This document shows positions 1-64,000 of a DNA stretch of 64,000 nt, in pieces. The position numbers and the translations under genes are program-made. Every line of letters begins with the position of its first letter. The stretch's first letter is position 1. Below the pieces are notes generated by a model. It was not told the origin of the DNA, did no database searches, and was given only the letters and a program-made list of their open reading frames with translations. This stretch comes from Sphaerimonospora thailandensis (GTDB lineage: Bacteria; Actinomycetota; Actinomycetes; Streptosporangiales; Streptosporangiaceae). The stretch covers positions 62,001 through 126,000 of the forward strand of contig NZ_BOOG01000011.1 of NCBI RefSeq assembly GCF_016863115.1, in the 5' to 3' direction.

Positions 1-278
1 TACCGGGTGCCCGCCATGCGGGCGGCGAACTCGGCGGCCCGGTCCCCGGCGAAGACCAGGTGGGCGTGGGAGTCGACGAAGCCGGGGATGACCGCCCGTC
101 CGCCCAGGTCGCGCCGCCGGTCGGCGTCGGGGGCGCGGCCGGCGGGCCCGACCCACATGACGCGCCCGCCTTCGACGACCAGCGCGGCGTCCCGGAACAG
201 GCCGAGGGGCGAGCCGTCGCCGACGGACGGGTCGTTGGTGACGAGCTCGGCGATCCCGGTGAGCAGGGTGGACGTCAT
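1..278 (-). CDS. hutI: Imidazolonepropionase, N-terminal part (cut by window edge)
   Basis: This is the third enzyme of histidine degradation, which hydrolyses imidazolone propionate to N-formimino-L-glutamate. Only the first ~92 residues are inside the window; the rest lies left of base 1. The translated N-terminus has the amidohydrolase-type small beta domain followed by [20 protein letters not shown], whose HxH metal motif is typical of HutI. The ATG at 276-278 overlaps the hutF stop in an ATGA, so it is translationally coupled to hutF. The assignment rests on the motif and the operon context. Confidence 0.85.
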
Positions 279-1660
279 GCGGTCTCCCACAGCGGTTCGA
301 TGGCCGCCGCCAGCAGCGCCGCGACGTCACCCAGGACATGGCGGCCCTCGGAGACGATGACCCGCCCGTCGACGACCACGGTGTCGACGTCCGCGGCGGT
401 GGCGGCGAACATGATCTGGTCCGGCGCGGCCCCGGCGGTACGCGGGGTGTCCAGCCGCACGGCGACGAGGTCGGCCCGCGCGCCCGGCTCCAGCCGGCCC
501 GCGTCCGGCCAGCCGAGGCCGTCGTGGGCGGTCGCCGCGCCGAGCAGCTCCTCCGGAGTGAAGCGGCCGCGCCGCAGCGTGCGCAGCCGCTCGTGCGTCT
601 CCAGCGCGCGGGCCTCCTCCAGCAGGTCGATGACCGCGTGCTGGTCGGAGCCCAGCGACAGCGGGGCCCCGGCGTCCCGCAGCGCGCGGGCGGGACCGAT
701 GCCGTCGGCGAGGTCGCGTTCGGTCGTCGGGCACAGGCACGCCGTCGTACGGCTGCCCCCAAGGGCGGCGATGTCCGCCTCTGTCAGGTGCGTGGCGTGC
801 ACGGCGGTCGTCATCGGGCCGAGCAGGCCCTCCGCGTCGAGCAGCCCCGTCGGGGTGAGGCCGTAGAAGCCCTCGCACGCGGCGTTCTCCGCCGGCTGCT
901 CCGACAGGTGGAGGTGCAGTGGCCGTCCAGCCGCCACGTCGACCACCCCCGCCAGGGCCTCGCGGGGGACCGCGCGCACCGAGTGCACGGCGACCCCGAC
1001 GCGCATGCCCGCCGACGGCTTCAGCCCGGCCACCCGATCGGCCCAGCCCGCGACGTCGCCGTCGCCGTACCGCCGCTGCGGCCCGTCGAGGGGCACATGT
1101 CCCTCGGCCGTCAGGCCACCCGCGAGATAGAGCGTGTCGAGCAGAGTCAGCCGGATCCCCGCCTCGGCCGCCGCCTGCCGCAGCGCCTCGCCCATGGCGT
1201 TCCGCTCGTCGTACGGCCTGCCGTCGGGGCCGTGATGCAGGTAGTGGAACTCCCCGACGCAGGTGATCCCCGCGAGCGCCATCTCCGCGTACGTCGCCCG
1301 CGCCAGGGCGAGGTACCCGTCGGGGTCGAGCCGCCGCGCCACGCCGTACATGCGCTCGCGCCACGTCCAGAAGTCGCCGCCGCGGTCGTGGGTGCGGCCG
1401 CGCAGTGCCCGGTGGAAGGCGTGGCTGTGGGCGTTGGCGAGGCCGGGCAGCACGACGCCCGGCAGGCGGCGCGCCGCGCCGGCTTCGCTGTCGGGGGTGA
1501 CGGAGGTGAACCGCCCGTCCTCGATCTCGAAGGTCACGTCGCGGGCCGGCCCGCCGGGGAGCCAGGCGTACGGCGCATGCCACCGCGTCGGGCCGCCGGG
1601 GCTCACGAGGCTCCTGGGGCTGGTCGGGCTGATCGGGCTGGTCGGGCTGATCGGGCTCAT
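275..1660 (-). CDS. hutF: Formimidoylglutamate deiminase
   Basis: This enzyme deiminates N-formimino-L-glutamate to N-formyl-L-glutamate and ammonia, the HutF branch of histidine catabolism. It belongs to the amidohydrolase superfamily: [16 protein letters not shown] carries the metal-binding HxH, followed by the family-typical [10 protein letters not shown] and, near the C-terminus, [16 protein letters not shown] with the catalytic Asp. The length of 461 aa is near the family norm. The ATG at 1660 overlaps the upstream stop as ATGA, matching the other junctions of this operon. The first ~18 residues are a low-complexity SPISPT repeat, and a GTG at 1606 preceded by AGGAG is a credible alternative start giving 443 aa. 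Confidence 0.93.
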
Positions 1661-2880
1661 TCGGCCCGTCCCGCGAGGTTCTGTCGTCCCGCAAGGTCCC
1701 CGACGACCCGGGCGAGCGCGGCCACGCCCGCCAGGCAGTCCTCACGCGAGGCGTGCTCGGCAGGCGAGTGCGAGACGCCGGTCGGGTTCCGTACGAACAG
1801 CATCGCCGTGGGGACACCGGCCGCGGCGAGGATGCCCGCGTCATGGCCGGCGCCCGTACCGAGCACCGGTGCGTCCCCGAGGAGGGTGGCGAGCCGGTCG
1901 CGCAGCTCCGCCGAGAAGACCGTCTCGGCGGTGAACGACTCCTCTGCCGCTCCGATCCCACCGGAGGCATTCGCGACCTCGTCGACCACGGCCCGAACGT
2001 CGGGTTCGTGGGGCCCCCGGGCGTCCAGCCAGGCGTGTACGGCCGACGGGATGGCGTTGACGCCGTTCGGCTCGACCCGCACCTTGCCGATCGTGGCCAC
2101 GCAGCCGCGCGCGGCGGCGGCCTCCCGCGCCGTGGTGACGGCCGCCGCCAGCGTGAGCATCGGGTCTCGGCGGTCCGCCAGCCGGGTGGTCCCCGCGTGG
2201 TTGGCCTCACCGAGCAGTTCAAGGCGCCAGCGGCCGTGCGGCCAGATGGAAGAGCCGACCGCGACCGGACGGCCGAGATCGACCAGCCCCCGGCCCTGCT
2301 CCACGTGCAGTTCCACGAAGACGCCGACCCGCCGCAGCGTCTCCGGATCGGGGCCGACCCCGGCCGGGTCGTGCCCCGCCCGCGCCATCGCCTCCGCCAT
2401 GGCGATCCCGTCTCCGTCGCGCAGCCCACGCGCCCGGTCGGCGTCCAGGGCGCCGGTGATGATCCGGGAGCCGGCGCAGGCCACCCCGAATCGGGCGCCC
2501 TCCTCGTCCACGAAGTTCACCACGCCGATCGGACGGTCGGGCTCGAACCCCTCGGCGCGCAGCGCGTTCAATGCGGCGAACGCCGACACCACGCCCAGCG
2601 GGCCGTCGTAGGCGCCGCCGTCGGGCACCGAGTCGAGGTGCGACCCGACCACGACGCCCCCGGCCGGCCCGGCGGAGTCGGGGTCGCCCCACCACGCCCA
2701 CTGGTTGCCGGCCCGGTCGACGACGAGGTCGAGACCCCGCGCGGCGGCCTCACCGGCGAACCACTCGCGCAGCGTCGCGTCCTCACCGGTCCAGGCGAAA
2801 CGGCGGTAGCCGCCGGTGCGGCCGTCCCGGCCCACCGGCTCGATCGCCGTCCACAGGCCGTCGAAGCTCTTCACGGTCAC
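1657..2880 (-). CDS. M20-family amidohydrolase (allantoate amidohydrolase-like) of the hut operon
   Basis: This is a zinc-dependent M20 hydrolase of the allantoate amidohydrolase / N-carbamoyl-amino-acid hydrolase group, 407 aa. Metal ligands are visible in [24 protein letters not shown] and VELHVEQG, with the last ligand in SHSPAEH. It sits between hutU and hutF with 4-nt overlaps on both sides (GTGA with hutU, ATGA with hutF). That position suggests it acts on the HutF product, N-formylglutamate, in place of HutG deformylase, rather than on allantoate. The substrate is an inference from context; the fold is clear from sequence. Confidence 0.85.
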
Positions 2881-4538
2881 GCTTCGGTCTCCCGCATCGG
2901 GACGCGCACCCCGCGCTCGGCGGCGACCTGGTCGGCGAGGTCGTAGCGCGCGTCGACGTGCCGGATGACGCCCATGCCCGGGTCGTTGGTCAGCACCCGC
3001 TCGATCTTCTGCCTGGCCAGGTCGGTGCCGTCGGCCACGGTGACCTGCCCGGCGTGGATCGAACGCCCGATGCCGACGCCGCCGCCGTGATGGATCGACA
3101 CCCAGGTCGCGCCGGACGCGGTGTTGACCATCGCGTTGAGCAGCGGCCAGTCCGCGATCGCGTCCGACCCGTCGGCCATCGCCTCGGTCTCCCGGTACGG
3201 CGAGGCGACGCTGCCGCAGTCCAGGTGGTCACGTCCGATGACGACGGGGGCCGACAGCTCCCCGGAGGCGACCATGTCGTTGAAGCGGACGCCCGCCCGG
3301 TCGCGTTCGCCGTACCCCAGCCAGCAGATGCGGGCGGGCAGCCCCTGGAAGGCGACGCGCTCCCCGGCGGCGTCGATCCACCGGTGGAGGTGGTCGTCGT
3401 CCGGGAAGAGCTCCTTCACCGCCTTGTCCGTGGCGTGGATGTCCCGCGGATCGCCCGACAGGGCGGCCCACCGGAACGGGCCCTTGCCCTCGCAGAAGAG
3501 CGGCCGGATATAGGCGGGGACGAAACCGGGGAAGGCGAAGGCGCGGGCGAAACCGCCCAGGCGGGCCTCGTCGCGGATGGAGTTGCCGTAGTCGAAGACC
3601 TCGGCGCCCGCGTCGAGGAAGCCGACCATCGCCTCGACGTGCCTGGCCATCGACGTCCGCGCCCGCTCGGTGAACTCCTCCGGCTTGCTCGCCGCGTAGT
3701 CGTGCCAGTCGGTGACGTCGACGCCCTCCGGGAGATAGGACAGCGGGTCGTGGGCGCTCGTCTGGTCGGTGACGATGTCGACCTCGACGCCGCGCGCGAG
3801 CAGTTCGGGCAGCACGGTCGCGCAGTTGCCGACGAGACCGACGGACAGGGCGCGCCGCTCCCGCTTGGCGGCCAGACACCGCTCGATCGCGGCATCGAGC
3901 GAGTCGGCGACCTCGTCGAGGTAACGGTGCTCGACCCGGCGGTGCAGCCGCTGCGCGTCCACGTCGATGACGAGGCAGACGCCGTCGTTCAGGGTCACCG
4001 CCAGCGGCTGGGCGCCGCCCATGCCGCCGCAGCCGCCGGTGACGGTCAGCGTCCCGGCCAGGGTGCCGCCGAAGCGCTTGGCCGCGACCGCGGCGAACGT
4101 CTCGTAGGTGCCCTGCAGGATGCCCTGGGTGCCGATGTAGATCCACGATCCGGCGGTCATCTGGCCGTACATCGTGAGGCCGAGCTTCTCCAGACGGCGG
4201 AACTCCGGCCAGTTCGCCCAGTCGCCGACGAGGTTGGAGTTGGCGATGAGCACCCGGGGAGCCCATTCGTGGGTGCGCATCACGCCGACCGGCCTGCCGG
4301 ACTGCACCAGCATGGTCTCGTCGTCCCTGAGCGTGGTCAGTGTGCGGACCATCGCGTCGTACGAGCGCCAGTCGCGGGCCGCGCGGCCGGTGCCGCCGTA
4401 GACCACGAGGTCGTCCGGCCGTTCGGCCACCTCCGGGTCGAGGTTGTTCATCAGCATCCGCAGCGGGGCCTCGGTCTGCCAGCCGCGAGCGGTGAGCGTG
4501 GTGCCCCGGGGGGCACGCACGGGACGGGCACCTTCCAT
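2877..4538 (-). CDS. hutU: Urocanate hydratase
   Basis: Urocanate hydratase (urocanase) converts urocanate to imidazolone propionate using tightly bound NAD+ as electrophile. The protein has 553 aa, the usual length. Family signatures are [28 protein letters not shown], the NAD-binding [17 protein letters not shown], and [18 protein letters not shown], which contains the catalytic cysteine (about residue 441). It is the promoter-proximal gene of the minus-strand hut operon. No histidine ammonia-lyase gene (hutH) lies in the window. Confidence 0.97.
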
Positions 4539-4560
4539 GACGCAGTTCCTTTCTGGTTTA

Positions 4561-4634
4561 CCGGAGTGGGTCTCACTCCGGGACGCCGGGAAAAGCCTCT
4601 GCCGGGCCCGGACCGCTGATCAGGTCATGATCAG
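4561..4634. promoter_or_regulatory. Two inverted repeats upstream of hutU
   Basis: CCGGAGTG-ggtct-CACTCCGG (4561-4581) is a perfect 8-bp dyad only 22 nt upstream of the hutU start. CTGATCA-ggtca-TGATCAG (4616-4634) is a perfect 7-bp dyad. Both have 5-nt spacers and lie in the 140-bp gap that holds the hut promoter, so they are candidate operators for a hut regulator. The first could also form a hairpin in the 5' leader. No regulator gene is linked within the window. Confidence 0.45.
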
Positions 4635-4678
4635 AACTGAGCCGGCGCCGGGAGCAGACAGTGTCGCTCAGCCGCTGC

Positions 4679-6019
4679 TCAGCCTTGGGCGTACTCGCTC
4701 AGGAAGATGGCCTCGGCGGTGATGACGCGACGCAGCTCGTCCAGAACCACCCGCTCGTTCGGCGCGTGGATGGAGGCGTGGTCGTCCTCGGCGCCGTAGA
4801 GGAGGATCTCGGCCTCCGGGAAGAGCCGGGAGAGCGAGGCGACCAGCGGAATCGAGCCGCCCTGGCCGACCTCGCGCGGCGCCTGGCCGAACGCGTGGGC
4901 CATCGCATGGTTGACCGCGCCGCGCGCCCGCCCGCCGGCGCCCGCGCGGAACCCGGCGCCCGTGACGAAGTCGCTGAACGACACCTGCACGCCCCACGGG
5001 GCGATCTTCCTGAGGAAGTCGGTCACGTCCTGGAGCGCCGTCTTCGCGTCGCCGGACGGGGGGATGCGGATCGTGACGCGGGCCCGCGCCACCGCCTGGA
5101 CCGCGTTGATCGCGCCGTGCACATCGGGCACGTCGAGCCCGGTGACGGTGATGGCGTACGACGCCCAGATGCGGTCGGCCACGCTGCCCGTGCCGACGAG
5201 CGAGACCCCGTCGAGGACGCCCGCGGTGGCGCGTAGTTCCTCTTCGGTGCAGCCCCGGCCGGAGAACGTGCCACGGGTCAGTCCGGGCACGCACACGTCT
5301 CCGGCTTCGTCGTGCATCGCGGTGAGCATGCGCATGAGCGCGGCGAGCGCGTCCGGGGCGGCGCCGCCGAAGGCGCCGCTGTGGACGGCCTCCGCCAACG
5401 TACGGACCTCCACCGTGAACGCGGCCATCCCGCGCAGCGACGTCGTCAGCGCGGGATCGCCGATGTACGGGTTGCCCACGTCGGCGATGACCATCGCGTC
5501 CGCGCGCACCAACTCGGGGTCGGCCTCGATGAAGTGCTGCAGGCGCTCCCCGGCGTACTCCTCCTGGCCCTCGATGATGACCTTGACCCCGACCGGGAAC
5601 CGGCCCTGGAAGGTGCGCAGTGCCGCCACGTGGGTGATCACGCCGCTCTTGTCGTCGGCGGTGCCCCTGCCGTACAGCACGCCGTCGACCCTCGTCGGCT
5701 CGAACGGCGGGGTCTTCCACAGCGCCGGATCGCCGGCGGGCTGCACGTCGTAGTGCGCGTAGAGCAGCACGGTGGGCGCCCCGGGCGGCGCGGGAGCCTC
5801 GGCGAAGACGGCGGGGAAGCTGCCCTCGATCGGGATCTGCCGGACGTACGGGAGGCCTGCCGCGCGCAGCAGCCGCTCGGTGAATGCCGCCGCCTCGTGG
5901 ACCGGCGCCTCCGGATGGCCGGGGAAGGCGACGGACGGAATGGCGGCGAGCCCTTCGAGGTCCTCGATCGTCTGCGGCATGCCCGCCTGGACGGCGGCCT
6001 CGATCTCCTCAGGTGTCAC
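4679..6019 (-). CDS. M20/M25/M40-family dipeptidase
   Basis: This is a predicted cytoplasmic zinc dipeptidase (M20, DapE/carnosinase-like), 446 aa. The ligands are the His in LLYAHYDVQPAG (about residue 90), the Asp in GRGTADDKSG, the Glu pair in IIEGQEEYAG, the Asp in MVIADVGN, and the C-terminal His in DDHASIHAPNERV. The dimerisation (lid) domain occupies roughly residues 190-330. Its neighbours are hutU and a divergent aminotransferase, so it may belong to general peptide/amino-acid catabolism. Substrate specificity cannot be read from the sequence. Confidence 0.88.
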   Translation of the reverse strand: MTPEEIEAAVQAGMPQTIEDLEGLAAIPSVAFPGHPEAPVHEAAAFTERLLRAAGLPYVRQIPIEGSFPAVFAEAPAPPGAPTVLLYAHYDVQPAGDPALWKTPPFEPTRVDGVLYGRGTADDKSGVITHVAALRTFQGRFPVGVKVIIEGQEEYAGERLQHFIEADPELVRADAMVIADVGNPYIGDPALTTSLRGMAAFTVEVRTLAEAVHSGAFGGAAPDALAALMRMLTAMHDEAGDVCVPGLTRGTFSGRGCTEEELRATAGVLDGVSLVGTGSVADRIWASYAITVTGLDVPDVHGAINAVQAVARARVTIRIPPSGDAKTALQDVTDFLRKIAPWGVQVSFSDFVTGAGFRAGAGGRARGAVNHAMAHAFGQAPREVGQGGSIPLVASLSRLFPEAEILLYGAEDDHASIHAPNERVVLDELRRVITAEAIFLSEYAQG

Positions 6020-6292
6020 GGCGTCTCTCCGGGTGGTGCGAGTTATCGATCATGGTTGGCGGCCGGTCCAACCCATTGGATCACACCGCGGAGACACCGG
6101 AGGAACGGCCGGGAGGGCGGGCGGGCGCGCGGGCGGCCAAGAGTAGATCGACTTTGACGGATTTCGTTGTTGCTACACGACGTCATCGCGGATTTCGAGG
6201 TGTTTCCACATTGACACCACGCAATCACTTGGCAAAACCTTGTCGAGACGGGCAGACTGATGGGAGCATCGATCACATCAGGGAAGGTTGCG
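6020..6292. promoter_or_regulatory. Divergent promoter region, dipeptidase / aminotransferase
   Basis: This 273-bp divergent intergenic region has no gene. It is markedly AT-richer (6150-6250) than its surroundings, and a TTGACA hexamer (6211-6216) has AAAACC 17 bp downstream, which would be a poor -10. GGGAAGG (6281-6287) is the ribosome binding site of the downstream gene. No clear operator is seen. Confidence 0.35.
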
Positions 6293-7669
6293 ATGACCCG
6301 CGTTCTCAAGGCCGCGCAGGACAATCTCTGGATGCACTTCACCCGTCACGGCGCTTACGACGAGGTCGAGGTGCCGATGATCGTCCGAGGTGAGGGCGCC
6401 TACGTCTACGACATCAACGGCAGGCGCTACCTCGACGGGCTGGCGGGGTTGTTCGTGGTCCAGGTCGGCCATGGCCGCGTCGAGCTCGCCGAGGCCGCCG
6501 CGAAGCAGGCCCAGGAGCTGGCGTTCTTCCCGCTGTGGTCCTACGCCCATCCGAGGGCGGCCGAGCTGGCCGAGCGGCTGGCCGGGCTCACTCCCGGCGA
6601 CCTCAACCGGGTCTTCTTCACCACCGGCGGCGGTGAGGCGGTGGAGTCGGCGTGGAAGCTCGCCAAGCAGTACTTCAAGCTCCGCGGCAAGCCGCTGAAG
6701 ACGAAGGTCGTCAGCCGGGCCATCGCCTACCACGGCACGCCGCAGGGCGCGCTGTCCATCACCGGCATCCCGGGGCTGAAGCAGGACTTCGAGCCGCTGG
6801 TGCCCGGGGCGATCAAGGCGCCGAACACCAACCTCTACCGGGCCGACGAGATCTCCGGCTTCGACGGGCTGGACAAGGACGCGGAGGCGTTCGGCCGCTG
6901 GGCCGCCGATCAGGTCGGCAAGGCCATTGAGATGGAGGGCCCCGACACCGTGGCCGCCGTGTTCGTCGAGCCGGTGCAGAACTCCGGCGGCTGCTTCCCG
7001 CCGCCGCCCGGATACTTCCAGCGGCTGCGCGAGATCTGCGACACCTACGACGTGCTGCTCGTCTCCGACGAGGTCATCTGCGCGTTCGGCCGTCTCGGCA
7101 CGATGTTCGGCGGGCAGAAGTTCGACTATGTTCCGGACATCATCACCTGCGCCAAGGGGCTGACCAGCGGCTACGCTCCGATCGGCGCCATGATCGTGTC
7201 CGAGCGGCTGTTCGAGCCGTTCCGGCACGGCACGACGATGTTCGCGCACGGCTACACCTTCGGCGGTCACCCGGTGTCCGCCGCCGTGGCTCTGGCGAAC
7301 CTCGACATCTTCGAGCGCGAGGACCTGCTCGGCCACGTGGCCGCCAACGAGCCGGTCTTCCGCGGCACGCTGGAGAAGCTGCGCGACCTGCCGATCGTCG
7401 GCGACGTCCGCGGGTCGGGCTACTTCTACGGAATCGAACTGGTCAAGGACAAATCAACCAAGCAGACGTTCAACGAGGAGGAGTCCGAGCGGCTGCTGCG
7501 CGGCTTCCTGTCGAAGGCGCTGTACGACGCGGGGCTCTACTGCCGGGCCGACGACCGTGGTGACCCGGTTGTCCAGCTCGCTCCGCCGCTGATCTGCGGG
7601 CCCAAGGAGTTCGACGAGATTGAGTCGATTCTCCGTTCTGTCCTCACCGAGGCGTGGGCTCGCCTCTGA
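6293..7669 (+). CDS. Class III (omega-type) aminotransferase
   Basis: This PLP-dependent class III aminotransferase (omega-amino acid:pyruvate type) has 458 aa from this start. The PLP lysine is in TCAKGLTSGYAPIGAM (about residue 288), the preceding VSDEVICAFGRLG holds the PLP-ring Asp, and FFTTGGGEAVESAWKLA is the phosphate-binding region. I chose ATG 6293 because GGGAAGG precedes it with good spacing; an in-frame ATG at 6260 has no such site. Alanine dehydrogenase follows 70 nt downstream. That suggests transamination onto pyruvate to give alanine, which the dehydrogenase reconverts to pyruvate. The amino donor is unknown (putrescine, taurine or beta-alanine are possibilities). Confidence 0.9.
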   Translation: MTRVLKAAQDNLWMHFTRHGAYDEVEVPMIVRGEGAYVYDINGRRYLDGLAGLFVVQVGHGRVELAEAAAKQAQELAFFPLWSYAHPRAAELAERLAGLTPGDLNRVFFTTGGGEAVESAWKLAKQYFKLRGKPLKTKVVSRAIAYHGTPQGALSITGIPGLKQDFEPLVPGAIKAPNTNLYRADEISGFDGLDKDAEAFGRWAADQVGKAIEMEGPDTVAAVFVEPVQNSGGCFPPPPGYFQRLREICDTYDVLLVSDEVICAFGRLGTMFGGQKFDYVPDIITCAKGLTSGYAPIGAMIVSERLFEPFRHGTTMFAHGYTFGGHPVSAAVALANLDIFEREDLLGHVAANEPVFRGTLEKLRDLPIVGDVRGSGYFYGIELVKDKSTKQTFNEEESERLLRGFLSKALYDAGLYCRADDRGDPVVQLAPPLICGPKEFDEIESILRSVLTEAWARL

Positions 7670-7723
7670 CGGTTACCCTCGTACGGCTGCGCCCATCGGC
7701 GCGCGGACTTTGCCGAGCACCGT

Positions 7724-7741
7724 ATGAAAGGACTCTTTCAT
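7724..7741 (+). promoter_or_regulatory. Inverted repeat enclosing the ald ribosome binding site
   Basis: ATGAAAG (7724-7730), loop GACT and CTTTCAT (7735-7741) form a perfect 7-bp dyad. It contains the AAAGGA Shine-Dalgarno (7727-7732) and the first two bases of the ald start codon (7740-7742). Folded, it would mask translation initiation. It may be a translational control element, or a coincidence of SD and start sequence. Confidence 0.4.
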
Positions 7742-8855
7742 GAAAATCGGTGTGCCAACCGAGGTCAAGAACCACGAGAACAGGGTCGCCGCGACACCCG
7801 CCGGCGTCCACGAGCTGGTCCGCAGGGGTCACTCCGTCAGCGTCCAGAAGGGCGCGGGACTCGGCTCCCACATTCCCGACGAGGAGTACCTGGCCGCCGG
7901 AGCCGAGCTCGACGAGAGCGCGGACCGCGTCTGGGCCGAGTCCGAGCTGATCCTCAAGGTCAAGGAGCCGGTGGCGGAGGAGTATCACCGGCTCCGTGAG
8001 GGCCAGGTGCTGTTCACCTACCTTCACCTCGCGGCCTCCCGCCCGTGTACGGACGCGCTGCTGTCGGCCGGGATCACCGCGATCGCGTACGAGACGGTGC
8101 AGGCCGGCGGCACGCTGCCGCTGCTCGCCCCGATGTCGGAGGTGGCGGGCCGCCTCGCCCCGCAGGTCGGCGCCTACAACCTCATGCGAGTCAACGGAGG
8201 CCGGGGGGTGCTGCCCGGAGGCGTGCCCGGCGTTCCCCCCGCCAAGATCGTCGTCATCGGCGGCGGCGTCTCCGGTTTCAACGCCGCGCAGGTCGCCGTC
8301 GGCATGGGCGCGGATGTCACGATCCTCGACGTCAACATCGACCGGCTGCGCTACATCGACGCCATCTACCAGGGCCGGATGAAGACGATGGTGTCGACCT
8401 CCTACACGATCGAGCAGGCCGTGCTCGATGCGGACCTGGTCATCGGCGCGGTGCTGATCCCGGGCGCCAAGGCTCCGACGCTCGTCTCCAACGAACTGGT
8501 CGCACGGATGAAGCCGGGCGCGGTGCTCGTCGACATCGCGATCGACCAGGGCGGCTGCTTCGAGGACTCCCACCCGACCACCCACGACCAGCCGACCTTT
8601 CCGGTGCACGGCGCCGTCTTCTACTGCGTCGGCAACATGCCCGGTTCCGTGCCCAACACCTCCACCTACGCGCTGACCAACGCCACGCTGCCGTACGTGC
8701 TGAAGCTGGCCGATCAGGGCTGGCAGAACGCGCTCCTCGGCGACCCCGCGCTCCGGACGGGACTCAACACCCACGCCGGCACGGTGACCAACGGGCCGGT
8801 CGCGGTCGCGCACAAGCTGCCGTTCACGCCGGTCGACGTGGTCCTCGCCGCCTAG
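7740..8855 (+). CDS. ald: Alanine dehydrogenase
   Basis: NAD-dependent L-alanine dehydrogenase interconverts alanine and pyruvate plus ammonia. It has 371 aa, the standard length. The opening MKIGVPTEVKNHENRVAATP is the family signature, and the substrate-binding Lys75 (KVKEP) and catalytic His96 (TYLHLA) are in place. The Rossmann motif is VVIGGGVSGFNAAQVA, and DIAIDQGGCFEDS holds the conserved Asp region. It lies directly downstream of the class III aminotransferase on the same strand, so the two probably form an alanine-cycling pair. Confidence 0.97.
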   Translation: MKIGVPTEVKNHENRVAATPAGVHELVRRGHSVSVQKGAGLGSHIPDEEYLAAGAELDESADRVWAESELILKVKEPVAEEYHRLREGQVLFTYLHLAASRPCTDALLSAGITAIAYETVQAGGTLPLLAPMSEVAGRLAPQVGAYNLMRVNGGRGVLPGGVPGVPPAKIVVIGGGVSGFNAAQVAVGMGADVTILDVNIDRLRYIDAIYQGRMKTMVSTSYTIEQAVLDADLVIGAVLIPGAKAPTLVSNELVARMKPGAVLVDIAIDQGGCFEDSHPTTHDQPTFPVHGAVFYCVGNMPGSVPNTSTYALTNATLPYVLKLADQGWQNALLGDPALRTGLNTHAGTVTNGPVAVAHKLPFTPVDVVLAA

Positions 8856-8879
8856 GAATACGACTTAGGGCAGCGTGAT

Positions 8880-10370
8880 CTAGCGGAGGCCGAGACCCTT
8901 GCGCAGGTCGCGCGCGGTCACCAGGACGTGCGCGACCTCGGCGGGAGTCGGCCAGGGAGCCGTGCCCGGACGCAGCAGGGTCGCCCGCACCGAGCAGAGA
9001 TGCTCGATGGAGGTCGCGTGCAGACCGCTGGTCTCGGCGAGGCGGCCGATCGGGTCCGCCTGCTCCGGCAGCCCCCGGATGACCAGATCCCAGGTGCCGA
9101 TTATCTCGATCAGGTCGCGCTCGCCGGGTGCCGGCTCGCCCCGGCGTCCGGAGGCGAGCACCGCCAGCTCCGCCCGCGCGGACTGTTCCGGCGTCACCGG
9201 GCGGTCCCAGTACGGCGGAGGCGGATAGAGCAGGGGTTCCTCCCCATGGGGGCAGGCGAGCACGGCGCGCAGCTCCGAGGCGGCCCGGCGGTGGCCCCGC
9301 GCGGCGGCCATCCGGAACCAGTGCCGCCCTCCCGTGAGGTCACCGTGCTCGGAGACCAGCAGCAGCCCCAGGTGGTAGGCGGCCTCGGGATCGTCGGCGG
9401 CGGCGGCAAGACCGAGCCAATGGCCGGCCACCGCCCGTTCGCCCATCTCCACGCAGACGATGCCCGCCATGCGCAGACCGTCGACGTGCCCGGTGCCCGC
9501 GGCCAGTTCGAAGTACGCCCGCGCGGTGGAAAGGTCCCTCCTGGCCAGTGCGAGGCCGCCGAGACGGCAGGCGGCGCCGGGGTGATCCGCCCGGGCCCGG
9601 AGCGCGAGCCGGTAGAACGTCCGCGCCCGATCGTCGTCCCGGAGTGCCTGCCGCAGCAGACCCAGATGGTAGGCGCCCTCCGCGTGGCCGCCGCGGGCGG
9701 CGTACTCCCACCATTGGCCGGCCTCGGTCTCGTCGCCGGCCGCATACCCGAGGACGCCGAGGTCGTGGGCGGACCGCAGCTCACCCTCCAGAGCCGCCTT
9801 CACATGCCAGTGACGGGCTGCGGTGATGTTCCCCTCGTCCTCACACAGCAGGCCGAGCCGCCGGGCCGCTCGGCCCGAGCCGTCCTCGGCCGCCGTCTCG
9901 AGCCAGCGCCGCGCGGTCGGCATGTCGTCCCGCCGGTCCAGCAGAAGAACGGCCAGGCGGAACGCGGCCTCCGCGTCGCCGGCTCCGGCCGCGAGCTCGT
10001 ACCAGCTCATCGCCTCTGACGGCGTGCCGTGCCGCTGGTGCCAGATGCCCAGGTTGAACGCGCTGTCGACGTTTCCCGCCTGGGCGGCCCGCTCCCACCA
10101 CTGCCTGGCGGCCCACCGGTCCCCGCGCTCGGCGTACCGGCGGCCGAGACGGTGCGCCGCGTCCGGGTCACCGGCTCGGGCAGCGGCGAGTAACGCCGCA
10201 TCCCGCGGGACCTGGACGCCCTGGTCTTGGACGCCCTGAACCTGGACGCCTTGGACCTGGACCTCCCGGACCTGGATGCCCCGGAGTGGGATGTCCGGCC
10301 GGGCCGGCGCCGCCTCGGTGGTTCCCACGAAAGTCATGGGAGACAGCGTGACACGTAACCTGGCCATCAC
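8880..10370 (-). CDS. Sel1/TPR-repeat protein
   Basis: This 496-aa protein contains about nine Sel1-like tetratricopeptide repeats between residues ~55 and 370, with the pattern A...LG.L....GD...A..W.E.AA..G, for example AHDLGVLGYAAGDETEAGQW. Such solenoids mediate protein-protein contacts. The N-terminus has a repetitive VQVQGVQ stretch (~30-53) encoded by tandem 15-18 bp units at about 10203-10275. The C-terminal ~120 residues are a non-repeat region I do not recognise. GTG 10370 is the upstream start; ATG 10337 is an alternative. There is no signal peptide. Convergent with ald, with only 24 nt between them. Confidence 0.75.
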   Translation of the reverse strand: MMARLRVTLSPMTFVGTTEAAPARPDIPLRGIQVREVQVQGVQVQGVQDQGVQVPRDAALLAAARAGDPDAAHRLGRRYAERGDRWAARQWWERAAQAGNVDSAFNLGIWHQRHGTPSEAMSWYELAAGAGDAEAAFRLAVLLLDRRDDMPTARRWLETAAEDGSGRAARRLGLLCEDEGNITAARHWHVKAALEGELRSAHDLGVLGYAAGDETEAGQWWEYAARGGHAEGAYHLGLLRQALRDDDRARTFYRLALRARADHPGAACRLGGLALARRDLSTARAYFELAAGTGHVDGLRMAGIVCVEMGERAVAGHWLGLAAAADDPEAAYHLGLLLVSEHGDLTGGRHWFRMAAARGHRRAASELRAVLACPHGEEPLLYPPPPYWDRPVTPEQSARAELAVLASGRRGEPAPGERDLIEIIGTWDLVIRGLPEQADPIGRLAETSGLHATSIEHLCSVRATLLRPGTAPWPTPAEVAHVLVTARDLRKGLGLR

Positions 10371-10376
10371 GGAGCG

Positions 10377-11486
10377 TTATTGCAAAGTCCTTTGGCCTGC
10401 GGGAATGCTCTCGAAAGTGATGAAACCGACGTACATCCCCATGCCGCAGGCGTAGCGGAGCCGTCCGGCTTCTCGCGGCGGAAGCCGTACCGTCTGCCGG
10501 CCGGTGACGGGCAGCACCACGTCCCGGCCGTCGATCGAGAGCGTGCGCGTGCAGCCCCGGTTGTCATGGGAGCGGAAGACGATCTCGATCGGGTGGCCCG
10601 CGGCGGCGCGGGCGACTCCGGGGCGGAACCCCTCGCCGGTGGCCCAGATCGTGAGGTGCTGAACGCCCTCCGGTCCCTGTCGGGCGAGCGTCGCGGACGC
10701 CGACGCTGAGGACCCGGCGGCCGAGCCGAGGTCGGGGAGCCAGCCGCCCAGTCGGAGCCCCGACCCGATCGTGAAGACTCCGACGACGAGGGCGGCGACC
10801 GCGGCCAGCGTGGTCAGCGTGCCCGACCGCCTCCCGGTGACCCCGCGCAGGAGCAGGCCCAGCGCGGCGAGGACAGGCGCCGTTCCGACGGCGAATCCGG
10901 CGAGGACCGCGGCGCCGCCCAGGGCGCTTCCCGTGGAGACCGCCACGATCTCCATGCTGATCGTCACCCCGCAGGGGACGAGGATCGTGGCGAGTCCGAG
11001 GAGCACGGCACGGGGGACTCCTCCGGGTTCACCCGGTCTCGGCGCCCTGCGTGTCGCGCACTCATCCCGATGCGCCGGGCGATCCGAGGAACGTCCGCCC
11101 ATGCGGAGCAGGCGTACGGCGAAGGTGAATACCGCGATCCCGGCGGCGACGAGGAGCACCGCCCTGGCCCGCGGACCGATCTGTACGGCCGAGCCCACCA
11201 GGCCGAGCAGCGCTCCGGCGGTGAGGTGAACCAGCAGCCTCGCCGACAGGAACGCCCCCACTATGGCGAGGTCCCGTCTCGACCGGCCCGACCCCTGCCG
11301 GCCCGACCCCTGCCGGCCCGACCCCTGCCGGCCCGACCCCTGCCGGTCGGACTTCTGGCTGTCCGACCTCTGGCAGGACGGGTTGACCAGGCCGATGAGC
11401 AGGCCGCCCTGTACCGCCGTGCATGAGGCGGTGCCGGCGGCGAGACCGGCGGCTACCCCGCCGACGAACAACGCTGCCGGGTTCAT
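10377..11486 (-). CDS. TauE/SafE (DsbD-like) membrane protein with C-terminal cupredoxin-like domain
   Basis: This 369-aa membrane protein has about six to seven predicted segments, for example LFVGGVAAGLAAGTASCTAV, LLVAAGIAVFTFAVRLL and VLAGFAVGTAPVLAALG, of the TauE/SafE or UreH-like class. It contains the paired cysteine positions ASCTAVQ and LVPCGV typical of cytochrome-biogenesis/metal-handling relatives. The C-terminal ~100 residues look like a cupredoxin: HDNRGCTRTL and YACGMGMYVG supply His, Cys and Met candidates for copper. A GSGRQ repeat forms a hydrophilic loop at residues ~48-67. A role in copper or thiol handling is inferred. The gene is just upstream of the Sel1 gene on the same strand. 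Confidence 0.7.
   Translation of the reverse strand: MNPAALFVGGVAAGLAAGTASCTAVQGGLLIGLVNPSCQRSDSQKSDRQGSGRQGSGRQGSGRQGSGRSRRDLAIVGAFLSARLLVHLTAGALLGLVGSAVQIGPRARAVLLVAAGIAVFTFAVRLLRMGGRSSDRPAHRDECATRRAPRPGEPGGVPRAVLLGLATILVPCGVTISMEIVAVSTGSALGGAAVLAGFAVGTAPVLAALGLLLRGVTGRRSGTLTTLAAVAALVVGVFTIGSGLRLGGWLPDLGSAAGSSASASATLARQGPEGVQHLTIWATGEGFRPGVARAAAGHPIEIVFRSHDNRGCTRTLSIDGRDVVLPVTGRQTVRLPPREAGRLRYACGMGMYVGFITFESIPAGQRTLQ
11286..11345. repeat. Four tandem 15-bp units inside the TauE-like gene
   Basis: The unit GCCCGACCCCTGCCG is present as four perfect consecutive copies. The reading frame is kept and each unit encodes a GSGRQ pentapeptide in a cytoplasmic or periplasmic loop, so copy-number change would not disrupt the frame. 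Confidence 0.9.
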
Positions 11487-11618
11487 TCTCGCAACGTAAC
11501 GTGCTCAATCGACAGCGACCAGTAATATTTGTCTGCCTCGCGGGCAAACGACTCCTTTCCGGAAGGAATCTCGGTCTCGTCTCTCGAACCCGTTGCTGCG
11601 CGATGCCCTGAGCGGTGC

Positions 11619-12572
11619 TTATGCGCCGCCTTCGGCATGCGCGCGAATCGCGGTGATGAGCCATTCGAAGGCGGGCACGCTCGGTTCGAACGGAGGCGTC
11701 CCGTTGATCACGCCCAGCAACTGCCAGTATCGCTCCACCCTGCGGTCGGTGAACCGCTCTATCTGGTCGGCGAGCCGTACGCGCTCATCGGCCGGCATGC
11801 CGGGATCGATCAACCGATCCAGGACCTCGCGGCCCCGGGCGGAGTGGGGAGCGACGCCCTCTGCCATGGCGGCGCGAACCCGATCGAGGACGGCCTGAGG
11901 GTCGTAGGGCGGCGGTTTCGGCACGTCCGTGCCGGTGCCGGTGCCGGTGCCGGTGTCTGTGCTGGTGCCCGCGACCGCCATCTCGCGGGCCCGCCGGCGG
12001 AAGTCGGGGTCGGCGACCAGCTCGGCGAGCTCCATCCAGGCGTCCACCTGCTCGGCGGTGGGATCATCGGGCAGTTCCGCCGGCAGTTGGCGCATGCGGT
12101 TCGCGATGGCCGCCCCGGGCGTCTCAGGATCGGTGCCGGCGAAGACCTCGTCGACGAACTCGTCGATGACGCGCCGTCGTTCGGCCGCCGACAGCCGGGC
12201 CAGTTCGTGCATGAGCTTCATCTCCTCAATGGTGCTTGCGCGTTCGGCGACCGACCGCAGCACCGCCCGGCGGGCCCGGAGAATGCGGATCTCCGCGTCC
12301 AGGGCCGCGACATGCGCCCGCGCGACCTCCGCCACGGTGGCCTGTCTGGCCAGCACCCGCTGGACGGTCGGCAGGTCGAGACCCAGCTCGCGCAGTGTAC
12401 GGACCAGGTCCAGCCGCGCCACAGCTTCGGAGTCGTACAGCCGATAACCCCCGGCCGTACGGTCACTCGGCGGGATGACGCCGATGTCGGACCAGAAGCG
12501 GATGGTGCGGACCGGTACGCCGGTCCGGCGTGCGAGTTGCCCGATGGTGAGCACTTCGCCACGGTCGTTCAC
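11619..12572 (-). CDS. MerR-family transcriptional regulator
   Basis: The N-terminal winged helix-turn-helix LTIGQLARRTGVPVRTIRFW followed by GYRLYDSEAVARLDLVRTL is a textbook MerR DNA-binding domain. A dimerisation helix follows (~75-125), then a long helical C-terminal effector region of unknown ligand, interrupted by a TGTGTGT repeat at about residues 200-212. GTG 12572 is preferred because GGAGG lies 8 nt upstream; GTG 12587 is also in frame. It is divergent from the uL11-like gene, with strong MerR-type dyads between them, so autoregulation and control of that gene are likely. Confidence 0.88.
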   Translation of the reverse strand: MNDRGEVLTIGQLARRTGVPVRTIRFWSDIGVIPPSDRTAGGYRLYDSEAVARLDLVRTLRELGLDLPTVQRVLARQATVAEVARAHVAALDAEIRILRARRAVLRSVAERASTIEEMKLMHELARLSAAERRRVIDEFVDEVFAGTDPETPGAAIANRMRQLPAELPDDPTAEQVDAWMELAELVADPDFRRRAREMAVAGTSTDTGTGTGTGTDVPKPPPYDPQAVLDRVRAAMAEGVAPHSARGREVLDRLIDPGMPADERVRLADQIERFTDRRVERYWQLLGVINGTPPFEPSVPAFEWLITAIRAHAEGGA

Positions 12573-12596
12573 GCACACAGCCTCCACCCTCCAGTA

Positions 12597-12676
12597 GGTG
12601 GAGACTCAAACTGTTTCACGGCCCGTTCCCGTTTGAGTCTCCGGCTTGAGTCTCCAGCCGCTGGAACTCCTAGCGT
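12597..12676. promoter_or_regulatory. MerR-type operator/promoter between merR and the uL11-like gene
   Basis: On the plus strand, TTGAGT (12646-12651) and TAGCGT (12671-12676) are separated by 19 bp, the over-long spacer typical of MerR-activated promoters. The spacer carries the dyad CTCCAGC-cGCTGGAACTC. A second element towards merR is the perfect 12-bp inverted repeat GGAGACTCAAAC (12600-12611) / GTTTGAGTCTCC (12631-12642), also with a 19-nt spacer. TTGAGTCTCC occurs three times in all. The dyad CTCCACC / GGTGGAG (12582-12588 / 12597-12603) lies over the merR start region. Confidence 0.8.
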
Positions 12677-12723
12677 CCATCTGCGCAGGAAGACCAGGAA
12701 GAACGGACGGAAGGGGACGGGCC

Positions 12724-13149
12724 TTGGCAGCGAAGCGCAAGGTTTTCGAGGCGACAATTCAGCTCGAGGCGGGCGACGCCGCGGTGGCGGAGTTGGGGAA
12801 GGTGCTCGGGCCGACGGGTGTCAACATCGTCGCGATCAAGCGCGAGTACGACGAGAGCACATCGGGACGGCGTGGTGAGATCGTGCCGGTCGTGGTCACT
12901 GTGCTCGAGGACCGGGCGGTGGAGCTTCGGTACAAGTCTCCTCCGACGTCGTTCCTGATCCGGCAGGCACTGCGTGGCAAGGGCGCGGCCAGACCGGGCC
13001 ACGACGGGGCTCGTCGGCTGACGAACGCCCAGCTCCGGGCCATCGCGGTGCGCAAGCTGCCCGACCTGAACACCAACGACGTCGACGCGGCGATGCGCAT
13101 CGTCGCGGGTACGGCACGCTCAATGGGCGTGACGGTCTCGGAGAGCTGA
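12724..13149 (+). CDS. Stand-alone paralogue of ribosomal protein uL11
   Basis: This 141-aa protein aligns along its whole length with bacterial L11. GVNIVAIKREYDEST matches the N-domain core, RRGEIVPVVVTVLEDRAVEL the next strand pair, and LPDLNTNDVDAAMRIVAGTA with RSMGVTV is almost the canonical C-terminal RNA-binding domain. The N-terminal PAPPVGPALG loop, where thiostrepton contacts L11, is shortened and lacks its prolines (reads GDAAVAELGKVLGP). It is not in a rplK-rplA operon but divergent from merR. TTG 12724 is chosen because AAGGGGA (12711-12717) precedes it and the family N-terminus begins there. The function is unknown: alternative ribosomal protein, resistance factor or ribosome-associated regulator. 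Confidence 0.85.
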   Translation: MAAKRKVFEATIQLEAGDAAVAELGKVLGPTGVNIVAIKREYDESTSGRRGEIVPVVVTVLEDRAVELRYKSPPTSFLIRQALRGKGAARPGHDGARRLTNAQLRAIAVRKLPDLNTNDVDAAMRIVAGTARSMGVTVSES

Positions 13150-13461
13150 TCCAGAGCGTTTCGGCCGACACGTTTGGCTGGCACGTTTTGGCTGGCACGA
13201 GCGTTTTGGCGGGCGCGGGACCGGCGGTTGAGAACATCCCGATCCCCGGAGTGGTCGTCGTCGAAGAACACAGAGGGTGAAGGGTTGTGTCGACAGAGTG
13301 TTCGAGGTAGGGTTGGGGCAGTCGTTACGGGTGAGCTTAGCTGGCGGGCCGTTCGAGGCCATGCGCCGAGTGATGAAGTAGCCATTTCCGCATCAGGAAG
13401 GTCCCTGGTCCTGATGGCCGGGGATGGTCGTTGCTTTCGACTCGGTGAGGGGGTGCCCGCC
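13150..13461. other. Intergenic region with short tandem repeats
   Basis: This 312-bp region contains no convincing gene. It has two adjacent copies of a GTTTTGGCTGGCACG-like unit (about 13171-13199) and a third degenerate copy (13203-13213). It also holds the candidate SOS box at 13290-13305. The open frame that enters from 13174 continues into the DUF222 gene, but it has poor codon character and no ribosome site before 13395. Confidence 0.5.
13290..13305. promoter_or_regulatory. Near-match LexA (SOS) box
   Basis: TCGACAGAGTGTTCGA matches the actinobacterial SOS box TCGAAC-N4-GTTCGA at 10 of its 12 defined positions; only the inner AC of the left arm differs (CA). It lies 157 bp upstream of the DUF222-HNH start. 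Mycobacterial members of this family (13E12 repeat genes) are known LexA targets, which supports the reading. Confidence 0.5.
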
Positions 13462-16353
<2,892 letters not shown>

Positions 16354-16618
16354 CAGCTTTCGGCAGCGTGTGCACGCGGGTGAACTCACAGAGCGATGGG
16401 TGGGGCGTCGTAGAAAGGACACTCTCTGTGAGCACAACGAGTAACGGCAGGTCCGTTGGGGATGTCCTGCGGGACAGTCTTCGCAGGCCGGGCTGGACGA
16501 GGCGGTCCAGTCCGAAGAGGAGCAGCGGCATTGCCAGACAGCCAGCCGATCAGCGATTGGCGGCGCGAGCTGTAGGAATCCCTCTCCCTTAGCTTTGGAA
16601 GGATGGAGGAGGAGGAGA
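16354..16618. other. Intergenic region without a recognised gene
   Basis: Convergent gap of 265 bp. A 54-codon plus-strand frame could start at GTG 16428 behind AAAGGA (about 16414), and a 78-codon minus-strand frame could start at TTG 16622. Neither resembles a known protein, and I do not call them. Confidence 0.4.
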
Positions 16619-17617
16619 TCAAAGCCAGTGCCAGGTGATGTCGGCCTTGGCACGCCGCTCGGCCATGTACTCTGCGAAGCCCGCGCGACCGGCGGCGGCG
16701 AGGGTGCGGAGGTCGGTGGGGTCGGCGGGGCGGCGTTCGCGGACGACGCCGAGCAGGTGGGCCTTCCCGTGGGCGACGGGGCCGACGACGGTTCCCTCAG
16801 GGGCGGCGCGCAGGGGTTCGGGCAGGTCGAGGGCGGGGCCGTCGACGGTGGTGACGGTGATTCGGTCGCGGGAGGCGAGCGCCCGGGTGAGGGCGGCATC
16901 GGGGTCGGAGGTGCCTGCCAGCTCGGCGAGACGATCTTCGGGGCCTTCCGCCCACAGCGCCCAGACCTGGTCGAACTCGGCCGGGTTACGCGCCAGATAG
17001 TCGTGTGCCGTCTCCTGCTCGATGCGGATGCGGACCCGCTGTCTGAGGGCCAGGCCGAAGATGTGACTGGTGTAGGCAGTCTCGTTCAGGCCGACGGCGG
17101 CGAGCCAACGCGTCATGTCGGCGCGGCTGCGCAGGCCGTTCCTGATCCGGTAGGCATCGGACGCCTGCTGGATCTCCTCCTGGGTGGGCGGGGACTCCAT
17201 GCCGGTCATGTCGCTCAGGATGCAGTAGTCGATCAGCTCATCCGGGATCGTGGTGTCCCGCTCGGCCCGGGTTCGCAGGGTGAGCAGCGCGTTCTGGATG
17301 AGCAGGCCGAAGCCGTCCACGGTGACGACCCGGCCGGAGGCCCAATGGGTGGAATGATCCACGGTCCAGGGCACGCCGTCGTCGGCGGGGGCGGTCAGCG
17401 CCACACTTCCCCCGTCGGGGTGGGCCAGCACCAGGTCGTAGTCGACCATGGGGCTGCCGGCCCGAACGTCGGCGACGAGCTGGGCGCGAACGGCAGGTCG
17501 GGTCTCGCTCCACTCGGCGACGGTCCGCCGGGCCTCGGACACGTCGTCGCGGCGGCGTGGCAGCGTCCGCAGCAGGGCCGCAGCTTCGGTGAGGGCGGCG
17601 TCGAATGTGCTGGTCAT
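16619..17617 (-). CDS. PpiC-like putative peptide-maturation protein of the RiPP locus
   Basis: This is a 332-aa soluble protein. The C-terminal half resembles the foldase/parvulin-type (PpiC-related) accessory proteins found next to peptide-modifying enzymes: a helix set around AYRIRNGLRSRADMTRWLAA, then VGLNETAYTSHIFGLALRQ, then HDYLARNPAEFDQVW and a final PVAHGKAHLLGVVRERRP strand region. I believe it corresponds to the family annotated 'putative peptide maturation system protein', but that is from memory. Its start is 9 nt after the ATP-grasp stop, so the two are co-transcribed. It may chaperone or present the precursor peptide. Confidence 0.65.
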   Translation of the reverse strand: MTSTFDAALTEAAALLRTLPRRRDDVSEARRTVAEWSETRPAVRAQLVADVRAGSPMVDYDLVLAHPDGGSVALTAPADDGVPWTVDHSTHWASGRVVTVDGFGLLIQNALLTLRTRAERDTTIPDELIDYCILSDMTGMESPPTQEEIQQASDAYRIRNGLRSRADMTRWLAAVGLNETAYTSHIFGLALRQRVRIRIEQETAHDYLARNPAEFDQVWALWAEGPEDRLAELAGTSDPDAALTRALASRDRITVTTVDGPALDLPEPLRAAPEGTVVGPVAHGKAHLLGVVRERRPADPTDLRTLAAAGRAGFAEYMAERRAKADITWHWL

Positions 17618-17626
17618 GGGATGGTT

Positions 17627-18616
17627 TCACCTGTGCGATTCGGCGGCGATGAGCCATTCGGCGATGGAGGCGGCGATGGGCAGGCCGGTCATGGTCTCGA
17701 TCCAGCCCCACTGGCCTGCGGGGTTGATCTCCAGGTACACGTACTCGCCTTCGGGAGTGACGATCATGTCGATGCAGCCGTAGTGCAGGCCGAGCGAGGC
17801 GACCAGCTCCAGGCAGCGGCGCTCGACGTCGTCGGGCAGGCGGTGGACCGCGTAGGTGGAGAAGGTCTGTTCGTAGTGGCGGTAGTCGTACCGGGTCGCG
17901 CGTGATCCCTGAGAGTGGATCTCGGCGGAGAACACCTGATCGCCCACTACGGTGATCCGCAGCTCGATGGCCTTCTTGACGTACGGCTGGAGGATGGCGG
18001 GGGACAGGGCCAGCCGGTGCCTGTCAGTGAGACGGCGGCGGCTGACCGGAGTGGTGTAGTGCGCATGGTCCTCACCATCGATCCGGAACTCGACGAACTC
18101 CACCTCCTTGGCGATCAGCTCGCCTCCGGCCTCCGCCCAGAACGGGATGAGGTCCTCATCGTCGTTGGTGATCAGGGTGTCGGGGGTGGTGAACCCCAGC
18201 GCAGCCGCGACACCGAGGTTGACGAGCTTGTTCTGGGTGCGGATGATGTCCATCGTTCTGGCCGGCAGCCAGCGGCTCTCGACGGTGTGCTCCCACCCGA
18301 GCAGCAGGATGGTGGCGATCTTCTCGACGTACTTGCGATGGTTGTCGTCGGCGACCGATTCGGGCGCGTGCGGATGCGTGGGATGACGGTTCCAGATCGC
18401 GGTGAACTGGGAGCAGTCGTACTCACGGCCGTCGATGCGCAGGACGTGCCGCCAGGACCCGCCGGTCAGGCGCGAGCTGATCGCGCTGTCGGCGGGGTAA
18501 CCGCCCGGGTCCCACCACAGGAACTCGGCACCTCGCTCGACGAGTTCGGGGACGACCAGCTTCACCGACTCGTCGTCCTTGGCGCTGAGTAGCAGAATCA
18601 CCGAATTTCCTATCAT
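17627..18616 (-). CDS. ATP-grasp peptide ligase (MvdC/MvdD-like RiPP maturase)
   Basis: This is a 329-aa ATP-grasp enzyme of the graspetide-synthetase type, which forms ester or amide crosslinks between side chains of a precursor peptide. The family pattern is visible: an N-terminal pre-ATP-grasp domain with AIWNRHPTHPHAP, then RTQNKLVNLGVAAALGF, the ATP-binding LIAKEVEFVEF, ELRITVVGDQVFSAEIHSQ, and the catalytic metal loop EYVYLEINPAGQWGWIE. A 53-aa precursor gene lies 54 nt upstream and a PpiC-like gene 9 nt downstream. The exact crosslink chemistry is not predictable from sequence. Confidence 0.85.
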   Translation of the reverse strand: MIGNSVILLLSAKDDESVKLVVPELVERGAEFLWWDPGGYPADSAISSRLTGGSWRHVLRIDGREYDCSQFTAIWNRHPTHPHAPESVADDNHRKYVEKIATILLLGWEHTVESRWLPARTMDIIRTQNKLVNLGVAAALGFTTPDTLITNDDEDLIPFWAEAGGELIAKEVEFVEFRIDGEDHAHYTTPVSRRRLTDRHRLALSPAILQPYVKKAIELRITVVGDQVFSAEIHSQGSRATRYDYRHYEQTFSTYAVHRLPDDVERRCLELVASLGLHYGCIDMIVTPEGEYVYLEINPAGQWGWIETMTGLPIAASIAEWLIAAESHR

Positions 18617-18621
18617 CAGAG

Positions 18622-18659
18622 GCGGCGTGCCCGGTAAGCGCGGGCACGCCGCTTTTTTT
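18622..18659 (+). terminator. Strong stem-loop between precursor and ATP-grasp genes, T-tract on the plus strand
   Basis: GCGGCGTGCCCG (18622-18633) and CGGGCACGCCGC (18641-18652) form a perfect 12-bp stem with a 7-nt loop, followed by seven T (18653-18659). It reads as an intrinsic terminator for plus-strand (antisense) transcription. In the minus-strand RiPP mRNA the same stem follows an A-run and sits 6 nt before the ATP-grasp start, where it could limit read-through, stabilise the precursor message or mask the start. Confidence 0.7.
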
Positions 18660-18670
18660 CACACCCTGTT

Positions 18671-18832
18671 TCAGGGAATGACGATGTCGCGCTTGTCGAC
18701 GGTCTGTCCCTGGTGGGCGCTGGCGGTCCACGCGCACGCGACCCACTGCATGTCCCTGCCCCCGACGATGTCGTCCAGGGCGTCCTCGGGCAGCTCGGCG
18801 ACGCCGTCGATGTCGTCCAAGCGAATGGTCAT
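18671..18832 (-). CDS. RiPP precursor peptide (53 aa)
   Basis: The frame has ATG at 18832 and stop at 18671-18673, preceded by an excellent GGAGGAGG Shine-Dalgarno (plus-strand 18841-18848). The predicted leader is acidic, MTIRLDDIDGVAELPEDALD, and ends in DIVGG at residues 21-25, a double-glycine-like boundary. The remaining 28 residues (26-53) form a putative core with Trp30, Cys33, Trp35, Ser/Thr and Lys47, plus acceptor acids Asp27, Asp46 and Asp49. The position immediately before an ATP-grasp ligase, the size and the leader style argue for a real precursor. It is the third gene from the 3' end of the operon. No homologous core is known to me. Confidence 0.75.
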   Translation of the reverse strand: MTIRLDDIDGVAELPEDALDDIVGGRDMQWVACAWTASAHQGQTVDKRDIVIP

Positions 18833-18835
18833 TTC

Positions 18836-19441
18836 TTACACCTCCTCCCGGGAATGCTTGATCAAACTCTCGCGGCGCCGCCTTGGATCTTGGTTGGAGG
18901 TGACTTGCACCGCACTACGGCCTCTGCGCCAGCCGGGCTTGACCAGGCCGGACTCGTAGGCGATGACGACGAGTTGGGCACGGTCGCGAGCCTGGAGCTT
19001 CATCATCGTGCGGCTCGCATGCGTCTTGGCCGTCGCGGGCGACAGGTACAGCATGGCGGCGATCTCGTCGTTGGTCATGCCGCCGCCCACGAGTGTGAGA
19101 ACCTCGCGTTCCCGTTCGGTGAGCAGATCGAGGCAGGCGGCGATCCGGGGTTCCTTGGCCTCGAAGACGTACTCGTCCAGCTCGAACGTGGTGAGCATTG
19201 TGATCTTCGTGTCGGCGAGTCGGGGATCCGCGCCGATGCGGCGGGTGGCGGTCAGGCCGTCCATTCCCGGCACCCGGATGTCCATCAGCGCGACGTCCGG
19301 GTGATGCTCATGAGCCAGACGTACGGCTTCCGCGCCCACACCGGCCTCGGCGATCACTTCCATGTCGTCCTGGGCGTCCAGCAGGGCACGGAACCCGGCT
19401 CGTACGAGTGCCTGATCGTCGGCGAGCAGGACTGGGATCAC
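18836..19441 (-). pseudogene. NarL/LuxR-type response regulator with an internal deletion
   Basis: Translation from GTG 19441 (GAAGGAG at 6 nt) gives a good receiver N-terminus (VLLADDQALVRAGF, PDVALMDIRVPGMDGL, MLTTFELDEYVFEA), then jumps directly to LTEREREVLTLVGGGMTNDE and an intact LuxR-type HTH. About 55 residues that normally hold the receiver's conserved Lys, last helix and linker are missing; 11 unrelated residues bridge the gap. The C-terminus carries ~30 extra residues beyond the usual GLVKPGW end. I read this as a decayed regulator, though the frame is open. Its stop is 3 nt from the precursor start, so transcription could still serve the RiPP operon. Confidence 0.65.
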
Positions 19442-19615
19442 TTGGACTCCTTCGCCGGCTCCGCCGCGTCGACGGGCCGACGGCGCCAGAGCCGGGACAC
19501 GGCAAGCCCGGCCACCCGCGTCCACAACCGGACATTCCCGTGCGGATCCTGACGTCGTGAGTCATGCTGAGGTGACCCGCAGTGTGGTGTGGGCGACAGG
19601 GGCGGAGGTCGCGGG

Positions 19616-21538
19616 ATGAGAGGTGCCATGGTCGCGTCGCTGGGGCTGGTCACGCTTGCCGGCCTGGTGACCCCGCCGACAGACCTCTCGCCGACAGTCC
19701 TCCCGCCGACAGTCCTCGTGTCGGCAGTCCTCCCGCCGGCAGTCCTACCGTCGGCCTTGACCGCGCCCGGGCCGTACGCCGCGGACCCGGCGGGGACGTC
19801 GGCCCGGCGCAGACCGGGCCCCAAGCGGCCGGTGGCGGAGGGGTACGGCGGGGCGGTGGCGACCGTGGACCTGGACGCGAGCCGGGCGGCGCTGAAGGTG
19901 CTGCGTCAGGGCGGCAACGCGATGGACGCCGCCGTGGCCGCCGCGGCGACGCTCGGCGTGACCGAGGCGTACTCGGCGGGCCTGGCGGGCGGCGGCTTCA
20001 TCGTCTACTACGACGCCCGCACTCGGAGGGTCACCACGATCGACGGCCGGGAGACCGCGCCGCGGGCCATGACCGCCACGACGTTCGAGGGAATCCCGTT
20101 CGACGAGGCCGTGACCAGCGGCCTGTCCGTCGGGGTGCCGGGCAGCGTCGCGCAGTGGGACCTGGCGCTGCGCCGGTTCGGCACGATGTCGCTGCGGCAG
20201 GCCCTGCGCCCGGCGATCGAGACGGCAGAGAAGGGCTTCGTCGTCGACCAGACCTTTCATGACCAGACCGCGCAGAACGCCGACCGCTTCAAGGACTTCA
20301 CCTCGACCGCCGCCCTCTTCCTGCCCGGTGGCCGCCCGCCGCCCGTCGGGTCGGTATTCCGCAATCCCGACCTCGCCAGGACGTACCGGGAGCTGGGCAG
20401 GCGCGGGCCGGCCTGGTTGTACGGCGGGGCGCTCGGCCGGGAGATCGTGGCCACGGTCAAGCGCCCGCCGGTGGCTCCCGGCGTCACCCGGACGGTCCGG
20501 GCCGGGCTGATGGAGAAGGCCGACCTCGCCGCGTACCGGGCGATCGAGCGGCCGCCCACCAAGGTCACCTACGAGGGCCTCGACGTGTACGGCATGGCGC
20601 CGCCGTCGTCGGGCGGATCGACGGTCGGCGAGGCGCTGAACATCCTGGAGGCGCTGCCGGGGGTCGAGTCTCGAAGCCAGGAGCCGCGGACCCAGCGGCT
20701 GCATCGGTATCTGGAGGCTTCGCGGCTCGCGTTCGCCGACCGCAACGCGTATGTGGGCGACCCGGCCCACGTGAACGTGCCGCTCGACGGGCTGCTGTCC
20801 GATGTCTTCGGCAAGGAGCGCGCCTGCCTGATCGGGCCGGTCGCCCTGCCGCATCCGGCGGCGCCGGGTGCGCCGGACGGGCCCTTCACGGCCTGCGCCG
20901 CGCCGTTGTCGCCCGCGCCGTCCCGGGGTTCCTCACCCCAGGGGGAGCAGCCGGAGGGGCCGGAGACGACCCATCTCGTGGTCGCCGACAAATGGGGCGA
21001 CGTGGTGGCGTACAACATCACGATCGAGCAGACCGGCGGCAGCGGCATCGTGGTGCCCGGCCGCGGGTTCCTGCTGAACAACGAGTTGACCGACTTCACC
21101 TTCGGCCCCGCGCCGGGTGACCCCAACCTGCCCGCGCCGGGCAAGCGGCCCCGCTCGTCGATGGCGCCGACGATCGTGCTCAAGGACGGCAGGCCGTGGC
21201 TGGCGGTCGGATCGCCCGGTGGATCGACGATCATCACGACCGTGCTCCAGATCCTGGTCAACCGGATCGACTTCGGGATGTCGCTGCCCGAGGCGATCGC
21301 CGCTCCGCGCGCGACCCAGCGCAACACGGCGGCCACGCAGGCCGAGCCCGCGTTCCTCGACCGGTACGGCGCGGCGCTCACCGCTCTCGGTCACACGCTT
21401 GTCCCGGTCCCGGGCCCGCCGGCCGGGGAGATCGGCGCGGCGACCGGACTGGAGTTCCTCGGCGGTGGAAGGGTGCAGGCGGTCGCCGAGCCCTCCCGGC
21501 GCGGAGGCGGCAGCGCCCTCGTGCTGAGAACGCGCTGA
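19616..21538 (+). CDS. ggt: Gamma-glutamyltransferase (secreted)
   Basis: This N-terminal-nucleophile hydrolase cleaves gamma-glutamyl bonds such as glutathione. It has 640 aa. The autocatalytic Thr is the first T of PETTHLVVADKWG (about residue 451) and starts the small subunit; MAPTIVLKDGRPWLAVGSPG and GGSTIITTVLQILVN are the family C-terminal motifs, and GGNAMDAAVAAAATLGVTEA the N-terminal one. A signal-peptide-like segment MVASLGLVTLAGLV is followed by a Pro/Val-rich repeat (LPPTVL). ATG 19616 has GGAGG upstream; GTG 19589 is an alternative. Confidence 0.95.
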   Translation: MRGAMVASLGLVTLAGLVTPPTDLSPTVLPPTVLVSAVLPPAVLPSALTAPGPYAADPAGTSARRRPGPKRPVAEGYGGAVATVDLDASRAALKVLRQGGNAMDAAVAAAATLGVTEAYSAGLAGGGFIVYYDARTRRVTTIDGRETAPRAMTATTFEGIPFDEAVTSGLSVGVPGSVAQWDLALRRFGTMSLRQALRPAIETAEKGFVVDQTFHDQTAQNADRFKDFTSTAALFLPGGRPPPVGSVFRNPDLARTYRELGRRGPAWLYGGALGREIVATVKRPPVAPGVTRTVRAGLMEKADLAAYRAIERPPTKVTYEGLDVYGMAPPSSGGSTVGEALNILEALPGVESRSQEPRTQRLHRYLEASRLAFADRNAYVGDPAHVNVPLDGLLSDVFGKERACLIGPVALPHPAAPGAPDGPFTACAAPLSPAPSRGSSPQGEQPEGPETTHLVVADKWGDVVAYNITIEQTGGSGIVVPGRGFLLNNELTDFTFGPAPGDPNLPAPGKRPRSSMAPTIVLKDGRPWLAVGSPGGSTIITTVLQILVNRIDFGMSLPEAIAAPRATQRNTAATQAEPAFLDRYGAALTALGHTLVPVPGPPAGEIGAATGLEFLGGGRVQAVAEPSRRGGGSALVLRTR

Positions 21539-21555
21539 AGTCACTCCAGCTCAGC

Positions 21556-21729
21556 TCAGCCGAGCATGAGATAGGCCACCACGCCCAGCGCCACCAGGAG
21601 CACCACGGCGACGGCGATCCATATCGGCAGCCGGGACGGCTGCTCCTTGGCGGCCGCGGCGTCCTGCTGATGCGCGAACGCGCGAAACGCCTGAGTGTTG
21701 CCGGCCGGGTCAATGTGAGGGTCGGACAT
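21556..21729 (-). CDS. Small single-pass membrane protein (57 aa)
   Basis: This short protein has a soluble N-terminus (MSDPHIDPAGNTQAFRAFAH) and one C-terminal transmembrane segment, LPIWIAVAVVLLVALGVVAY. The start at 21729 lies within a longer open frame extending upstream, but the amphipathic-then-hydrophobic layout begins here. It is convergent with ggt (17 nt between) and divergent from SURF1. No function is recognised. Confidence 0.6.
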   Translation of the reverse strand: MSDPHIDPAGNTQAFRAFAHQQDAAAAKEQPSRLPIWIAVAVVLLVALGVVAYLMLG

Positions 21730-21826
21730 GGGCGCAACTCTAGCGACCCCCGAGAGCCCTCGAAGCGATTTGTCGGATTCTCCGCCGGGTGCGGGACCGA
21801 TGCCGTCAGCGGATAGCGTGTTGTGC

Positions 21827-22642
21827 ATGTTGCGTACCCTGCTCGCTCCCCGGCTGGTGGCCCTGCACCTGCTGGTGATCGGGGTGCTCGTGTCCTTCAC
21901 ACTGCTCGGACGCTGGCAACTCGGCGTCTTCGAGGCATCGGGCCAGCCCAGGCTCGCCGCGGATCCGCCGCCGGTCGCCGTGGCCGAGTTGACCCAGGCG
22001 GGCCGGCACACACCGGTCGACGTGGTGGGCCGGCGGGTGACCGCCACGGGCGCCTACGACGCGGGTGGCCAGCTTCTGGTGGCCGACCGGGTGGCCGACG
22101 TGGACGCCCCCGGAGGGCGGGCGGCCAAAGGCCAGGGATTCTGGCTGCTCACCCCGTTGCGGCTGGCGGACGGCACGCTCGTCGCCGTGATCCGCGGCTG
22201 GGTGTCCTCGCCGCAGGACCCGGCGGCAGCCGTGCCCGAGGGGGCCGTGACGGTGACGGGACGGCTGCGCCCGGCCGAGCAGACCGACGCGGTGCAGCGC
22301 TCGGCGCGGGCGCTGCCGGCGGGGCAGGTGGCCACCGTGTCCACTTCGGAACTCATCAACGTGTGGACCGACGCTCCGCTGCGCGACGGCTTCGTCGTCG
22401 CGACCGCGCAGGAGCCGGCCTCCCGGGCCACGCCCGTGGCCGTGCCGCCGCCCACCGAGGGCATGGGGCTGACGTGGCGCAATCTGGCATACGCCGCCCA
22501 GTGGTGGGTCTTCGCGCTCTTCGCGGTCTACATGTGGTTCCACTTCGTACGCGACGCTGTACGGTCCGACCGGGCGAACCGTACCGGCCAGGCGGCCCCG
22601 GCGGCGCCGGGAGGACCGGCCACCGGTGCGGATATCGTGTGA
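21827..22642 (+). CDS. SURF1-family cytochrome oxidase assembly protein
   Basis: This SURF1 protein, predicted to help assemble the aa3-type cytochrome c oxidase, has 271 aa with the family layout: one N-terminal TM helix (VALHLLVIGVLVSFTLLGRW), a periplasmic domain, and a C-terminal TM helix (WWVFALFAVYMWFHFVRDA). The family motifs LLVADR, FWLLTPLRLADGTLVAVIRG and LTWRNLAYAAQWWVF are present. ATG 21827 starts just before the first helix; upstream in-frame ATGs are less likely. Confidence 0.92.
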   Translation: MLRTLLAPRLVALHLLVIGVLVSFTLLGRWQLGVFEASGQPRLAADPPPVAVAELTQAGRHTPVDVVGRRVTATGAYDAGGQLLVADRVADVDAPGGRAAKGQGFWLLTPLRLADGTLVAVIRGWVSSPQDPAAAVPEGAVTVTGRLRPAEQTDAVQRSARALPAGQVATVSTSELINVWTDAPLRDGFVVATAQEPASRATPVAVPPPTEGMGLTWRNLAYAAQWWVFALFAVYMWFHFVRDAVRSDRANRTGQAAPAAPGGPATGADIV

Positions 22643-22664
22643 TGAACGACTTCCAGCAGAGGTA

Positions 22665-22985
22665 ATGATCAACGTGGCTACCGCGCTCAAGTTCTACCGG
22701 GTCATGGCGTACATCGTCGGCGTGATGCTGCTCGCGCTCTGCGGCGCCATGGTCGCCAAGTACGGATTCGACAGCCCCACAGCGGTGATGGTCGTGGGAC
22801 AGGCTCACGGTTTCCTGTACATGGTCTACCTGGTGGCCGCGTTCAACCTCGGCCTCAAGGCCCGATGGGGCATCGGCTACCTGATCCTCGTGCTGCTCTC
22901 GGGGACGATCCCGTTCCTGTCCTTCGTCATGGAGCGGAAGGCCACCGACCGCGTCCGCAAGCAACTCGCGGTCGCGGCGGTGTAG
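22665..22985 (+). CDS. DUF3817 membrane protein
   Basis: This is a 106-aa integral membrane protein with three hydrophobic segments (RVMAYIVGVMLLALCGAMVA, AHGFLYMVYLVAAFNLGL, GYLILVLLSGTIPFLSFVMER). The GQAHGFLYMVYL core is typical of DUF3817, a family common in actinobacteria and often near respiratory genes. ATG 22665 follows AGAGG. It is 22 nt downstream of the SURF1 gene and probably co-transcribed with it. Its molecular role is unknown. Confidence 0.85.
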   Translation: MINVATALKFYRVMAYIVGVMLLALCGAMVAKYGFDSPTAVMVVGQAHGFLYMVYLVAAFNLGLKARWGIGYLILVLLSGTIPFLSFVMERKATDRVRKQLAVAAV

Positions 22986-23032
22986 GACGCGCTTCCCTGA
23001 GACCCTGGGCGGCAGGCCCTTCAGCAGGACCT

Positions 23033-23227
23033 TCAGCGGCCGATCTGGCGGCGGCGGATCCGGCGCAGCCGCGCACGCTGCGACTCGTCGAGCATGAAGT
23101 AGGCGATGACCGGGCCGCCCAGCACGCCGAGCACGATCAGCCAGGTCAGGATCGAGGGGAGCGGCAGGAGGATGGCGAGCACGGCCACAATCCCCGCACC
23201 CACGTAGTACTTTCCGAGTGGCGACAT
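23033..23227 (-). CDS. Small two-helix membrane protein (64 aa)
   Basis: MSPLGKYYVGAGIVAVLAIL and WLIVLGVLGGPVIAYFML form two closely spaced membrane helices, and the tail is strongly basic (RARLRRIRRRQIGR). The ATG at 23227 is preceded by AAAGG at 9 nt. This looks like a conserved actinobacterial small membrane protein. No function can be assigned. Confidence 0.65.
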   Translation of the reverse strand: MSPLGKYYVGAGIVAVLAILLPLPSILTWLIVLGVLGGPVIAYFMLDESQRARLRRIRRRQIGR

Positions 23228-23359
23228 CGTTCGGCCTTTCGTGTTCTCTGCTGCGTCGCCCAAGGGAACGTACGAGCCTGCCGCCGAGTTCCCCTTCCTC
23301 GGGCACGGCCTGCGACCCTCGGTCGGGCCGCGGCCGTGCCACGCGGATGTCACACGGTT

Positions 23360-23956
23360 TCAGCCTTCGCCGGACTCTGACTTGCCCATCGCCTTGCGGA
23401 TCACGTCGCGCGCCCGGTCCATCATCGCGATCGGCGGGCCGAGCAGGATGTTCCCGGTCGCAGACTCGGGGCCGCCCGGGTGCGGGTGCGTGGGCGCCAT
23501 CGCCTCGGCGGCCTTGACTCCCACGGCCATCGACCTGCGCTCGGCCTCACTGGTCGCCGCCTTCAGCTCGGCGAACTCATAGCGCTCCTCGGCGGCGGCG
23601 TGGGCGAACACGGCTGCCCTGAGTCTCTCCAGTTCCTGGGTGAACTCAGGCGTCGTCACGTCCATGTCGTCGAGGCGGCTGAGCATCTCCTTCGCCTCAG
23701 CCTCCTCCTGCAGGCGACTGTCGACGATGTTGTCGCCGCCGACCAACTTGCGTCGCGCAAAGGGATGGACGATCTCCTCCTCGGCCGTCTCATGAACGGC
23801 GAGCAGGCGGACGAGTCGGCTGAACGCTTCCTTCCGCTCATCCCCCCGGCACCTGTCGACCTCGTCGAACAGATCTCTGATGAGGGAATGCTGCCGGAGC
23901 AGAAGGTCGATGACGTCGTTCTCCTGCATTGTTTCCGGCCTGGTCTGGCGGTCCAT
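23360..23956 (-). CDS. Hemerythrin HHE domain protein
   Basis: This 198-aa cytoplasmic protein starts with a hemerythrin-like four-helix domain (about residues 12-135). Candidate di-iron ligands are the His in RQHSLIRDLFDEV, AVHETAEEEIVHPFARR and AVFAHAAAEERYEFAEL. The C-terminal part (GPPIAMMDRARDVIRKAMGK) is a helical tail. Related proteins bind oxygen or sense oxidative or nitrosative stress. It is divergent from the response regulator at 24116. Confidence 0.9.
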   Translation of the reverse strand: MDRQTRPETMQENDVIDLLLRQHSLIRDLFDEVDRCRGDERKEAFSRLVRLLAVHETAEEEIVHPFARRKLVGGDNIVDSRLQEEAEAKEMLSRLDDMDVTTPEFTQELERLRAAVFAHAAAEERYEFAELKAATSEAERRSMAVGVKAAEAMAPTHPHPGGPESATGNILLGPPIAMMDRARDVIRKAMGKSESGEG

Positions 23957-24115
23957 TCGCGCCTCCTCTCTGGTCGTATTCGGGCTACCCCCAACCAGGG
24001 ACCGAAACGCCCACCCTTAGCTGCGGATTTCGTAGTTTCGCCCCTCCGACGAGATGCACGAGATCTTCACATAACGGCACGACAGGTCTGCACAAGGTCG
24101 TCCTACGATTCCGGC

Positions 24116-24817
24116 ATGCTCACTCCCCAGCCGCCTCCCCGGCAGCGCCGCGTCCTCGTGGTCGAGGACGACGAGACGATCGCGCGAGCCGTACGGCACC
24201 GCCTGGTCGCGGAGGGTTTCGAGGTGTTGGTCGCGAACGACGGAGCGGGGGCGCTCGCGACCTACGCCAGGACCGAACCCGATGTCGTGGTCCTCGACCG
24301 GCTGCTGCCCGGCCTGGACGGGCTGGAGGTCTGCCGCAGGATGCAGGCCGCCCGTCCGGTCCCGGTGCTCATGCTGACCGCGCTCGGCGAGGAGACCGAC
24401 GTGCTCGTCGGTCTGGGCGTGGGGGCCGACGACTACATCACCAAGCCGTTCAGCATGCGCGAGCTCGTGGCCCGCATCCACGCGCTGTTACGGCGGGTCG
24501 AGCGGGCCGGCCTGCTGGCCCGGGGAGACGAGGTGATCCGCGTCGGCGCCGTAGAGATCAACACGGCCGAGCGGCGGGTCTTCGTGCACGGTGTCGAGGC
24601 GCAGCTCACGCGGACCGAGTTCGACCTGCTGCGGCGGATGGCCGAGCGTCCGGGCCAGGTGTTCGAGCGGGAGCGGCTGCTGGCCGACATCTGGGGCTTC
24701 TCCGAGGCCGCCGCGACCCGGACCGTCGACAGCCACGTCCGCGCGCTGCGCCGCAAGCTCGGCCCCGAGGTCGTCCGCACGGTCCACGGCGTCGGCTACG
24801 CGCTCGCCCGCACCTGA
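24116..24817 (+). CDS. OmpR/PhoB-type response regulator
   Basis: This 233-aa protein has a receiver domain (acidic pair in VLVVEDDETIARAV, phospho-acceptor Asp in PDVVVLDRLLPGLDGLEVC, Lys in DDYITKPFSMREL) and a winged-helix output domain (LTRTEFDLLRRMAERPGQVF, RTVDSHVRALRRKLG, VRTVHGVGYAL). ATG 24116 begins the natural N-terminus. The sensor-kinase fusion starts 8 nt after the stop, so both form one two-component operon. Confidence 0.95.
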   Translation: MLTPQPPPRQRRVLVVEDDETIARAVRHRLVAEGFEVLVANDGAGALATYARTEPDVVVLDRLLPGLDGLEVCRRMQAARPVPVLMLTALGEETDVLVGLGVGADDYITKPFSMRELVARIHALLRRVERAGLLARGDEVIRVGAVEINTAERRVFVHGVEAQLTRTEFDLLRRMAERPGQVFERERLLADIWGFSEAAATRTVDSHVRALRRKLGPEVVRTVHGVGYALART

Positions 24818-24824
24818 GCCGGGG

Positions 24825-27800
24825 ATGAGAGCGATGAGGCCGCTGGACTTCCTCGGCCGGATCAAGGTCAAACTCGGCATCGTCATCGTGCTCGCCGTGG
24901 TGACGGCGTTCGTGGTGAACGAGGTCGGCATCAATTACGGCCTGTCGCGGGATGTCAGGATCGCCATCGCCGTGGTGCTCGCGCTGATCATGGTGCAACT
25001 CCTCGCCCGGGGCATGACCCGGCCGCTGCGCGAGATGGCCGCCGCCGCCCAGACGATCGCCAAGGGCCGGTACGGCATGCGCGTGTCGGCGACCTCCAGG
25101 GACGAGGTGGGGGAACTGGCCCGCGCGTTCAACGCGATGGCCGCCGACCTGGGCGAGGTGGACCGGCAGCGGCGCGAGCTGGTGGCCAACGTCAGCCATG
25201 AGCTGCGGACCCCGATCACGGGCCTGCAGGCGGTGCTGGAGAACGTCGTGGACGGCGTCTCCCCGCCCGATCTCGACACGCTCGGCACGGCGCTGGCCCA
25301 GACACAGCGGCTCGGCCGCCTCGTGACCCAACTGCTGGATCTGTCGCGTCTCGATTCGGGCGTCCGGCTGATCGAGCCCGAGCCGATCGATCTCGCCTCG
25401 CTGTGCCGGCAGGCCACTTCGGAGGCGGGGCTCGGCCGGAACGAGGTCACCGTGGTGAGCGAGGTCCGGCCGGGGTTGACCGTGCGCGCCGACCCCGACC
25501 TGCTCGCGCAGGTCCTCGCCAACCTGCTCGACAACGCCGTACGGCACAGCCCTGACGGAGGGACGGTGCGGCTGGCGGCGCGTCTCGCCGAGCCGGGCCT
25601 GGAGCTCGACGTCACCGACGCGGGTCCCGGCATCCCGCCGGAGGACCGGACCCGGATCTTCGAACGCTTCTCCCGGCTGGACTCGGGCCGGACGGCCGAC
25701 GCGGGCGGCGCCGGCCTCGGCCTCGCCATCGCCAAGGAGATCGTCGAACTCCACGGCGGCTCGATCAGGGCCGCCGACGTCGAGACGGGCGGCCGGCGGG
25801 AGCTGCGGGGTTGCCGGATGGTCGTCATGCTCCCGGCCGAATCGGTCATGGCCGGCGGGGTTCCCGTACCGGACCGACCGATCGAACCAGTGGCGGTTCC
25901 CGACCCTGGGGTGGTTGCCAAGCCGGTCATGGTTCCTGAGTCGGTCGTGGTTTCTGAGTCCGTTGTGGTTCCTGAGTCCGCCCTGGTTCCTGAGTCCGCC
26001 CTGGTTTCTGGGTCGGCCGTGGTTTCTGGGTCGGCCGTGGTTCCCGCACTGGTCGACGCGGTCACCATCTCCGGGGCAGCGGTCCATGCCGAGGCCGGGG
26101 GCGCCTACCCAGATCGGCGGGTCGCCGCGGTAACGGCGAAGGCGGCGCTCGGCGCGGGGATCGGCATGTTCGTCGGCTTCGGCGCCGGGCTGTTCATCGC
26201 GTTCTTCCTGGGGCTCTTCCTGGGCGGCGCGATCGGGCCCATCACGATGCTGCTGCTGACCTGCGCCGGCGCCGTGAGCGGGGCGGCCGTCGGCTCGTCG
26301 AACGCCGCCGCCGCGCGCCCTGTCGTCACCTCGCACCCCTCCGCCACCGCGGGCTCCAGCTCCCACAGGCACCCCGTCATCACCGTCGACACGAGCATCA
26401 CCGTCGACACGAGCAGAAAGAGACATCCCATGCCGCCCGACTACGTTCCGCCGCCGATCTTCCCCCGGCCCGAGTTGCCGGACGCACCAAGGTGGCTGCT
26501 TCCCGCCGTGGCCGCGGTCGGCCTGGTGGCCGCGCTGGCCGTGCCGTCCGCCCCCCTGGGCCTGGGGCTGGTGCTGACGTCGGTCGCCCTCGGCGGCGCC
26601 GCGCTTCCGGTCGTGCTGCGGCACCGGCGGGAACGCCTCACGCCGTGGACCGTGACCTTCGGCCTGCTGGCGTACGCCCTGGTGTCGGTGGCGCTGCTGC
26701 GCGACGCGGACTGGATGGTCACGCCGATGCTGCTCGCCGGGTTCGGCGTGGCGGCGCTCGCACTGTCGGGCGGCGGCGAGAACTGGCTGGATGTGATCAG
26801 AGGCGGTCTGTCGGTCGTCGTCGCGCTGCTTCCGTTGCCGTGGTTCCTTTCGGGGCCGACCCGGCGGCTGCTGCGGCGCCGGAAGCTGCTGCCCGTGGTG
26901 GTGAGCGTCGTCGTCACCGCGGTCCTGCTCCTCGTGTTCGGGCTGCTGTTCATGTCGGCCGACGCGGTGTTCTCCACCTTCGTGTCCGATCTGCTCAGGA
27001 CCCCCGAGTGGGCGAGCGGCGTGCCGTACCGGGCCTTCGTGTTCGCGGTCTTCGCGGCGCTCGCGGCGGCGGCGGTCCTGGTCGCGCTCCGGCCGGTCGC
27101 CGAGCCGCGCAACCCCGACCTGCGGATCTCCCTCGGCCGGACGCTGTGGATGATCCCGTTGATCGGGCTCAACCTGCTGTTCGCCTCGTTCGTGGCCGTG
27201 CAGGTCGCCGTGCTTTTCGGAGGTAACCGGCGGGTGCTGTCGACGGCGGGCCTGACCTACGCGCAGTACGCCAGGTCGGGCTTCTTCGAGCTCGTCACGG
27301 TCAGCGTTTTCGTGCTCGGCATCGTCGCCGCCGCGGCCGTTCTGCTCAGGCTGGACGGCCGCGGGGACCGCTGGTCCCTCGCCGTGCTGCTCGGGCTGCT
27401 GTGCGCCTTCACGCTGGTCATCCTCGCCTCGGCGGTGCACCGCCTCGATCTGTACATCGACGCGTACGGAATGTCCCGGCTTCGGGCGCTGGTCGGGGCC
27501 ACGATCTGGTGGCTCGCCGCGGTGTTCGTGCTCGTCCTGGTCGCGGGCGCGCTGCGGCTGTCGCGTCGCGGCGCGCGCTGGTTCCCCCGCGGTCTCGTGC
27601 TGCTCACCGGGGCCGCGATGCTCGTGTTCGCGATCTGGAACCCTGATGCGAGAGTGGCGGAGACCCAGCTGGCCGTACGCGGCGTCGACCGCCTGGACCA
27701 CCGCTACCTGGGGAATCTCGGGGCCGAGGCCGTGCCGGCCCTGGACCGGCTGCCCGAGCCGGACCGGAGCTGCGTGCTGTTCGAGGTCATCGTGGCCAAC

Positions 27801-27911
27801 GAGCTCTACCGCCGGGACCCGTGGAACGGCTGGAACCTCGCCCGTGAGCAGGCACGCGACGTGCTCGCACGCCGGCCGGTGCAGCGGCGCATCGAATGCC
27901 CCGTCCCATAA
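24825..27911 (+). CDS. Sensor histidine kinase fused in frame to a DUF4173/DUF4153-type membrane protein
   Basis: The open frame is 1028 aa. Residues 1-340 are a histidine kinase: two N-terminal TM helices, a HAMP domain, the H-box ELVANVSHELRTPITGL (His about 125), the N-box ANLLDNAVRHSPDGG, DAGPGIPPEDRTRIFERFSR and GAGLGLAIAKEIVELHGG. A linker (~361-408) is made of six VPES/VVVSES-type hexapeptide repeats, followed by a glycine-zipper membrane hairpin (~440-490). Residues ~536-1028 form a polytopic DUF4173-like domain with about ten TM helices and the motif LDLYIDAYGMSRLRALV. In relatives these are usually two genes; an internal ATG at 26430 with AGAAAGAG upstream could start the second protein separately. 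Confidence 0.85.
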   Translation: MRAMRPLDFLGRIKVKLGIVIVLAVVTAFVVNEVGINYGLSRDVRIAIAVVLALIMVQLLARGMTRPLREMAAAAQTIAKGRYGMRVSATSRDEVGELARAFNAMAADLGEVDRQRRELVANVSHELRTPITGLQAVLENVVDGVSPPDLDTLGTALAQTQRLGRLVTQLLDLSRLDSGVRLIEPEPIDLASLCRQATSEAGLGRNEVTVVSEVRPGLTVRADPDLLAQVLANLLDNAVRHSPDGGTVRLAARLAEPGLELDVTDAGPGIPPEDRTRIFERFSRLDSGRTADAGGAGLGLAIAKEIVELHGGSIRAADVETGGRRELRGCRMVVMLPAESVMAGGVPVPDRPIEPVAVPDPGVVAKPVMVPESVVVSESVVVPESALVPESALVSGSAVVSGSAVVPALVDAVTISGAAVHAEAGGAYPDRRVAAVTAKAALGAGIGMFVGFGAGLFIAFFLGLFLGGAIGPITMLLLTCAGAVSGAAVGSSNAAAARPVVTSHPSATAGSSSHRHPVITVDTSITVDTSRKRHPMPPDYVPPPIFPRPELPDAPRWLLPAVAAVGLVAALAVPSAPLGLGLVLTSVALGGAALPVVLRHRRERLTPWTVTFGLLAYALVSVALLRDADWMVTPMLLAGFGVAALALSGGGENWLDVIRGGLSVVVALLPLPWFLSGPTRRLLRRRKLLPVVVSVVVTAVLLLVFGLLFMSADAVFSTFVSDLLRTPEWASGVPYRAFVFAVFAALAAAAVLVALRPVAEPRNPDLRISLGRTLWMIPLIGLNLLFASFVAVQVAVLFGGNRRVLSTAGLTYAQYARSGFFELVTVSVFVLGIVAAAAVLLRLDGRGDRWSLAVLLGLLCAFTLVILASAVHRLDLYIDAYGMSRLRALVGATIWWLAAVFVLVLVAGALRLSRRGARWFPRGLVLLTGAAMLVFAIWNPDARVAETQLAVRGVDRLDHRYLGNLGAEAVPALDRLPEPDRSCVLFEVIVANELYRRDPWNGWNLAREQARDVLARRPVQRRIECPVP
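25932..26039 (+). repeat. Six tandem 18-bp units in the kinase-DUF4173 linker
   Basis: Units resembling GTTCCTGAGTCCGCCCTG are repeated six times (25932-26039) with few substitutions. They encode hexapeptides such as VPESAL and VSGSAV, and keep the frame between the kinase and the membrane domain. Confidence 0.85.
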
Positions 27912-28043
27912 TGGTCCTGCCCGGTTGAAGGTCCTGTCTGGTTCGGGATGGCTTGACCGGTCCAGTACGATCCAGCGAGGTAGCTGTGCCGTCCGGCCGG
28001 CGTTGAGGGGCCCACCGATGAGCGGGACGATGAGGGGGACGAG

Positions 28044-29420
28044 GTGAGTTTCGCGGACCGCCTCGAGCGTCCCGAGATCGTCATCGGCTGGAGCACCCGT
28101 GGCTTCCTGCGGCCAGGCAGTCCGATCGCGGCGGACGAGTTCGCCGTCGCCGGTCACTCGCTGTTCGGCGGGGCGTTCACCTGGCCGGTCATGGTGGCCA
28201 AGCGGTCGGCGCTGGAGCACAACCTCGCCGCGCTGGCCCGGTTCGCCGCGGAGCACGGCCTCGCTTTCGCGCCGCACGGCAAGACCACGATGTCTCCCGA
28301 GCTCTTCCAGGCCCAGCTCGACGCCGGCGCGTGGGGGATCTCCGCGGCGACGCCCGCCCAGGTGCTGGTCTGCCGGAAGTTCGGCGTGCCGCGCGTGCTG
28401 CTCGCCAACGAGATCTTCGATGTGGCGGCGCTTCGCTGGCTGGCCGCCGAGATCGAGCATTTCGAGTTCCTCTGCTATGTCGACTCCGTCGAGGGGGTGC
28501 GGGTTCTCGACGAGGCCGCCGGCGCCGTGCCGTTCCGGGTGCTCATCGAGCTCGGCCACGAGGGAGGCCGGACCGGCTGCCGGGGCACCGCCGCGCTGCT
28601 GGAGGTGGCCCAGGCGGTGCGCGAGGCCCGCGGAGTCGAGCTCGCGGGGGTCGCCTGCTATGAGGGCACCCAGCCGGGAGCGGACGGGGTGCGCGCCTTC
28701 CTGCGCGAGTTCCGCGAGGCGGCCGAGGCGGTGGCGCCGTACGTGACGGGCCGGCTGATCGTCTCGGCGGGCGGAAGCGCGTGGTTCGACCTGGTCGCCG
28801 AGGAGCTGTCGCCGCTGACCGGCGAGTCGGGCCTGAACGCGCTCGCCATCCTCCGGAGCGGCGCCTACATCGCCCACGACGACGGGTTCTACCGGGAGCA
28901 CACGCCGTACAACCGGATCGCGCCGGCGGCCGGAGGCCAGGCTGGGGGTCAGGCCGGGGGTCAGGTCGGAGGCCTGGCCGGGCTGCGACCGGCGCTGGAG
29001 GTGTGGGCGCAGGTGCTCTCGGTGCCGGAGCCGGGCCTGGCGTTCGTGGGCATGGGCAAGCGGGACGTCCCCTATGACCTGGACCTTCCGGTCGCCCGTG
29101 CCGTACGGCGCGGCCTGTCGGGCGAGACCAAGCCGATCAATGGGCCGAACCGGGATGAGCCCAATCGGGATGGGGCCAACCGGGACGGGCCGGACCAGGA
29201 CGGGCCGAAGGTCGTCAAGGTCTGGGACCAGCACGCCCAGATGGTGTGGCCCGCCCAGGGCGCGGCCGGGACGGGGGATCTGGGGCCGGGGGATCTGGGG
29301 CCGGGGGATCTGGTGGCCTTCGGCATCTCGCATCCGTGCACCGCGTTCGACAAGTGGCGGGTCATCCCGGTGGTCGACGACGATTACGTCGTGGTCGACC
29401 TGATCGCCACGTTCTTCTGA
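28044..29420 (+). CDS. D-amino-acid deaminase/aldolase (D-threonine aldolase-like, alanine-racemase fold)
   Basis: This 458-aa PLP enzyme belongs to the fold-III group (D-serine dehydratase / D-threonine aldolase like). LAFAPHGKTTMSPELFQ contains the PLP lysine, LIELGHEGGRTGCRG and GVACYEGTQPG line the barrel, and the C-terminal GISHPCTAFDKWRVIPVVD supplies the His/Cys metal site typical of this group. GTG 28044 lies near the family start. The chain is decorated with low-complexity inserts (AGGQAGGQAGG, NRDGPNRD-like, GDLGPGDLGP). It is followed 31 nt later by an unrecognised gene. A D-amino-acid substrate is inferred from the family. Confidence 0.88.
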   Translation: MSFADRLERPEIVIGWSTRGFLRPGSPIAADEFAVAGHSLFGGAFTWPVMVAKRSALEHNLAALARFAAEHGLAFAPHGKTTMSPELFQAQLDAGAWGISAATPAQVLVCRKFGVPRVLLANEIFDVAALRWLAAEIEHFEFLCYVDSVEGVRVLDEAAGAVPFRVLIELGHEGGRTGCRGTAALLEVAQAVREARGVELAGVACYEGTQPGADGVRAFLREFREAAEAVAPYVTGRLIVSAGGSAWFDLVAEELSPLTGESGLNALAILRSGAYIAHDDGFYREHTPYNRIAPAAGGQAGGQAGGQVGGLAGLRPALEVWAQVLSVPEPGLAFVGMGKRDVPYDLDLPVARAVRRGLSGETKPINGPNRDEPNRDGANRDGPDQDGPKVVKVWDQHAQMVWPAQGAAGTGDLGPGDLGPGDLVAFGISHPCTAFDKWRVIPVVDDDYVVVDLIATFF

Positions 29421-29451
29421 ACCTTCCGAGCTTTCCCAGGGAGCGGTGAGC

Positions 29452-30663
29452 ATGGACGGCGCCCTTTACGCCTTCGTCGAGGACTTCCGCGACGAAGGCG
29501 TGAACCAGGTCCTGGACCGCGTCACCGCGTACGGCCTGCGGGGTGTGACGGTCGCGGCGGCCTGCGAGCAGGCGAGGGACCTCACCCCGCACGGGGCGTC
29601 CCGGCTCACGCTGCGCCGGGACGGGGTGCACTTCCCGCCGCCCGAGGACGTGTTCGCCGGGCTGCGGCTCGTCCCGCCGGTCCAACCGGGGGCCGGGGAT
29701 CGGCCGCTCACCGAACTGCGCCGGGAATGCGATGAGCGGGGGCTCGAGCTGCACGGCTGGACGGTGTTCCTGCGCAACGCCGCGCTGGGCCAGGCTGATC
29801 TCGACGTCACGGTGCGCAGCTGCTTCGGCGACCGCGGTTCGCCGGCCGATCTGTGCCCGTCCCATCCCGACGTCCGGTCGTACGCTGTGGCGCTGGCCCG
29901 CGCGGTGGCCCGTCAGGGGGTGGACACGGTCGTGGCCGAGGCGCTGCACTTCGGCATGTTCGCGCACGGTTGCCACCATGAGCGCTGCTTCGTGGAGTTC
30001 GGGCCGATGGACGCTTTCCTGTTCGGCCTGTGCTTCTGCCATCACTGCATGCGCCGGGCGACCGATCTGGGCGTGAAGGCGGAGGTGGCCAGGGAGGAAT
30101 GCGCCAGGATCGTCGCGGGCGTGCTCGACGGCGACCCTCCCGCGGAGGGCGAGGTCACCCGGGCCGCTCTCACGGCCTACGCCGGGCCGGAGGTCGTGGC
30201 CTACGCCAGGGCGCGGTCCGAGAGTGTCACGTCGCTGGTCGCCGAGGTGTCCGCCGCCGTCACCGCCGAGGGCGCCGTGCTGACGTTCCTGGACGCCACC
30301 GGGGCCTGGAAGGGCTATGCCGACGGGCTGCCCCCGGCCGGGCTCGCCGCGCACGACGCCTGGCAGTTCGGGGTGGACCTGGTGGCCCTGGGCGATCTCG
30401 TGCCGTCGTTCGCCGTCCCCGCCTACGCCAGGGACCCGCGGCGGGTGGCCGAGGACCTGGCGGCCTACCGCCGCTCGATCGGCAAGAACCCGGTGCTGCG
30501 CGCGGTGCTGCGGCCGGGCGTCCCGGACGCCGACTCAGCGGAGCAGCTGGCGGCCAAGGTCCGCGAGGCAGGGGAGGCGGGGGCCGACGCCGTCGACTTC
30601 TACGCGTACGGCCTGGCCCCCTTCAGCGCACTCGACCGCATCCCCGCGGCGTTGGAAGGCTGA
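29452..30663 (+). CDS. Conserved hypothetical protein, barrel-like
   Basis: I do not recognise a characterised family. The 403-aa protein has no signal peptide. It has alternating strand/helix segments consistent with a TIM barrel (YGLRGVTVAAACEQA, LELHGWTVFLRN, VDTVVAEALHFGMF, GADAVDFYAYGLAPFSALD) and a cysteine motif LCFCHHCMRRATDLGV of the kind seen in uncharacterised glycosidase-like barrels. ATG 29452 has AGGGAG upstream. It directly follows the deaminase gene and likely shares its transcript. A carbohydrate or amino-sugar related role is possible but unproven. Confidence 0.7.
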   Translation: MDGALYAFVEDFRDEGVNQVLDRVTAYGLRGVTVAAACEQARDLTPHGASRLTLRRDGVHFPPPEDVFAGLRLVPPVQPGAGDRPLTELRRECDERGLELHGWTVFLRNAALGQADLDVTVRSCFGDRGSPADLCPSHPDVRSYAVALARAVARQGVDTVVAEALHFGMFAHGCHHERCFVEFGPMDAFLFGLCFCHHCMRRATDLGVKAEVAREECARIVAGVLDGDPPAEGEVTRAALTAYAGPEVVAYARARSESVTSLVAEVSAAVTAEGAVLTFLDATGAWKGYADGLPPAGLAAHDAWQFGVDLVALGDLVPSFAVPAYARDPRRVAEDLAAYRRSIGKNPVLRAVLRPGVPDADSAEQLAAKVREAGEAGADAVDFYAYGLAPFSALDRIPAALEG

Positions 30664-30688
30664 GCCTCCGGCGTTGGAAAGCTGATCC

Positions 30689-31684
30689 TCACCCGGACTC
30701 GCGGACGACGAGTTCGGTGGGGAGGATCACGGGATCGGCCGGGCCGCCCTCGAACAGGCCGAGCAGCAGCCGGACCATCGCGGCGGCCTGCTCGACCACC
30801 GGATGCCTCATGGTGGTCAGCGGCGGCTCGGTGTAGCGGGCGGCCTCTATGTCGTCGAACCCGACCACCGCGACGTCGTCCGGCACCCGCCGGCCGGCCT
30901 GCCGCAGCGTCTGCAGCGCGCCGACCGCCATGAGGTCGTTGGCGACGAACACCGCGTCCAGAGCGGGATCGTCCTCCAGCAGGTGCCGCATCGCGACCGC
31001 GCCGGACTCGCGGGTGAAGTCCCCGACCGCGACGATCGAGCGGCGGTCGGCGTCACGCAGCGCGTTCCGGTAGCCGGTGAGCCGGTCCTGCCCGGCGATC
31101 ATGTCCTGCGGTCCGGCGATGGTGGCGACGCGGCGTCGTCCCCGGTCCAGCAGGTGCCGCGCCGCCTTCTCCGCGCCGCCCACGTTGTCGTTGTCCACGT
31201 ACGGCAGGGGCACGGGCACGGCGGGCCTGCCGTACGAGACGACGGGGACGCCCATGCGGGCGATCGCGGCGGGCAGCGGGTCGGCGCCGTGCATGGAGAT
31301 CAGCATGACGCCGTCGACGTGACCGCCGGCGATGTACCGCTCGATCCTCGCATGGCTCTTGGCCGACCCGGCCAGCATCAGCACGACCTGCCGGTCGGCC
31401 GCCTCGAGCTCCAGGCTGGCCGAGCGGATGACGGTCGCGAACATCGGATCTTCGGAGAAGACCCGGGTCGGCGGCTCGGACACGACCAGGGCGATCGAGC
31501 CGGTCCGCTGGGTGACCAGGCTGCGCGCCGCCGAGTTGGGGACGTATCCCAGCTCGTCGACCGCGCGCAGCACCGCCTCCCTGATCTGCGGAGTGACGGT
31601 GAGCTGGCCGTTCACGACCCGGGAGACGGTCGCGCGGGACACCCCCGCCCGTGCCGCGACCGCCTCCAGCGTGGGTCGCCTCAT
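30689..31684 (-). CDS. LacI-family transcriptional regulator
   Basis: This 331-aa repressor has the N-terminal HTH and hinge helix (LEAVAARAGVSRATVSRVVN, VDELGYVPNSAARSLV) and a sugar-binding domain ending VVGFDDIEAARYTEPPLTTM. It is the last gene of the minus-strand beta-glucoside operon and abuts the GH1 stop without overlap. It is the obvious candidate to bind the AGCGCT-centred palindromes at 36333-36609. Its inducer is probably a beta-glucan oligosaccharide. Confidence 0.95.
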   Translation of the reverse strand: MRRPTLEAVAARAGVSRATVSRVVNGQLTVTPQIREAVLRAVDELGYVPNSAARSLVTQRTGSIALVVSEPPTRVFSEDPMFATVIRSASLELEAADRQVVLMLAGSAKSHARIERYIAGGHVDGVMLISMHGADPLPAAIARMGVPVVSYGRPAVPVPLPYVDNDNVGGAEKAARHLLDRGRRRVATIAGPQDMIAGQDRLTGYRNALRDADRRSIVAVGDFTRESGAVAMRHLLEDDPALDAVFVANDLMAVGALQTLRQAGRRVPDDVAVVGFDDIEAARYTEPPLTTMRHPVVEQAAAMVRLLLGLFEGGPADPVILPTELVVRESG

Positions 31685-33076
31685 TCATTCCCCCTGAAGC
31701 CCGTTGCGTTTGATGACTTCCCGATACCACAGCGCGCTGTCCTTGGGGAGGCGTCGCTGGGTCGTGAAGTCGACGTACACGATTCCGAACCTCTTGTGGT
31801 AGCCGTAGGCCCACTCGAAGTTGTCCAGTAGGGACCATACGAGATAACCGCGTAGGTCCACACCGGCGGTGATCGCGGCGTGCGCGGCTCGCAGGTGCCC
31901 GTCGAGGTAGTGGATCCTGTCGGGGTCCGGGACGCGGTCGTCTCTCACCTCGTCGTCGAAGGCCGCGCCGTTCTCGGTGATCAGCAGTCCGACCTCGGGA
32001 TAATCACGCGAGAGCCGTACGAGAAGGGACTCCAGGCCCGCCGGTTCGATGGGCCAGCCCATCGCGGTCACCGGTCCCGTAGGCGGTTCGAACCGGATGT
32101 CCTCGGTGCCGGGATAAGCCGGATTGGCCGGCTCGCCGGGCGAGCGCGAGACGGTCGTGGGGCAGTAGTAGTTGACCCCGAGCAGCTCGATCGGCTGGTG
32201 GATCACGGCGAGATCGCCGTCCCCGATGTGCTCGAGGCCCCCGTGCCGGGCCGCGATCTCCAGCACCTCCGCCGGGTAGCGCCCGCGCAGCGCGGGGTCG
32301 AGGAACTGCCGGTTCAGCAGCGCGTCCACCCGTGCCACGGCTTCCTCGTCCTTACCCAGCACCGTGCCGAGGTTGAGGGTGAGCGCCAGTTCTGCCGCGC
32401 CGGCCGAACGCAGGGCCGAGACCGCCAGGCCATGTCCGAGCAGCAGGTGGTGCGCCGCCCGGAACCCCTCGGCCGGGCTGTGCCGCCCGGGCGCGTGCAC
32501 CCCGGAGCAGTAGCCGAGGAACGCCGACACCCAGGGCTCGTTCAGGGTCGTCCAGGTCCGCACTCGGTCGCCGAGCCGGTCGTGTACGGCCAGGGCGTAG
32601 TCGGCGAACCGGAAGGCCGTGTCCCGGTTGGTCCAGCCGCCCAGGTCCTCCAGCGGCTGGGGCAGGTCCCAGTGGTAGAGCGTGGCGTAGGGGGCGATGC
32701 CCTGGTCGAGCAGCTCATCCACCAGCCGGTCGTAGAAGTCGAGACCGTCCGGGTTGACCGGCCCGGCCCCGGTCGGCTGGATTCGCGGCCAGGCGATCGA
32801 GAAGCGGTACGCCTTCAGGCCGAGGTCGGCCATGAGCCGGACGTCCTCGGCGTACCGGTGGTAGTGGTCGCAGGCGACGTCGCCGGTGTGGCCGTCGGCC
32901 ACCTTCTCCGGAGTGTGGGAGAACGTGTCCCAGATCGACGCGCCCCGGCCGCCCGCCGTGACCGCGCCCTCGATCTGGTACGACGCCGTCGCGGCGCCCC
33001 AGATGAAGCCGTCAGGGAAGCGGCCGAAGTCGTCAGGGAAAGGGAAGCGGTCGAAGCCGTCGGGAAAGACCGTCAT
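31685..33076 (-). CDS. GH1 beta-glucosidase
   Basis: This retaining GH1 beta-glucosidase has 463 aa, the usual length. The acid/base Glu is in TLNEPWVSAF (about residue 180) and the nucleophile Glu in LLITENGAAFDDE (about residue 368). FIWGAATASYQIEGA is the N-terminal GH1 signature, and WSLLDNFEWAYGYHKRFGIV is the aglycone-side C-terminal motif. There is no signal peptide, so it likely acts in the cytoplasm on imported disaccharides from the adjacent ABC importer. The start overlaps the permease stop by 4 nt. Confidence 0.96.
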   Translation of the reverse strand: MTVFPDGFDRFPFPDDFGRFPDGFIWGAATASYQIEGAVTAGGRGASIWDTFSHTPEKVADGHTGDVACDHYHRYAEDVRLMADLGLKAYRFSIAWPRIQPTGAGPVNPDGLDFYDRLVDELLDQGIAPYATLYHWDLPQPLEDLGGWTNRDTAFRFADYALAVHDRLGDRVRTWTTLNEPWVSAFLGYCSGVHAPGRHSPAEGFRAAHHLLLGHGLAVSALRSAGAAELALTLNLGTVLGKDEEAVARVDALLNRQFLDPALRGRYPAEVLEIAARHGGLEHIGDGDLAVIHQPIELLGVNYYCPTTVSRSPGEPANPAYPGTEDIRFEPPTGPVTAMGWPIEPAGLESLLVRLSRDYPEVGLLITENGAAFDDEVRDDRVPDPDRIHYLDGHLRAAHAAITAGVDLRGYLVWSLLDNFEWAYGYHKRFGIVYVDFTTQRRLPKDSALWYREVIKRNGLQGE

Positions 33077-33906
33077 CCCTTAACAGCTCCCTGCATGATT
33101 CCTCCGATGATCTGCTTTCCGAGCATGACGAAGATGAGCACGAGCGGCAAGGTCGCCACCGCCGTGCCGGTCAGGCCGAGGGTGAAGTCCCTGACGTACC
33201 CGCTGGCGAGCTGGGACAGCGCGACCTGCACCGTCGGGTTGTCCGGGGTGAGGACGACCAGCGGCCAGAAGTAGTCGTTCCAGGCGGTCATGAACGTGAG
33301 CATGCCGAGCACCGCCGCGGCCGGGCGGGCGGCCGGGATGACGATGTGCCAGAAGAGGCGCCACGTGCCGCAGCCGTCCATCCGCCCGGCCTCCAGCAGC
33401 TCGGTGGGCAGCGCGCGGCTCAGATACTGCGTCATGAAGAACACGCCGAACGCGCTGACCAGCGCGGGAACGATGACCGCGTACATCGTCCCGGTCCACT
33501 CAAGTTTGATCATGAGCATGTAGAGCGGGATGATGCCGAGCTGCGTCGGCACCATCATCGTCACCACCGTCAGCAGGAGCAGCGCGTTCCGCCCGCGGAA
33601 GCGCAGCTTGGCGAAGGCGAAGCCGGCCAGCGTGGAGAAGAGCATCACCGAGAGCGTGATCGCGCCGGCCACGATGACCGAGTTGAGCAGCGCCAGCGCG
33701 AACGGCGCGGTGTCGAAGACCCGCCCCACGTTGGCGAAGAAGTTGCCGCCGGGCAGCAGCGGCGGCGGCACCTCCGCGAGCGCGGCGTTGTCGTGCGAGG
33801 CGACGATCACACTCCAGTAGATGGGGAAGGCCGAGAAGAACGCCACCGCGGTGAGTGTGAGATAGGTGAGCGGATGCCTGCGCAGCGATCTGAATGGCGA
33901 TCTCAA
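33073..33906 (-). CDS. Carbohydrate ABC transporter permease (MalG-type)
   Basis: This 277-aa permease has six TM helices and the EAA loop ELLEAGRMDGCGTWRLFWHI followed by VIPAARPAAA. TTG 33906 is chosen because it overlaps the upstream permease stop as TTGA, has AGGTGG just upstream, and gives the normal N-terminus (PLTYLTLTAVAFFSAFPIYW). The longer open frame upstream is a shadow of the other permease. It pairs with the permease at 33903-34925; the ATPase is not encoded here and is probably a shared MsiK-type protein elsewhere. Confidence 0.93.
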   Translation of the reverse strand: MRSPFRSLRRHPLTYLTLTAVAFFSAFPIYWSVIVASHDNAALAEVPPPLLPGGNFFANVGRVFDTAPFALALLNSVIVAGAITLSVMLFSTLAGFAFAKLRFRGRNALLLLTVVTMMVPTQLGIIPLYMLMIKLEWTGTMYAVIVPALVSAFGVFFMTQYLSRALPTELLEAGRMDGCGTWRLFWHIVIPAARPAAAVLGMLTFMTAWNDYFWPLVVLTPDNPTVQVALSQLASGYVRDFTLGLTGTAVATLPLVLIFVMLGKQIIGGIMQGAVKG

Positions 33907-34925
33907 TCCAGTCCACCTCGCATGCGCCGTACGACCAGGTAGTTGAAGCCCACGACGAGGACCACGAGCAGGAACATCACCCACGCGGCCGCCGAGGCGT
34001 AGCCGAACTCGAAACTCCGGAATCCTTTCTCGTAGAGGTAGAGCGCCAGGGTCTGGAACTGCCTGTCGGTGCCGCCGGTCACGGCGGCGCCATTGCTGAC
34101 CTGCGCGCCGAACAGCAGCGGCTCGGCGATGATCTGCATCGAGCCGATCGTGGTGACGATGACCGTGAAGATGATCGTCGGACGGATCATCGGGATCGTG
34201 ATCCGCCGGAGCTGCTTGGCGCCGGACGCCCCGTCGAGGGTCGCGGCCTCGTACAGCTCGCGTGGCACGGCCTGCATCGCGGCGAGGTAGATGAGCGTGT
34301 TGTAGCCCGTCCACCGCCACATGATCATCACGGCGATCGCGATGTGCGAGCTGCCCACGCCGGCCTGCCAGTTCACCGGGTCGATCCCGAAGACGCCGAG
34401 CACCAGGTTGACCAGCCCGAACTCACGTCCGAACAGCTGGCTGAAGATGACCACCACGGCGACGACGCTCGTCACGTTGGGCAGCAGCAGCGTGATCCGC
34501 CACAGCGTCTGCGCGCGCAGCGGCCGGTTCAGCAGGTGCGCGAGCACCAGCGCCAGCGCGAGCTGGGGGATCGCCGACAGCAGCCCGATGGACAGGGTGT
34601 TGAACGCCGCGTTCCAGAAGTAGCCGTCGGTGAAGAGCTCGCGGTAGTTCTCCAGGCCGATGAACGGGTTCTCGCTGCTCAGCAGGTTCCAGTCGTGCAG
34701 CGAGACCCAGGCCGTGTAGATCAGCGGGAAGACGCCGAAGGCCGCGAAGAGCAGGAAGAAAGGAGAGACGAAGGTGTACGGCGTGGCCGTACGCCCCAGC
34801 CGGCGGCTCAGGCGGGCGACCAGTGGCCGACGGCCGCCGCCTGCCCGGGCCGCGCGGGCCGGGGCAGGCGGTCGGCTCTCCTGTTCGACGAACGAACGGG
34901 TCGAGGAACTGCTTTCTCGGGGCAT
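33903..34925 (-). CDS. Carbohydrate ABC transporter permease (MalF-type)
   Basis: This 340-aa permease has about six TM helices, a short basic N-terminus, and the EAA loop ELYEAATLDGASGAKQLRRI followed by TIPMIRPT. ATG 34925 is used because the lipoprotein gene ends at 34931 and the natural first helix (TPYTFVSPFFLLFAAFGVFP) follows at residue ~48. It couples to the MalG-type permease through a 4-nt overlap. Confidence 0.93.
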   Translation of the reverse strand: MPRESSSSTRSFVEQESRPPAPARAARAGGGRRPLVARLSRRLGRTATPYTFVSPFFLLFAAFGVFPLIYTAWVSLHDWNLLSSENPFIGLENYRELFTDGYFWNAAFNTLSIGLLSAIPQLALALVLAHLLNRPLRAQTLWRITLLLPNVTSVVAVVVIFSQLFGREFGLVNLVLGVFGIDPVNWQAGVGSSHIAIAVMIMWRWTGYNTLIYLAAMQAVPRELYEAATLDGASGAKQLRRITIPMIRPTIIFTVIVTTIGSMQIIAEPLLFGAQVSNGAAVTGGTDRQFQTLALYLYEKGFRSFEFGYASAAAWVMFLLVVLVVGFNYLVVRRMRGGLD

Positions 34926-34930
34926 CCGGG

Positions 34931-36295
34931 CTACTTGATGTTCTCGACGTCCTTGAGGACCTGGGCCCACGCCTCGTCGGGCTTCTGACGGCCCTGCTCG
35001 ACCCGGCCGAGGCCGTTGCCGATCGCCGTCCGCACGTCGCCCTCACGGGGGCCGAGGTGCTGGGGCTTGAGGTTCCTGACCGCGTCAGAGTAGATCTTGC
35101 CGACCGGGGCGCCGTTGAAGAAGTCCTTCGTGAAGTTCTGGATGTCCGGCTGGTCGTACAGTGCGGGGGTCGACGGGAAGTTGCCGATGGCCTTGAACAC
35201 GGCGGCCTGGCTCTGCGTCGACGTCAGGAAGTCGGCCAGCTCGGCGGCCTCCTTGGGGTGCTTGCTCTGCTTCGGCACGGTGAGATGGGTGCCGCCGGCG
35301 TTGCCCGCCCCTCCGGGGACAGCGGCGATGTCCCACTTGCCGGCCGCGCTCTTGGCCTGGTCCTGGATGTAGGCGGTCATCCACGCCGGGCAGATGATCG
35401 TGGCGAAGGAGTCCTTGGCGAATCCGGTGTTCCACTCGGGGGTCCAGGCGCCGATCTTGGCGGACAGGCCGTCCTCGATCATCTGGACCGACAGGTCCCA
35501 TGCCTTCTTGACGTCCGGATTGGTGCCCACGACGATGTTGTCCTGAGCGTCGTAGACGCCGACCGGCGCCTGGGCGATCATCGCACGCATGATCTCACCG
35601 GGGCTGTCGAAGAACTTGGTGTCCTTGGGCGCCGCGGCGGCGAACTTCTTGCCGGTCTCGATGTACTGCTCCCACGTGGGCCACAGGGCCGACACCTCGT
35701 CACGCCCGGTCGGCAGCCCGGCCTTCTCGAACAGGTCGGTGCGGTAGCACATGGCCAGGCCGCCGACGTCGGTGCCGAGGCCGATGATGGAGCCGTCGGG
35801 GGCGAGGCCCTGCTGCCACTTCCAGTCGAGGTAGTCGCTCTGCCGCTTGTCCAGCCCGAACTGCTTGAGGTCGACGAATTTATCCGGCTGCGGGGTGAAT
35901 CGACTGATGTAGCCGACCTCGATGGCCTCGACGTCCGCCGCACCCGCGCCGGTGGCCAGGTGGGTGGCGAGGTTCGTGTGATGGTCGTCGGCGGCCGCCT
36001 GGCGCTCCTCGATCTCGACGTTCGGGTGCGTCTTCTTGAACTCCTCATACAGCGGTTTGAAGCCGAAGTCGCCGAACAGCCCCACCGTCAGCTTGATCTT
36101 CTCAGTCGATCCGCCGGAGCCGCCCGACTGGGGGGAGGTGTCACTTCCGCCGCCGCACGCGGCCGCGGTGAGGGTCAGCAGGGTGGCGGCGAGCATGGGG
36201 GCGGCGAACCGGGTTACGCGATTTATCCGAGTTATCCGGGTTATCTGGGTTAACCGGGTTGTCCGGGCTGAGGGGGAGACGCGGGGGATGCTCAT
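34931..36295 (-). CDS. Extracellular solute-binding lipoprotein of the sugar ABC importer
   Basis: This 454-aa family 1 solute-binding protein has the lipobox LTAAACGGG (Cys about residue 47), after which the mature protein would be lipid-anchored outside the membrane. Typical fold segments are VGLFGDFGFKPLYEEFKKTH and LADFLTSTQSQAAVFKAIGN. ATG 36295 has AAGGAGGG upstream. The first ~30 residues are a TRITRINRVTR repeat, and ATG 36196 just before the hydrophobic core is an alternative. It is the first gene of the importer-GH1-LacI operon; beta-glucan oligosaccharides are the likely ligand. Confidence 0.92.
   Translation of the reverse strand: MSIPRVSPSARTTRLTQITRITRINRVTRFAAPMLAATLLTLTAAACGGGSDTSPQSGGSGGSTEKIKLTVGLFGDFGFKPLYEEFKKTHPNVEIEERQAAADDHHTNLATHLATGAGAADVEAIEVGYISRFTPQPDKFVDLKQFGLDKRQSDYLDWKWQQGLAPDGSIIGLGTDVGGLAMCYRTDLFEKAGLPTGRDEVSALWPTWEQYIETGKKFAAAAPKDTKFFDSPGEIMRAMIAQAPVGVYDAQDNIVVGTNPDVKKAWDLSVQMIEDGLSAKIGAWTPEWNTGFAKDSFATIICPAWMTAYIQDQAKSAAGKWDIAAVPGGAGNAGGTHLTVPKQSKHPKEAAELADFLTSTQSQAAVFKAIGNFPSTPALYDQPDIQNFTKDFFNGAPVGKIYSDAVRNLKPQHLGPREGDVRTAIGNGLGRVEQGRQKPDEAWAQVLKDVENIK
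36213..36266. repeat. Six tandem 9-bp units at the start of the solute-binding protein gene
   Basis: The units resemble GTTATCCGG (plus strand) and encode alternating TRI/TRL tripeptides in the N-region of the signal peptide, adding positive charge before the hydrophobic core. Confidence 0.8.
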
Positions 36296-36332
36296 GAACC
36301 CTCCTTGGGCTCCGCGTACTTATGATCTTGAG

Positions 36333-36609
36333 GAGAGCGCTCTCTGTGTCTTCCAGAGCACAGGTTGGTCCGCGGTGCGCGTGGCGTCAATACGTGGATC
36401 AGTAACGATTCTCGTTATCTGGGATTCACGTCGGACGGAGGTGGGAGAGCGCTTTCTCCCCGTGGACGCGGGGCCTGGCCGGGAGCCTCCGCTCGTGGGC
36501 GGAGCTCTCGGCGGAGAGGGCCGCGACAAGACCGCCGATCCGGAGAGCCGTTAGAGAGCGCTCTCTCCATTTGCCCAAGTCAAGAGCTATCTGATGGGAA
36601 AGCGCTCTC
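36333..36609. promoter_or_regulatory. Four LacI-type operators in the divergent beta-glucan promoter region
   Basis: The palindromes centre on AGCGCT: GAGAGCGCTCTC (36333-36344, perfect), GGGAGAGCGCTTTCTCCC (36443-36460, one mismatch pair), AGAGAGCGCTCTCT (36553-36566, perfect) and GAAAGCGCTCTC (36598-36609). They resemble known actinobacterial CebR/CelR-type sites. Two lie nearer each divergent gene, so both the importer operon and the GH16 gene are likely repressed by the linked LacI protein. The 458-bp gap holds no gene. Confidence 0.8.
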
Positions 36610-36753
36610 GCAAACTCTACTTGGACACTTGACTGAGGTCGGATGAAGGGGGAAAGTGTCGGCAGGTCGGCCCGCGGCGAGCGGGCCGTACCCCCAACCC
36701 CCCACCCCCATTCCACCTGCCCTCGACGAATCTCCGTGCAAGGAGATCCGCAC

Positions 36754-38292
36754 ATGGAGGCCAGGGAGAAGAGGCAGCCAATGCACGAGTCCCAACCCCC
36801 CGCGTCCCGGCCCCCCGCGTCCCGGCCCCCCGCGTCCCGTCCTCCCGCGTCCCGTTCCCTCGCGCTTTCCTCCGCGCTGCCGCGAGACGCGCGAACGCGA
36901 CGGCTCCGCCGCCCGCTCGTGGCCCTGCTCATCGCCGTCGCGGCGGTCGTCGCGGTCGCCGTACGGCCGGCCGTCGCGGCGGTCCCGGCCACCCCATCGG
37001 GCTGGTCGCTGGTCTGGGCGGACGACTTCAACGGTTCGGCCGGATCACTGCCGTCGTCCACCAACTGGATCATCGACACCGGTCACGCCTATCCCGGTGG
37101 TCCGGCCAACTGGGGCACCGGGGAGATCCAGAACTACACGGCCGACCCGGCCAACGTCAGCCTGGACGGCAACGGCAACCTTCGCATCACCCCGATCAGG
37201 AGCGGGCAGAACTGGACCTCCGCCCGCGTCGAGACCCGGCGCGCGGACTTCAAGCCGGCCCCGGGCCGTACCCTGCGGATCGAGGGCCGCATCCAGATGC
37301 CGAACGTGACCGGCGAGGCCGCCCTCGGCTACTGGCCGGCCTTCTGGGCGCTCGGCTCGCCCTACCGGGGCAACTACTGGAACTGGCCCGGCATCGGCGA
37401 GCTCGACATCATGGAGAACGTCAACGGCCTCAACACGGTGTGGGCCACCCTCCACTGCGGCGTCACCCCCGGCGGACCGTGCGACGAGACCAACGGTCGC
37501 GGCGCCAGCCGGGCCTGCCCGGGGTCGACCTGCCAGTCGGCCTTCCACACCTACCGGTTCGAGTGGGACACCGGCGTCACGCCGAACCAGCTTCGGTGGT
37601 ACGTGGACGGCCAGCAGTTCTTCAGCGTCAGCCAGAACCAGCTCGACGCCACGACCTGGTCCAACATGACGTCACACGCCGGGTACTTCCTCCTGCTGAA
37701 CGTCGCGATCGGCGGCGCCTTCCCCAATGGTGTGGCCGGCCGCTCCACCCCGTCCTCGGCCACCGTCTCCGGGCGGCCCATGCTCGTCGACTACGTCGCG
37801 GTATGGCAGAGCGGCGGCTCCGGCGGTCCCTCATCGCCCAGCCCGTCGCCCACCTCGCCACCGCCCGGCGGTGGCGGCGTCGACGCCCGCTCCACCATCC
37901 AGGCCGAGAACTACCAGGCCCAGAGCGGAACCTCGGTGGAGACCACCAGCGACACCGGCGGCGGGCAGAACGTCGGCTATATAGCCAACGGGGACTGGCT
38001 CCGCTATGACCGGGTCGACTTCGGCTCGACCCCGGCCACGCAGTTCAAGGCAAGGGTGGCGTCGGGTGCGCCGAGCGGTGTGAGCGGTCTCATCCAGGTC
38101 CGGCTCGACAGCCCGACGGCCGCGCCGATCGGCAGCTTCGCGGTCGCCGACACGGGCGGCTGGCAGAGCTGGCGCACCGTGCCGGCGAACATCTCCGCCG
38201 TGACCGGCACGCACACCGTCTACCTCACGTTCAGCAGCGGCCAGCCCGCCGACTTCGTCAACGTCAACTGGTTCACGTTCTCGACGTCCTAG
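36754..38292 (+). CDS. GH16 beta-1,3-glucanase (laminarinase) with C-terminal CBM6
   Basis: This 512-aa secreted enzyme has the GH16 active site GELDIMEN with Glu216 as nucleophile, Asp218 and Glu221 as acid/base. Family motifs such as WSLVWADDFNGS and YWPAFWALGS, and the substrate-site Trp residues, are present. After a Ser/Pro linker (SPSPSPTSPPPGGGG) there is a carbohydrate-binding module of family 6 type (AENYQAQSGTSVE, GDWLRYDRVDFG, WQSWRTV). A twin-arginine-like or Sec signal region follows a PPASR repeat. ATG 36754 has AAGGAG at 9 nt; ATG 36781 is an alternative. It works upstream of the importer and GH1. Confidence 0.93.
   Translation: MEAREKRQPMHESQPPASRPPASRPPASRPPASRSLALSSALPRDARTRRLRRPLVALLIAVAAVVAVAVRPAVAAVPATPSGWSLVWADDFNGSAGSLPSSTNWIIDTGHAYPGGPANWGTGEIQNYTADPANVSLDGNGNLRITPIRSGQNWTSARVETRRADFKPAPGRTLRIEGRIQMPNVTGEAALGYWPAFWALGSPYRGNYWNWPGIGELDIMENVNGLNTVWATLHCGVTPGGPCDETNGRGASRACPGSTCQSAFHTYRFEWDTGVTPNQLRWYVDGQQFFSVSQNQLDATTWSNMTSHAGYFLLLNVAIGGAFPNGVAGRSTPSSATVSGRPMLVDYVAVWQSGGSGGPSSPSPSPTSPPPGGGGVDARSTIQAENYQAQSGTSVETTSDTGGGQNVGYIANGDWLRYDRVDFGSTPATQFKARVASGAPSGVSGLIQVRLDSPTAAPIGSFAVADTGGWQSWRTVPANISAVTGTHTVYLTFSSGQPADFVNVNWFTFSTS
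36796..36855 (+). repeat. Four tandem 15-bp units in the GH16 leader
   Basis: The unit CCCCCCGCGTCCCGG is repeated four times and encodes PPASR. It lies between the start codon and the hydrophobic signal core. Confidence 0.9.
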
Positions 38293-38312
38293 ATTCCTGG
38301 GGAAGCGCATGG

Positions 38313-38351
38313 CCGGTTCCGGCACGGCGGGCGTCGCCGTACCGGAACCGG
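38313..38351. terminator. Inverted repeat between convergent GH16 and DUF5666-like genes
   Basis: CCGGTTCCGG (38313-38322) and CCGGAACCGG (38342-38351) form a perfect 10-bp stem, extended inwards by GGCG/CGCC. There is no T-tract. The convergent position suggests a bidirectional transcription stop or mRNA 3'-end stabiliser. Confidence 0.5.
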
Positions 38352-38409
38352 TCCTTGTCGCCCTCTCTGGTCGCCCTCTCTGGTCGCGCTGACTTGTCGC
38401 GCTGCCTCG

Positions 38410-39054
38410 TCAGTCGGTCGGCTCGACCGTCTCCGGCCCCGCGGTCTCCGGTCCGGCGGTCTCCCCCGGAGTTCCACCAGGCGAGTACGGCGCGGGCACA
38501 CTTTCGGACGGCGTCGGCGCTCCCGGGCCGGTGGGCGCGGGCGGCGCCGAGCCTCCTGGTCCTCCTGGGCCTCCTGGTCCTCCCGCGCCGTGTCCGGGCC
38601 ACTGCGGCCGGGTCAGATCCATGATCATGAACGCGGTCGGCCGCTGGCCCTGGGCCGAACCGATCACCCAGACCTTGTCGCCGTTCCTGATCCCGGACAT
38701 GCCCTCGGGGCCGGCGCAGACCCGCGTCGAGCCGTTGACGGCGTACGTGCGCGCGCTGCCGTCATCCCCTTTCACTGAGATGGAGTTCTCCCCGGCCGAG
38801 GTGACGACCCCGGTCTGGGTGGTGAAGGTCTGGTACCCGCCGTTCGGCGCCGTCGCGCTGGCTCCGGGAGAGGGCTGGACCCCCGGTGGCTGGGCCGCGG
38901 GATGGACGCCCGCCGAGTTGCCGGCGGCGGCCACACCCGCTCCGGTGGCGATCACCGCAGCCGTGGCGACGCCGAGGATGAGCCGGCGCCCCGGGCTGCG
39001 CCGGACGGGTCCCCGTGGCGGGAACTCGGGCGGGCGGATTTCGGAATCAGTCAT
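38410..39054 (-). CDS. Membrane-anchored or secreted DUF5666-like protein
   Basis: This 214-aa protein has one N-terminal hydrophobic segment (LILGVATAAVIATGAGVAAA), then an OB-like repeat reminiscent of DUF5666 (TGVVTSAGENSISVKGDDGS, RNGDKVWVIGSAQGQRPTAF). The tail is Gly/Pro-rich (GGPGGPGGPGG, AGPETAGPETVEPTD). ATG 39054 has GGAGGGAG upstream, which overrides the longer frame. The function is unknown; related domains occur in exported, often surface-bound proteins. Confidence 0.7.
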   Translation of the reverse strand: MTDSEIRPPEFPPRGPVRRSPGRRLILGVATAAVIATGAGVAAAGNSAGVHPAAQPPGVQPSPGASATAPNGGYQTFTTQTGVVTSAGENSISVKGDDGSARTYAVNGSTRVCAGPEGMSGIRNGDKVWVIGSAQGQRPTAFMIMDLTRPQWPGHGAGGPGGPGGPGGSAPPAPTGPGAPTPSESVPAPYSPGGTPGETAGPETAGPETVEPTD

Positions 39055-39303
39055 CGGACGCTCCCTCCACCTCCACTCGTCGCCGTGCGGGGGGTGCGAG
39101 GACATGGCGCCACCTGGCATGCGGATGACGGCATACGGAAGCGATGGCACGGCACGGCATGACGCGACGTGGTGGCCGGTGTGGCTGGACTGTGCTTATG
39201 GGGCTCTACTACGACCCCTACTGGCCGCGGCCGGATGTGATGAGAAACGCGCGAGCGTGCGGCGGAAGACATACGCCGGCGCGCGATCCGGCCGGGGGGA
39301 TCC

Positions 39304-39945
39304 TCACCGGTCAGCCGCTGCTCGGCCGCCGCGCTGAGACGGTCGGCGTGCCGGTGAATCCCCTGGCCGCCCTACCCCCTTCAGTACCACGCTCACCGCT
39401 CTTTCCGTAAAGTCCTCGTCGAGCGGCAGTCCGCGGAAGACCACCCGCAGCCAGACCGCCCCGGCGAGCAGATCCATGATCAACATCTGGTCGGTCGTCG
39501 CGTCGATCTCACCGCGGGCGGCGGCCCGCTCGAAGATCGCCAGCTCCCTGGCGAGCCGGTCGGCGAAGAAATCCTTGGCGGCGGCGGCGAGCTCCGGACT
39601 GTTCGCCGCCGCGCCGAGCGCGGCCACGGCGATGTCCGACGCGGGTGGCGTGGTGAGGAGCGCCGCGAGGCCGTCGGTCAGCGCCTTGAGATCGTCGTGG
39701 AGGCTTCCGGTGTCGGGCATCTCGATGTCGAGGCCCGGTGACTCGACCAGTGCCGCGCCGAGCACGGCGGCCTTGGAAGGCCACCAGCGGTAGATCGTGG
39801 TCTTGTTGACGCCGGATCGCTCGGCCACGCCCTCGATGGTCAGGCCCTCATAGCCCTTTTCCATGAGGAGCTCGAGCGTGGCGTCCAGGATCTCGCGCCG
39901 CTTTCTCGGCCCCGGTGTCTTTCTCGGCTCCGCTCTCGGTTCCAT
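39304..39945 (-). CDS. TetR-family transcriptional regulator
   Basis: This 213-aa repressor has the N-terminal HTH (ILDATLELLMEKGYEGLTIE, GVNKTTIYRWWPSKAAVLGA) and a C-terminal ligand-binding domain of the TetR_C type. It is divergent from the alpha/beta hydrolase with two matched palindromes between them, the classical autoregulated pair. Confidence 0.94.
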   Translation of the reverse strand: MEPRAEPRKTPGPRKRREILDATLELLMEKGYEGLTIEGVAERSGVNKTTIYRWWPSKAAVLGAALVESPGLDIEMPDTGSLHDDLKALTDGLAALLTTPPASDIAVAALGAAANSPELAAAAKDFFADRLARELAIFERAAARGEIDATTDQMLIMDLLAGAVWLRVVFRGLPLDEDFTERAVSVVLKGVGRPGDSPARRPSQRGGRAAADR

Positions 39946-39963
39946 GGGGCGAGCCTAGCGTTT

Positions 39964-40017
39964 GCAACGCATCGTTGCGTTGTGTTTTACTCGGAAGTAC
40001 AACGCGACGGTGCGTTG
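39964..40017. promoter_or_regulatory. Two TetR-type operators
   Basis: CAACGC-N6-GCGTTG occurs twice: 39965-39982 and 40000-40017. The first also contains GCAACG-cat-CGTTGC (39964-39978). They flank the probable divergent promoter between the TetR gene and the hydrolase gene, so binding would repress both. Confidence 0.8.
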
Positions 40018-40037
40018 CATCAGTGGAAGGTGTCGCC

Positions 40038-40775
40038 ATGCTGCCGATCGTCTTCATCCACGGAACCCGCGTCAGCGGCACGATGTGGTCCCCGGTGCGG
40101 GCCCGTCTGGACAGGCCGTCGGCCGCGCCCGATCTGCCTGGTCATGGCACCCGTCGCGGCCTGCCGTTCGACATGGGCGCCGCATGCGAAGTCGTCGCCG
40201 ACTCGATCGCGGAGCTGGGCGGACGGGCGCTCGTCGTCGGACACTCGCTCGGCGGGTACGTCGGCATCGCCACCGCCGCGCGGCATCCCGAGCTCGTGGC
40301 CGGGCTCGTCGCGATGGGGTGTACGGCACGGCCGAGCGGACTCGCCGTCGGCGCCTTCCGGCTGGCCGGCCGTCTCGCCGTACGCCATCCCGCGCTGGCC
40401 GAGCGTGCGAGCCGGTACGGCTTCCGCCGCGCGTTGCCCGGGCCCGTGGCGGAGGCGTTCGTCGAGGGCGGCCTGTCCTGCGATGTCGTGCCGTCGGTGA
40501 TCGACGCCGTCGCCTCCGGCGACCCGATCGCGGCGCTGTCCGCCTATCCGGGCCGGGTCTGGTTGCTGAACGGCTCCCGCGATCACTTCCGCGTCGACGA
40601 GCGGAGATTTCTCGCGGCATGCCGTGACGGAAGCCTCACGCATCTGCCCCGGCGGGATCACATCACCATGCTCGCCGACCCGGGCCGGGTGGCTCGTTTC
40701 GTGGAGAACGCGGCTGCACACGTGGCTGAAAACGTGGGTGAGGACGCGGCACGAGCCGTACCGGTCAGAGCCTGA
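40038..40775 (+). CDS. Alpha/beta-fold hydrolase
   Basis: This 245-aa hydrolase has the nucleophile elbow VVGHSLGGYVG, the oxyanion region IVFIHGTRVSGTMW, an acid candidate in LLNGSRDHFRVDE, and His in HLPRRDHITMLADPG. ATG 40038 has GGAAGG at 7 nt. Its regulator is the divergent TetR protein, suggesting induction by its own substrate or a xenobiotic ester or lactone; the substrate is not predictable. Confidence 0.88.
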   Translation: MLPIVFIHGTRVSGTMWSPVRARLDRPSAAPDLPGHGTRRGLPFDMGAACEVVADSIAELGGRALVVGHSLGGYVGIATAARHPELVAGLVAMGCTARPSGLAVGAFRLAGRLAVRHPALAERASRYGFRRALPGPVAEAFVEGGLSCDVVPSVIDAVASGDPIAALSAYPGRVWLLNGSRDHFRVDERRFLAACRDGSLTHLPRRDHITMLADPGRVARFVENAAAHVAENVGEDAARAVPVRA

Positions 40776-40870
40776 CGCGGGCGGAGCCGACCAGCAGGAT
40801 GACCTTGGGGTTCAGCACGGTGACGAGGACGCCGTGGACCAAACCTGGACCAAACCTGGACCGACCCAGA

Positions 40871-41263
40871 TCAGGCGGCGGGCGTGTTCCGGGTGGCGAG
40901 ATCGCGGACGATCTGGATGAGTTCCGCGGGGTCGAAGGGTTTCGTCAGATAGGCGTCGACGCCGATGCCGAGTCCGCGCCGCCGGTCGTCATCCTGCGCC
41001 CGCGCCGTGATCAGCACGACCTTGATATGGCTGGTGCCCCGGTCGGTGCGCAGCCGGGTGGCCGTCTCCCAGCCGTCCATGCGCGGCATCATCACGTCGA
41101 GTGTGATCACATCGGGGTCGACCTCGCGTACGCGGTCCAGGCAGTTCTGCCCGTCGTACGCGGTCTCGACCTTGAACCCCTCCAGCGTCAGATTGACCGC
41201 GATGAGCTGCCGGATGACCTCGTCGTCATCCACGACCAGCACTCGCCCGATAAGCTCGCCCAC
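40871..41263 (-). CDS. Stand-alone receiver-domain response regulator
   Basis: This 130-aa protein is only a receiver domain: RVLVVDDDEVIRQLIAVN, phospho-Asp in PDVITLDVMMPRMDGWETA, Thr in VVLITARAQ and Lys in DAYLTKPFDPAELIQIV. There is no output domain. GTG 41263 begins the domain; the frame upstream is not family-like. No kinase is adjacent, so it is an orphan or diffusible phospho-relay protein. Confidence 0.85.
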   Translation of the reverse strand: MGELIGRVLVVDDDEVIRQLIAVNLTLEGFKVETAYDGQNCLDRVREVDPDVITLDVMMPRMDGWETATRLRTDRGTSHIKVVLITARAQDDDRRRGLGIGVDAYLTKPFDPAELIQIVRDLATRNTPAA

Positions 41264-41392
41264 AGCCGCAAAGCTAACTCGCGAAAAGGGTTCACGTGTT
41301 GGTTTTGGGGATCTCGATGCGAAGCCACCGGCCCCGCCGCTCAATGATGTGACGAGGCACCGCTGAGAACTGGTAGCCTTATCACCGGTCAG

Positions 41393-41467
41393 GCCCCCTT
41401 AGCTCAGGGGATAGAGCACCGGCCTCCGGAGCCGGGTGCGCAGGTTCGAATCCTGCAGGGGGCACCA
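41393..41467 (+). tRNA. tRNA-Arg (anticodon CCG)
   Basis: The cloverleaf is complete: acceptor GCCCCCT / AGGGGGC, D-arm GCTC..GAGC, anticodon stem CCGGC / GCCGG with loop CTCCGGA (anticodon CCG), T-arm CAGGTTCGAATCCTG, discriminator A and encoded CCA. Anticodon CCG reads CGG codons. Confidence 0.97.
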
Positions 41468-41472
41468 GATCG

Positions 41473-41507
41473 AGACCATCTCACACGCTGTGTGAGATGG
41501 TCTTTTT
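41473..41507 (+). terminator. Rho-independent terminator of tRNA-Arg
   Basis: AGACCATCTCACAC (41473-41486) pairs perfectly with GTGTGAGATGGTCT (41490-41503), a 14-bp stem with a 3-nt loop, followed by a short T run. Confidence 0.9.
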
Positions 41508-41835
41508 CATGTTATGAACGCTGTCGTGATCTTGCGTGACCTGACGGCCAGGTCTGCAAGATCGCCTTGCTCGAGATGCGGGACCACTGCCAGGTGGTCA
41601 GCCGGACCTGGGCGGGCAGCGCGGCGGCCCTGATGGCCATCCACTTCTGCTGAACACACCGACCTATGAAGAGCTGTCGCCGGGTGTGGTTCGCATGGTC
41701 AACTGATGATGCCCATGCCGCCTCCCCGGTCATGGGCACTCCGATCGTAGGCTCCGTTCGGAGAGGTCCGGGAGCATGCGGCCCGTTCTGCCGATCTTTC
41801 GCATGGTGCTGCATGTCGTCTGGGATGGTGACCGG
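41508..41835. other. Non-coding gap between tRNA-Arg terminator and the ATPase-nuclease gene
   Basis: About 330 bp lower in GC than the surroundings. I find no integrase, no repeat of the tRNA 3' end and no recognisable protein in either strand. An in-frame ATG at 41776 (GAGAGG upstream) may be the start of the following gene. Confidence 0.4.
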
Positions 41836-43770
41836 GTGAGTACCGTTCACATCGAGGCCAAACCTGATCATCTGCTTCGCCTCGCCTGGCAGAAGGATCC
41901 GATGGGTGCGGTCGTGGAGATGATCTGGAACGCCCTGGACGCGGAGGCGAGCCTCGTCACAGTTGATCTGGAGATCAACGAACTGGGCGGCATCGAGTCG
42001 GTCAGCATCACCGACGACGGCCACGGGATGCCGAACGCGTCATGTAAGAGCTACTTCGGCGGCCTGGGCGGGTCGTGGAAGACGGCAGCCAAGGTCTCCC
42101 CGCATCTCAAGCGCGGTCTGCACGGGCGGAGCGGGCAGGGCAGGCTACGTGCGTTCGCACTGGGCGGGCAGGTCCGGTGGGTCACGGTCGCGGAGGCGGC
42201 CGGCGGACGGGTCGAGCGTACGGTCATCAGCGGAGCCGTCGACCGCCCTACGGATTTCGACATCTCCGAACCGGAGTCCGTTCATCTCTCGCGTGGGACG
42301 CGTGTGGAGGCGTCGGTCCCTGGGGACTTCGTGAGCCGCCTCACCCAGGAAGACACGGCCCAGCAACTCGCTTCGACGTTCGCGCCGTTCCTGGCGGCCA
42401 ATCTCGATGTGCGGATCGTCTACCAGGGCACGCTTCTCGATCCCGCCACCGTTTGGACCGACATGGCCGAATACCCGCTGCCGTGGCCGGATTCGGATGG
42501 ATATGCCGCGCCGCTGCTGCGCGTCATCGAATGGCCGAAGGATGTCGGTCGTGTGCTGGCTCTCTGCGACACCAATGGTGTCGTCCTGGACGATCCCTCA
42601 CCGGGCATACAGGCACCCGGCTACCAGTTCACGGCTTACCTGCTCTGGGACGGCTTCGTCGAACGCCGGGACGATCTGTCCTTGGCGGAACTGGATGAGA
42701 TCGCTCCTCTTCTGGCGCTCGCGCGGGAGAAGCTCCGTACGCACTTCAAGAGACGCGAGCAGGAACGCAGGGCCCGGCTGATCCAGGAGTGGAAGACCGA
42801 GGGCGTCTACCCGTACTCCGCTGGACCGGTCGAGCCCGCGCAGGCGGTCGAGCGGGAGATGTTCGACGAGGTGGCGACCAGGATCGCCCGTCGGCTGCCG
42901 GGTGGGACGCAGAGCAAGAAGACCACTCTGCGGCTTCTCCGAGAGGTCATCTCCCATGATCCCGGCGGCCTTTATCCCGTGCTGGACGAGCTCTTCCGGC
43001 TGCCTCAGTCGGAGCAGGAGGAGCTCAAGCGCATCCTCCAGCGGACCAGCCTCTCCGAAGTGATCAAGGCGACGGGTCAGGTCACCGACCGGCTCGACTT
43101 TCTCGCCGTGCTCAAGACGCTCGTCTTCGAGCCGGAGGTCAGCAGGACGGTCAGAGAGCGGAGCGAGCTCCACAAGATCCTGGAGCGTGAGACGTGGATC
43201 TTCGGTGACGCGTATGCGCTGATGGTCAGCGACCAGAGCCTCGACGCGGTGCTGAGGCGGCATCTCAAGGAGTTGGGCCGTGAGCCTGAGAACGGTCAGC
43301 TCAATCCGGTGTGCCGCGAAGACGGCAGGAAAGGCATTGTCGACCTCATGCTGGGGAGGGCGCATCGGGGGAGCTTCGGTCGGGAGCATCTGGTGGTCGA
43401 GCTCAAAGCGCCCAAGGTCAAGATCGGCCAGGTGGAGGTCGCGCAGATCAAGAGTTACGCGGAGGCGATCGTCAGCGATCCGCAATTCCGCGACGCCCGT
43501 GTTTCCTGGGATTTCTGGATCGTCTCCACCGAGATGTCAGAGGTTGTCAGACGGGACGCCAGTGCGCCGAACCGCCCGCCAGGCTGCATCGCTGAGTGGG
43601 AGGGCGGGGTGCGCATCTGGGCGCGGACCTGGAGCGAGATCATCGACGACTGTGAGGACCGCCTCCACTTCTACCGGGACCGGCTGAACCACGATCCGGC
43701 CGCCGAGCACGCCGTGGAATACCTCCAACGCGTCCATGGAGACGTCGCGCCGGCGACTGCCACGGCGTGA
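41836..43770 (+). CDS. GHKL-type ATPase fused to a PD-(D/E)XK (Shedu/DUF4263-like) nuclease domain
   Basis: This 644-aa protein starts with an HSP90/MutL-like ATPase domain: VVEMIWNALDAEA (N-box with Glu and Asn), SITDDGHGM (G1 box), and a lid GLHGRSGQGRLRAFALGG. A long helical middle follows (~300-470). The C-terminus has a restriction-nuclease-like core: Asp in KGIVDLMLG (about 502), then VVELKAPKVK (ExK, about 521) and QIKSYAEAIVSDPQ, the DUF4263 style. ATP sensing coupled to nuclease suggests anti-phage or anti-plasmid defence. GTG 41836 is chosen as the family-like N-terminus; ATG 41776 would add 20 residues. Confidence 0.75.
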   Translation: MSTVHIEAKPDHLLRLAWQKDPMGAVVEMIWNALDAEASLVTVDLEINELGGIESVSITDDGHGMPNASCKSYFGGLGGSWKTAAKVSPHLKRGLHGRSGQGRLRAFALGGQVRWVTVAEAAGGRVERTVISGAVDRPTDFDISEPESVHLSRGTRVEASVPGDFVSRLTQEDTAQQLASTFAPFLAANLDVRIVYQGTLLDPATVWTDMAEYPLPWPDSDGYAAPLLRVIEWPKDVGRVLALCDTNGVVLDDPSPGIQAPGYQFTAYLLWDGFVERRDDLSLAELDEIAPLLALAREKLRTHFKRREQERRARLIQEWKTEGVYPYSAGPVEPAQAVEREMFDEVATRIARRLPGGTQSKKTTLRLLREVISHDPGGLYPVLDELFRLPQSEQEELKRILQRTSLSEVIKATGQVTDRLDFLAVLKTLVFEPEVSRTVRERSELHKILERETWIFGDAYALMVSDQSLDAVLRRHLKELGREPENGQLNPVCREDGRKGIVDLMLGRAHRGSFGREHLVVELKAPKVKIGQVEVAQIKSYAEAIVSDPQFRDARVSWDFWIVSTEMSEVVRRDASAPNRPPGCIAEWEGGVRIWARTWSEIIDDCEDRLHFYRDRLNHDPAAEHAVEYLQRVHGDVAPATATA

Positions 43771-43868
43771 CATCGCTGAACGAGGAGCGGGGCCCACTGA
43801 GGAAGGGCTCGCCGGGCGCTCAGAAAGGCATGAACGTCGAGGAGATCTTTGCGATGATGACCGGGTAG
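43767..43868 (+). CDS. Possible 33-aa ORF overlapping the ATPase-nuclease stop
   Basis: GTG 43767 overlaps the upstream TGA as GTGA, and the frame runs 33 codons to TAG 43866-43868, ending MNVEEIFAMMTG. The coupling is suggestive, but the product is too short to identify. It could be a real small subunit, the tail of a deleted gene, or chance. Confidence 0.25.
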   Translation: MTSLNEERGPLRKGSPGAQKGMNVEEIFAMMTG

Positions 43869-43909
43869 CGTCCGGCGTATCCGTATCCGTGCGTGGAGGA
43901 GGTGAAGCG

Positions 43910-44563
43910 ATGTCCTACAGTCCGAAGCTGGCCGCGGCGCTGTCGGGTGCAACGCTTCGCCAGCTCGCCCACTGGCGCAAGGCCGGTGTGGGCCGTGGAG
44001 CCGTGCTGGTTCCCGAAATCTCCGCTGCCCGTCCCGTCCTGTACTCATTCCGGGACGTGATGGCATTGCGAACCTGCGTCAAGCTGCGCAATGACACTTC
44101 ACTACAGAAGATCAGAAGGGCGTTGGACACGCTCCGCGACGACCTGGGAGAGCGTGACCATCTCTCGGCGTACCGCCTGGTGGCTGACAACAGCACCATC
44201 TACCTGGCAGCGCCCGATCAGGCGATCGATCTGGTTCGCAGCAAGGCCAACGTCGTCATCCACGAGATGGTGGACGTCCTGCGGCCCTTCTATCGTGACG
44301 GACGCCATATCCCTGACCTACTGCGACCACGTGATCATGTGACGGTCGATCCGGCGGTCCGGGGCGGGATCCCGGTGATAGAGGGCACGCGGGTGCCCTA
44401 TGACGAGGTCGCCGCGCTCCTCCGAGACGGTGTTCCCGCTGATCGGATCACTGATTACTACCCGAGTGTCACGGCGACGGCCGCGCTGGAGGCGGAGGAT
44501 TTCGCCGACTACGTTGACAGCTACGACTCTCCCAGAGGACCGCGTGAGGCTGCTGCTGGATGA
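43910..44563 (+). CDS. DUF433-domain antitoxin with N-terminal MerR-like HTH
   Basis: This 217-aa protein has an N-terminal MerR-like helix-turn-helix (SGATLRQLAHWRKAGVGRG, then YSFRDVMALRTCVKLRND) and a C-terminal DUF433 domain (VTVDPAVRGGIPVIEGTRVP, YDEVAALLRDGVPADRITDY). DUF433 proteins are antitoxins for DUF5615 PIN-like toxins, which is exactly the next gene, overlapping by 20 nt. GGAGGAGG lies just before ATG 43910. Confidence 0.88.
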   Translation: MSYSPKLAAALSGATLRQLAHWRKAGVGRGAVLVPEISAARPVLYSFRDVMALRTCVKLRNDTSLQKIRRALDTLRDDLGERDHLSAYRLVADNSTIYLAAPDQAIDLVRSKANVVIHEMVDVLRPFYRDGRHIPDLLRPRDHVTVDPAVRGGIPVIEGTRVPYDEVAALLRDGVPADRITDYYPSVTATAALEAEDFADYVDSYDSPRGPREAAAG

Positions 44564-44996
44564 GAACGTCCCCAAGCCGCTCCACCAGGCTCTCACCGCC
44601 TTCATCGTGAACCACGAGATTGTTCACTTGCTCGACCTGCCTGGCTGGTCTGGGACGCGTGATGAGAGCCTCTACCCGCTGGCGGCTGCCGAGGGATTCC
44701 ATGTGATCGTGACCAATGACGGACGGCAGATGCAGCGCCAGCGGGAGGTCGCGGCCATCGCGGCCTCGGGTCTGCACCGGATCGAATATCCACACAAGCA
44801 CCAGGGCCTGGCGGGGATGGGTCTTGCGATCGCGACAGTTGCCGCAGGTCTCCCCGGCGCTTTGGCTGTGCTGGAGGAGGCGGATGGCCAGAGACTGATC
44901 ACGCTGCGGAGTATCGACCCTAACCCGGCGGCTCGCTTGGGAGTGATCGACCCCCTTGTGGATCCCCCCAAGTTCTGGATCTCCTCTATGGGCTGA
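44544..44996 (+). CDS. DUF5615 PIN-like toxin
   Basis: This 150-aa protein opens with RLLLDENVPKPLHQAL, the first acidic active-site strand of the DUF5615/PIN-like fold; VIVTNDGRQMQRQRE supplies the second acidic position. The family are predicted ribonucleases of VapC type. GTG 44544 (AGAGGA upstream) begins inside the antitoxin gene, so translation is coupled. The C-terminal ~45 residues extend beyond the usual domain. Confidence 0.85.
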   Translation: MRLLLDENVPKPLHQALTAFIVNHEIVHLLDLPGWSGTRDESLYPLAAAEGFHVIVTNDGRQMQRQREVAAIAASGLHRIEYPHKHQGLAGMGLAIATVAAGLPGALAVLEEADGQRLITLRSIDPNPAARLGVIDPLVDPPKFWISSMG

Positions 44997-45027
44997 GCCG
45001 CAATCCGACTGCTGCGCTGATCCACAA

Positions 45028-45171
45028 GTGTGGACCAGCACGGACCGAGCACTCGCCCACAACCTCGAGATCGGCGTGGTCCTCCGCGATCCCGATGCGA
45101 TGCGCAGGCTCGTGGGACACTTCCGGTCGCTCATGCGGCCTGAAAGCGGTCCGTTGCGCCCGACCAGATGA
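45028..45171 (+). pseudogene. 3' remnant of a phospholipase-D-like (DrmC-type) gene
   Basis: The frame reads TSTDRALAHNLEIGVVLRDP, then DAMRRLVGHFRSLM, which resembles the C-terminal end of PLD-like proteins such as DISARM DrmC (pattern TSAN.T..AL..N.E.GVL.R...L...HF..L). No start, HKD motif or upstream portion exists in the 353-bp gap (44997-45349). It is therefore a truncated relic. The rest of the gap (45172-45349) shows no gene. Confidence 0.5.
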
Positions 45172-45349
45172 TCCCGGTCAGCTTGCGTCCACCCGAACGC
45201 CACGAGCACGGCTCAAGGCGGACGGCGGCGGTATCACGGAGAGACGAAGGGACGTGCGTGGCTGGTCGTTTCGGCGAGAAAACGATGTAACGGGCAATGG
45301 TGGCGGTGATATGTCTTCCCTGTATCCATGATCCAGAGAGGAGCCCTCG

Positions 45350-46519
45350 GTGGCGGACCGTTCTCCCGAAGACTTTTTGACGTACGGCAGCCGGGTCAGG
45401 GGCTGCGTTCTGGGCGGAGCGATCGGGGACGCCCTCGGCGCGCCGATCGAGTTCTCCTCACTCGGCGGGATCCGTGACAGGTACGGCCCGGCCGGGATCA
45501 CCGGCCTCGTCCCTGACGGAAGCGGCAGGATCGGGCTGATCACCGATGACACGCAGATGACGCTCTTCACCATGGAAGGCCTCCTGCGGGCGGATGTCCG
45601 TTTCGTCCAGCGCGGCGTCTGCCACGTGCCCTCCGTGATCCGTTCCGCGTACCTGCGGTGGCTGGACACCCAGCAGTACGACGCCCCGCCGGCCCGTGAC
45701 GATCGGCACGTCTTCCGTACCGGCGGCCTGCGCGAGCAGCGATGGCTGTACGCCCGCCGGGCGCCGGGGAACGCCTGTCTGTCGGGCCTGCACGCCCAGG
45801 GTGGCCAGGCGACCGGCGAGGCGGGCCGCGCGCCACAACTGGGTGAGCCAGGGCCGGTCAACCCGGGTTCCAAGGGTTGCGGCACGGTGATGCGCTCGGC
45901 GCCGTTCGGGCTGGTCGGAGGCTCCCCCCGTGAGGCTTTCGAGACGGCGGCGGAATGCGCGCAGATCACCCATGGCCACCCCACCGGTTATCTCGCCGCG
46001 GGCGCCCTGGCCGTACTGATCCATTCCCTGGTCCAGGGCGTCTCGATCCGCGGGGCCGTGGCCGACGCCATGGAGATTCTCGGCGACTACCCCGCGCACG
46101 AGGAGACGACTGAGGCGCTGCGCGCCGCGGTCGCCCTGGCCGACGACGGTGATCCCACTCCGGAGAAGGTGGAGACCCTCGGCGGGGCCTGGGTCGCGGA
46201 GGAGGCGCTCGCCATCGCGGTCTACTGCGCTCTCGTGGACCACCCAGGGGCGTCGGTGGACCACCCCGGGCCCGAGTCGTCGCGGCGGGCGCTGCTCCTC
46301 GCGGTCAACCACTCGGGCGACAGCGACTCCACGGGCGCCATCTGCGGCAACATCATCGGCGCGCGGTACGGAGATCTCGCGCTGCCCGGCGAATGGCTGG
46401 TCGAGTTGGAAGGACGTGCCCCCATCACCGGGCTCGCCGACGACTTCGCCGTGCAGATGACCCAGGGACGGGCGGCCTGCCGCTCCGAGGGCCGGCTCGC
46501 CGGATATCCCGGCGACTGA
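45350..46519 (+). CDS. ADP-ribosylglycohydrolase family protein
   Basis: This 389-aa enzyme of the ARH/DraG family removes ADP-ribose from proteins or other targets. The Mg-binding motifs are GGAIGDALGAPIEF, ITDDTQMTLFT and NHSGDSDSTGAICGNIIGA. GTG 45350 has GAGAGGAG at 7 nt. A ~60-residue insert with a Gly/Ala-rich stretch interrupts the family core (about residues 110-165). It lies at the edge of the putative island, so it may or may not be part of it. Confidence 0.9.
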   Translation: MADRSPEDFLTYGSRVRGCVLGGAIGDALGAPIEFSSLGGIRDRYGPAGITGLVPDGSGRIGLITDDTQMTLFTMEGLLRADVRFVQRGVCHVPSVIRSAYLRWLDTQQYDAPPARDDRHVFRTGGLREQRWLYARRAPGNACLSGLHAQGGQATGEAGRAPQLGEPGPVNPGSKGCGTVMRSAPFGLVGGSPREAFETAAECAQITHGHPTGYLAAGALAVLIHSLVQGVSIRGAVADAMEILGDYPAHEETTEALRAAVALADDGDPTPEKVETLGGAWVAEEALAIAVYCALVDHPGASVDHPGPESSRRALLLAVNHSGDSDSTGAICGNIIGARYGDLALPGEWLVELEGRAPITGLADDFAVQMTQGRAACRSEGRLAGYPGD

Positions 46520-46606
46520 GCTCGCGCCGAGGTGGTTGTGAGAGCGCGGATGCCCGGAGGGATGTGCGGTAGATCACCTTTGTCGGGACTTGATCGGAGA
46601 CCCTGT

Positions 46607-46630
46607 TTAGGTAAACCTAACTTAGGTAAG
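46607..46630. promoter_or_regulatory. Iron box (IdeR/DmdR-type operator)
   Basis: Overlapping dyads TTAGGTAAACCTAACTTAG (46607-46625) and TAAACCTAACTTAGGTAAG (46612-46630) resemble the consensus TTAGGTTAGGCTAACCTAA. The site lies 43-66 bp upstream of the siderophore-uptake operon and predicts repression by iron. Confidence 0.8.
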
Positions 46631-46672
46631 GCTTGGCTTTGCTTTTGATCGGTATCTGCGACAGAGGTTCCT

Positions 46673-47656
46673 GTGCACTGCGATTCCCTCCGGCACCGGC
46701 TGCTCGGTGCTCTCGTCATCCCCGCGCTGTTCGTCCTGGCCGCCTGCGGCAGTACGACCGCCCCAGGCTCCGGTGACTCCGCCGCGTCGTCCACGGCAGC
46801 CTCGTCCACCTCGGCCGAGCCGGTGACGATCACCCACGCGCAGGGGACCGCCACGATCCCGTCGACGCCGAGCAAGGTGGTGGTGTTCGACATCGGCGTG
46901 CTGGTCACGCTGGACGAGCTCGACGTCCCCGTCGCCGGGGTTCCGCAGCTCGACACCCTGCCCGACTCCCTGGCGAAGTACCGCTCCGATGACTACGCCA
47001 AGGTGGGGTCGCTCAAGGAGCCGGACTACGAGAAGGTGGCCGCGCTCGGCCCCGACCTGATCATCGTCGCGGGCCGCTCCTCGGCCGCCTATCCTGAGCT
47101 CAACAAGATCGCCCGTACGGTGGACCTGACGGTCGACAACGAGAACTTCCTGTCCAGCTTCCGCCAGCGCACCGAGGCACTCGGAGCGATCTTCGGTAAG
47201 CGGGACCAGGTCAAGCAGCGGCTCGACGCGCTTGAAGCATCGGTGAATGAGGTCGCGGCCAAGGCGCCGGCCAAGGGCACGGGCCTGGTCGTCCTGACCA
47301 CTGGCGGCAAAATGAGCGCCTACGGCCCCGGCTCCCGCTTCGGCATCGTCTACGACCCCCTCGGCGTGCGGCCCGCGGTGGACGACCTCTCAACGGACGC
47401 TCACGGCAACGCCATCTCGGCCGAGCTCCTCGCCAAGGCCGATCCCGATCTCCTCTATGTCGTCGACCGTGACGCGGCCATCGGAGAGAGCGGGAAGGCG
47501 GCCGAGCAGGTTCTGGACAACGAACTGGTCAAGCAGACCAAGGCGGCGAAGAACAACAAGATCTTCTATCTGGACTCCTTCACCTGGTATGTCGCTCCGG
47601 GCGGCCTGAGCTCGGTGGAGGCGATGATCAAGGCGATCGGCGACAGCCTCTCGTGA
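46673..47656 (+). CDS. Iron-siderophore ABC transporter, substrate-binding lipoprotein
   Basis: This 327-aa periplasmic-binding-protein family member has the lipobox VLAACGS (Cys about 24). It is of the FatB/YclQ type (petrobactin/catecholate class): KVVVFDIGVLVTLDELDVPV, VAALGPDLIIVAGRSS and AKADPDLLYVVDRDAAIGES are characteristic. GTG 46673 has AGAGG upstream. It is the first gene of a four-gene uptake operon under the iron box. Confidence 0.93.
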   Translation: MHCDSLRHRLLGALVIPALFVLAACGSTTAPGSGDSAASSTAASSTSAEPVTITHAQGTATIPSTPSKVVVFDIGVLVTLDELDVPVAGVPQLDTLPDSLAKYRSDDYAKVGSLKEPDYEKVAALGPDLIIVAGRSSAAYPELNKIARTVDLTVDNENFLSSFRQRTEALGAIFGKRDQVKQRLDALEASVNEVAAKAPAKGTGLVVLTTGGKMSAYGPGSRFGIVYDPLGVRPAVDDLSTDAHGNAISAELLAKADPDLLYVVDRDAAIGESGKAAEQVLDNELVKQTKAAKNNKIFYLDSFTWYVAPGGLSSVEAMIKAIGDSLS

Positions 47657-48750
47657 GCGATCTCCTCCGGCTGTCACGGGAGGCGGCGGGCTCGCCCACG
47701 GACTCCGAGGGCGAGCCCCCGGCTCGGGACAGGTCTCCGGCTCAGGATGGGTCTCCGGTTCAGGATGGATCCCCAGCTCGGGGACGGGTTCGGCTCTGGC
47801 ATCTCGTGGTCGGCGGGACACTGCTGGTCCTGTCGGCCTTCGGGTCGCTGTTCGTCGGCGTCGCCGACGTCACCCCCTGGGGGCTGCTGCACGCCGACTC
47901 CGCCGAGGTGCTGGTGTTCCTCGAATCCCGGGTGCCCCGGCTGTCGGCGATCCTGCTCGCCGGCACGGGGATGAGCGTGGCCGGCCTGGTGATGATGCAC
48001 ATCACCCGGAACCGTTTCGTCTCGCCCTCCACCGCCGGTACGACGGAGTCGGCGAGTCTGGGCGTGTTGGTGGCCACCATCTTCGCCGGCTCCGAGGCCG
48101 TCTTCGTCAAGATGGGCATCGCCGTGGTCTTCGCGTTGGCCGGGACGTTCCTCTTCCTGGCGTTCCTGCGCCGGCTGACCTTCGGCGACATGCTCCTGGT
48201 CCCCCTCGTGGGCATCATGTTCGGCGCCGTCATCGGTTCCGTCACCACGTTCTTCGCCTACCGGGCCGACCTGCTGCAGACCCTCGCCGCCTGGACCGGC
48301 GGGGACTTCTCGGGGGTGCTGCGCGGCCGCTACGAGCTGCTGTGGCTGGCCGGTGCGGTGACCCTGCTCGGCTACCTCTACGCGGATCGCTTCACCGTGG
48401 CCGGGATGGGCCGGAGCTTCGCGATCAACCTCGGTGTCGCCTACGACCGGGTCATCAACACCGGCCTCGTCCTGGTCGCCGTGATCACCGCCGTGGTCGT
48501 CGTCACCGTCGGGGACATCCCCTTCCTGGGGTTGATCGTGCCCAACCTGGTGACGATCGTGCTCGGCGACAACCTGCGGCGCGTGCTGCCCGTCACCGCC
48601 CTGGCCGGGGCGTTCTTCGTGCTCGTCTGCGATGTGATCGGGCGTCTCATCCGGTTTCCGTACGAGATCCCGGTCGCGACCGTGGTGGGGGTCCTCGGCG
48701 CGGGCGTGTTCCTGGCCCTGGTGCTGAAGAACCGGAACAGGACGGTTTGA
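47653..48750 (+). CDS. Iron-siderophore ABC transporter permease (FatD/YclN type)
   Basis: This FecCD-family permease has 365 aa and about nine TM helices. LLAGTGMSVAGLVMMHITRN and GDIPFLGLIVPNLVTIVLGD are the family motifs. The N-terminal ~45 residues are an extra hydrophilic segment with a SPAQDGSPVQDGSP repeat, absent from standard homologues. GTG 47653 overlaps the lipoprotein stop in a GTGA. Confidence 0.93.
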   Translation: MSDLLRLSREAAGSPTDSEGEPPARDRSPAQDGSPVQDGSPARGRVRLWHLVVGGTLLVLSAFGSLFVGVADVTPWGLLHADSAEVLVFLESRVPRLSAILLAGTGMSVAGLVMMHITRNRFVSPSTAGTTESASLGVLVATIFAGSEAVFVKMGIAVVFALAGTFLFLAFLRRLTFGDMLLVPLVGIMFGAVIGSVTTFFAYRADLLQTLAAWTGGDFSGVLRGRYELLWLAGAVTLLGYLYADRFTVAGMGRSFAINLGVAYDRVINTGLVLVAVITAVVVVTVGDIPFLGLIVPNLVTIVLGDNLRRVLPVTALAGAFFVLVCDVIGRLIRFPYEIPVATVVGVLGAGVFLALVLKNRNRTV

Positions 48751-48751
48751 G

Positions 48752-49795
48752 ATGACGACGACGAAGACGGTTCAGGTGACGGCGAACCCCCGCACTCCGG
48801 TTTCGGCTCCGGCTTCCGCCTCGGGTGAGGCGTTCCGGGCCGTACGGCGCCGCGAGCGCCGTGCTCTCGCGGTGCTGGTCGTGGTGGCGCTCGCCGTCCT
48901 GGTGGGCTTCTGCACCATCGGGTTGGTCGGCAACTGGGAGTACGCCCTCGGCATCCGGCTGCGCAAGGTCGCCACGATGATCGTGGTCGGCTACGCCGTC
49001 GCCTGCTCCAGTGTGATCTTCCAGACGGTCACCGGCAACCGCATCCTGACCCCGGGCATCATGGGGTTCGACGCGATGTTCGTGCTGATCCAGACGCTGA
49101 TCGTGTTCTTCTTCAGCGGGTTGACGCTCACCACCACCGATCCCCGGCTGCTGTTCGCCTGCCAGGTGGTGGTCATGGTGGTGTTCGCTAGCGCCCTGTA
49201 CCGCTGGCTGTTCGGCCGCCGCGGCCGGGACCTCTACGTCCTGGTCCTGGCGGGCGTCATATTCGGCACGCTGTTCTCCTCCCTGTCCTCCCTGGCCTCG
49301 CGGCTGATCAACCCCAACGACTTCGTCGTGCTGCAGGACACCCTGTTCGCGAGCTTCAACCAGGTGCACCCCGGTCTGTTGCTGCTGTCCACCGTCCTGG
49401 TGCTGGTGATGACGGCCTGGGCGGCCCGCCTGTTCGCCCGGCTCGACGTGGTCGCCCTCGGACGCGACCACGCGGTCGGCCTCGGCGTCGACCACTCCGC
49501 CGTGGTGAACCAGGCCCTCGTCATGATCGCCGTCCTGGTGTCGGTGTCCACCGCGCTGGTCGGCCCGATCACGTTCCTGGGGCTGCTCGTGGCCAACCTC
49601 GCCCGGCAGCTCACCGGCGCCTTCCGGCACCGGGTCCTGGTCCCGGCGGCCGGCCTCATCTCGGTGATCGTCCTCGTGGGCGGCCAGCTCATCCTGGAGC
49701 GGGTGTTCTCCCTGAACACCGCGCTCAGCGTGATCGTCAATTTCCTCGGCGGTGTCTACTTCATCGCCCTGCTCGTCCGGGAGTCACGACGGTGA
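48752..49795 (+). CDS. Iron-siderophore ABC transporter permease (FatC/YclO type)
   Basis: This second FecCD-type permease has 347 aa; VVGYAVACSSVIFQTVTGNR and LVGPITFLGLLVANLARQLT are the typical motifs. It starts 1 nt after the first permease stop and forms the heterodimeric channel with it. The N-terminal 30 residues are cytoplasmic and basic. Confidence 0.94.
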   Translation: MTTTKTVQVTANPRTPVSAPASASGEAFRAVRRRERRALAVLVVVALAVLVGFCTIGLVGNWEYALGIRLRKVATMIVVGYAVACSSVIFQTVTGNRILTPGIMGFDAMFVLIQTLIVFFFSGLTLTTTDPRLLFACQVVVMVVFASALYRWLFGRRGRDLYVLVLAGVIFGTLFSSLSSLASRLINPNDFVVLQDTLFASFNQVHPGLLLLSTVLVLVMTAWAARLFARLDVVALGRDHAVGLGVDHSAVVNQALVMIAVLVSVSTALVGPITFLGLLVANLARQLTGAFRHRVLVPAAGLISVIVLVGGQLILERVFSLNTALSVIVNFLGGVYFIALLVRESRR

Positions 49796-50550
49796 TCCAG
49801 CTCAACCACGTCACCAAGCGGTACGGCGACGCCGTCGTCGTCGACGACGTCTGCCTGACGATCCCCAAGGGCGGCGTGACCTCCGTCATCGGGGCGAACG
49901 GCGCGGGGAAGTCGACGCTGCTGTCCATCATCAGCCGGCTGCTGCCGGCTGACAGCGGCTCGGTCACCGTGGACGGCATGGACGTGGCCACCACCCCGAG
50001 CGAGCGGCTGGCCCGCCGGCTGGCCGTACTCCGCCAGGAGAACCACATGAGCGTACGGCTCACCGTGCGCGAACTGGTGGCCTTCGGGCGCTTCCCGCAC
50101 TCGGGGGGCCGGCTGACCTCCCATGACCTGGCCCTGGTGGACGAGGCCATCGGCTACTTCGAGCTGACCGACCTGGCCCACCGCCACCTCGACCAGCTCT
50201 CCGGCGGGCAGCGCCAGCGCGCCCATGTGGCCATGGTGCTCTGCCAGGACACCGACTACGTGCTGCTGGACGAGCCGCTGAACAACCTCGACATGCGGCA
50301 CTCGGTGCAGATGATGCGCCGGCTGCGCCGTATGTCCGACGAGCTCGCCAAGACCGTGGTCCTGGTCGTGCACGACATCAACTTCGCGTCCTGTCACTCC
50401 GACACCGTCATCGCGATGAAGAACGGGAAGGTGATCGCGCAGGGGGACACCGCCACGATGATGTCCCCAGATGTGCTGCGCGAGGTCTACGACCTGGACA
50501 TCGACGTCCACGAAGTGGGCGGTCAACGCATCGGCGTCTACTTCTCCTGA
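49792..50550 (+). CDS. Iron-siderophore ABC transporter ATPase (FatE/YclP type)
   Basis: This 252-aa ATPase has Walker A GANGAGKST, the signature LSGGQRQRAHVAMVL, Walker B DYVLLDEPLNNLD and the switch His in VLVVHDINFA. GTG 49792 overlaps the permease stop. It completes the operon. Confidence 0.96.
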   Translation: MIQLNHVTKRYGDAVVVDDVCLTIPKGGVTSVIGANGAGKSTLLSIISRLLPADSGSVTVDGMDVATTPSERLARRLAVLRQENHMSVRLTVRELVAFGRFPHSGGRLTSHDLALVDEAIGYFELTDLAHRHLDQLSGGQRQRAHVAMVLCQDTDYVLLDEPLNNLDMRHSVQMMRRLRRMSDELAKTVVLVVHDINFASCHSDTVIAMKNGKVIAQGDTATMMSPDVLREVYDLDIDVHEVGGQRIGVYFS

Positions 50551-50727
50551 TGACGTTTCTGCGCGGCTTCGCCGGTCCCCGGTCAGAGCGCCCGGTCAGA
50601 GGTCCCGATCCGTGGCGTGTCACGCTTCGGGATCAAGATGATTCAGATCATATAAAGCAATCTTGCTCGGCTTGTGGATATCTGTCGAGATTTGCGGTTG
50701 ATGCCACCGTTTATCCGGAGGTTCCGC

Positions 50728-52659
50728 TTGCCACACTTACGAGCAGCTCTCATGGGCTTAGCACTGGTCATGGTGGGTGCCACCCCCGCTCACGCCATCC
50801 CCGCTCACGCGACCGCCGAACCGGGCATCGCCATCGACCGGGGGAGGACTCAACCGGTCTTCTCCTACGCCGATGCCATCCGCGAGCATGTCTACGTCGA
50901 GTCGAGCGTCGACAGCGACGCCGACGGGAGGCTCGACCGCGTACGCGTCGACATCATCAGGCCGAGGGAGTCGGGTCCCGGGCTCAAGGTGCCCGTGATC
51001 ATCGATGAGAGCCCCTACTACGACAACTCTGGACGTGGCAACGAGGCCGAACGCAAGGTCTACGACGCCGACGGCAATCTAGCGAAATTTCCCCTGTTCT
51101 ACGACAACTACTTCGTGCCGCGTGGCTACGCCGTCCTGAACGTCGACATGGCCGGCACCACCAGGTCCGATGGCTGCCCCGATGTCGGCGGCCGGGGTGA
51201 CGTGCTGGGCGGCAAGGCCGTCATCGACTGGCTGAACGGCCGCGCGACCGCGTACCGCGCCGACGGCACGACCGTGACCGCCGACTGGACCACCGGCAGG
51301 GCCGCCATGATCGGCAAATCCTATGACGGCACCCTGGCCAACGCGGTGGCGGCCACCGGCGTCGAGGGGCTGGAGACGATCGTCCCCATCTCCGCGATCA
51401 GTTCCTGGTACAAGTACCAGCGCTCCAACGGAGTGATCTACAACCGCGACTACATGTCCTGGCTGGCGCGCTACATCGACACCGACCCGGCCGCCAAGTG
51501 CGCGGCCGTACGGGCCCGCATGGACGCCGAGGACGGAGACGACACCGGCGACTACAACCCCTTCTGGGCCGAACGCGACTACATCGCCGGCTCGCTGGGC
51601 GACGTGTCCAGGGTGCGCGCCAGCGTCTTCGTGGTGCACACGGTCAACGACCTCAACGTCAAGCCCGACAACTTCTCCAAATGGTGGCAGGCCCTCGCCG
51701 AGCGGAACGTGCCCCGCAAGATCTGGGTGGGGCAGTACCAGCATGTCGACCCCTTCGACTTCGAGGGGCGCCGGGACATCTGGGTCGACACGCTGCACCG
51801 CTGGTTCGACCACTGGCTGCTCGGTGTGGAGAACGGCATCATGCGGGAGCCGCGGGCCGACGTGCAGATCGGCCCGGATCGGTGGATCACCCAGCGAGAC
51901 TGGCCCGCGCCGTTCACCATGAAGGTCCCCTTCCGGCCGGCGGCCGACGGCTCGCTCGGTCTCCTCCCGGCCAGGAAGGGGCAGACGGCCACGTTCACCG
52001 ATATCCGGCAGTCCGAGGATGCGATGATCGCCGACGTCGGTACGGCCAAGCCGGGGCGGATCGCGTTCACCACCGGAGCCCTGCCGCTGGACCTGCGCCT
52101 GTCCGGCTCGCCGGTCATCGACCTCCGCGTGGCTCTCGACAGGCCGACGGCCAACCTGACCGCCCTGCTCGTCGATTTCGGAGAGGACGCCCGGGTCGAC
52201 TGGCGGCGCGGACAGGGCATCACCACCGTCGCCGAGGAGGACTGCCACGGTGAGAGCACCGCCGCCGACGACGCCTGCTACAAGAAGGTGGTCACCAACC
52301 TGGCCACCCGGCCCCTCGAGATCGTCGGCCGGGGCTGGATCGACGTGCAGAACCGCGACTCGCTCAGCGAGCCATCGCCGCTGCCGGCTGGGACGTACGG
52401 CAAGGTCACGTGGGAGGCACTGCCGCAGGACTACGTCTTCAAGAAGGGCCACCGGCTGGCCCTCGTGATCGCCGGCACCGACTCGACCTACGGCGACGAG
52501 GCGGCCACGGGCGCGAACGTCACCGTCGACCTCGCCAAGAGCAGGGTGCTGCTGCCGCTGGTGCTCGCCACGCAGCTCGGTTACCTGCCGAAGGACAAGG
52601 CCAGGTGGCACGGCCCCCGGCGGCTCGATCTGCCGGTGCCGGACAACCGTTTGTTCTGA
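50728..52659 (+). CDS. Secreted X-Pro dipeptidyl-peptidase (CocE/NonD-type S15 hydrolase)
   Basis: This 643-aa serine hydrolase has the nucleophile in MIGKSYDGTLAN (Ser198), a jelly-roll C-terminal domain, Asp in VVHTVNDLNVKPDNF and His in GQYQHVDPFDFEG. VDSDADGRLDRVRVDIIRP and VPVIIDESPYYDNSGRG are S15 motifs. TTG 50728 is chosen because CCGGAGG (50715-50721) lies 6 nt upstream and the product starts directly with a Sec-type signal peptide (HLRAALMGLALVMVGATPAHA region). ATG 50701 is an alternative. It releases X-Pro dipeptides outside the cell. Confidence 0.9.
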   Translation: MPHLRAALMGLALVMVGATPAHAIPAHATAEPGIAIDRGRTQPVFSYADAIREHVYVESSVDSDADGRLDRVRVDIIRPRESGPGLKVPVIIDESPYYDNSGRGNEAERKVYDADGNLAKFPLFYDNYFVPRGYAVLNVDMAGTTRSDGCPDVGGRGDVLGGKAVIDWLNGRATAYRADGTTVTADWTTGRAAMIGKSYDGTLANAVAATGVEGLETIVPISAISSWYKYQRSNGVIYNRDYMSWLARYIDTDPAAKCAAVRARMDAEDGDDTGDYNPFWAERDYIAGSLGDVSRVRASVFVVHTVNDLNVKPDNFSKWWQALAERNVPRKIWVGQYQHVDPFDFEGRRDIWVDTLHRWFDHWLLGVENGIMREPRADVQIGPDRWITQRDWPAPFTMKVPFRPAADGSLGLLPARKGQTATFTDIRQSEDAMIADVGTAKPGRIAFTTGALPLDLRLSGSPVIDLRVALDRPTANLTALLVDFGEDARVDWRRGQGITTVAEEDCHGESTAADDACYKKVVTNLATRPLEIVGRGWIDVQNRDSLSEPSPLPAGTYGKVTWEALPQDYVFKKGHRLALVIAGTDSTYGDEAATGANVTVDLAKSRVLLPLVLATQLGYLPKDKARWHGPRRLDLPVPDNRLF

Positions 52660-52720
52660 TCCCCGCACTGAGGAGCGGCACGCGCCCGGCACCGCGCCGG
52701 GCGCGCGGCCGCCGAGGTGA

Positions 52721-54133
52721 TCATGTTGACCGCCGTGCCGTACTGACCGACGGCGCGTCCGATGCCAGGTCGGCGAGGAGGGGCGGGATGAGGCGTTCCT
52801 CCATGACCGTCTGACCGCGGGAAGTCATCAGGGCGGCCAGCGCCTCGTCCCAGGGGCTGTCAGCGGGTGGGCCTGCCAGCGGGGTGGACTCGCCCTCCGC
52901 CAGGCTCGCCGCGTAGTCGGCCGCGCTCATCCGCCAGGGCTCCGCGCCGTACCGGGCGATGGCCCGACCGACGATGCGCAACCCCGTCCAGTCGAAGTCG
53001 GCGCGCCATCGCAGGCGCACGCCCCCGGCCACGGCCGCGTCGAGCAGACGGTGGCATGCCGCCGACGGGATGCCCTCGGTGCAGACCAGCGCGGCGCAGC
53101 CGGCCCCGAGCTCGGCCGAGGCGGCACGCAGGACCGCGGGGTTCTCGCATACGAAGATCTCCTCGGCTGCGCAGATCACGGGCGAGACGGCCTGCTGGTG
53201 AAGCGTGAGCCGGTACGGAATGCCATGACGAGCTGCCTCGTCGAGCCAGCCGGAGACGACGCCCTCAGACCGGGTCCGGATGTTCAGCACCAGGACCTGG
53301 CTGGCCAGATCATCGACGATCGCCCCGGCGGACTCCCACAGCTCCCGCTGCCCCGCCCGGTTTCCCGGCACGGTGGGCAGCCCGGTGCGCAGCGCCAGCG
53401 CTCGCAGGACGAGTAGCGCCAGCGGAGATCCGGGCATCAGCGCCTTGGTGTCACCGGTGGCCCGCTCGGCCAGCATCGGCAGAGGAACGGACTGTCCGGG
53501 GAGTCCGGTGGAGACGGCGGGCAGGCCGGGGACGGGAATCTCGGGGAGGCCGAGCGTGGGGAGGTGAGCGAGCACGGCGATCGCGCATCCGAGCAGATGC
53601 CCGTCGCCGCGCCGGATCAGCCGGGTCAGCGTGCCGTCCGAGGCCAGGCCGTCCAGCCATGCGGTGAACCACGGCTCGGCCGCATGCCGGCTGGTTCCGG
53701 CCGTGCCCAGCAGACGTTCCCGTTCCAGATCGAGAGCCGCACGTTCGGCGGCGCGGTCCCGGATCGGGCCGCCCAGCCTGGTCAGCATCTCCCGCAGGCC
53801 GATGCCGTACCGCGTGGTCAAAGCGGCGTCGAGCTCGGCCAGCGACACGGTGAGCCGCCGCACCGACTCCGGACGATATCTGCCGGTGAGACCGATGACG
53901 ACGCGGCGTTCGGATTCGGACGGGTCCTTCAGCCCGATGGAGCCGCCATCGTCGCTGTGACCGTTGACGCTGCGGCCGTCGCCGCCGCCGTCGCGTTCCA
54001 GCTTGCGCCGAGCGGCGGCGAGCAATCGGGTCCAGCCCTCGCCGCGCAGCTCGTCCATGGGCAGCTCGTCCATGGGCAGCTCGTCCATGGGCAGTTCGTC
54101 CATGGGCAGCTCGTCCATGGGCAGCTCAGCCAT
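52721..54133 (-). CDS. jetD: Wadjet type II JetD (TIGR02679/DUF2399, Toprim nuclease subunit)
   Basis: This 470-aa protein provides the plasmid-cleaving Toprim nuclease of the Wadjet system. The Toprim acidic motifs are CTEGIPSAACHRLLD and RADFDWTGLRIVGRAI, the DxD strand. The N-terminal TIGR02679 part starts at EGWTRLLAAARRKLE. The first ~28 residues are a LPMDE repeat that reiterates the start codon; several in-frame ATGs could be used. The start overlaps the jetC stop by 8 nt. It is the last gene of the operon. Confidence 0.9.
   Translation of the reverse strand: MAELPMDELPMDELPMDELPMDELPMDELRGEGWTRLLAAARRKLERDGGGDGRSVNGHSDDGGSIGLKDPSESERRVVIGLTGRYRPESVRRLTVSLAELDAALTTRYGIGLREMLTRLGGPIRDRAAERAALDLERERLLGTAGTSRHAAEPWFTAWLDGLASDGTLTRLIRRGDGHLLGCAIAVLAHLPTLGLPEIPVPGLPAVSTGLPGQSVPLPMLAERATGDTKALMPGSPLALLVLRALALRTGLPTVPGNRAGQRELWESAGAIVDDLASQVLVLNIRTRSEGVVSGWLDEAARHGIPYRLTLHQQAVSPVICAAEEIFVCENPAVLRAASAELGAGCAALVCTEGIPSAACHRLLDAAVAGGVRLRWRADFDWTGLRIVGRAIARYGAEPWRMSAADYAASLAEGESTPLAGPPADSPWDEALAALMTSRGQTVMEERLIPPLLADLASDAPSVSTARRST
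54046..54120. repeat. Five tandem 15-bp units over the jetD start
   Basis: GCAGCTCGTCCATGG occurs five times in a row (one copy with a single change), with a partial sixth unit. On the coding strand each unit contains ATG and encodes MDELP, so there are up to six alternative start codons. Confidence 0.93.
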
Positions 54134-57100
54134 TCAGGGCGGCGGCGTCGAGGATGGTGGCGTCGACCTCTTCCGTCCGGATCCGTCTGGTGCCGGGCGA
54201 CCCCAGCGCGGCGGCGAGCTCCCCCGCGTCGTCGGCGAGCAGTTCCCCGCCGTCCCAGACGAGCAACAGGGCGCTCACCGTGTGTTCCACGGGGGAGTGG
54301 GCCAGGTCGTAGTGGGATGCCGCGGGGACCGCCGCGTGGGTCGCCCACAGGTCGTAACCCGTCATGAACAGGTCGAGATCGAACTGGGCGGCCAGGGACA
54401 TCAGCTCGCCACGGCCGGTGTCGTCCACCCCGGCGAACGCCTCGTCCAGCGCGAGCAGCCTGGGCGCGTCGGGGCGGGCCGAGTTGAGCATCGCGTGGGC
54501 CGCCGCGAACAGCGGCAGGTGCAGTGAGACCGACTGCTCGCCCCCGGACAGGCGGCTGTGCCTGGCCCGGGTCAGCCGCTCCTCCGGCCCACCCGGTCGG
54601 ACCAGTTGGAAGGCGAACTGCCGCCAGCGGCGATAGTCGAGCACTTCAGCCAGCAGCTCCCGGTAGGGCCTGTCCCGGTGCCGAGCTCGGGCGTTCTTGA
54701 TCTGGGTGGCGAAATGGGCGCGCATCCGGCCCAGGGCGTCCGGGCCCAGGCGGGCGGCGTCGCCGTCGAGCAGGGCGCACACGGCTCGCTGCTCCTCCTC
54801 CAGCTTGTCGGCGAGCACCCAGCCCACTCCGACAGTGGTGCCGGAGGACATGCGACGTGACCGCATCTCGGTGTTCATCCGGCGGATCAGGTCCCGGGCG
54901 TCCACGGTGCGGTCGTGGATCTGCTGGGCGAGGCGGGTCAACAGCGCGTCCTCCAGGATCCGCTGCTCGGACTCCGACAGCAGCTGCTGCTGGTCCCGGC
55001 GGCTTGCCGCGATCTTCGCGGCGAACGCGCCGACCGGCAGCGGCCCCTCCTCGTCGGCGATCCGTACCACGATCACGCCGTCGGCGCCGTCCCATTCCGG
55101 GCGGTAGTCCTGATCGGCGGCGGTGAGCTGGGCCTGCAGGTCGTCCAGGGCCTTGGTCAGACGGGTGGTCGACTGCTTGAGCGAGATCTCGGTCGGGGTG
55201 AGGTCGCGGGTGACGGAGAGGATCGCCTCGTGGACCGCGCGCACCCCGGCGGGCAGCTCCTCGCCCAGCCAGTCGGCCTCCTGCGCGGGCCAGGCCGGGA
55301 CCGGCGGGCAGCGCAGGACGTCGAGCAGCTCCCGCCGGGCGTACGGGCCCAGCTCGCGGGCGGTCGCCCGCTCCTCGCGCAGTGCCACCCCCAACGCCTC
55401 GCGGGAGGCCTCCAGGCGGGCGCGGGCCCCCGCCGCGACCGACAGCGCCTCGCGCTCGGCCGTGCGGGCCGCGTCCACCTCCCGCTCGGTCACGCCGATC
55501 GCGGTCTCCGCCTGCTCGACCTCGGCCAGCACCTGGCTCGCCTCCGCGCCGACCGTCGACCGCAGGGCCTCCAGCTTGGCGGCCTCCTCCGTGTGGCGGC
55601 GGCGTGCCGCCTGTTCGGTCTCCGCGGCGGTCGCCTCGTCCTCGGCGGCCTCGGTCAGCCGGTCGGCGGCGGTCTCAACGGTCGCCCGCTGCCGTGCGGC
55701 TTCCCGGCGCCGCCCGGTCAGCGCCCCCGCCATGCGCTCGAAGCGCCGGACGGCGCCCGCCACCTCCTCCACCACGTCGGGGGACAGTCCGCGTTCGGCC
55801 CCGGTCCTGCGCAGCGCACGCTCAGCCGCGCCGAACGCCGCGACGCCCTCGTCGTGGCCGCGCCGGGCGGCGTCGGCGCTCTCCCGGGTGGCGCGCAGGC
55901 GCCCGGCCGCCTGCTCGCGCTTGCGTAGCGCCGCCACGATCGCCCCGGTCCTGGGCAGTGCTGCCCGCGCCTCGGTGAACGCGTCGAGCCTCGCCTCGGT
56001 GGCCGCGGCTCGCCGGTCGAGATCCTCGATCACCTCGAAGATCGCGGTGAGGCGGGCGTCGCAGTCGGCCAGGCGGGCCGCGCGGCGGCGGGCCCGGGCG
56101 GTGGCGCCGATGTACTCCGCCGTCTGCTTGTGATGCGCGCCGAGCTGGATGCCCTGGAAGAACCGTCCTCCGCCGGTGATCACAGGCAGGGCCGGCGCTC
56201 CGGGGTCGGTGCTTAAAACAGCACCATCACCACCGACACCGTCCGCGTCGTCGTCATCGTCTCGGAAGGCGACCGCACGCAGGATGCCGGTGATCCGCTG
56301 TGCGGGGACCGGGGTGTCCTCCTCGGGCACGAGCAGGTCGGCCAGGCTCGCCCCCGGCTGCGCGCCGCCGCCCTCGACCGGTTGGGCGCCCTCGACCAGA
56401 TAGGCGTCGGAGTCGCCGACGCGCACCGGCTCCGGCGTTGGGGTGACCCAGGCGTCCAGCACGCCCGCGGCCTCCAGGGCCGCCTCGACCGAGGCCGCCG
56501 TCCGTTCCGGCACCTCGTCCCGGAACCTGACCAGCCGCCACAGCGGCGCGCCCGCCCTGCCCTCGCGTGACGCGGTACGCGCCGGATGGGCGGGCGGCGC
56601 GTCGTCGCGTTCCGCGGCGATCAGCCGCCGCTCCTCCTCGACGGCGGTCCGATCCAGCTCGGCCCGGCGCCGCTCGCCGCGCAGCCGCGCCTGCTCCTCG
56701 CGCAGTTCCTGTACGGCCGGCGCCGTGATCTCGGCGAACACCGCTTCCAGGGGCGGGGCGTCCGGCTCGCCCACCTGTTCCAGCGCGGTGGCCAGCGCGT
56801 CAGGACCCGCCTGGGCGTCGGAGCCGGCGAGGAGATCCCGGTGCCGTGCCAGCCAGGCCGAAAGCTGGTCGCGTGCGTCCGCCCTGGCCTGTTCCACCTC
56901 CGTCTCGGCGGCCGCGGACTCCCTCTCGGCCGCCGCCATGACCTCCAAGGCCCGGTCCAGCGCCTCGCGGGCCAAGTCACGGGCCTGCTCGGCCTTGCTA
57001 ACGGCCGCCAGCGCGGCACGCACCGCCCTGACATCGTCGTCCCTGGTCGCGATCCGGGCGGAAACCCGGGCGGCGAAGTCGTCCTCCGCGGCGTCGGCCG

Positions 57101-58316
57101 CGCTCCACGCGATCCCGGCCGCGGACGCCACGTCGGCCAGCTCCGTCGCCGCCCGGGAGACCGCGGCGTCCAGCTCGGTCAGGCTCCGCCGGGCGGCGTC
57201 CAGCTCGCCGGCCGCCCGGGCCTTCGCGGTTGTGCGGCGCGTCAACTCGCCCCGGGCCGTGGCCTCGGCGTCCGCGCAGGTCCGCACCAGCCGCTCCAGG
57301 TCGGCGAGTTGCTGCAGCGCCTCGTAGGCCGCGCTCGCCTTGAGCTGCTCCAGCCGGGCACGCAGTCCGGTCAGCTTGTCCTCCGCCGTGGCCAGCCGCG
57401 CCTCGGCCTCGGCCCGGGTCTGGTCGGCCGCTGCGACATCCTCGGCCGCCTCACCCTGGCCGGTACGGCGATCCGCCACCTCGTCGCGGCGACGGGTCAG
57501 CGCGTCGGCCGCCCAGCGGGCGTGTGTACGAAGGTAGGTGGCGTAGCTGGACAGGAAGGCGCCGGTCGCCTCGTCGGCGGCGACCAGCCCCTCCAGAGTG
57601 CGCTGCACCGACTCCATGTCGTCGAAGGACCGGGCGGCCTCGGTCACCAGGTCGTCGTCGATGGGGCGGAGGCCCTCGGTGAGGGTGTCGGACAGCTTGG
57701 CCGGGTCGAGGTTCTTGGCGAGCTGGGGTCGGCGCAGCGTGAGGATCAGGGTGATGAGCTGCTCGTAGCGCTCCCGGCCCAGGCCGAACAGCCGCTGGTC
57801 GATCGCGAGGCGGTAGTCGGACGGCGTGGCGAGCAGCGCGTGCTCGCCCAGCTCGGCGGCCAGCTGCTTGCGGGTCATCGGCCGGTCGTCCGCTGTGAGC
57901 AGGGAGAAGTCCACCCCGACTCGGCCTTCGGCGACGAAGTGCCAGCGCACCGGGGTGTCGCGGTGCCGCTGGGCGTGCAGTCCGATGCCCACCGTGACGG
58001 CCTGGCCGGTGTCGGCATGGCGGAACTCCAGCCACACGTAGCCGAGCCCGGTCTCCTGTCCCCGGAAGAGCAGGTTGGACTTCATGGTCCGGTCTTCCGA
58101 CGCGAACGGGTTGAGCCGCTTGGGATCGATCCGGCCGTCGAGCACGAACGGGAAGAGCACTTCGAGTGCCTTGGTCTTGCCCGAGCCGTTGGGGCCGCGC
58201 AGGATCAGCCACCCGTTCGCGAAAGTGAACTCCTCATCGCGGTAGTCCCACAGGTTGATGATGCCCGCCCTTGTGGGCACATAGCGGCTGCTGCGCTGGG
58301 TGGCTCGCTCGCTCAC
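54126..58316 (-). CDS. jetC: Wadjet type II JetC (TIGR02680, SMC-like ATPase)
   Basis: This 1396-aa SMC-family motor has Walker A GPNGSGKT at residues 41-48, long heptad-rich coiled coils on both sides of a central hinge-like region (~590-720), the ABC signature RLSGGEQSVSLHLPLFAAA and Walker B RLLALDEAFAGVDD near the C-terminus. It extrudes loops on closed circular DNA, and plasmids are then cut by JetD. GTG 58316 overlaps the jetB stop as GTGA. The length matches the family. Confidence 0.96.
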   Translation of the reverse strand: MSERATQRSSRYVPTRAGIINLWDYRDEEFTFANGWLILRGPNGSGKTKALEVLFPFVLDGRIDPKRLNPFASEDRTMKSNLLFRGQETGLGYVWLEFRHADTGQAVTVGIGLHAQRHRDTPVRWHFVAEGRVGVDFSLLTADDRPMTRKQLAAELGEHALLATPSDYRLAIDQRLFGLGRERYEQLITLILTLRRPQLAKNLDPAKLSDTLTEGLRPIDDDLVTEAARSFDDMESVQRTLEGLVAADEATGAFLSSYATYLRTHARWAADALTRRRDEVADRRTGQGEAAEDVAAADQTRAEAEARLATAEDKLTGLRARLEQLKASAAYEALQQLADLERLVRTCADAEATARGELTRRTTAKARAAGELDAARRSLTELDAAVSRAATELADVASAAGIAWSAADAAEDDFAARVSARIATRDDDVRAVRAALAAVSKAEQARDLAREALDRALEVMAAAERESAAAETEVEQARADARDQLSAWLARHRDLLAGSDAQAGPDALATALEQVGEPDAPPLEAVFAEITAPAVQELREEQARLRGERRRAELDRTAVEEERRLIAAERDDAPPAHPARTASREGRAGAPLWRLVRFRDEVPERTAASVEAALEAAGVLDAWVTPTPEPVRVGDSDAYLVEGAQPVEGGGAQPGASLADLLVPEEDTPVPAQRITGILRAVAFRDDDDDADGVGGDGAVLSTDPGAPALPVITGGGRFFQGIQLGAHHKQTAEYIGATARARRRAARLADCDARLTAIFEVIEDLDRRAAATEARLDAFTEARAALPRTGAIVAALRKREQAAGRLRATRESADAARRGHDEGVAAFGAAERALRRTGAERGLSPDVVEEVAGAVRRFERMAGALTGRRREAARQRATVETAADRLTEAAEDEATAAETEQAARRRHTEEAAKLEALRSTVGAEASQVLAEVEQAETAIGVTEREVDAARTAEREALSVAAGARARLEASREALGVALREERATARELGPYARRELLDVLRCPPVPAWPAQEADWLGEELPAGVRAVHEAILSVTRDLTPTEISLKQSTTRLTKALDDLQAQLTAADQDYRPEWDGADGVIVVRIADEEGPLPVGAFAAKIAASRRDQQQLLSESEQRILEDALLTRLAQQIHDRTVDARDLIRRMNTEMRSRRMSSGTTVGVGWVLADKLEEEQRAVCALLDGDAARLGPDALGRMRAHFATQIKNARARHRDRPYRELLAEVLDYRRWRQFAFQLVRPGGPEERLTRARHSRLSGGEQSVSLHLPLFAAAHAMLNSARPDAPRLLALDEAFAGVDDTGRGELMSLAAQFDLDLFMTGYDLWATHAAVPAASHYDLAHSPVEHTVSALLLVWDGGELLADDAGELAAALGSPGTRRIRTEEVDATILDAAALNG

Positions 58317-59785
58317 TCAGGAGATCCTTCGAAGAGGGTGGGTTGGGAGAGTTCGGCGGCCCGGGTGGGCGCCACGGTGGGTTGAGCGCGGGGTTGAGTG
58401 TGGGGTTGAGCGCGGGGCTTCACCTCGGCGGTGACGCCCCGATATCTGGCCAGCAGGGGCAACGCGAGCACGCCGCCCTCCACCACGGCCACCAGGCGCA
58501 GCGCGGCCAGCAGCGCCACGGCCTCGTCGAGCAGCCGGTCGGGGTCGGCGCGCCAGTTCGCCCCGAACGCGCTGCCGTACTCACCGGTGATCTGACGCAT
58601 CGCGCCGCGCAGCCAGGCGTCGGGGAGGAACGGATGGCCCGCCGGCTCCGTCTCCGGCGCCCGGTCCGATGCCCGGTCCGATGCCGGGTCCGGGATCCGT
58701 GCCTCCGCCGCCGGGCCGGCCGGGCCGGCCGGATCCTCCAGGGCGGCCAGGACGCCGTGGTACGGCAGTGCCGAGTCGATCCGGGCGGCCGACTCGGCCA
58801 GGCGTTCGGCGGCGGTGGGGGCCGGCAGCCGGGCGGGCCTGCTGCGCCGATTGCTCGGCCCGCAGTAGGTGGCGATGCGCGCGGCCAGCAGCAGCGCGGC
58901 CTGGGCGATCGTGCCCGCACCGGGAAAGCGGACGTCGGACAGGCGGCCGGAGGTGTCGATGATGGCGACGCCCTCGGCACGCCGCTCCACGCCCAGCCCG
59001 GTCAGCCGCTCCAGGTCCTCGATGAGGGCGGGGGAGCGGAGCTGGCCGCGCAGCGACTCGTCGACGTCGGCGTAGTAGACGACGGGCTGTTCCAGCACCA
59101 GCCGCCGCGCCCTGCGCGCCGCGGTGCGGCGCATGGTCGCCTGCCCCTGGGCCAGGCCGTGATCGGTGTCGAGTAGGGCGGTGACCGAGCGCAGGTGCTG
59201 CAGCACCCGGCTCGGCCGGTAGACCACGCCGACGATCTCCCGGTCGATGTCGTAGAGCGCCTCGGCCCGGTCGGGGTTGTTCACCCAGTCGGCGGCGGAG
59301 CCGTCGGCCAGGGCCAGCGCGCCGCGCTGCTCCAGCCAGGCCACCGCGTCGACGAAGGCGTCCCGGTCGGCCTTGCGCTCGGTGTCCATGCCGAGACCGT
59401 CGATCCGTACGGCGTCGGCGGCCACGGCGTCGGCCAGCTCGCCCAGCGCGATCTGGGCGCCCGCGCGGCCCAGCGCCGCCAGGGTGAGCATGAGGTAGGC
59501 GTAGCGCCTGCGGTCGAACGGCCTGCCGGTCCTGGTGAGGGCGGGCCTGGTGGCGTCGAGTTCGTCGTGGACCCGAAGCAGCCGGGCGGTGTCACCGGTG
59601 GTCAGCAGCCGGTAGCCGAGCACCTCGAACAGGTCGGTGCGCAGGTGCGCCGCCCACCGCCGGACCAGCGGCAGCGCGCCGCGGTCCGGGTAGGCCGCGG
59701 TGATCAGCGGGTGCCGCAGCAGCAGCCGTACCGCGCGCTGGTAGTCGGCCAGCTCCAGCGTCCCCACATCGGCGGCGACCCTCAC
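58313..59785 (-). CDS. jetB: Wadjet type II JetB (TIGR02678/DUF2398)
   Basis: This 490-aa protein is the MukE-like (kite) subunit. TIGR02678 features include ELADYQRAVRLLLRHPLITA, RPFDRRRYAYLMLTLAALGR, and DREIVGVVYRPSRVLQHLRS. GTG 59785 overlaps the jetA stop as GTGA, which fixes the start; the longer upstream frame is a shadow of jetA. The C-terminal tail is Pro/Gln/Arg-rich (QPHTQPRAQPTVAP). Confidence 0.92.
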   Translation of the reverse strand: MRVAADVGTLELADYQRAVRLLLRHPLITAAYPDRGALPLVRRWAAHLRTDLFEVLGYRLLTTGDTARLLRVHDELDATRPALTRTGRPFDRRRYAYLMLTLAALGRAGAQIALGELADAVAADAVRIDGLGMDTERKADRDAFVDAVAWLEQRGALALADGSAADWVNNPDRAEALYDIDREIVGVVYRPSRVLQHLRSVTALLDTDHGLAQGQATMRRTAARRARRLVLEQPVVYYADVDESLRGQLRSPALIEDLERLTGLGVERRAEGVAIIDTSGRLSDVRFPGAGTIAQAALLLAARIATYCGPSNRRSRPARLPAPTAAERLAESAARIDSALPYHGVLAALEDPAGPAGPAAEARIPDPASDRASDRAPETEPAGHPFLPDAWLRGAMRQITGEYGSAFGANWRADPDRLLDEAVALLAALRLVAVVEGGVLALPLLARYRGVTAEVKPRAQPHTQPRAQPTVAPTRAAELSQPTLFEGSPE

Positions 59786-61356
59786 GAGGCGGACACCTCC
59801 AGACGCAGCCCGGACAGGTGCAGCCGGCCTCGGACGGTCCTGACCGTGGTCGACCCGTCGCAGGGACGCAGCGTCAGCCGGGCGCCGTGCGCCGACCCGC
59901 TGGCGCTGCGGCTCACCGCGACCCGCGCCGACAGAGCCAGGTCGAGCAGGCTCAGCAGAGCCTGCGTCTCCGGCTCGTCCAGCGTCCGCTCGTACACCCC
60001 CTCGGCGGCCAGTGCGTTCGTGGCGGCCCGCCGCTCGGCCTGCGCCTTGAGTTGCTCGGCGCGCAGCCGCTGACGCTGCGCCTCGTTGCGCTCGATCCGG
60101 CCCACGCCGTGCAGCCGAGGCGCCCGGCCCGTCTGCACCAGTGTCCGTGCCACCCGCACCGGCTCGGCCTCCCACCACGAGAGCCGGCTGGGGATCAGCT
60201 CTGGCTCCTCGTACGGCACGGCGATGTGCCGTGGTGAGCCGAGGTCGAAGGTCACCTGGAACAGCGCGTGCGCGTCCTTGTCAGAGGGGCAGGAGACGAA
60301 CCACTGGGCCAGATGGCGTAACTGGCTCTCCCGGCTCACCCCGCCCCGCCGTGCCTCGGTCACCCGGCGCAGCAGCGCCAGCACGCCGGCGATCGCCGTG
60401 ACCGTGGCGTTCTGCAATCGCTCGGCCTCGTTGTGCGTCTCGGCCCCGAACCAGTGGGTCAGCCCCGACCAGCGCTGCCGCCAGTCGTGCTCGCGTTCCT
60501 CCGCCGAGCGGAACAGTCGTTCATCGGCCCCGGCGGCGGCGGCGATCATCCGATCCACGCCGGTCTCGGCCACCTCGGCCACCGCGGCGGCGAGCAGCGG
60601 CTGGTAGCGCGCCAACTCGGCGGTGAACTCCCGCATGTGGGCCAGCAACGCGTCCTTGTGGTTCAGGAACACCTCGGGCCGGGCGTCGTTGGTGCGGGCC
60701 AGGTCACCGAGCATGAGATAGAAGCGGGCGGCCCGCATCGCCATGTCGGACAGCACCTGGTCGAGGCGGCCGAGCTTGCGGTAGACCTCTTCGCCGTCAC
60801 CAGCCCGGTTCGCCTCGGCCAGCGCCTTCAGGTCGGTCAGGATGTCGGGGAACACCAGCCGGGAGAGCTGGGCGTCCTCCAGGCCCGCGCCCAGCACCTC
60901 CTCCACCGCCTGGTAGGCCCGGTAGCCCGCCTGGGTGAACTGGTAGACGTAGTGACGGTTGCGATATTCGGCCAGGTTGGCCGCGCGGGTGCCGTCGTAG
61001 CTGCGGTCCAGCAGTCGCCAGTCGGTCAGGGAGTCCAGCAGCGGCTGCACGTCGACGGCCTCGGGGCATCCGGGATGTTCGGCGCGCAGCGCTTCGAGCA
61101 GCTCCCGGGCCTGGGAGGCGTGCAGCAGGACCTGGTAGTTGGCCCGGCCGCGGTCGAAGGCGCGCAGCAGCCACAGGTACTCGTGGCGCTTTTCCGCCGC
61201 GGCGAAGTGGAACAGCCGCAGCCGGTCGTCGAGCGTGAACGCGTCGATCCCGAACGCGCCCGGCTCGGCGTCCGTCTCGGCGTCCGTCTCAACAACCGTC
61301 TCAACACTCGTCTCCGTGCCCGTCTGGGGTTCTACCGTCATCACCGTCTCATCCAT
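59782..61356 (-). CDS. jetA: Wadjet type II JetA (TIGR02677/DUF2397)
   Basis: This 524-aa protein is the MukF-like kleisin subunit. AAAEKRHEYLWLLRAFDRGR, RHYVYQFTQAGYRAYQAVEE, and GLTHWFGAETHNEAERLQ are TIGR02677-type segments. ATG 61356 is preferred; ATG 61341 is nearly equivalent, and neither has a strong SD. An acidic VETDAETDAEPG stretch precedes the domain. It is the first Wadjet gene, 31 nt downstream of the helicase stop. Confidence 0.92.
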   Translation of the reverse strand: MDETVMTVEPQTGTETSVETVVETDAETDAEPGAFGIDAFTLDDRLRLFHFAAAEKRHEYLWLLRAFDRGRANYQVLLHASQARELLEALRAEHPGCPEAVDVQPLLDSLTDWRLLDRSYDGTRAANLAEYRNRHYVYQFTQAGYRAYQAVEEVLGAGLEDAQLSRLVFPDILTDLKALAEANRAGDGEEVYRKLGRLDQVLSDMAMRAARFYLMLGDLARTNDARPEVFLNHKDALLAHMREFTAELARYQPLLAAAVAEVAETGVDRMIAAAAGADERLFRSAEEREHDWRQRWSGLTHWFGAETHNEAERLQNATVTAIAGVLALLRRVTEARRGGVSRESQLRHLAQWFVSCPSDKDAHALFQVTFDLGSPRHIAVPYEEPELIPSRLSWWEAEPVRVARTLVQTGRAPRLHGVGRIERNEAQRQRLRAEQLKAQAERRAATNALAAEGVYERTLDEPETQALLSLLDLALSARVAVSRSASGSAHGARLTLRPCDGSTTVRTVRGRLHLSGLRLEVSAS

Positions 61357-61387
61357 CTCGTTCAGGATGCCGCATAACACGGGCGGA

Positions 61388-64000
61388 TCATGACAGTTCA
61401 CCCAGACCGCGGAGAACGCCCAGGGCCGCGCCGCGGCTGAGCTGATCATGATAGGCCTCGTTGCGACGCGTCCGCAGGCAGCCGTAGCAGGAGGTCTCCT
61501 CGCCGCAGTCACACGACGCGACCCGGCGCAGGGCGGCGTCCACGACCACGTCCAGCGCGCCGGCGACGCGCAGCACGCTGCCGGCCCCGCCGGGCACGGT
61601 GTCGAAGAGCACCACGCCGGTACGGCCGTCCGCGCCGGGGTTCACCGTGCCGTCGATGTCGTCCCGGTTGATCTCCAGCCCGTCCGCTGCCCCCTCCAGC
61701 AGGGCGTACAACGCGGACCGCCACGCGCCGTGTCCGGACAGTCCGGGCGCGTCGAACCGGAGCTCCAGAATGTCGGTCTCGTAGCCGTGGGCCAGCGAGC
61801 GCCAGCGCAGCGGGCCGGTGCACGGGCTGCGGCGCAGCGGATGGACGTGCGATTTCGGCGTCCTGCCGAGGTTGGGCGCGCCCCAGCCGCACCAGTCGCA
61901 GATCAGGAAGCCGCCTCCCCCCGGTCCCTCGGAGATCGCGACAAGCCGGCCCCGGGACCCCGACCGGCACCAGACGGAGGCGCCCCCCGGCGTCGCCCAG
62001 CGGCGCTCGGCCAGCTCCACTCCGAGCGACACGACATGCGTGGAGCCGCGCCACACCGCCTTCGGTGGGGCCGCCGCGGGCCTGGCCGTACGGTGATCGG
62101 CGACGAAACCGAACTCTGGCACGTAGTATTCGCGCAGCGTTCCCCGGCCGGCAGCGCCGCACGCCGGGCAGGCGACTTCCAGGGTCTCGTCGCCCTCCCG
62201 GTAGTGCTGACATTCCCGGCAGACCGTGTAGAAGCGGCTGATCAGCTCGCGTCCGGGCAGCCGATAGACGCCCGCCGAGCGCCACAGCACCCCGCCCGCC
62301 ACGACCTCCGCCCCCGGGGCGTACTCGTAGATCGCCGTGGTCAGGTCGCGTGACAGCTCGAGGCGGGCCCCGACCTGGCTGTCACAGTGCGCGGTGCGCA
62401 GCTCGACCGTGTCCACCGGAAAGCCGTACTTGGGCAGGACGTTCCGGTTGGCCAGGTACCCGATGAGAGACCGCCTGGTCAGCGTGTTCACGGTCCGTTC
62501 GAACCGGGCGGCCAGATCGCTGCGCCGCTGCTCGAAGGCGGCCGTCCGCCGTTCCTCGAACGTCTCCACGTCCTGGCCGAGCTCCAGGCGCACCTTGTCC
62601 AGGTGATCGCACAGCTCCAGCGCCCACACGCCCTCGCCCACCCCGAGCTCGGCCTGCGCGGCCGGGGGCAGCACGGCACGCAGCGAAGCGGTCACCTGCG
62701 ATGGGATCGGGGACAGGAAGCGCCGCACCCGCTCCGGGCCGTCGCCGAGGAAGAAGTCGCCCGCCGTCTTCCACACCGTGCCCGAGGTCTGCTTCGTGTG
62801 CCGGAAGAAGGCCGCCAGCGCCACCGAGTGCGCGTGCCTGCGGTCGATCCGCGCGTTGCCGAGTGGCACGTACGGCGCCCGCAGCCGTCCGGCGATCATC
62901 GTCTCCGGCTCCTGGTAGCGCGACAGGTCGTGGGAGCGGCGCTGGGCATAGGTGACCACCAGCGCGGCCGAGTCCGCGCGGCGGCCCGCCCGTCCGGCCC
63001 GCTGGATGTAGTTCGCCGTGCTCGGCGGCATGTTGCGCAGCAGCACCGCGCTCAGCTCGCCCACGTCGACGCCCAGCTCGAACGTCGTGGAGCACGACAG
63101 CACGTTCACCTCGCCGCGGACGAAGCGCTGCTGGATATCGGCCGCCTCCAGGCTCGTCCACTGCGCGGTGTGCTCCCTCGCGACCAGCGGCGCGGGCGAC
63201 ATTTCCTGATAAAGGGCCCGATAGTGATCAGAATCGTCCAGTACGGCGGGGCGCAGCGTCCCGGAACAGCCCATCGTGGGGCAGACCCCGCGCAGTGAGA
63301 CCGCGGTGATCCGGCGGCACAGATCACAACGATGGATGGCGGGATCGGCCGACAGCACCAGCCAGGTGTGGTCCACCTGGTACACCTGACCCAGCTTGGG
63401 CAGCGCTGCCGCGGTCAGCCAGCCGTCACGGTGGGCGGACAGGAAGCGCCAGCAGCCGTCGAGCACCCGCCTGGCGTCGATGTCCGGACCGAAGAGGCGG
63501 CGGAGGTAGTCGAGGCGACGGTTGGCTCCCTTGGTCGGCAGCCAGCTCAGCACCTTGAGCTTCGCCTCGGAGCCGTCCCTGCGCACGTGGATCGGGCCGC
63601 GCCGCGGATCGAAGATCTCATCACGCGGGTCGACCTCCTCCGGCATGCTCAGCACGCCCTGCTGCCGCAGCGAGCCGGCCAGCTCGCCCAGCAGCAGCCA
63701 CGACTCCTCGGCCGTGAGCCCCAGATCCAGCAGCGGCTCCGGGGCGGCCCAGGCGGGATCGACGTCGAGGGCGACGCGCATCAGGCCCACGCCCTCCAGG
63801 GACTGCCGCTCGTCCAGGGCGACCAGCTCGCGCAGCACCCAGCGGGCCACCTCACGCCGCCGCTGCTGCCGCGAGTCGCGCCGCTGGAAGACGCCCGCCT
63901 CGGTCGCCGCCCTCGCCGTCTCCTCGATCAGGTCGTCCACCGTCGCCGTGGCATCCCTGGCGGTGGCCCGGCGCAGACCCGTGAGGATCAGGCCGCGCCG
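61388..64000 (-). CDS. DEAD/DEAH-box helicase, C-terminal part with DUF1998-like domain (5' end beyond window)
   Basis: The 871 residues visible carry helicase motifs V and VI (SCSTTFELGVDVGELSAVLL, STANYIQRAGRAGRR) after a zinc-ribbon-like insert (CDLCRR, CPTMGCSG). A second cysteine cluster is VCRECQHY, ACPACGAAGRG, and the C-terminal DUF1998-like region ends CDCGEETSCYGCLRTRRNEA. The motor's N-terminal lobe (Walker A/B) lies beyond base 64000, as the frame is open to the edge. Relatives include MrfA-type repair helicases and DISARM helicase/DUF1998 proteins. It is probably in one transcript with Wadjet. Confidence 0.85.
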   Translation of the reverse strand, partial: RRGLILTGLRRATARDATATVDDLIEETARAATEAGVFQRRDSRQQRRREVARWVLRELVALDERQSLEGVGLMRVALDVDPAWAAPEPLLDLGLTAEESWLLLGELAGSLRQQGVLSMPEEVDPRDEIFDPRRGPIHVRRDGSEAKLKVLSWLPTKGANRRLDYLRRLFGPDIDARRVLDGCWRFLSAHRDGWLTAAALPKLGQVYQVDHTWLVLSADPAIHRCDLCRRITAVSLRGVCPTMGCSGTLRPAVLDDSDHYRALYQEMSPAPLVAREHTAQWTSLEAADIQQRFVRGEVNVLSCSTTFELGVDVGELSAVLLRNMPPSTANYIQRAGRAGRRADSAALVVTYAQRRSHDLSRYQEPETMIAGRLRAPYVPLGNARIDRRHAHSVALAAFFRHTKQTSGTVWKTAGDFFLGDGPERVRRFLSPIPSQVTASLRAVLPPAAQAELGVGEGVWALELCDHLDKVRLELGQDVETFEERRTAAFEQRRSDLAARFERTVNTLTRRSLIGYLANRNVLPKYGFPVDTVELRTAHCDSQVGARLELSRDLTTAIYEYAPGAEVVAGGVLWRSAGVYRLPGRELISRFYTVCRECQHYREGDETLEVACPACGAAGRGTLREYYVPEFGFVADHRTARPAAAPPKAVWRGSTHVVSLGVELAERRWATPGGASVWCRSGSRGRLVAISEGPGGGGFLICDWCGWGAPNLGRTPKSHVHPLRRSPCTGPLRWRSLAHGYETDILELRFDAPGLSGHGAWRSALYALLEGAADGLEINRDDIDGTVNPGADGRTGVVLFDTVPGGAGSVLRVAGALDVVVDAALRRVASCDCGEETSCYGCLRTRRNEAYHDQLSRGAALGVLRGLGELS

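Follow-up and report, generated by a model that had tools for sequence, protein, structure and literature searches.

A stretch of the Sphaerimonospora thailandensis genome (64,000 nucleotides, hereafter the window) carries on its minus strand what is very likely a graspetide cluster that belongs with rosaritide in group 21 and has its own type of core; this estimate covers the proposed pathway as a whole. The class assignment is predicted from sequence with high confidence, and the number of rings and the bonding with moderate to low confidence. On the minus strand a response-regulator ORF is followed by the ORF of a 53-residue precursor, an ATP-grasp ORF and a PpiC-like ORF, and the following features are distinguished:

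16619 to 17617, minus strand: TIGR04500 partner protein, MirC-like, with a predicted SurA-like fold that includes a parvulin-like region
17627 to 18601, minus strand: graspetide synthetase, an MvdD-like ATP-grasp ligase, with a probable GTG start at 18601
18622 to 18652, minus strand: RNA hairpin in the gap between precursor and ligase genes, with a 12-bp stem and a 7-nt loop, covarying in eight relatives
18671 to 18832, minus strand: precursor peptide gene, 53 amino acids, consisting of a 25-residue leader ending in GG and the 28-residue core RDMQWVACAWTASAHQGQTVDKRDIVIP
18839 to 18849, minus strand: ribosome-binding site GGGAGGAGGTG of the precursor gene, within the 3' end of the response-regulator ORF
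18836 to 19441, minus strand: NarL/LuxR-type response regulator, immediately upstream of the precursor

The preliminary description of the locus had proposed an overlooked 53-residue precursor gene, and the ORF is indeed present, with the acidic leader, the terminal GG and the core length all as given there. The ribosome site, which had been called very strong, also holds up: the sequence before the start reads GGGAGGAGGTGTAAGAA-ATG and contains a full AGGAGGTG, and the GGGAGGAGGTG site is placed six bases from the ATG and overlaps the stop of the response-regulator ORF. The regulator has suffered an in-frame loss of 48 codons within its receiver domain. As a same-strand upstream match to it occurs at only few of the examined cluster loci, it was dismissed as a member of the pathway and probably stands outside it, not being conserved with the cluster. 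A search of plasmid records gave a best match of 49.8%, to Nonomuraea gerenzanensis, in a region without annotation.

The ATP-grasp ligase has TIGR04187 as its best NCBIfam match (226.6 bits, below the cut-off of 350) and passes the cut-off for the MvdD pre-ATP-grasp domain (PF21068, 39.2 versus 27 bits). In the PDB its sequence is matched best by structures of graspetide synthetases, 5ig8 and 7mgv among them; it aligns over its full length to 5ig8, and DYR sits where the structures have DWR, so that both in kind (MvdC/MvdD) and in its conserved catalytic motif it conforms to a graspetide synthetase. An AlphaFold model of the ligase was set aside (mean pLDDT 48.8). The ATP-grasp and maturation genes follow the precursor on the same strand, in the order first given, but GTG 18601 is the probable start of the ligase in place of ATG 18616, since an AGGA site lies upstream of the former and a TTG is found at, or within one or two codons of, the equivalent position in N. 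zeae, N. solani, S. carneum and a further genome (G138).

The partner protein reaches 203.1 bits against TIGR04500 (cut-off 180, passed) and only 14.7 bits against Pfam Rotamase_2 (cut-off 27), and by that measure falls outside the catalytic PpiC/parvulin isomerases. Its AlphaFold model, built with six sequences (mean pLDDT 76.3), is like the SurA and PrsA chaperones (best Foldseek E 1.1e-6). Residues 93-331 resemble SurA 8qpv (VIA Z 9.5, 147 residues aligned, rmsd 3.7), and residues 214-297 show a weak resemblance to parvulin domains (Z 7.5-7.9, rmsd about 2.5 over 80-85 residues), among them 6xd8 (Z 7.9, 80 aligned, rmsd 2.6). What we take to be the first catalytic histidine of the parvulin active site is absent. 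This would favour a role as chaperone over one as isomerase, but the parvulin matches are weak at Z below 8. Among the structure matches listed, none corresponds clearly to the cytosolic N-terminal 80 residues, nor does an RRE-like fold for this domain appear among them. Such a fold is weakly suggested for the N-terminal domain of MirC, the TIGR04500 protein of the rosaritide cluster, in PMC13097080, which also states that the C-domain of MirC is unlike the PPIase domain of Cj1289; the model of the window partner, by contrast, does have parvulin-like matches, weak as they are (Z below 8). The TIGR04500 family is already listed among the proteins associated with actinobacterial ATP-grasp loci (cluster 145), and as a 'PpiC-related maturation' family is predicted there to modify graspetides (PMC8939145), whereas the later work on MirC indicates a partner or chaperone (PMC13097080). 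By analogy with MirC, the 'PpiC-like maturation protein' of the preliminary description should read as a putative partner or chaperone of the synthetase.

Conservation across relatives argues against a chance ORF. Close relatives of the ligase were found in six named genomes (three Nonomuraea, Planotetraspora, Herbidospora and Streptosporangium), and a homologous short ORF, for which a search had been proposed at the outset, lies just upstream of the ligase in all six; the absence of a conserved short ORF, named there as counter-evidence, is thus not what was found. A wider set of 101 loci comprised 94 ATP-grasp regions from 250 family genomes, one class-level locus and the six named loci, while eight more ATP-grasp matches of at least 225 bits in family genomes fall outside the 94 regions taken. 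TIGR04500 matches were obtained from 82 of the 250 family genomes, with 63 passing the cut-off, and from 22 of the 394 class genomes, with 15 passing it. The partner gene adjoins the ligase in 98 of the 101 loci, duplicates included. Removal of four duplicate regions and of a broken gene of N. ceibae left 96 loci, three of which (L123, L129 and L147) have no partner in the stretch examined. A match of the L112 partner frame to L195 was discarded as evidence because the frame overlaps the ligase gene, and the trace of TIGR04500 there is a 6-bit match only. A leader profile made from 15 seeds, to which 14 of the 96 loci contributed, reaches the threshold of 5 bits upstream of the ligase gene at 81 of the 96 loci (67 of 82 when the seed loci are left out); the opposite strand gives no such match in the 96, and each of five shuffles gives one at most. 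An isolated ORF arisen by chance is ruled out by these shuffle controls together with the conserved homologues upstream of related ligases.

The cores of the related loci sort into several types. A search of 341 whole family genomes with a profile of the eight precursors of the window type yielded 17 matches in 14 genomes, every match adjoining an ATP-grasp gene. One of these genes is broken, in G168, which is assigned to N. ceibae by its match to L014; G640 and G651 are taken as N. solani and N. zeae on account of equal profile scores. The window core type itself is present in eight of the 14 genomes, and thus of the 341. No NCBIfam family cut-off was reached by the window precursor, which scores 14.2 bits against TIGR04497 (GRASP_targ_2, cut-off 32) and 14.5 against the plantaricin C lantibiotics, far below the cut-off; for the other seven precursors of the type no TIGR04497 match is listed at E 0.1. 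The window precursor does combine a leader with a core that holds residues of the Ser/Thr/Lys donor and Asp/Glu acceptor kinds, beside a synthetase. Precursor, ligase and TIGR04500 protein together thus support the original reading of the locus as a RiPP locus of the graspetide kind. That the locus instead belongs to another RiPP class, for instance a lanthipeptide-like one that merely adjoins an ATP-grasp gene, could be argued from the equally weak NCBIfam scores for TIGR04497 and plantaricin C, but the constant company of an ATP-grasp gene at all 17 profile matches, and neighbour genes among which no dehydratase or cyclase was noticed (in a window not scanned gene by gene), make this extremely improbable.

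At the sequence level, the precursor joins a conserved leader of the double-glycine kind to a core that varies. Over the eight precursors, differences at codon positions 1, 2 and 3 amount to 0.26, 0.14 and 0.36 in the leader and to 0.51, 0.50 and 0.45 in the core. Between the window and N. zeae, dN is 0.09 and dS 0.27 in the leader, as compared to 0.60 and 0.52 in the core. The leader pair of the window and N. ceibae follows the opposite trend (dN 0.106, dS 0.080), so that the case for purifying selection on the leader is carried by the pooled comparison and by six of the seven window pairs. Fixed in all eight precursors are Ser38, Asp46 and Asp49 (core Ser13, Asp21 and Asp24), that is one serine and two aspartates, while the rest of the core is free to vary. 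Cys8, five residues N-terminal of the invariant serine, is present in seven of the eight as part of a Cx[WY] motif that is itself found in seven, and core position 14 holds a second Ser or Thr in seven and Ala in the window only.

Graspetide group 21 is defined by an ATP-grasp enzyme combined with a TIGR04500 protein, and its product rosaritide, from Micromonospora rosaria, was characterised in 2026 (PMC13097080). The rosaritide cluster encodes the precursor MirA, the synthetase MirB (TIGR04187), MirC (TIGR04500) and a PCAT; the peptide carries three esters, linking S8, S9 and T11 to D22, D24 and D26; it is made only when MirB and MirC are both present, and the two copurify (PMC13097080). In our own sample the locus L192, from a class-level genome (G339), was used as the rosaritide-type reference and stands in for MirB, as its core LPRNGAGSSKTIDDIPGGGRPDTDTDFD fits the published residue numbers except for a Thr in place of Ser25. 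A network of ligases was built on locally computed BLAST scores, with 18 same-family ATP-grasps lacking a partner in the stretch taken as the outgroup. At alignment scores of 60 and 70, the latter being the threshold used for group 21 (PMC13097080), all 96 ligases, including those of the window and L192, form one component that none of the 18 outgroup members joins. At a score of 80 this splits into components of 54 (with the window), 41 (with L192) and one, and at 50 as many as 17 of the 18 outgroup members join, which makes the group boundary dependent on the threshold. With L192 standing for MirB, the window synthetase therefore belongs to group 21 at the published threshold, in a separate subclade, and the TIGR04500 gene beside it is the partner expected of the group. 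The window ligase and partner are 36.6% and 29.7% identical to those of L192. Judged by its core, the window peptide is not a rosaritide, having S13 followed by A14, and DxxD; the DxDxD of the rosaritide type is missing in all eight members. The suggestion that the locus may define a new family is hence dismissed at the level of the system, which is that of group 21 and in one component with a rosaritide-type enzyme, but is retained in a narrower sense, as the core is unlike that of rosaritide and forms a conserved type of its own in eight of 341 genomes.

In the pathway we propose, the TIGR04500 protein would form a complex with the synthetase, like MirC with MirB, and this complex would join Ser and Thr side chains within the core to Asp21 and Asp24 as esters. 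Graspetide bonds are esters or amides between side chains, each with a loss of 18 Da, and two acceptors should allow no more than two bonds of this usual type, for an expected mass loss of 18 or 36 Da (54 in rosaritide). With Ala at position 14 in the window, the donor of any second bond would have to be Thr11, Thr19, Lys22 or Cys8. A product with a single ring is possible, although less likely than not: Ser13 would be the sole donor, forming one ester, the second Asp would be structural, and the loss of Ser14 would have reduced two rings to one. It would agree with Ser13 as the only hydroxyl residue present in all eight cores, with the Ala that only the window has at position 14, and with related core types that seem content with one bond (13 of 17 cores of the VSW...EW type have a single acidic residue). 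The two aspartates invariant in all eight members suggest two bonds instead, and a further hydroxyl, Thr11, is present in both the window and N. zeae. A still bolder variant, in which Cys8 is a native donor forming a side-chain thioester to Asp21 or Asp24, is very unlikely; the window peptide would be its clearest case, since the second serine is gone while the cysteine and both aspartates remain, and if true it would be the first native thioester graspetide.

Expression of the pathway probably involves the hairpin between precursor and ligase genes. In the eight relatives 92.9% of the cells pair and nine of the 14 pairs have changes on both sides, a covariation score reached by none of 500 shuffles. 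Among 76 loci of the wider family with a precursor and a gap of 30-450 bases, a stem scoring at least 10 is found in 59 gaps, and 43 exceed all 50 single-base shuffles. As the run of T beside the hairpin is on the plus strand and in the window only, the hairpin looks like a processing or stabilising element on the operon strand rather than a terminator. It would probably stabilise or separate the precursor message and so yield more precursor than enzyme.

Once the leader is removed by cleavage behind GG, a C39-peptidase ABC transporter would export the product in trans; the GG, together with the hydrophobic residues found at -4, -7 and -12, presumably fits such peptidases. The original remark that protease and transporter are lacking is right for the window, in which no C39 match was found over 64 kb, but elsewhere in the genome contigs C61 and C53 each encode a C39-peptidase transporter. 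Over 698 residues the C61 protein shares 71.9% identity with the transporter of the N. zeae cluster; for the C53 protein the identity is 34.5%. A C39-peptidase transporter is present in 59 of the 101 loci, duplicates included, and within the window type a PCAT is encoded in cis in four of eight members (L009, L012, L014 and L102). Overall the C61 transporter is matched best by that of L130, a cluster of the VSW type from the same genus. The C61 gene is immediately preceded by a leader start (MKKISIDDLRF) together with an 82-residue ligase fragment 51% identical to the ligase of L130, which indicates the remains of a deleted cluster. Export of the window product by this orphan PCAT, the likeliest candidate, is plausible, and its presence may explain the absent exporter. 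A decayed PCAT near the window cluster was dismissed, as the PCAT frame of N. zeae matched only the part overlapping the TIGR04500 gene; the same frame weakly matches a distant transporter-like stretch (49849-50445).

The missing exporter and the lost second serine could also be taken as signs of a locus in decay that yields little or no product, together with the 48 codons missing from the upstream regulator, the ligase of N. ceibae broken beside the same precursor type, and a second cluster of this genome already reduced to remnants. Against this, the three genes are intact and close to those of relatives (ligase 81% and partner 80% identical to N. zeae), ribosome site and hairpin are preserved, and intact genes are also kept by L010, L011 and L013, three further members that lack a PCAT in cis; decay is therefore considered unlikely.

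A functional cluster of the group 21 kind would add to the single characterised example of a partner-dependent graspetide a distant subclade whose residue pattern is not the same. One enzyme pair accompanies many unrelated-looking cores, and with this the role of the TIGR04500 partner becomes a testable question. From the hairpin and the orphan PCAT a concrete picture of expression and export can be drawn, which was missing from the original finding. In the literature searched (few subscription papers, without supplements) no description was found of this core type, of a native thioester graspetide or of the hairpin.

The microviridin synthetases MdnB, MdnC and CdnC (structures 5ig8, 5ig9, 7m4s and 7mgv) share with the window ligase the MvdD-like pre-ATP-grasp and ATP-grasp domains and the D-aromatic-R motif, whereas the core motifs of microviridins differ from the window core. 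Microviridins are not known to need a TIGR04500 partner. The rosaritide cluster (PMC13097080) is like the window in having a TIGR04187-type synthetase followed by a TIGR04500 partner, with a double-glycine precursor upstream. It differs in its PCAT, which the window cluster lacks in cis, and in a core with SSxT donors and DxDxD acceptors, where the window type has one invariant serine and DxxD.

Two further core types were found among the precursors of loci with related ATP-grasp genes. The 17 cores of loci L110-L133, each 17-23 residues long, carry the pattern VSW or VTW ... EW. A single acidic residue is present in 13 of these 17, and therefore at most one graspetide bond can be formed in those. 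The second type comprises the eight cores of loci L134-L138, L140, L141 and L144, six of which have two Cys, one on either side of the turn, while the remaining two lack both and have Ser and Thr instead; exactly one Cys is found in none (0/8). This all-or-none occurrence of the Cys pair suggests, as judged from the core sequences, that a disulfide may be formed in addition to the ester.

The genes surrounding the graspetide operon in the window, and two disrupted clusters elsewhere, are as follows.

13174-16353, plus: DUF222/HNH endonuclease ORF, at most 1059 aa
18836-19441, minus: response regulator, upstream of the precursor
19589-21538, plus: gamma-glutamyltransferase gene (368.7 bits, cut-off 357.85)
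L014 7962-8999: truncated ligase locus of N. ceibae
L195 7546-7925 and 7938-10292: remnants of a second ligase cluster, and PCAT, in the window's genome

The endonuclease ORF, convergent with the cluster, contains long low-complexity stretches rich in Gly, Pro and Asp. The gamma-glutamyltransferase gene is divergent from the operon, with no indication that it is a cluster member. The Pfam receiver alignment of the response regulator ends at profile position 94 of 111. Next to a paralogue encoded on contig C33 of the window's genome, the regulator's receiver domain is shorter by 48 codons (about 144 bases), a loss that keeps the reading frame.

In N. ceibae the same precursor is followed by a ligase truncated at about 115 residues, and the transporter downstream looks likewise interrupted. 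In the window's own genome, a leader start joined to a ligase fragment is what is left of the second ligase cluster, immediately followed by an orphan C39-peptidase ABC transporter (PCAT), which is intact.
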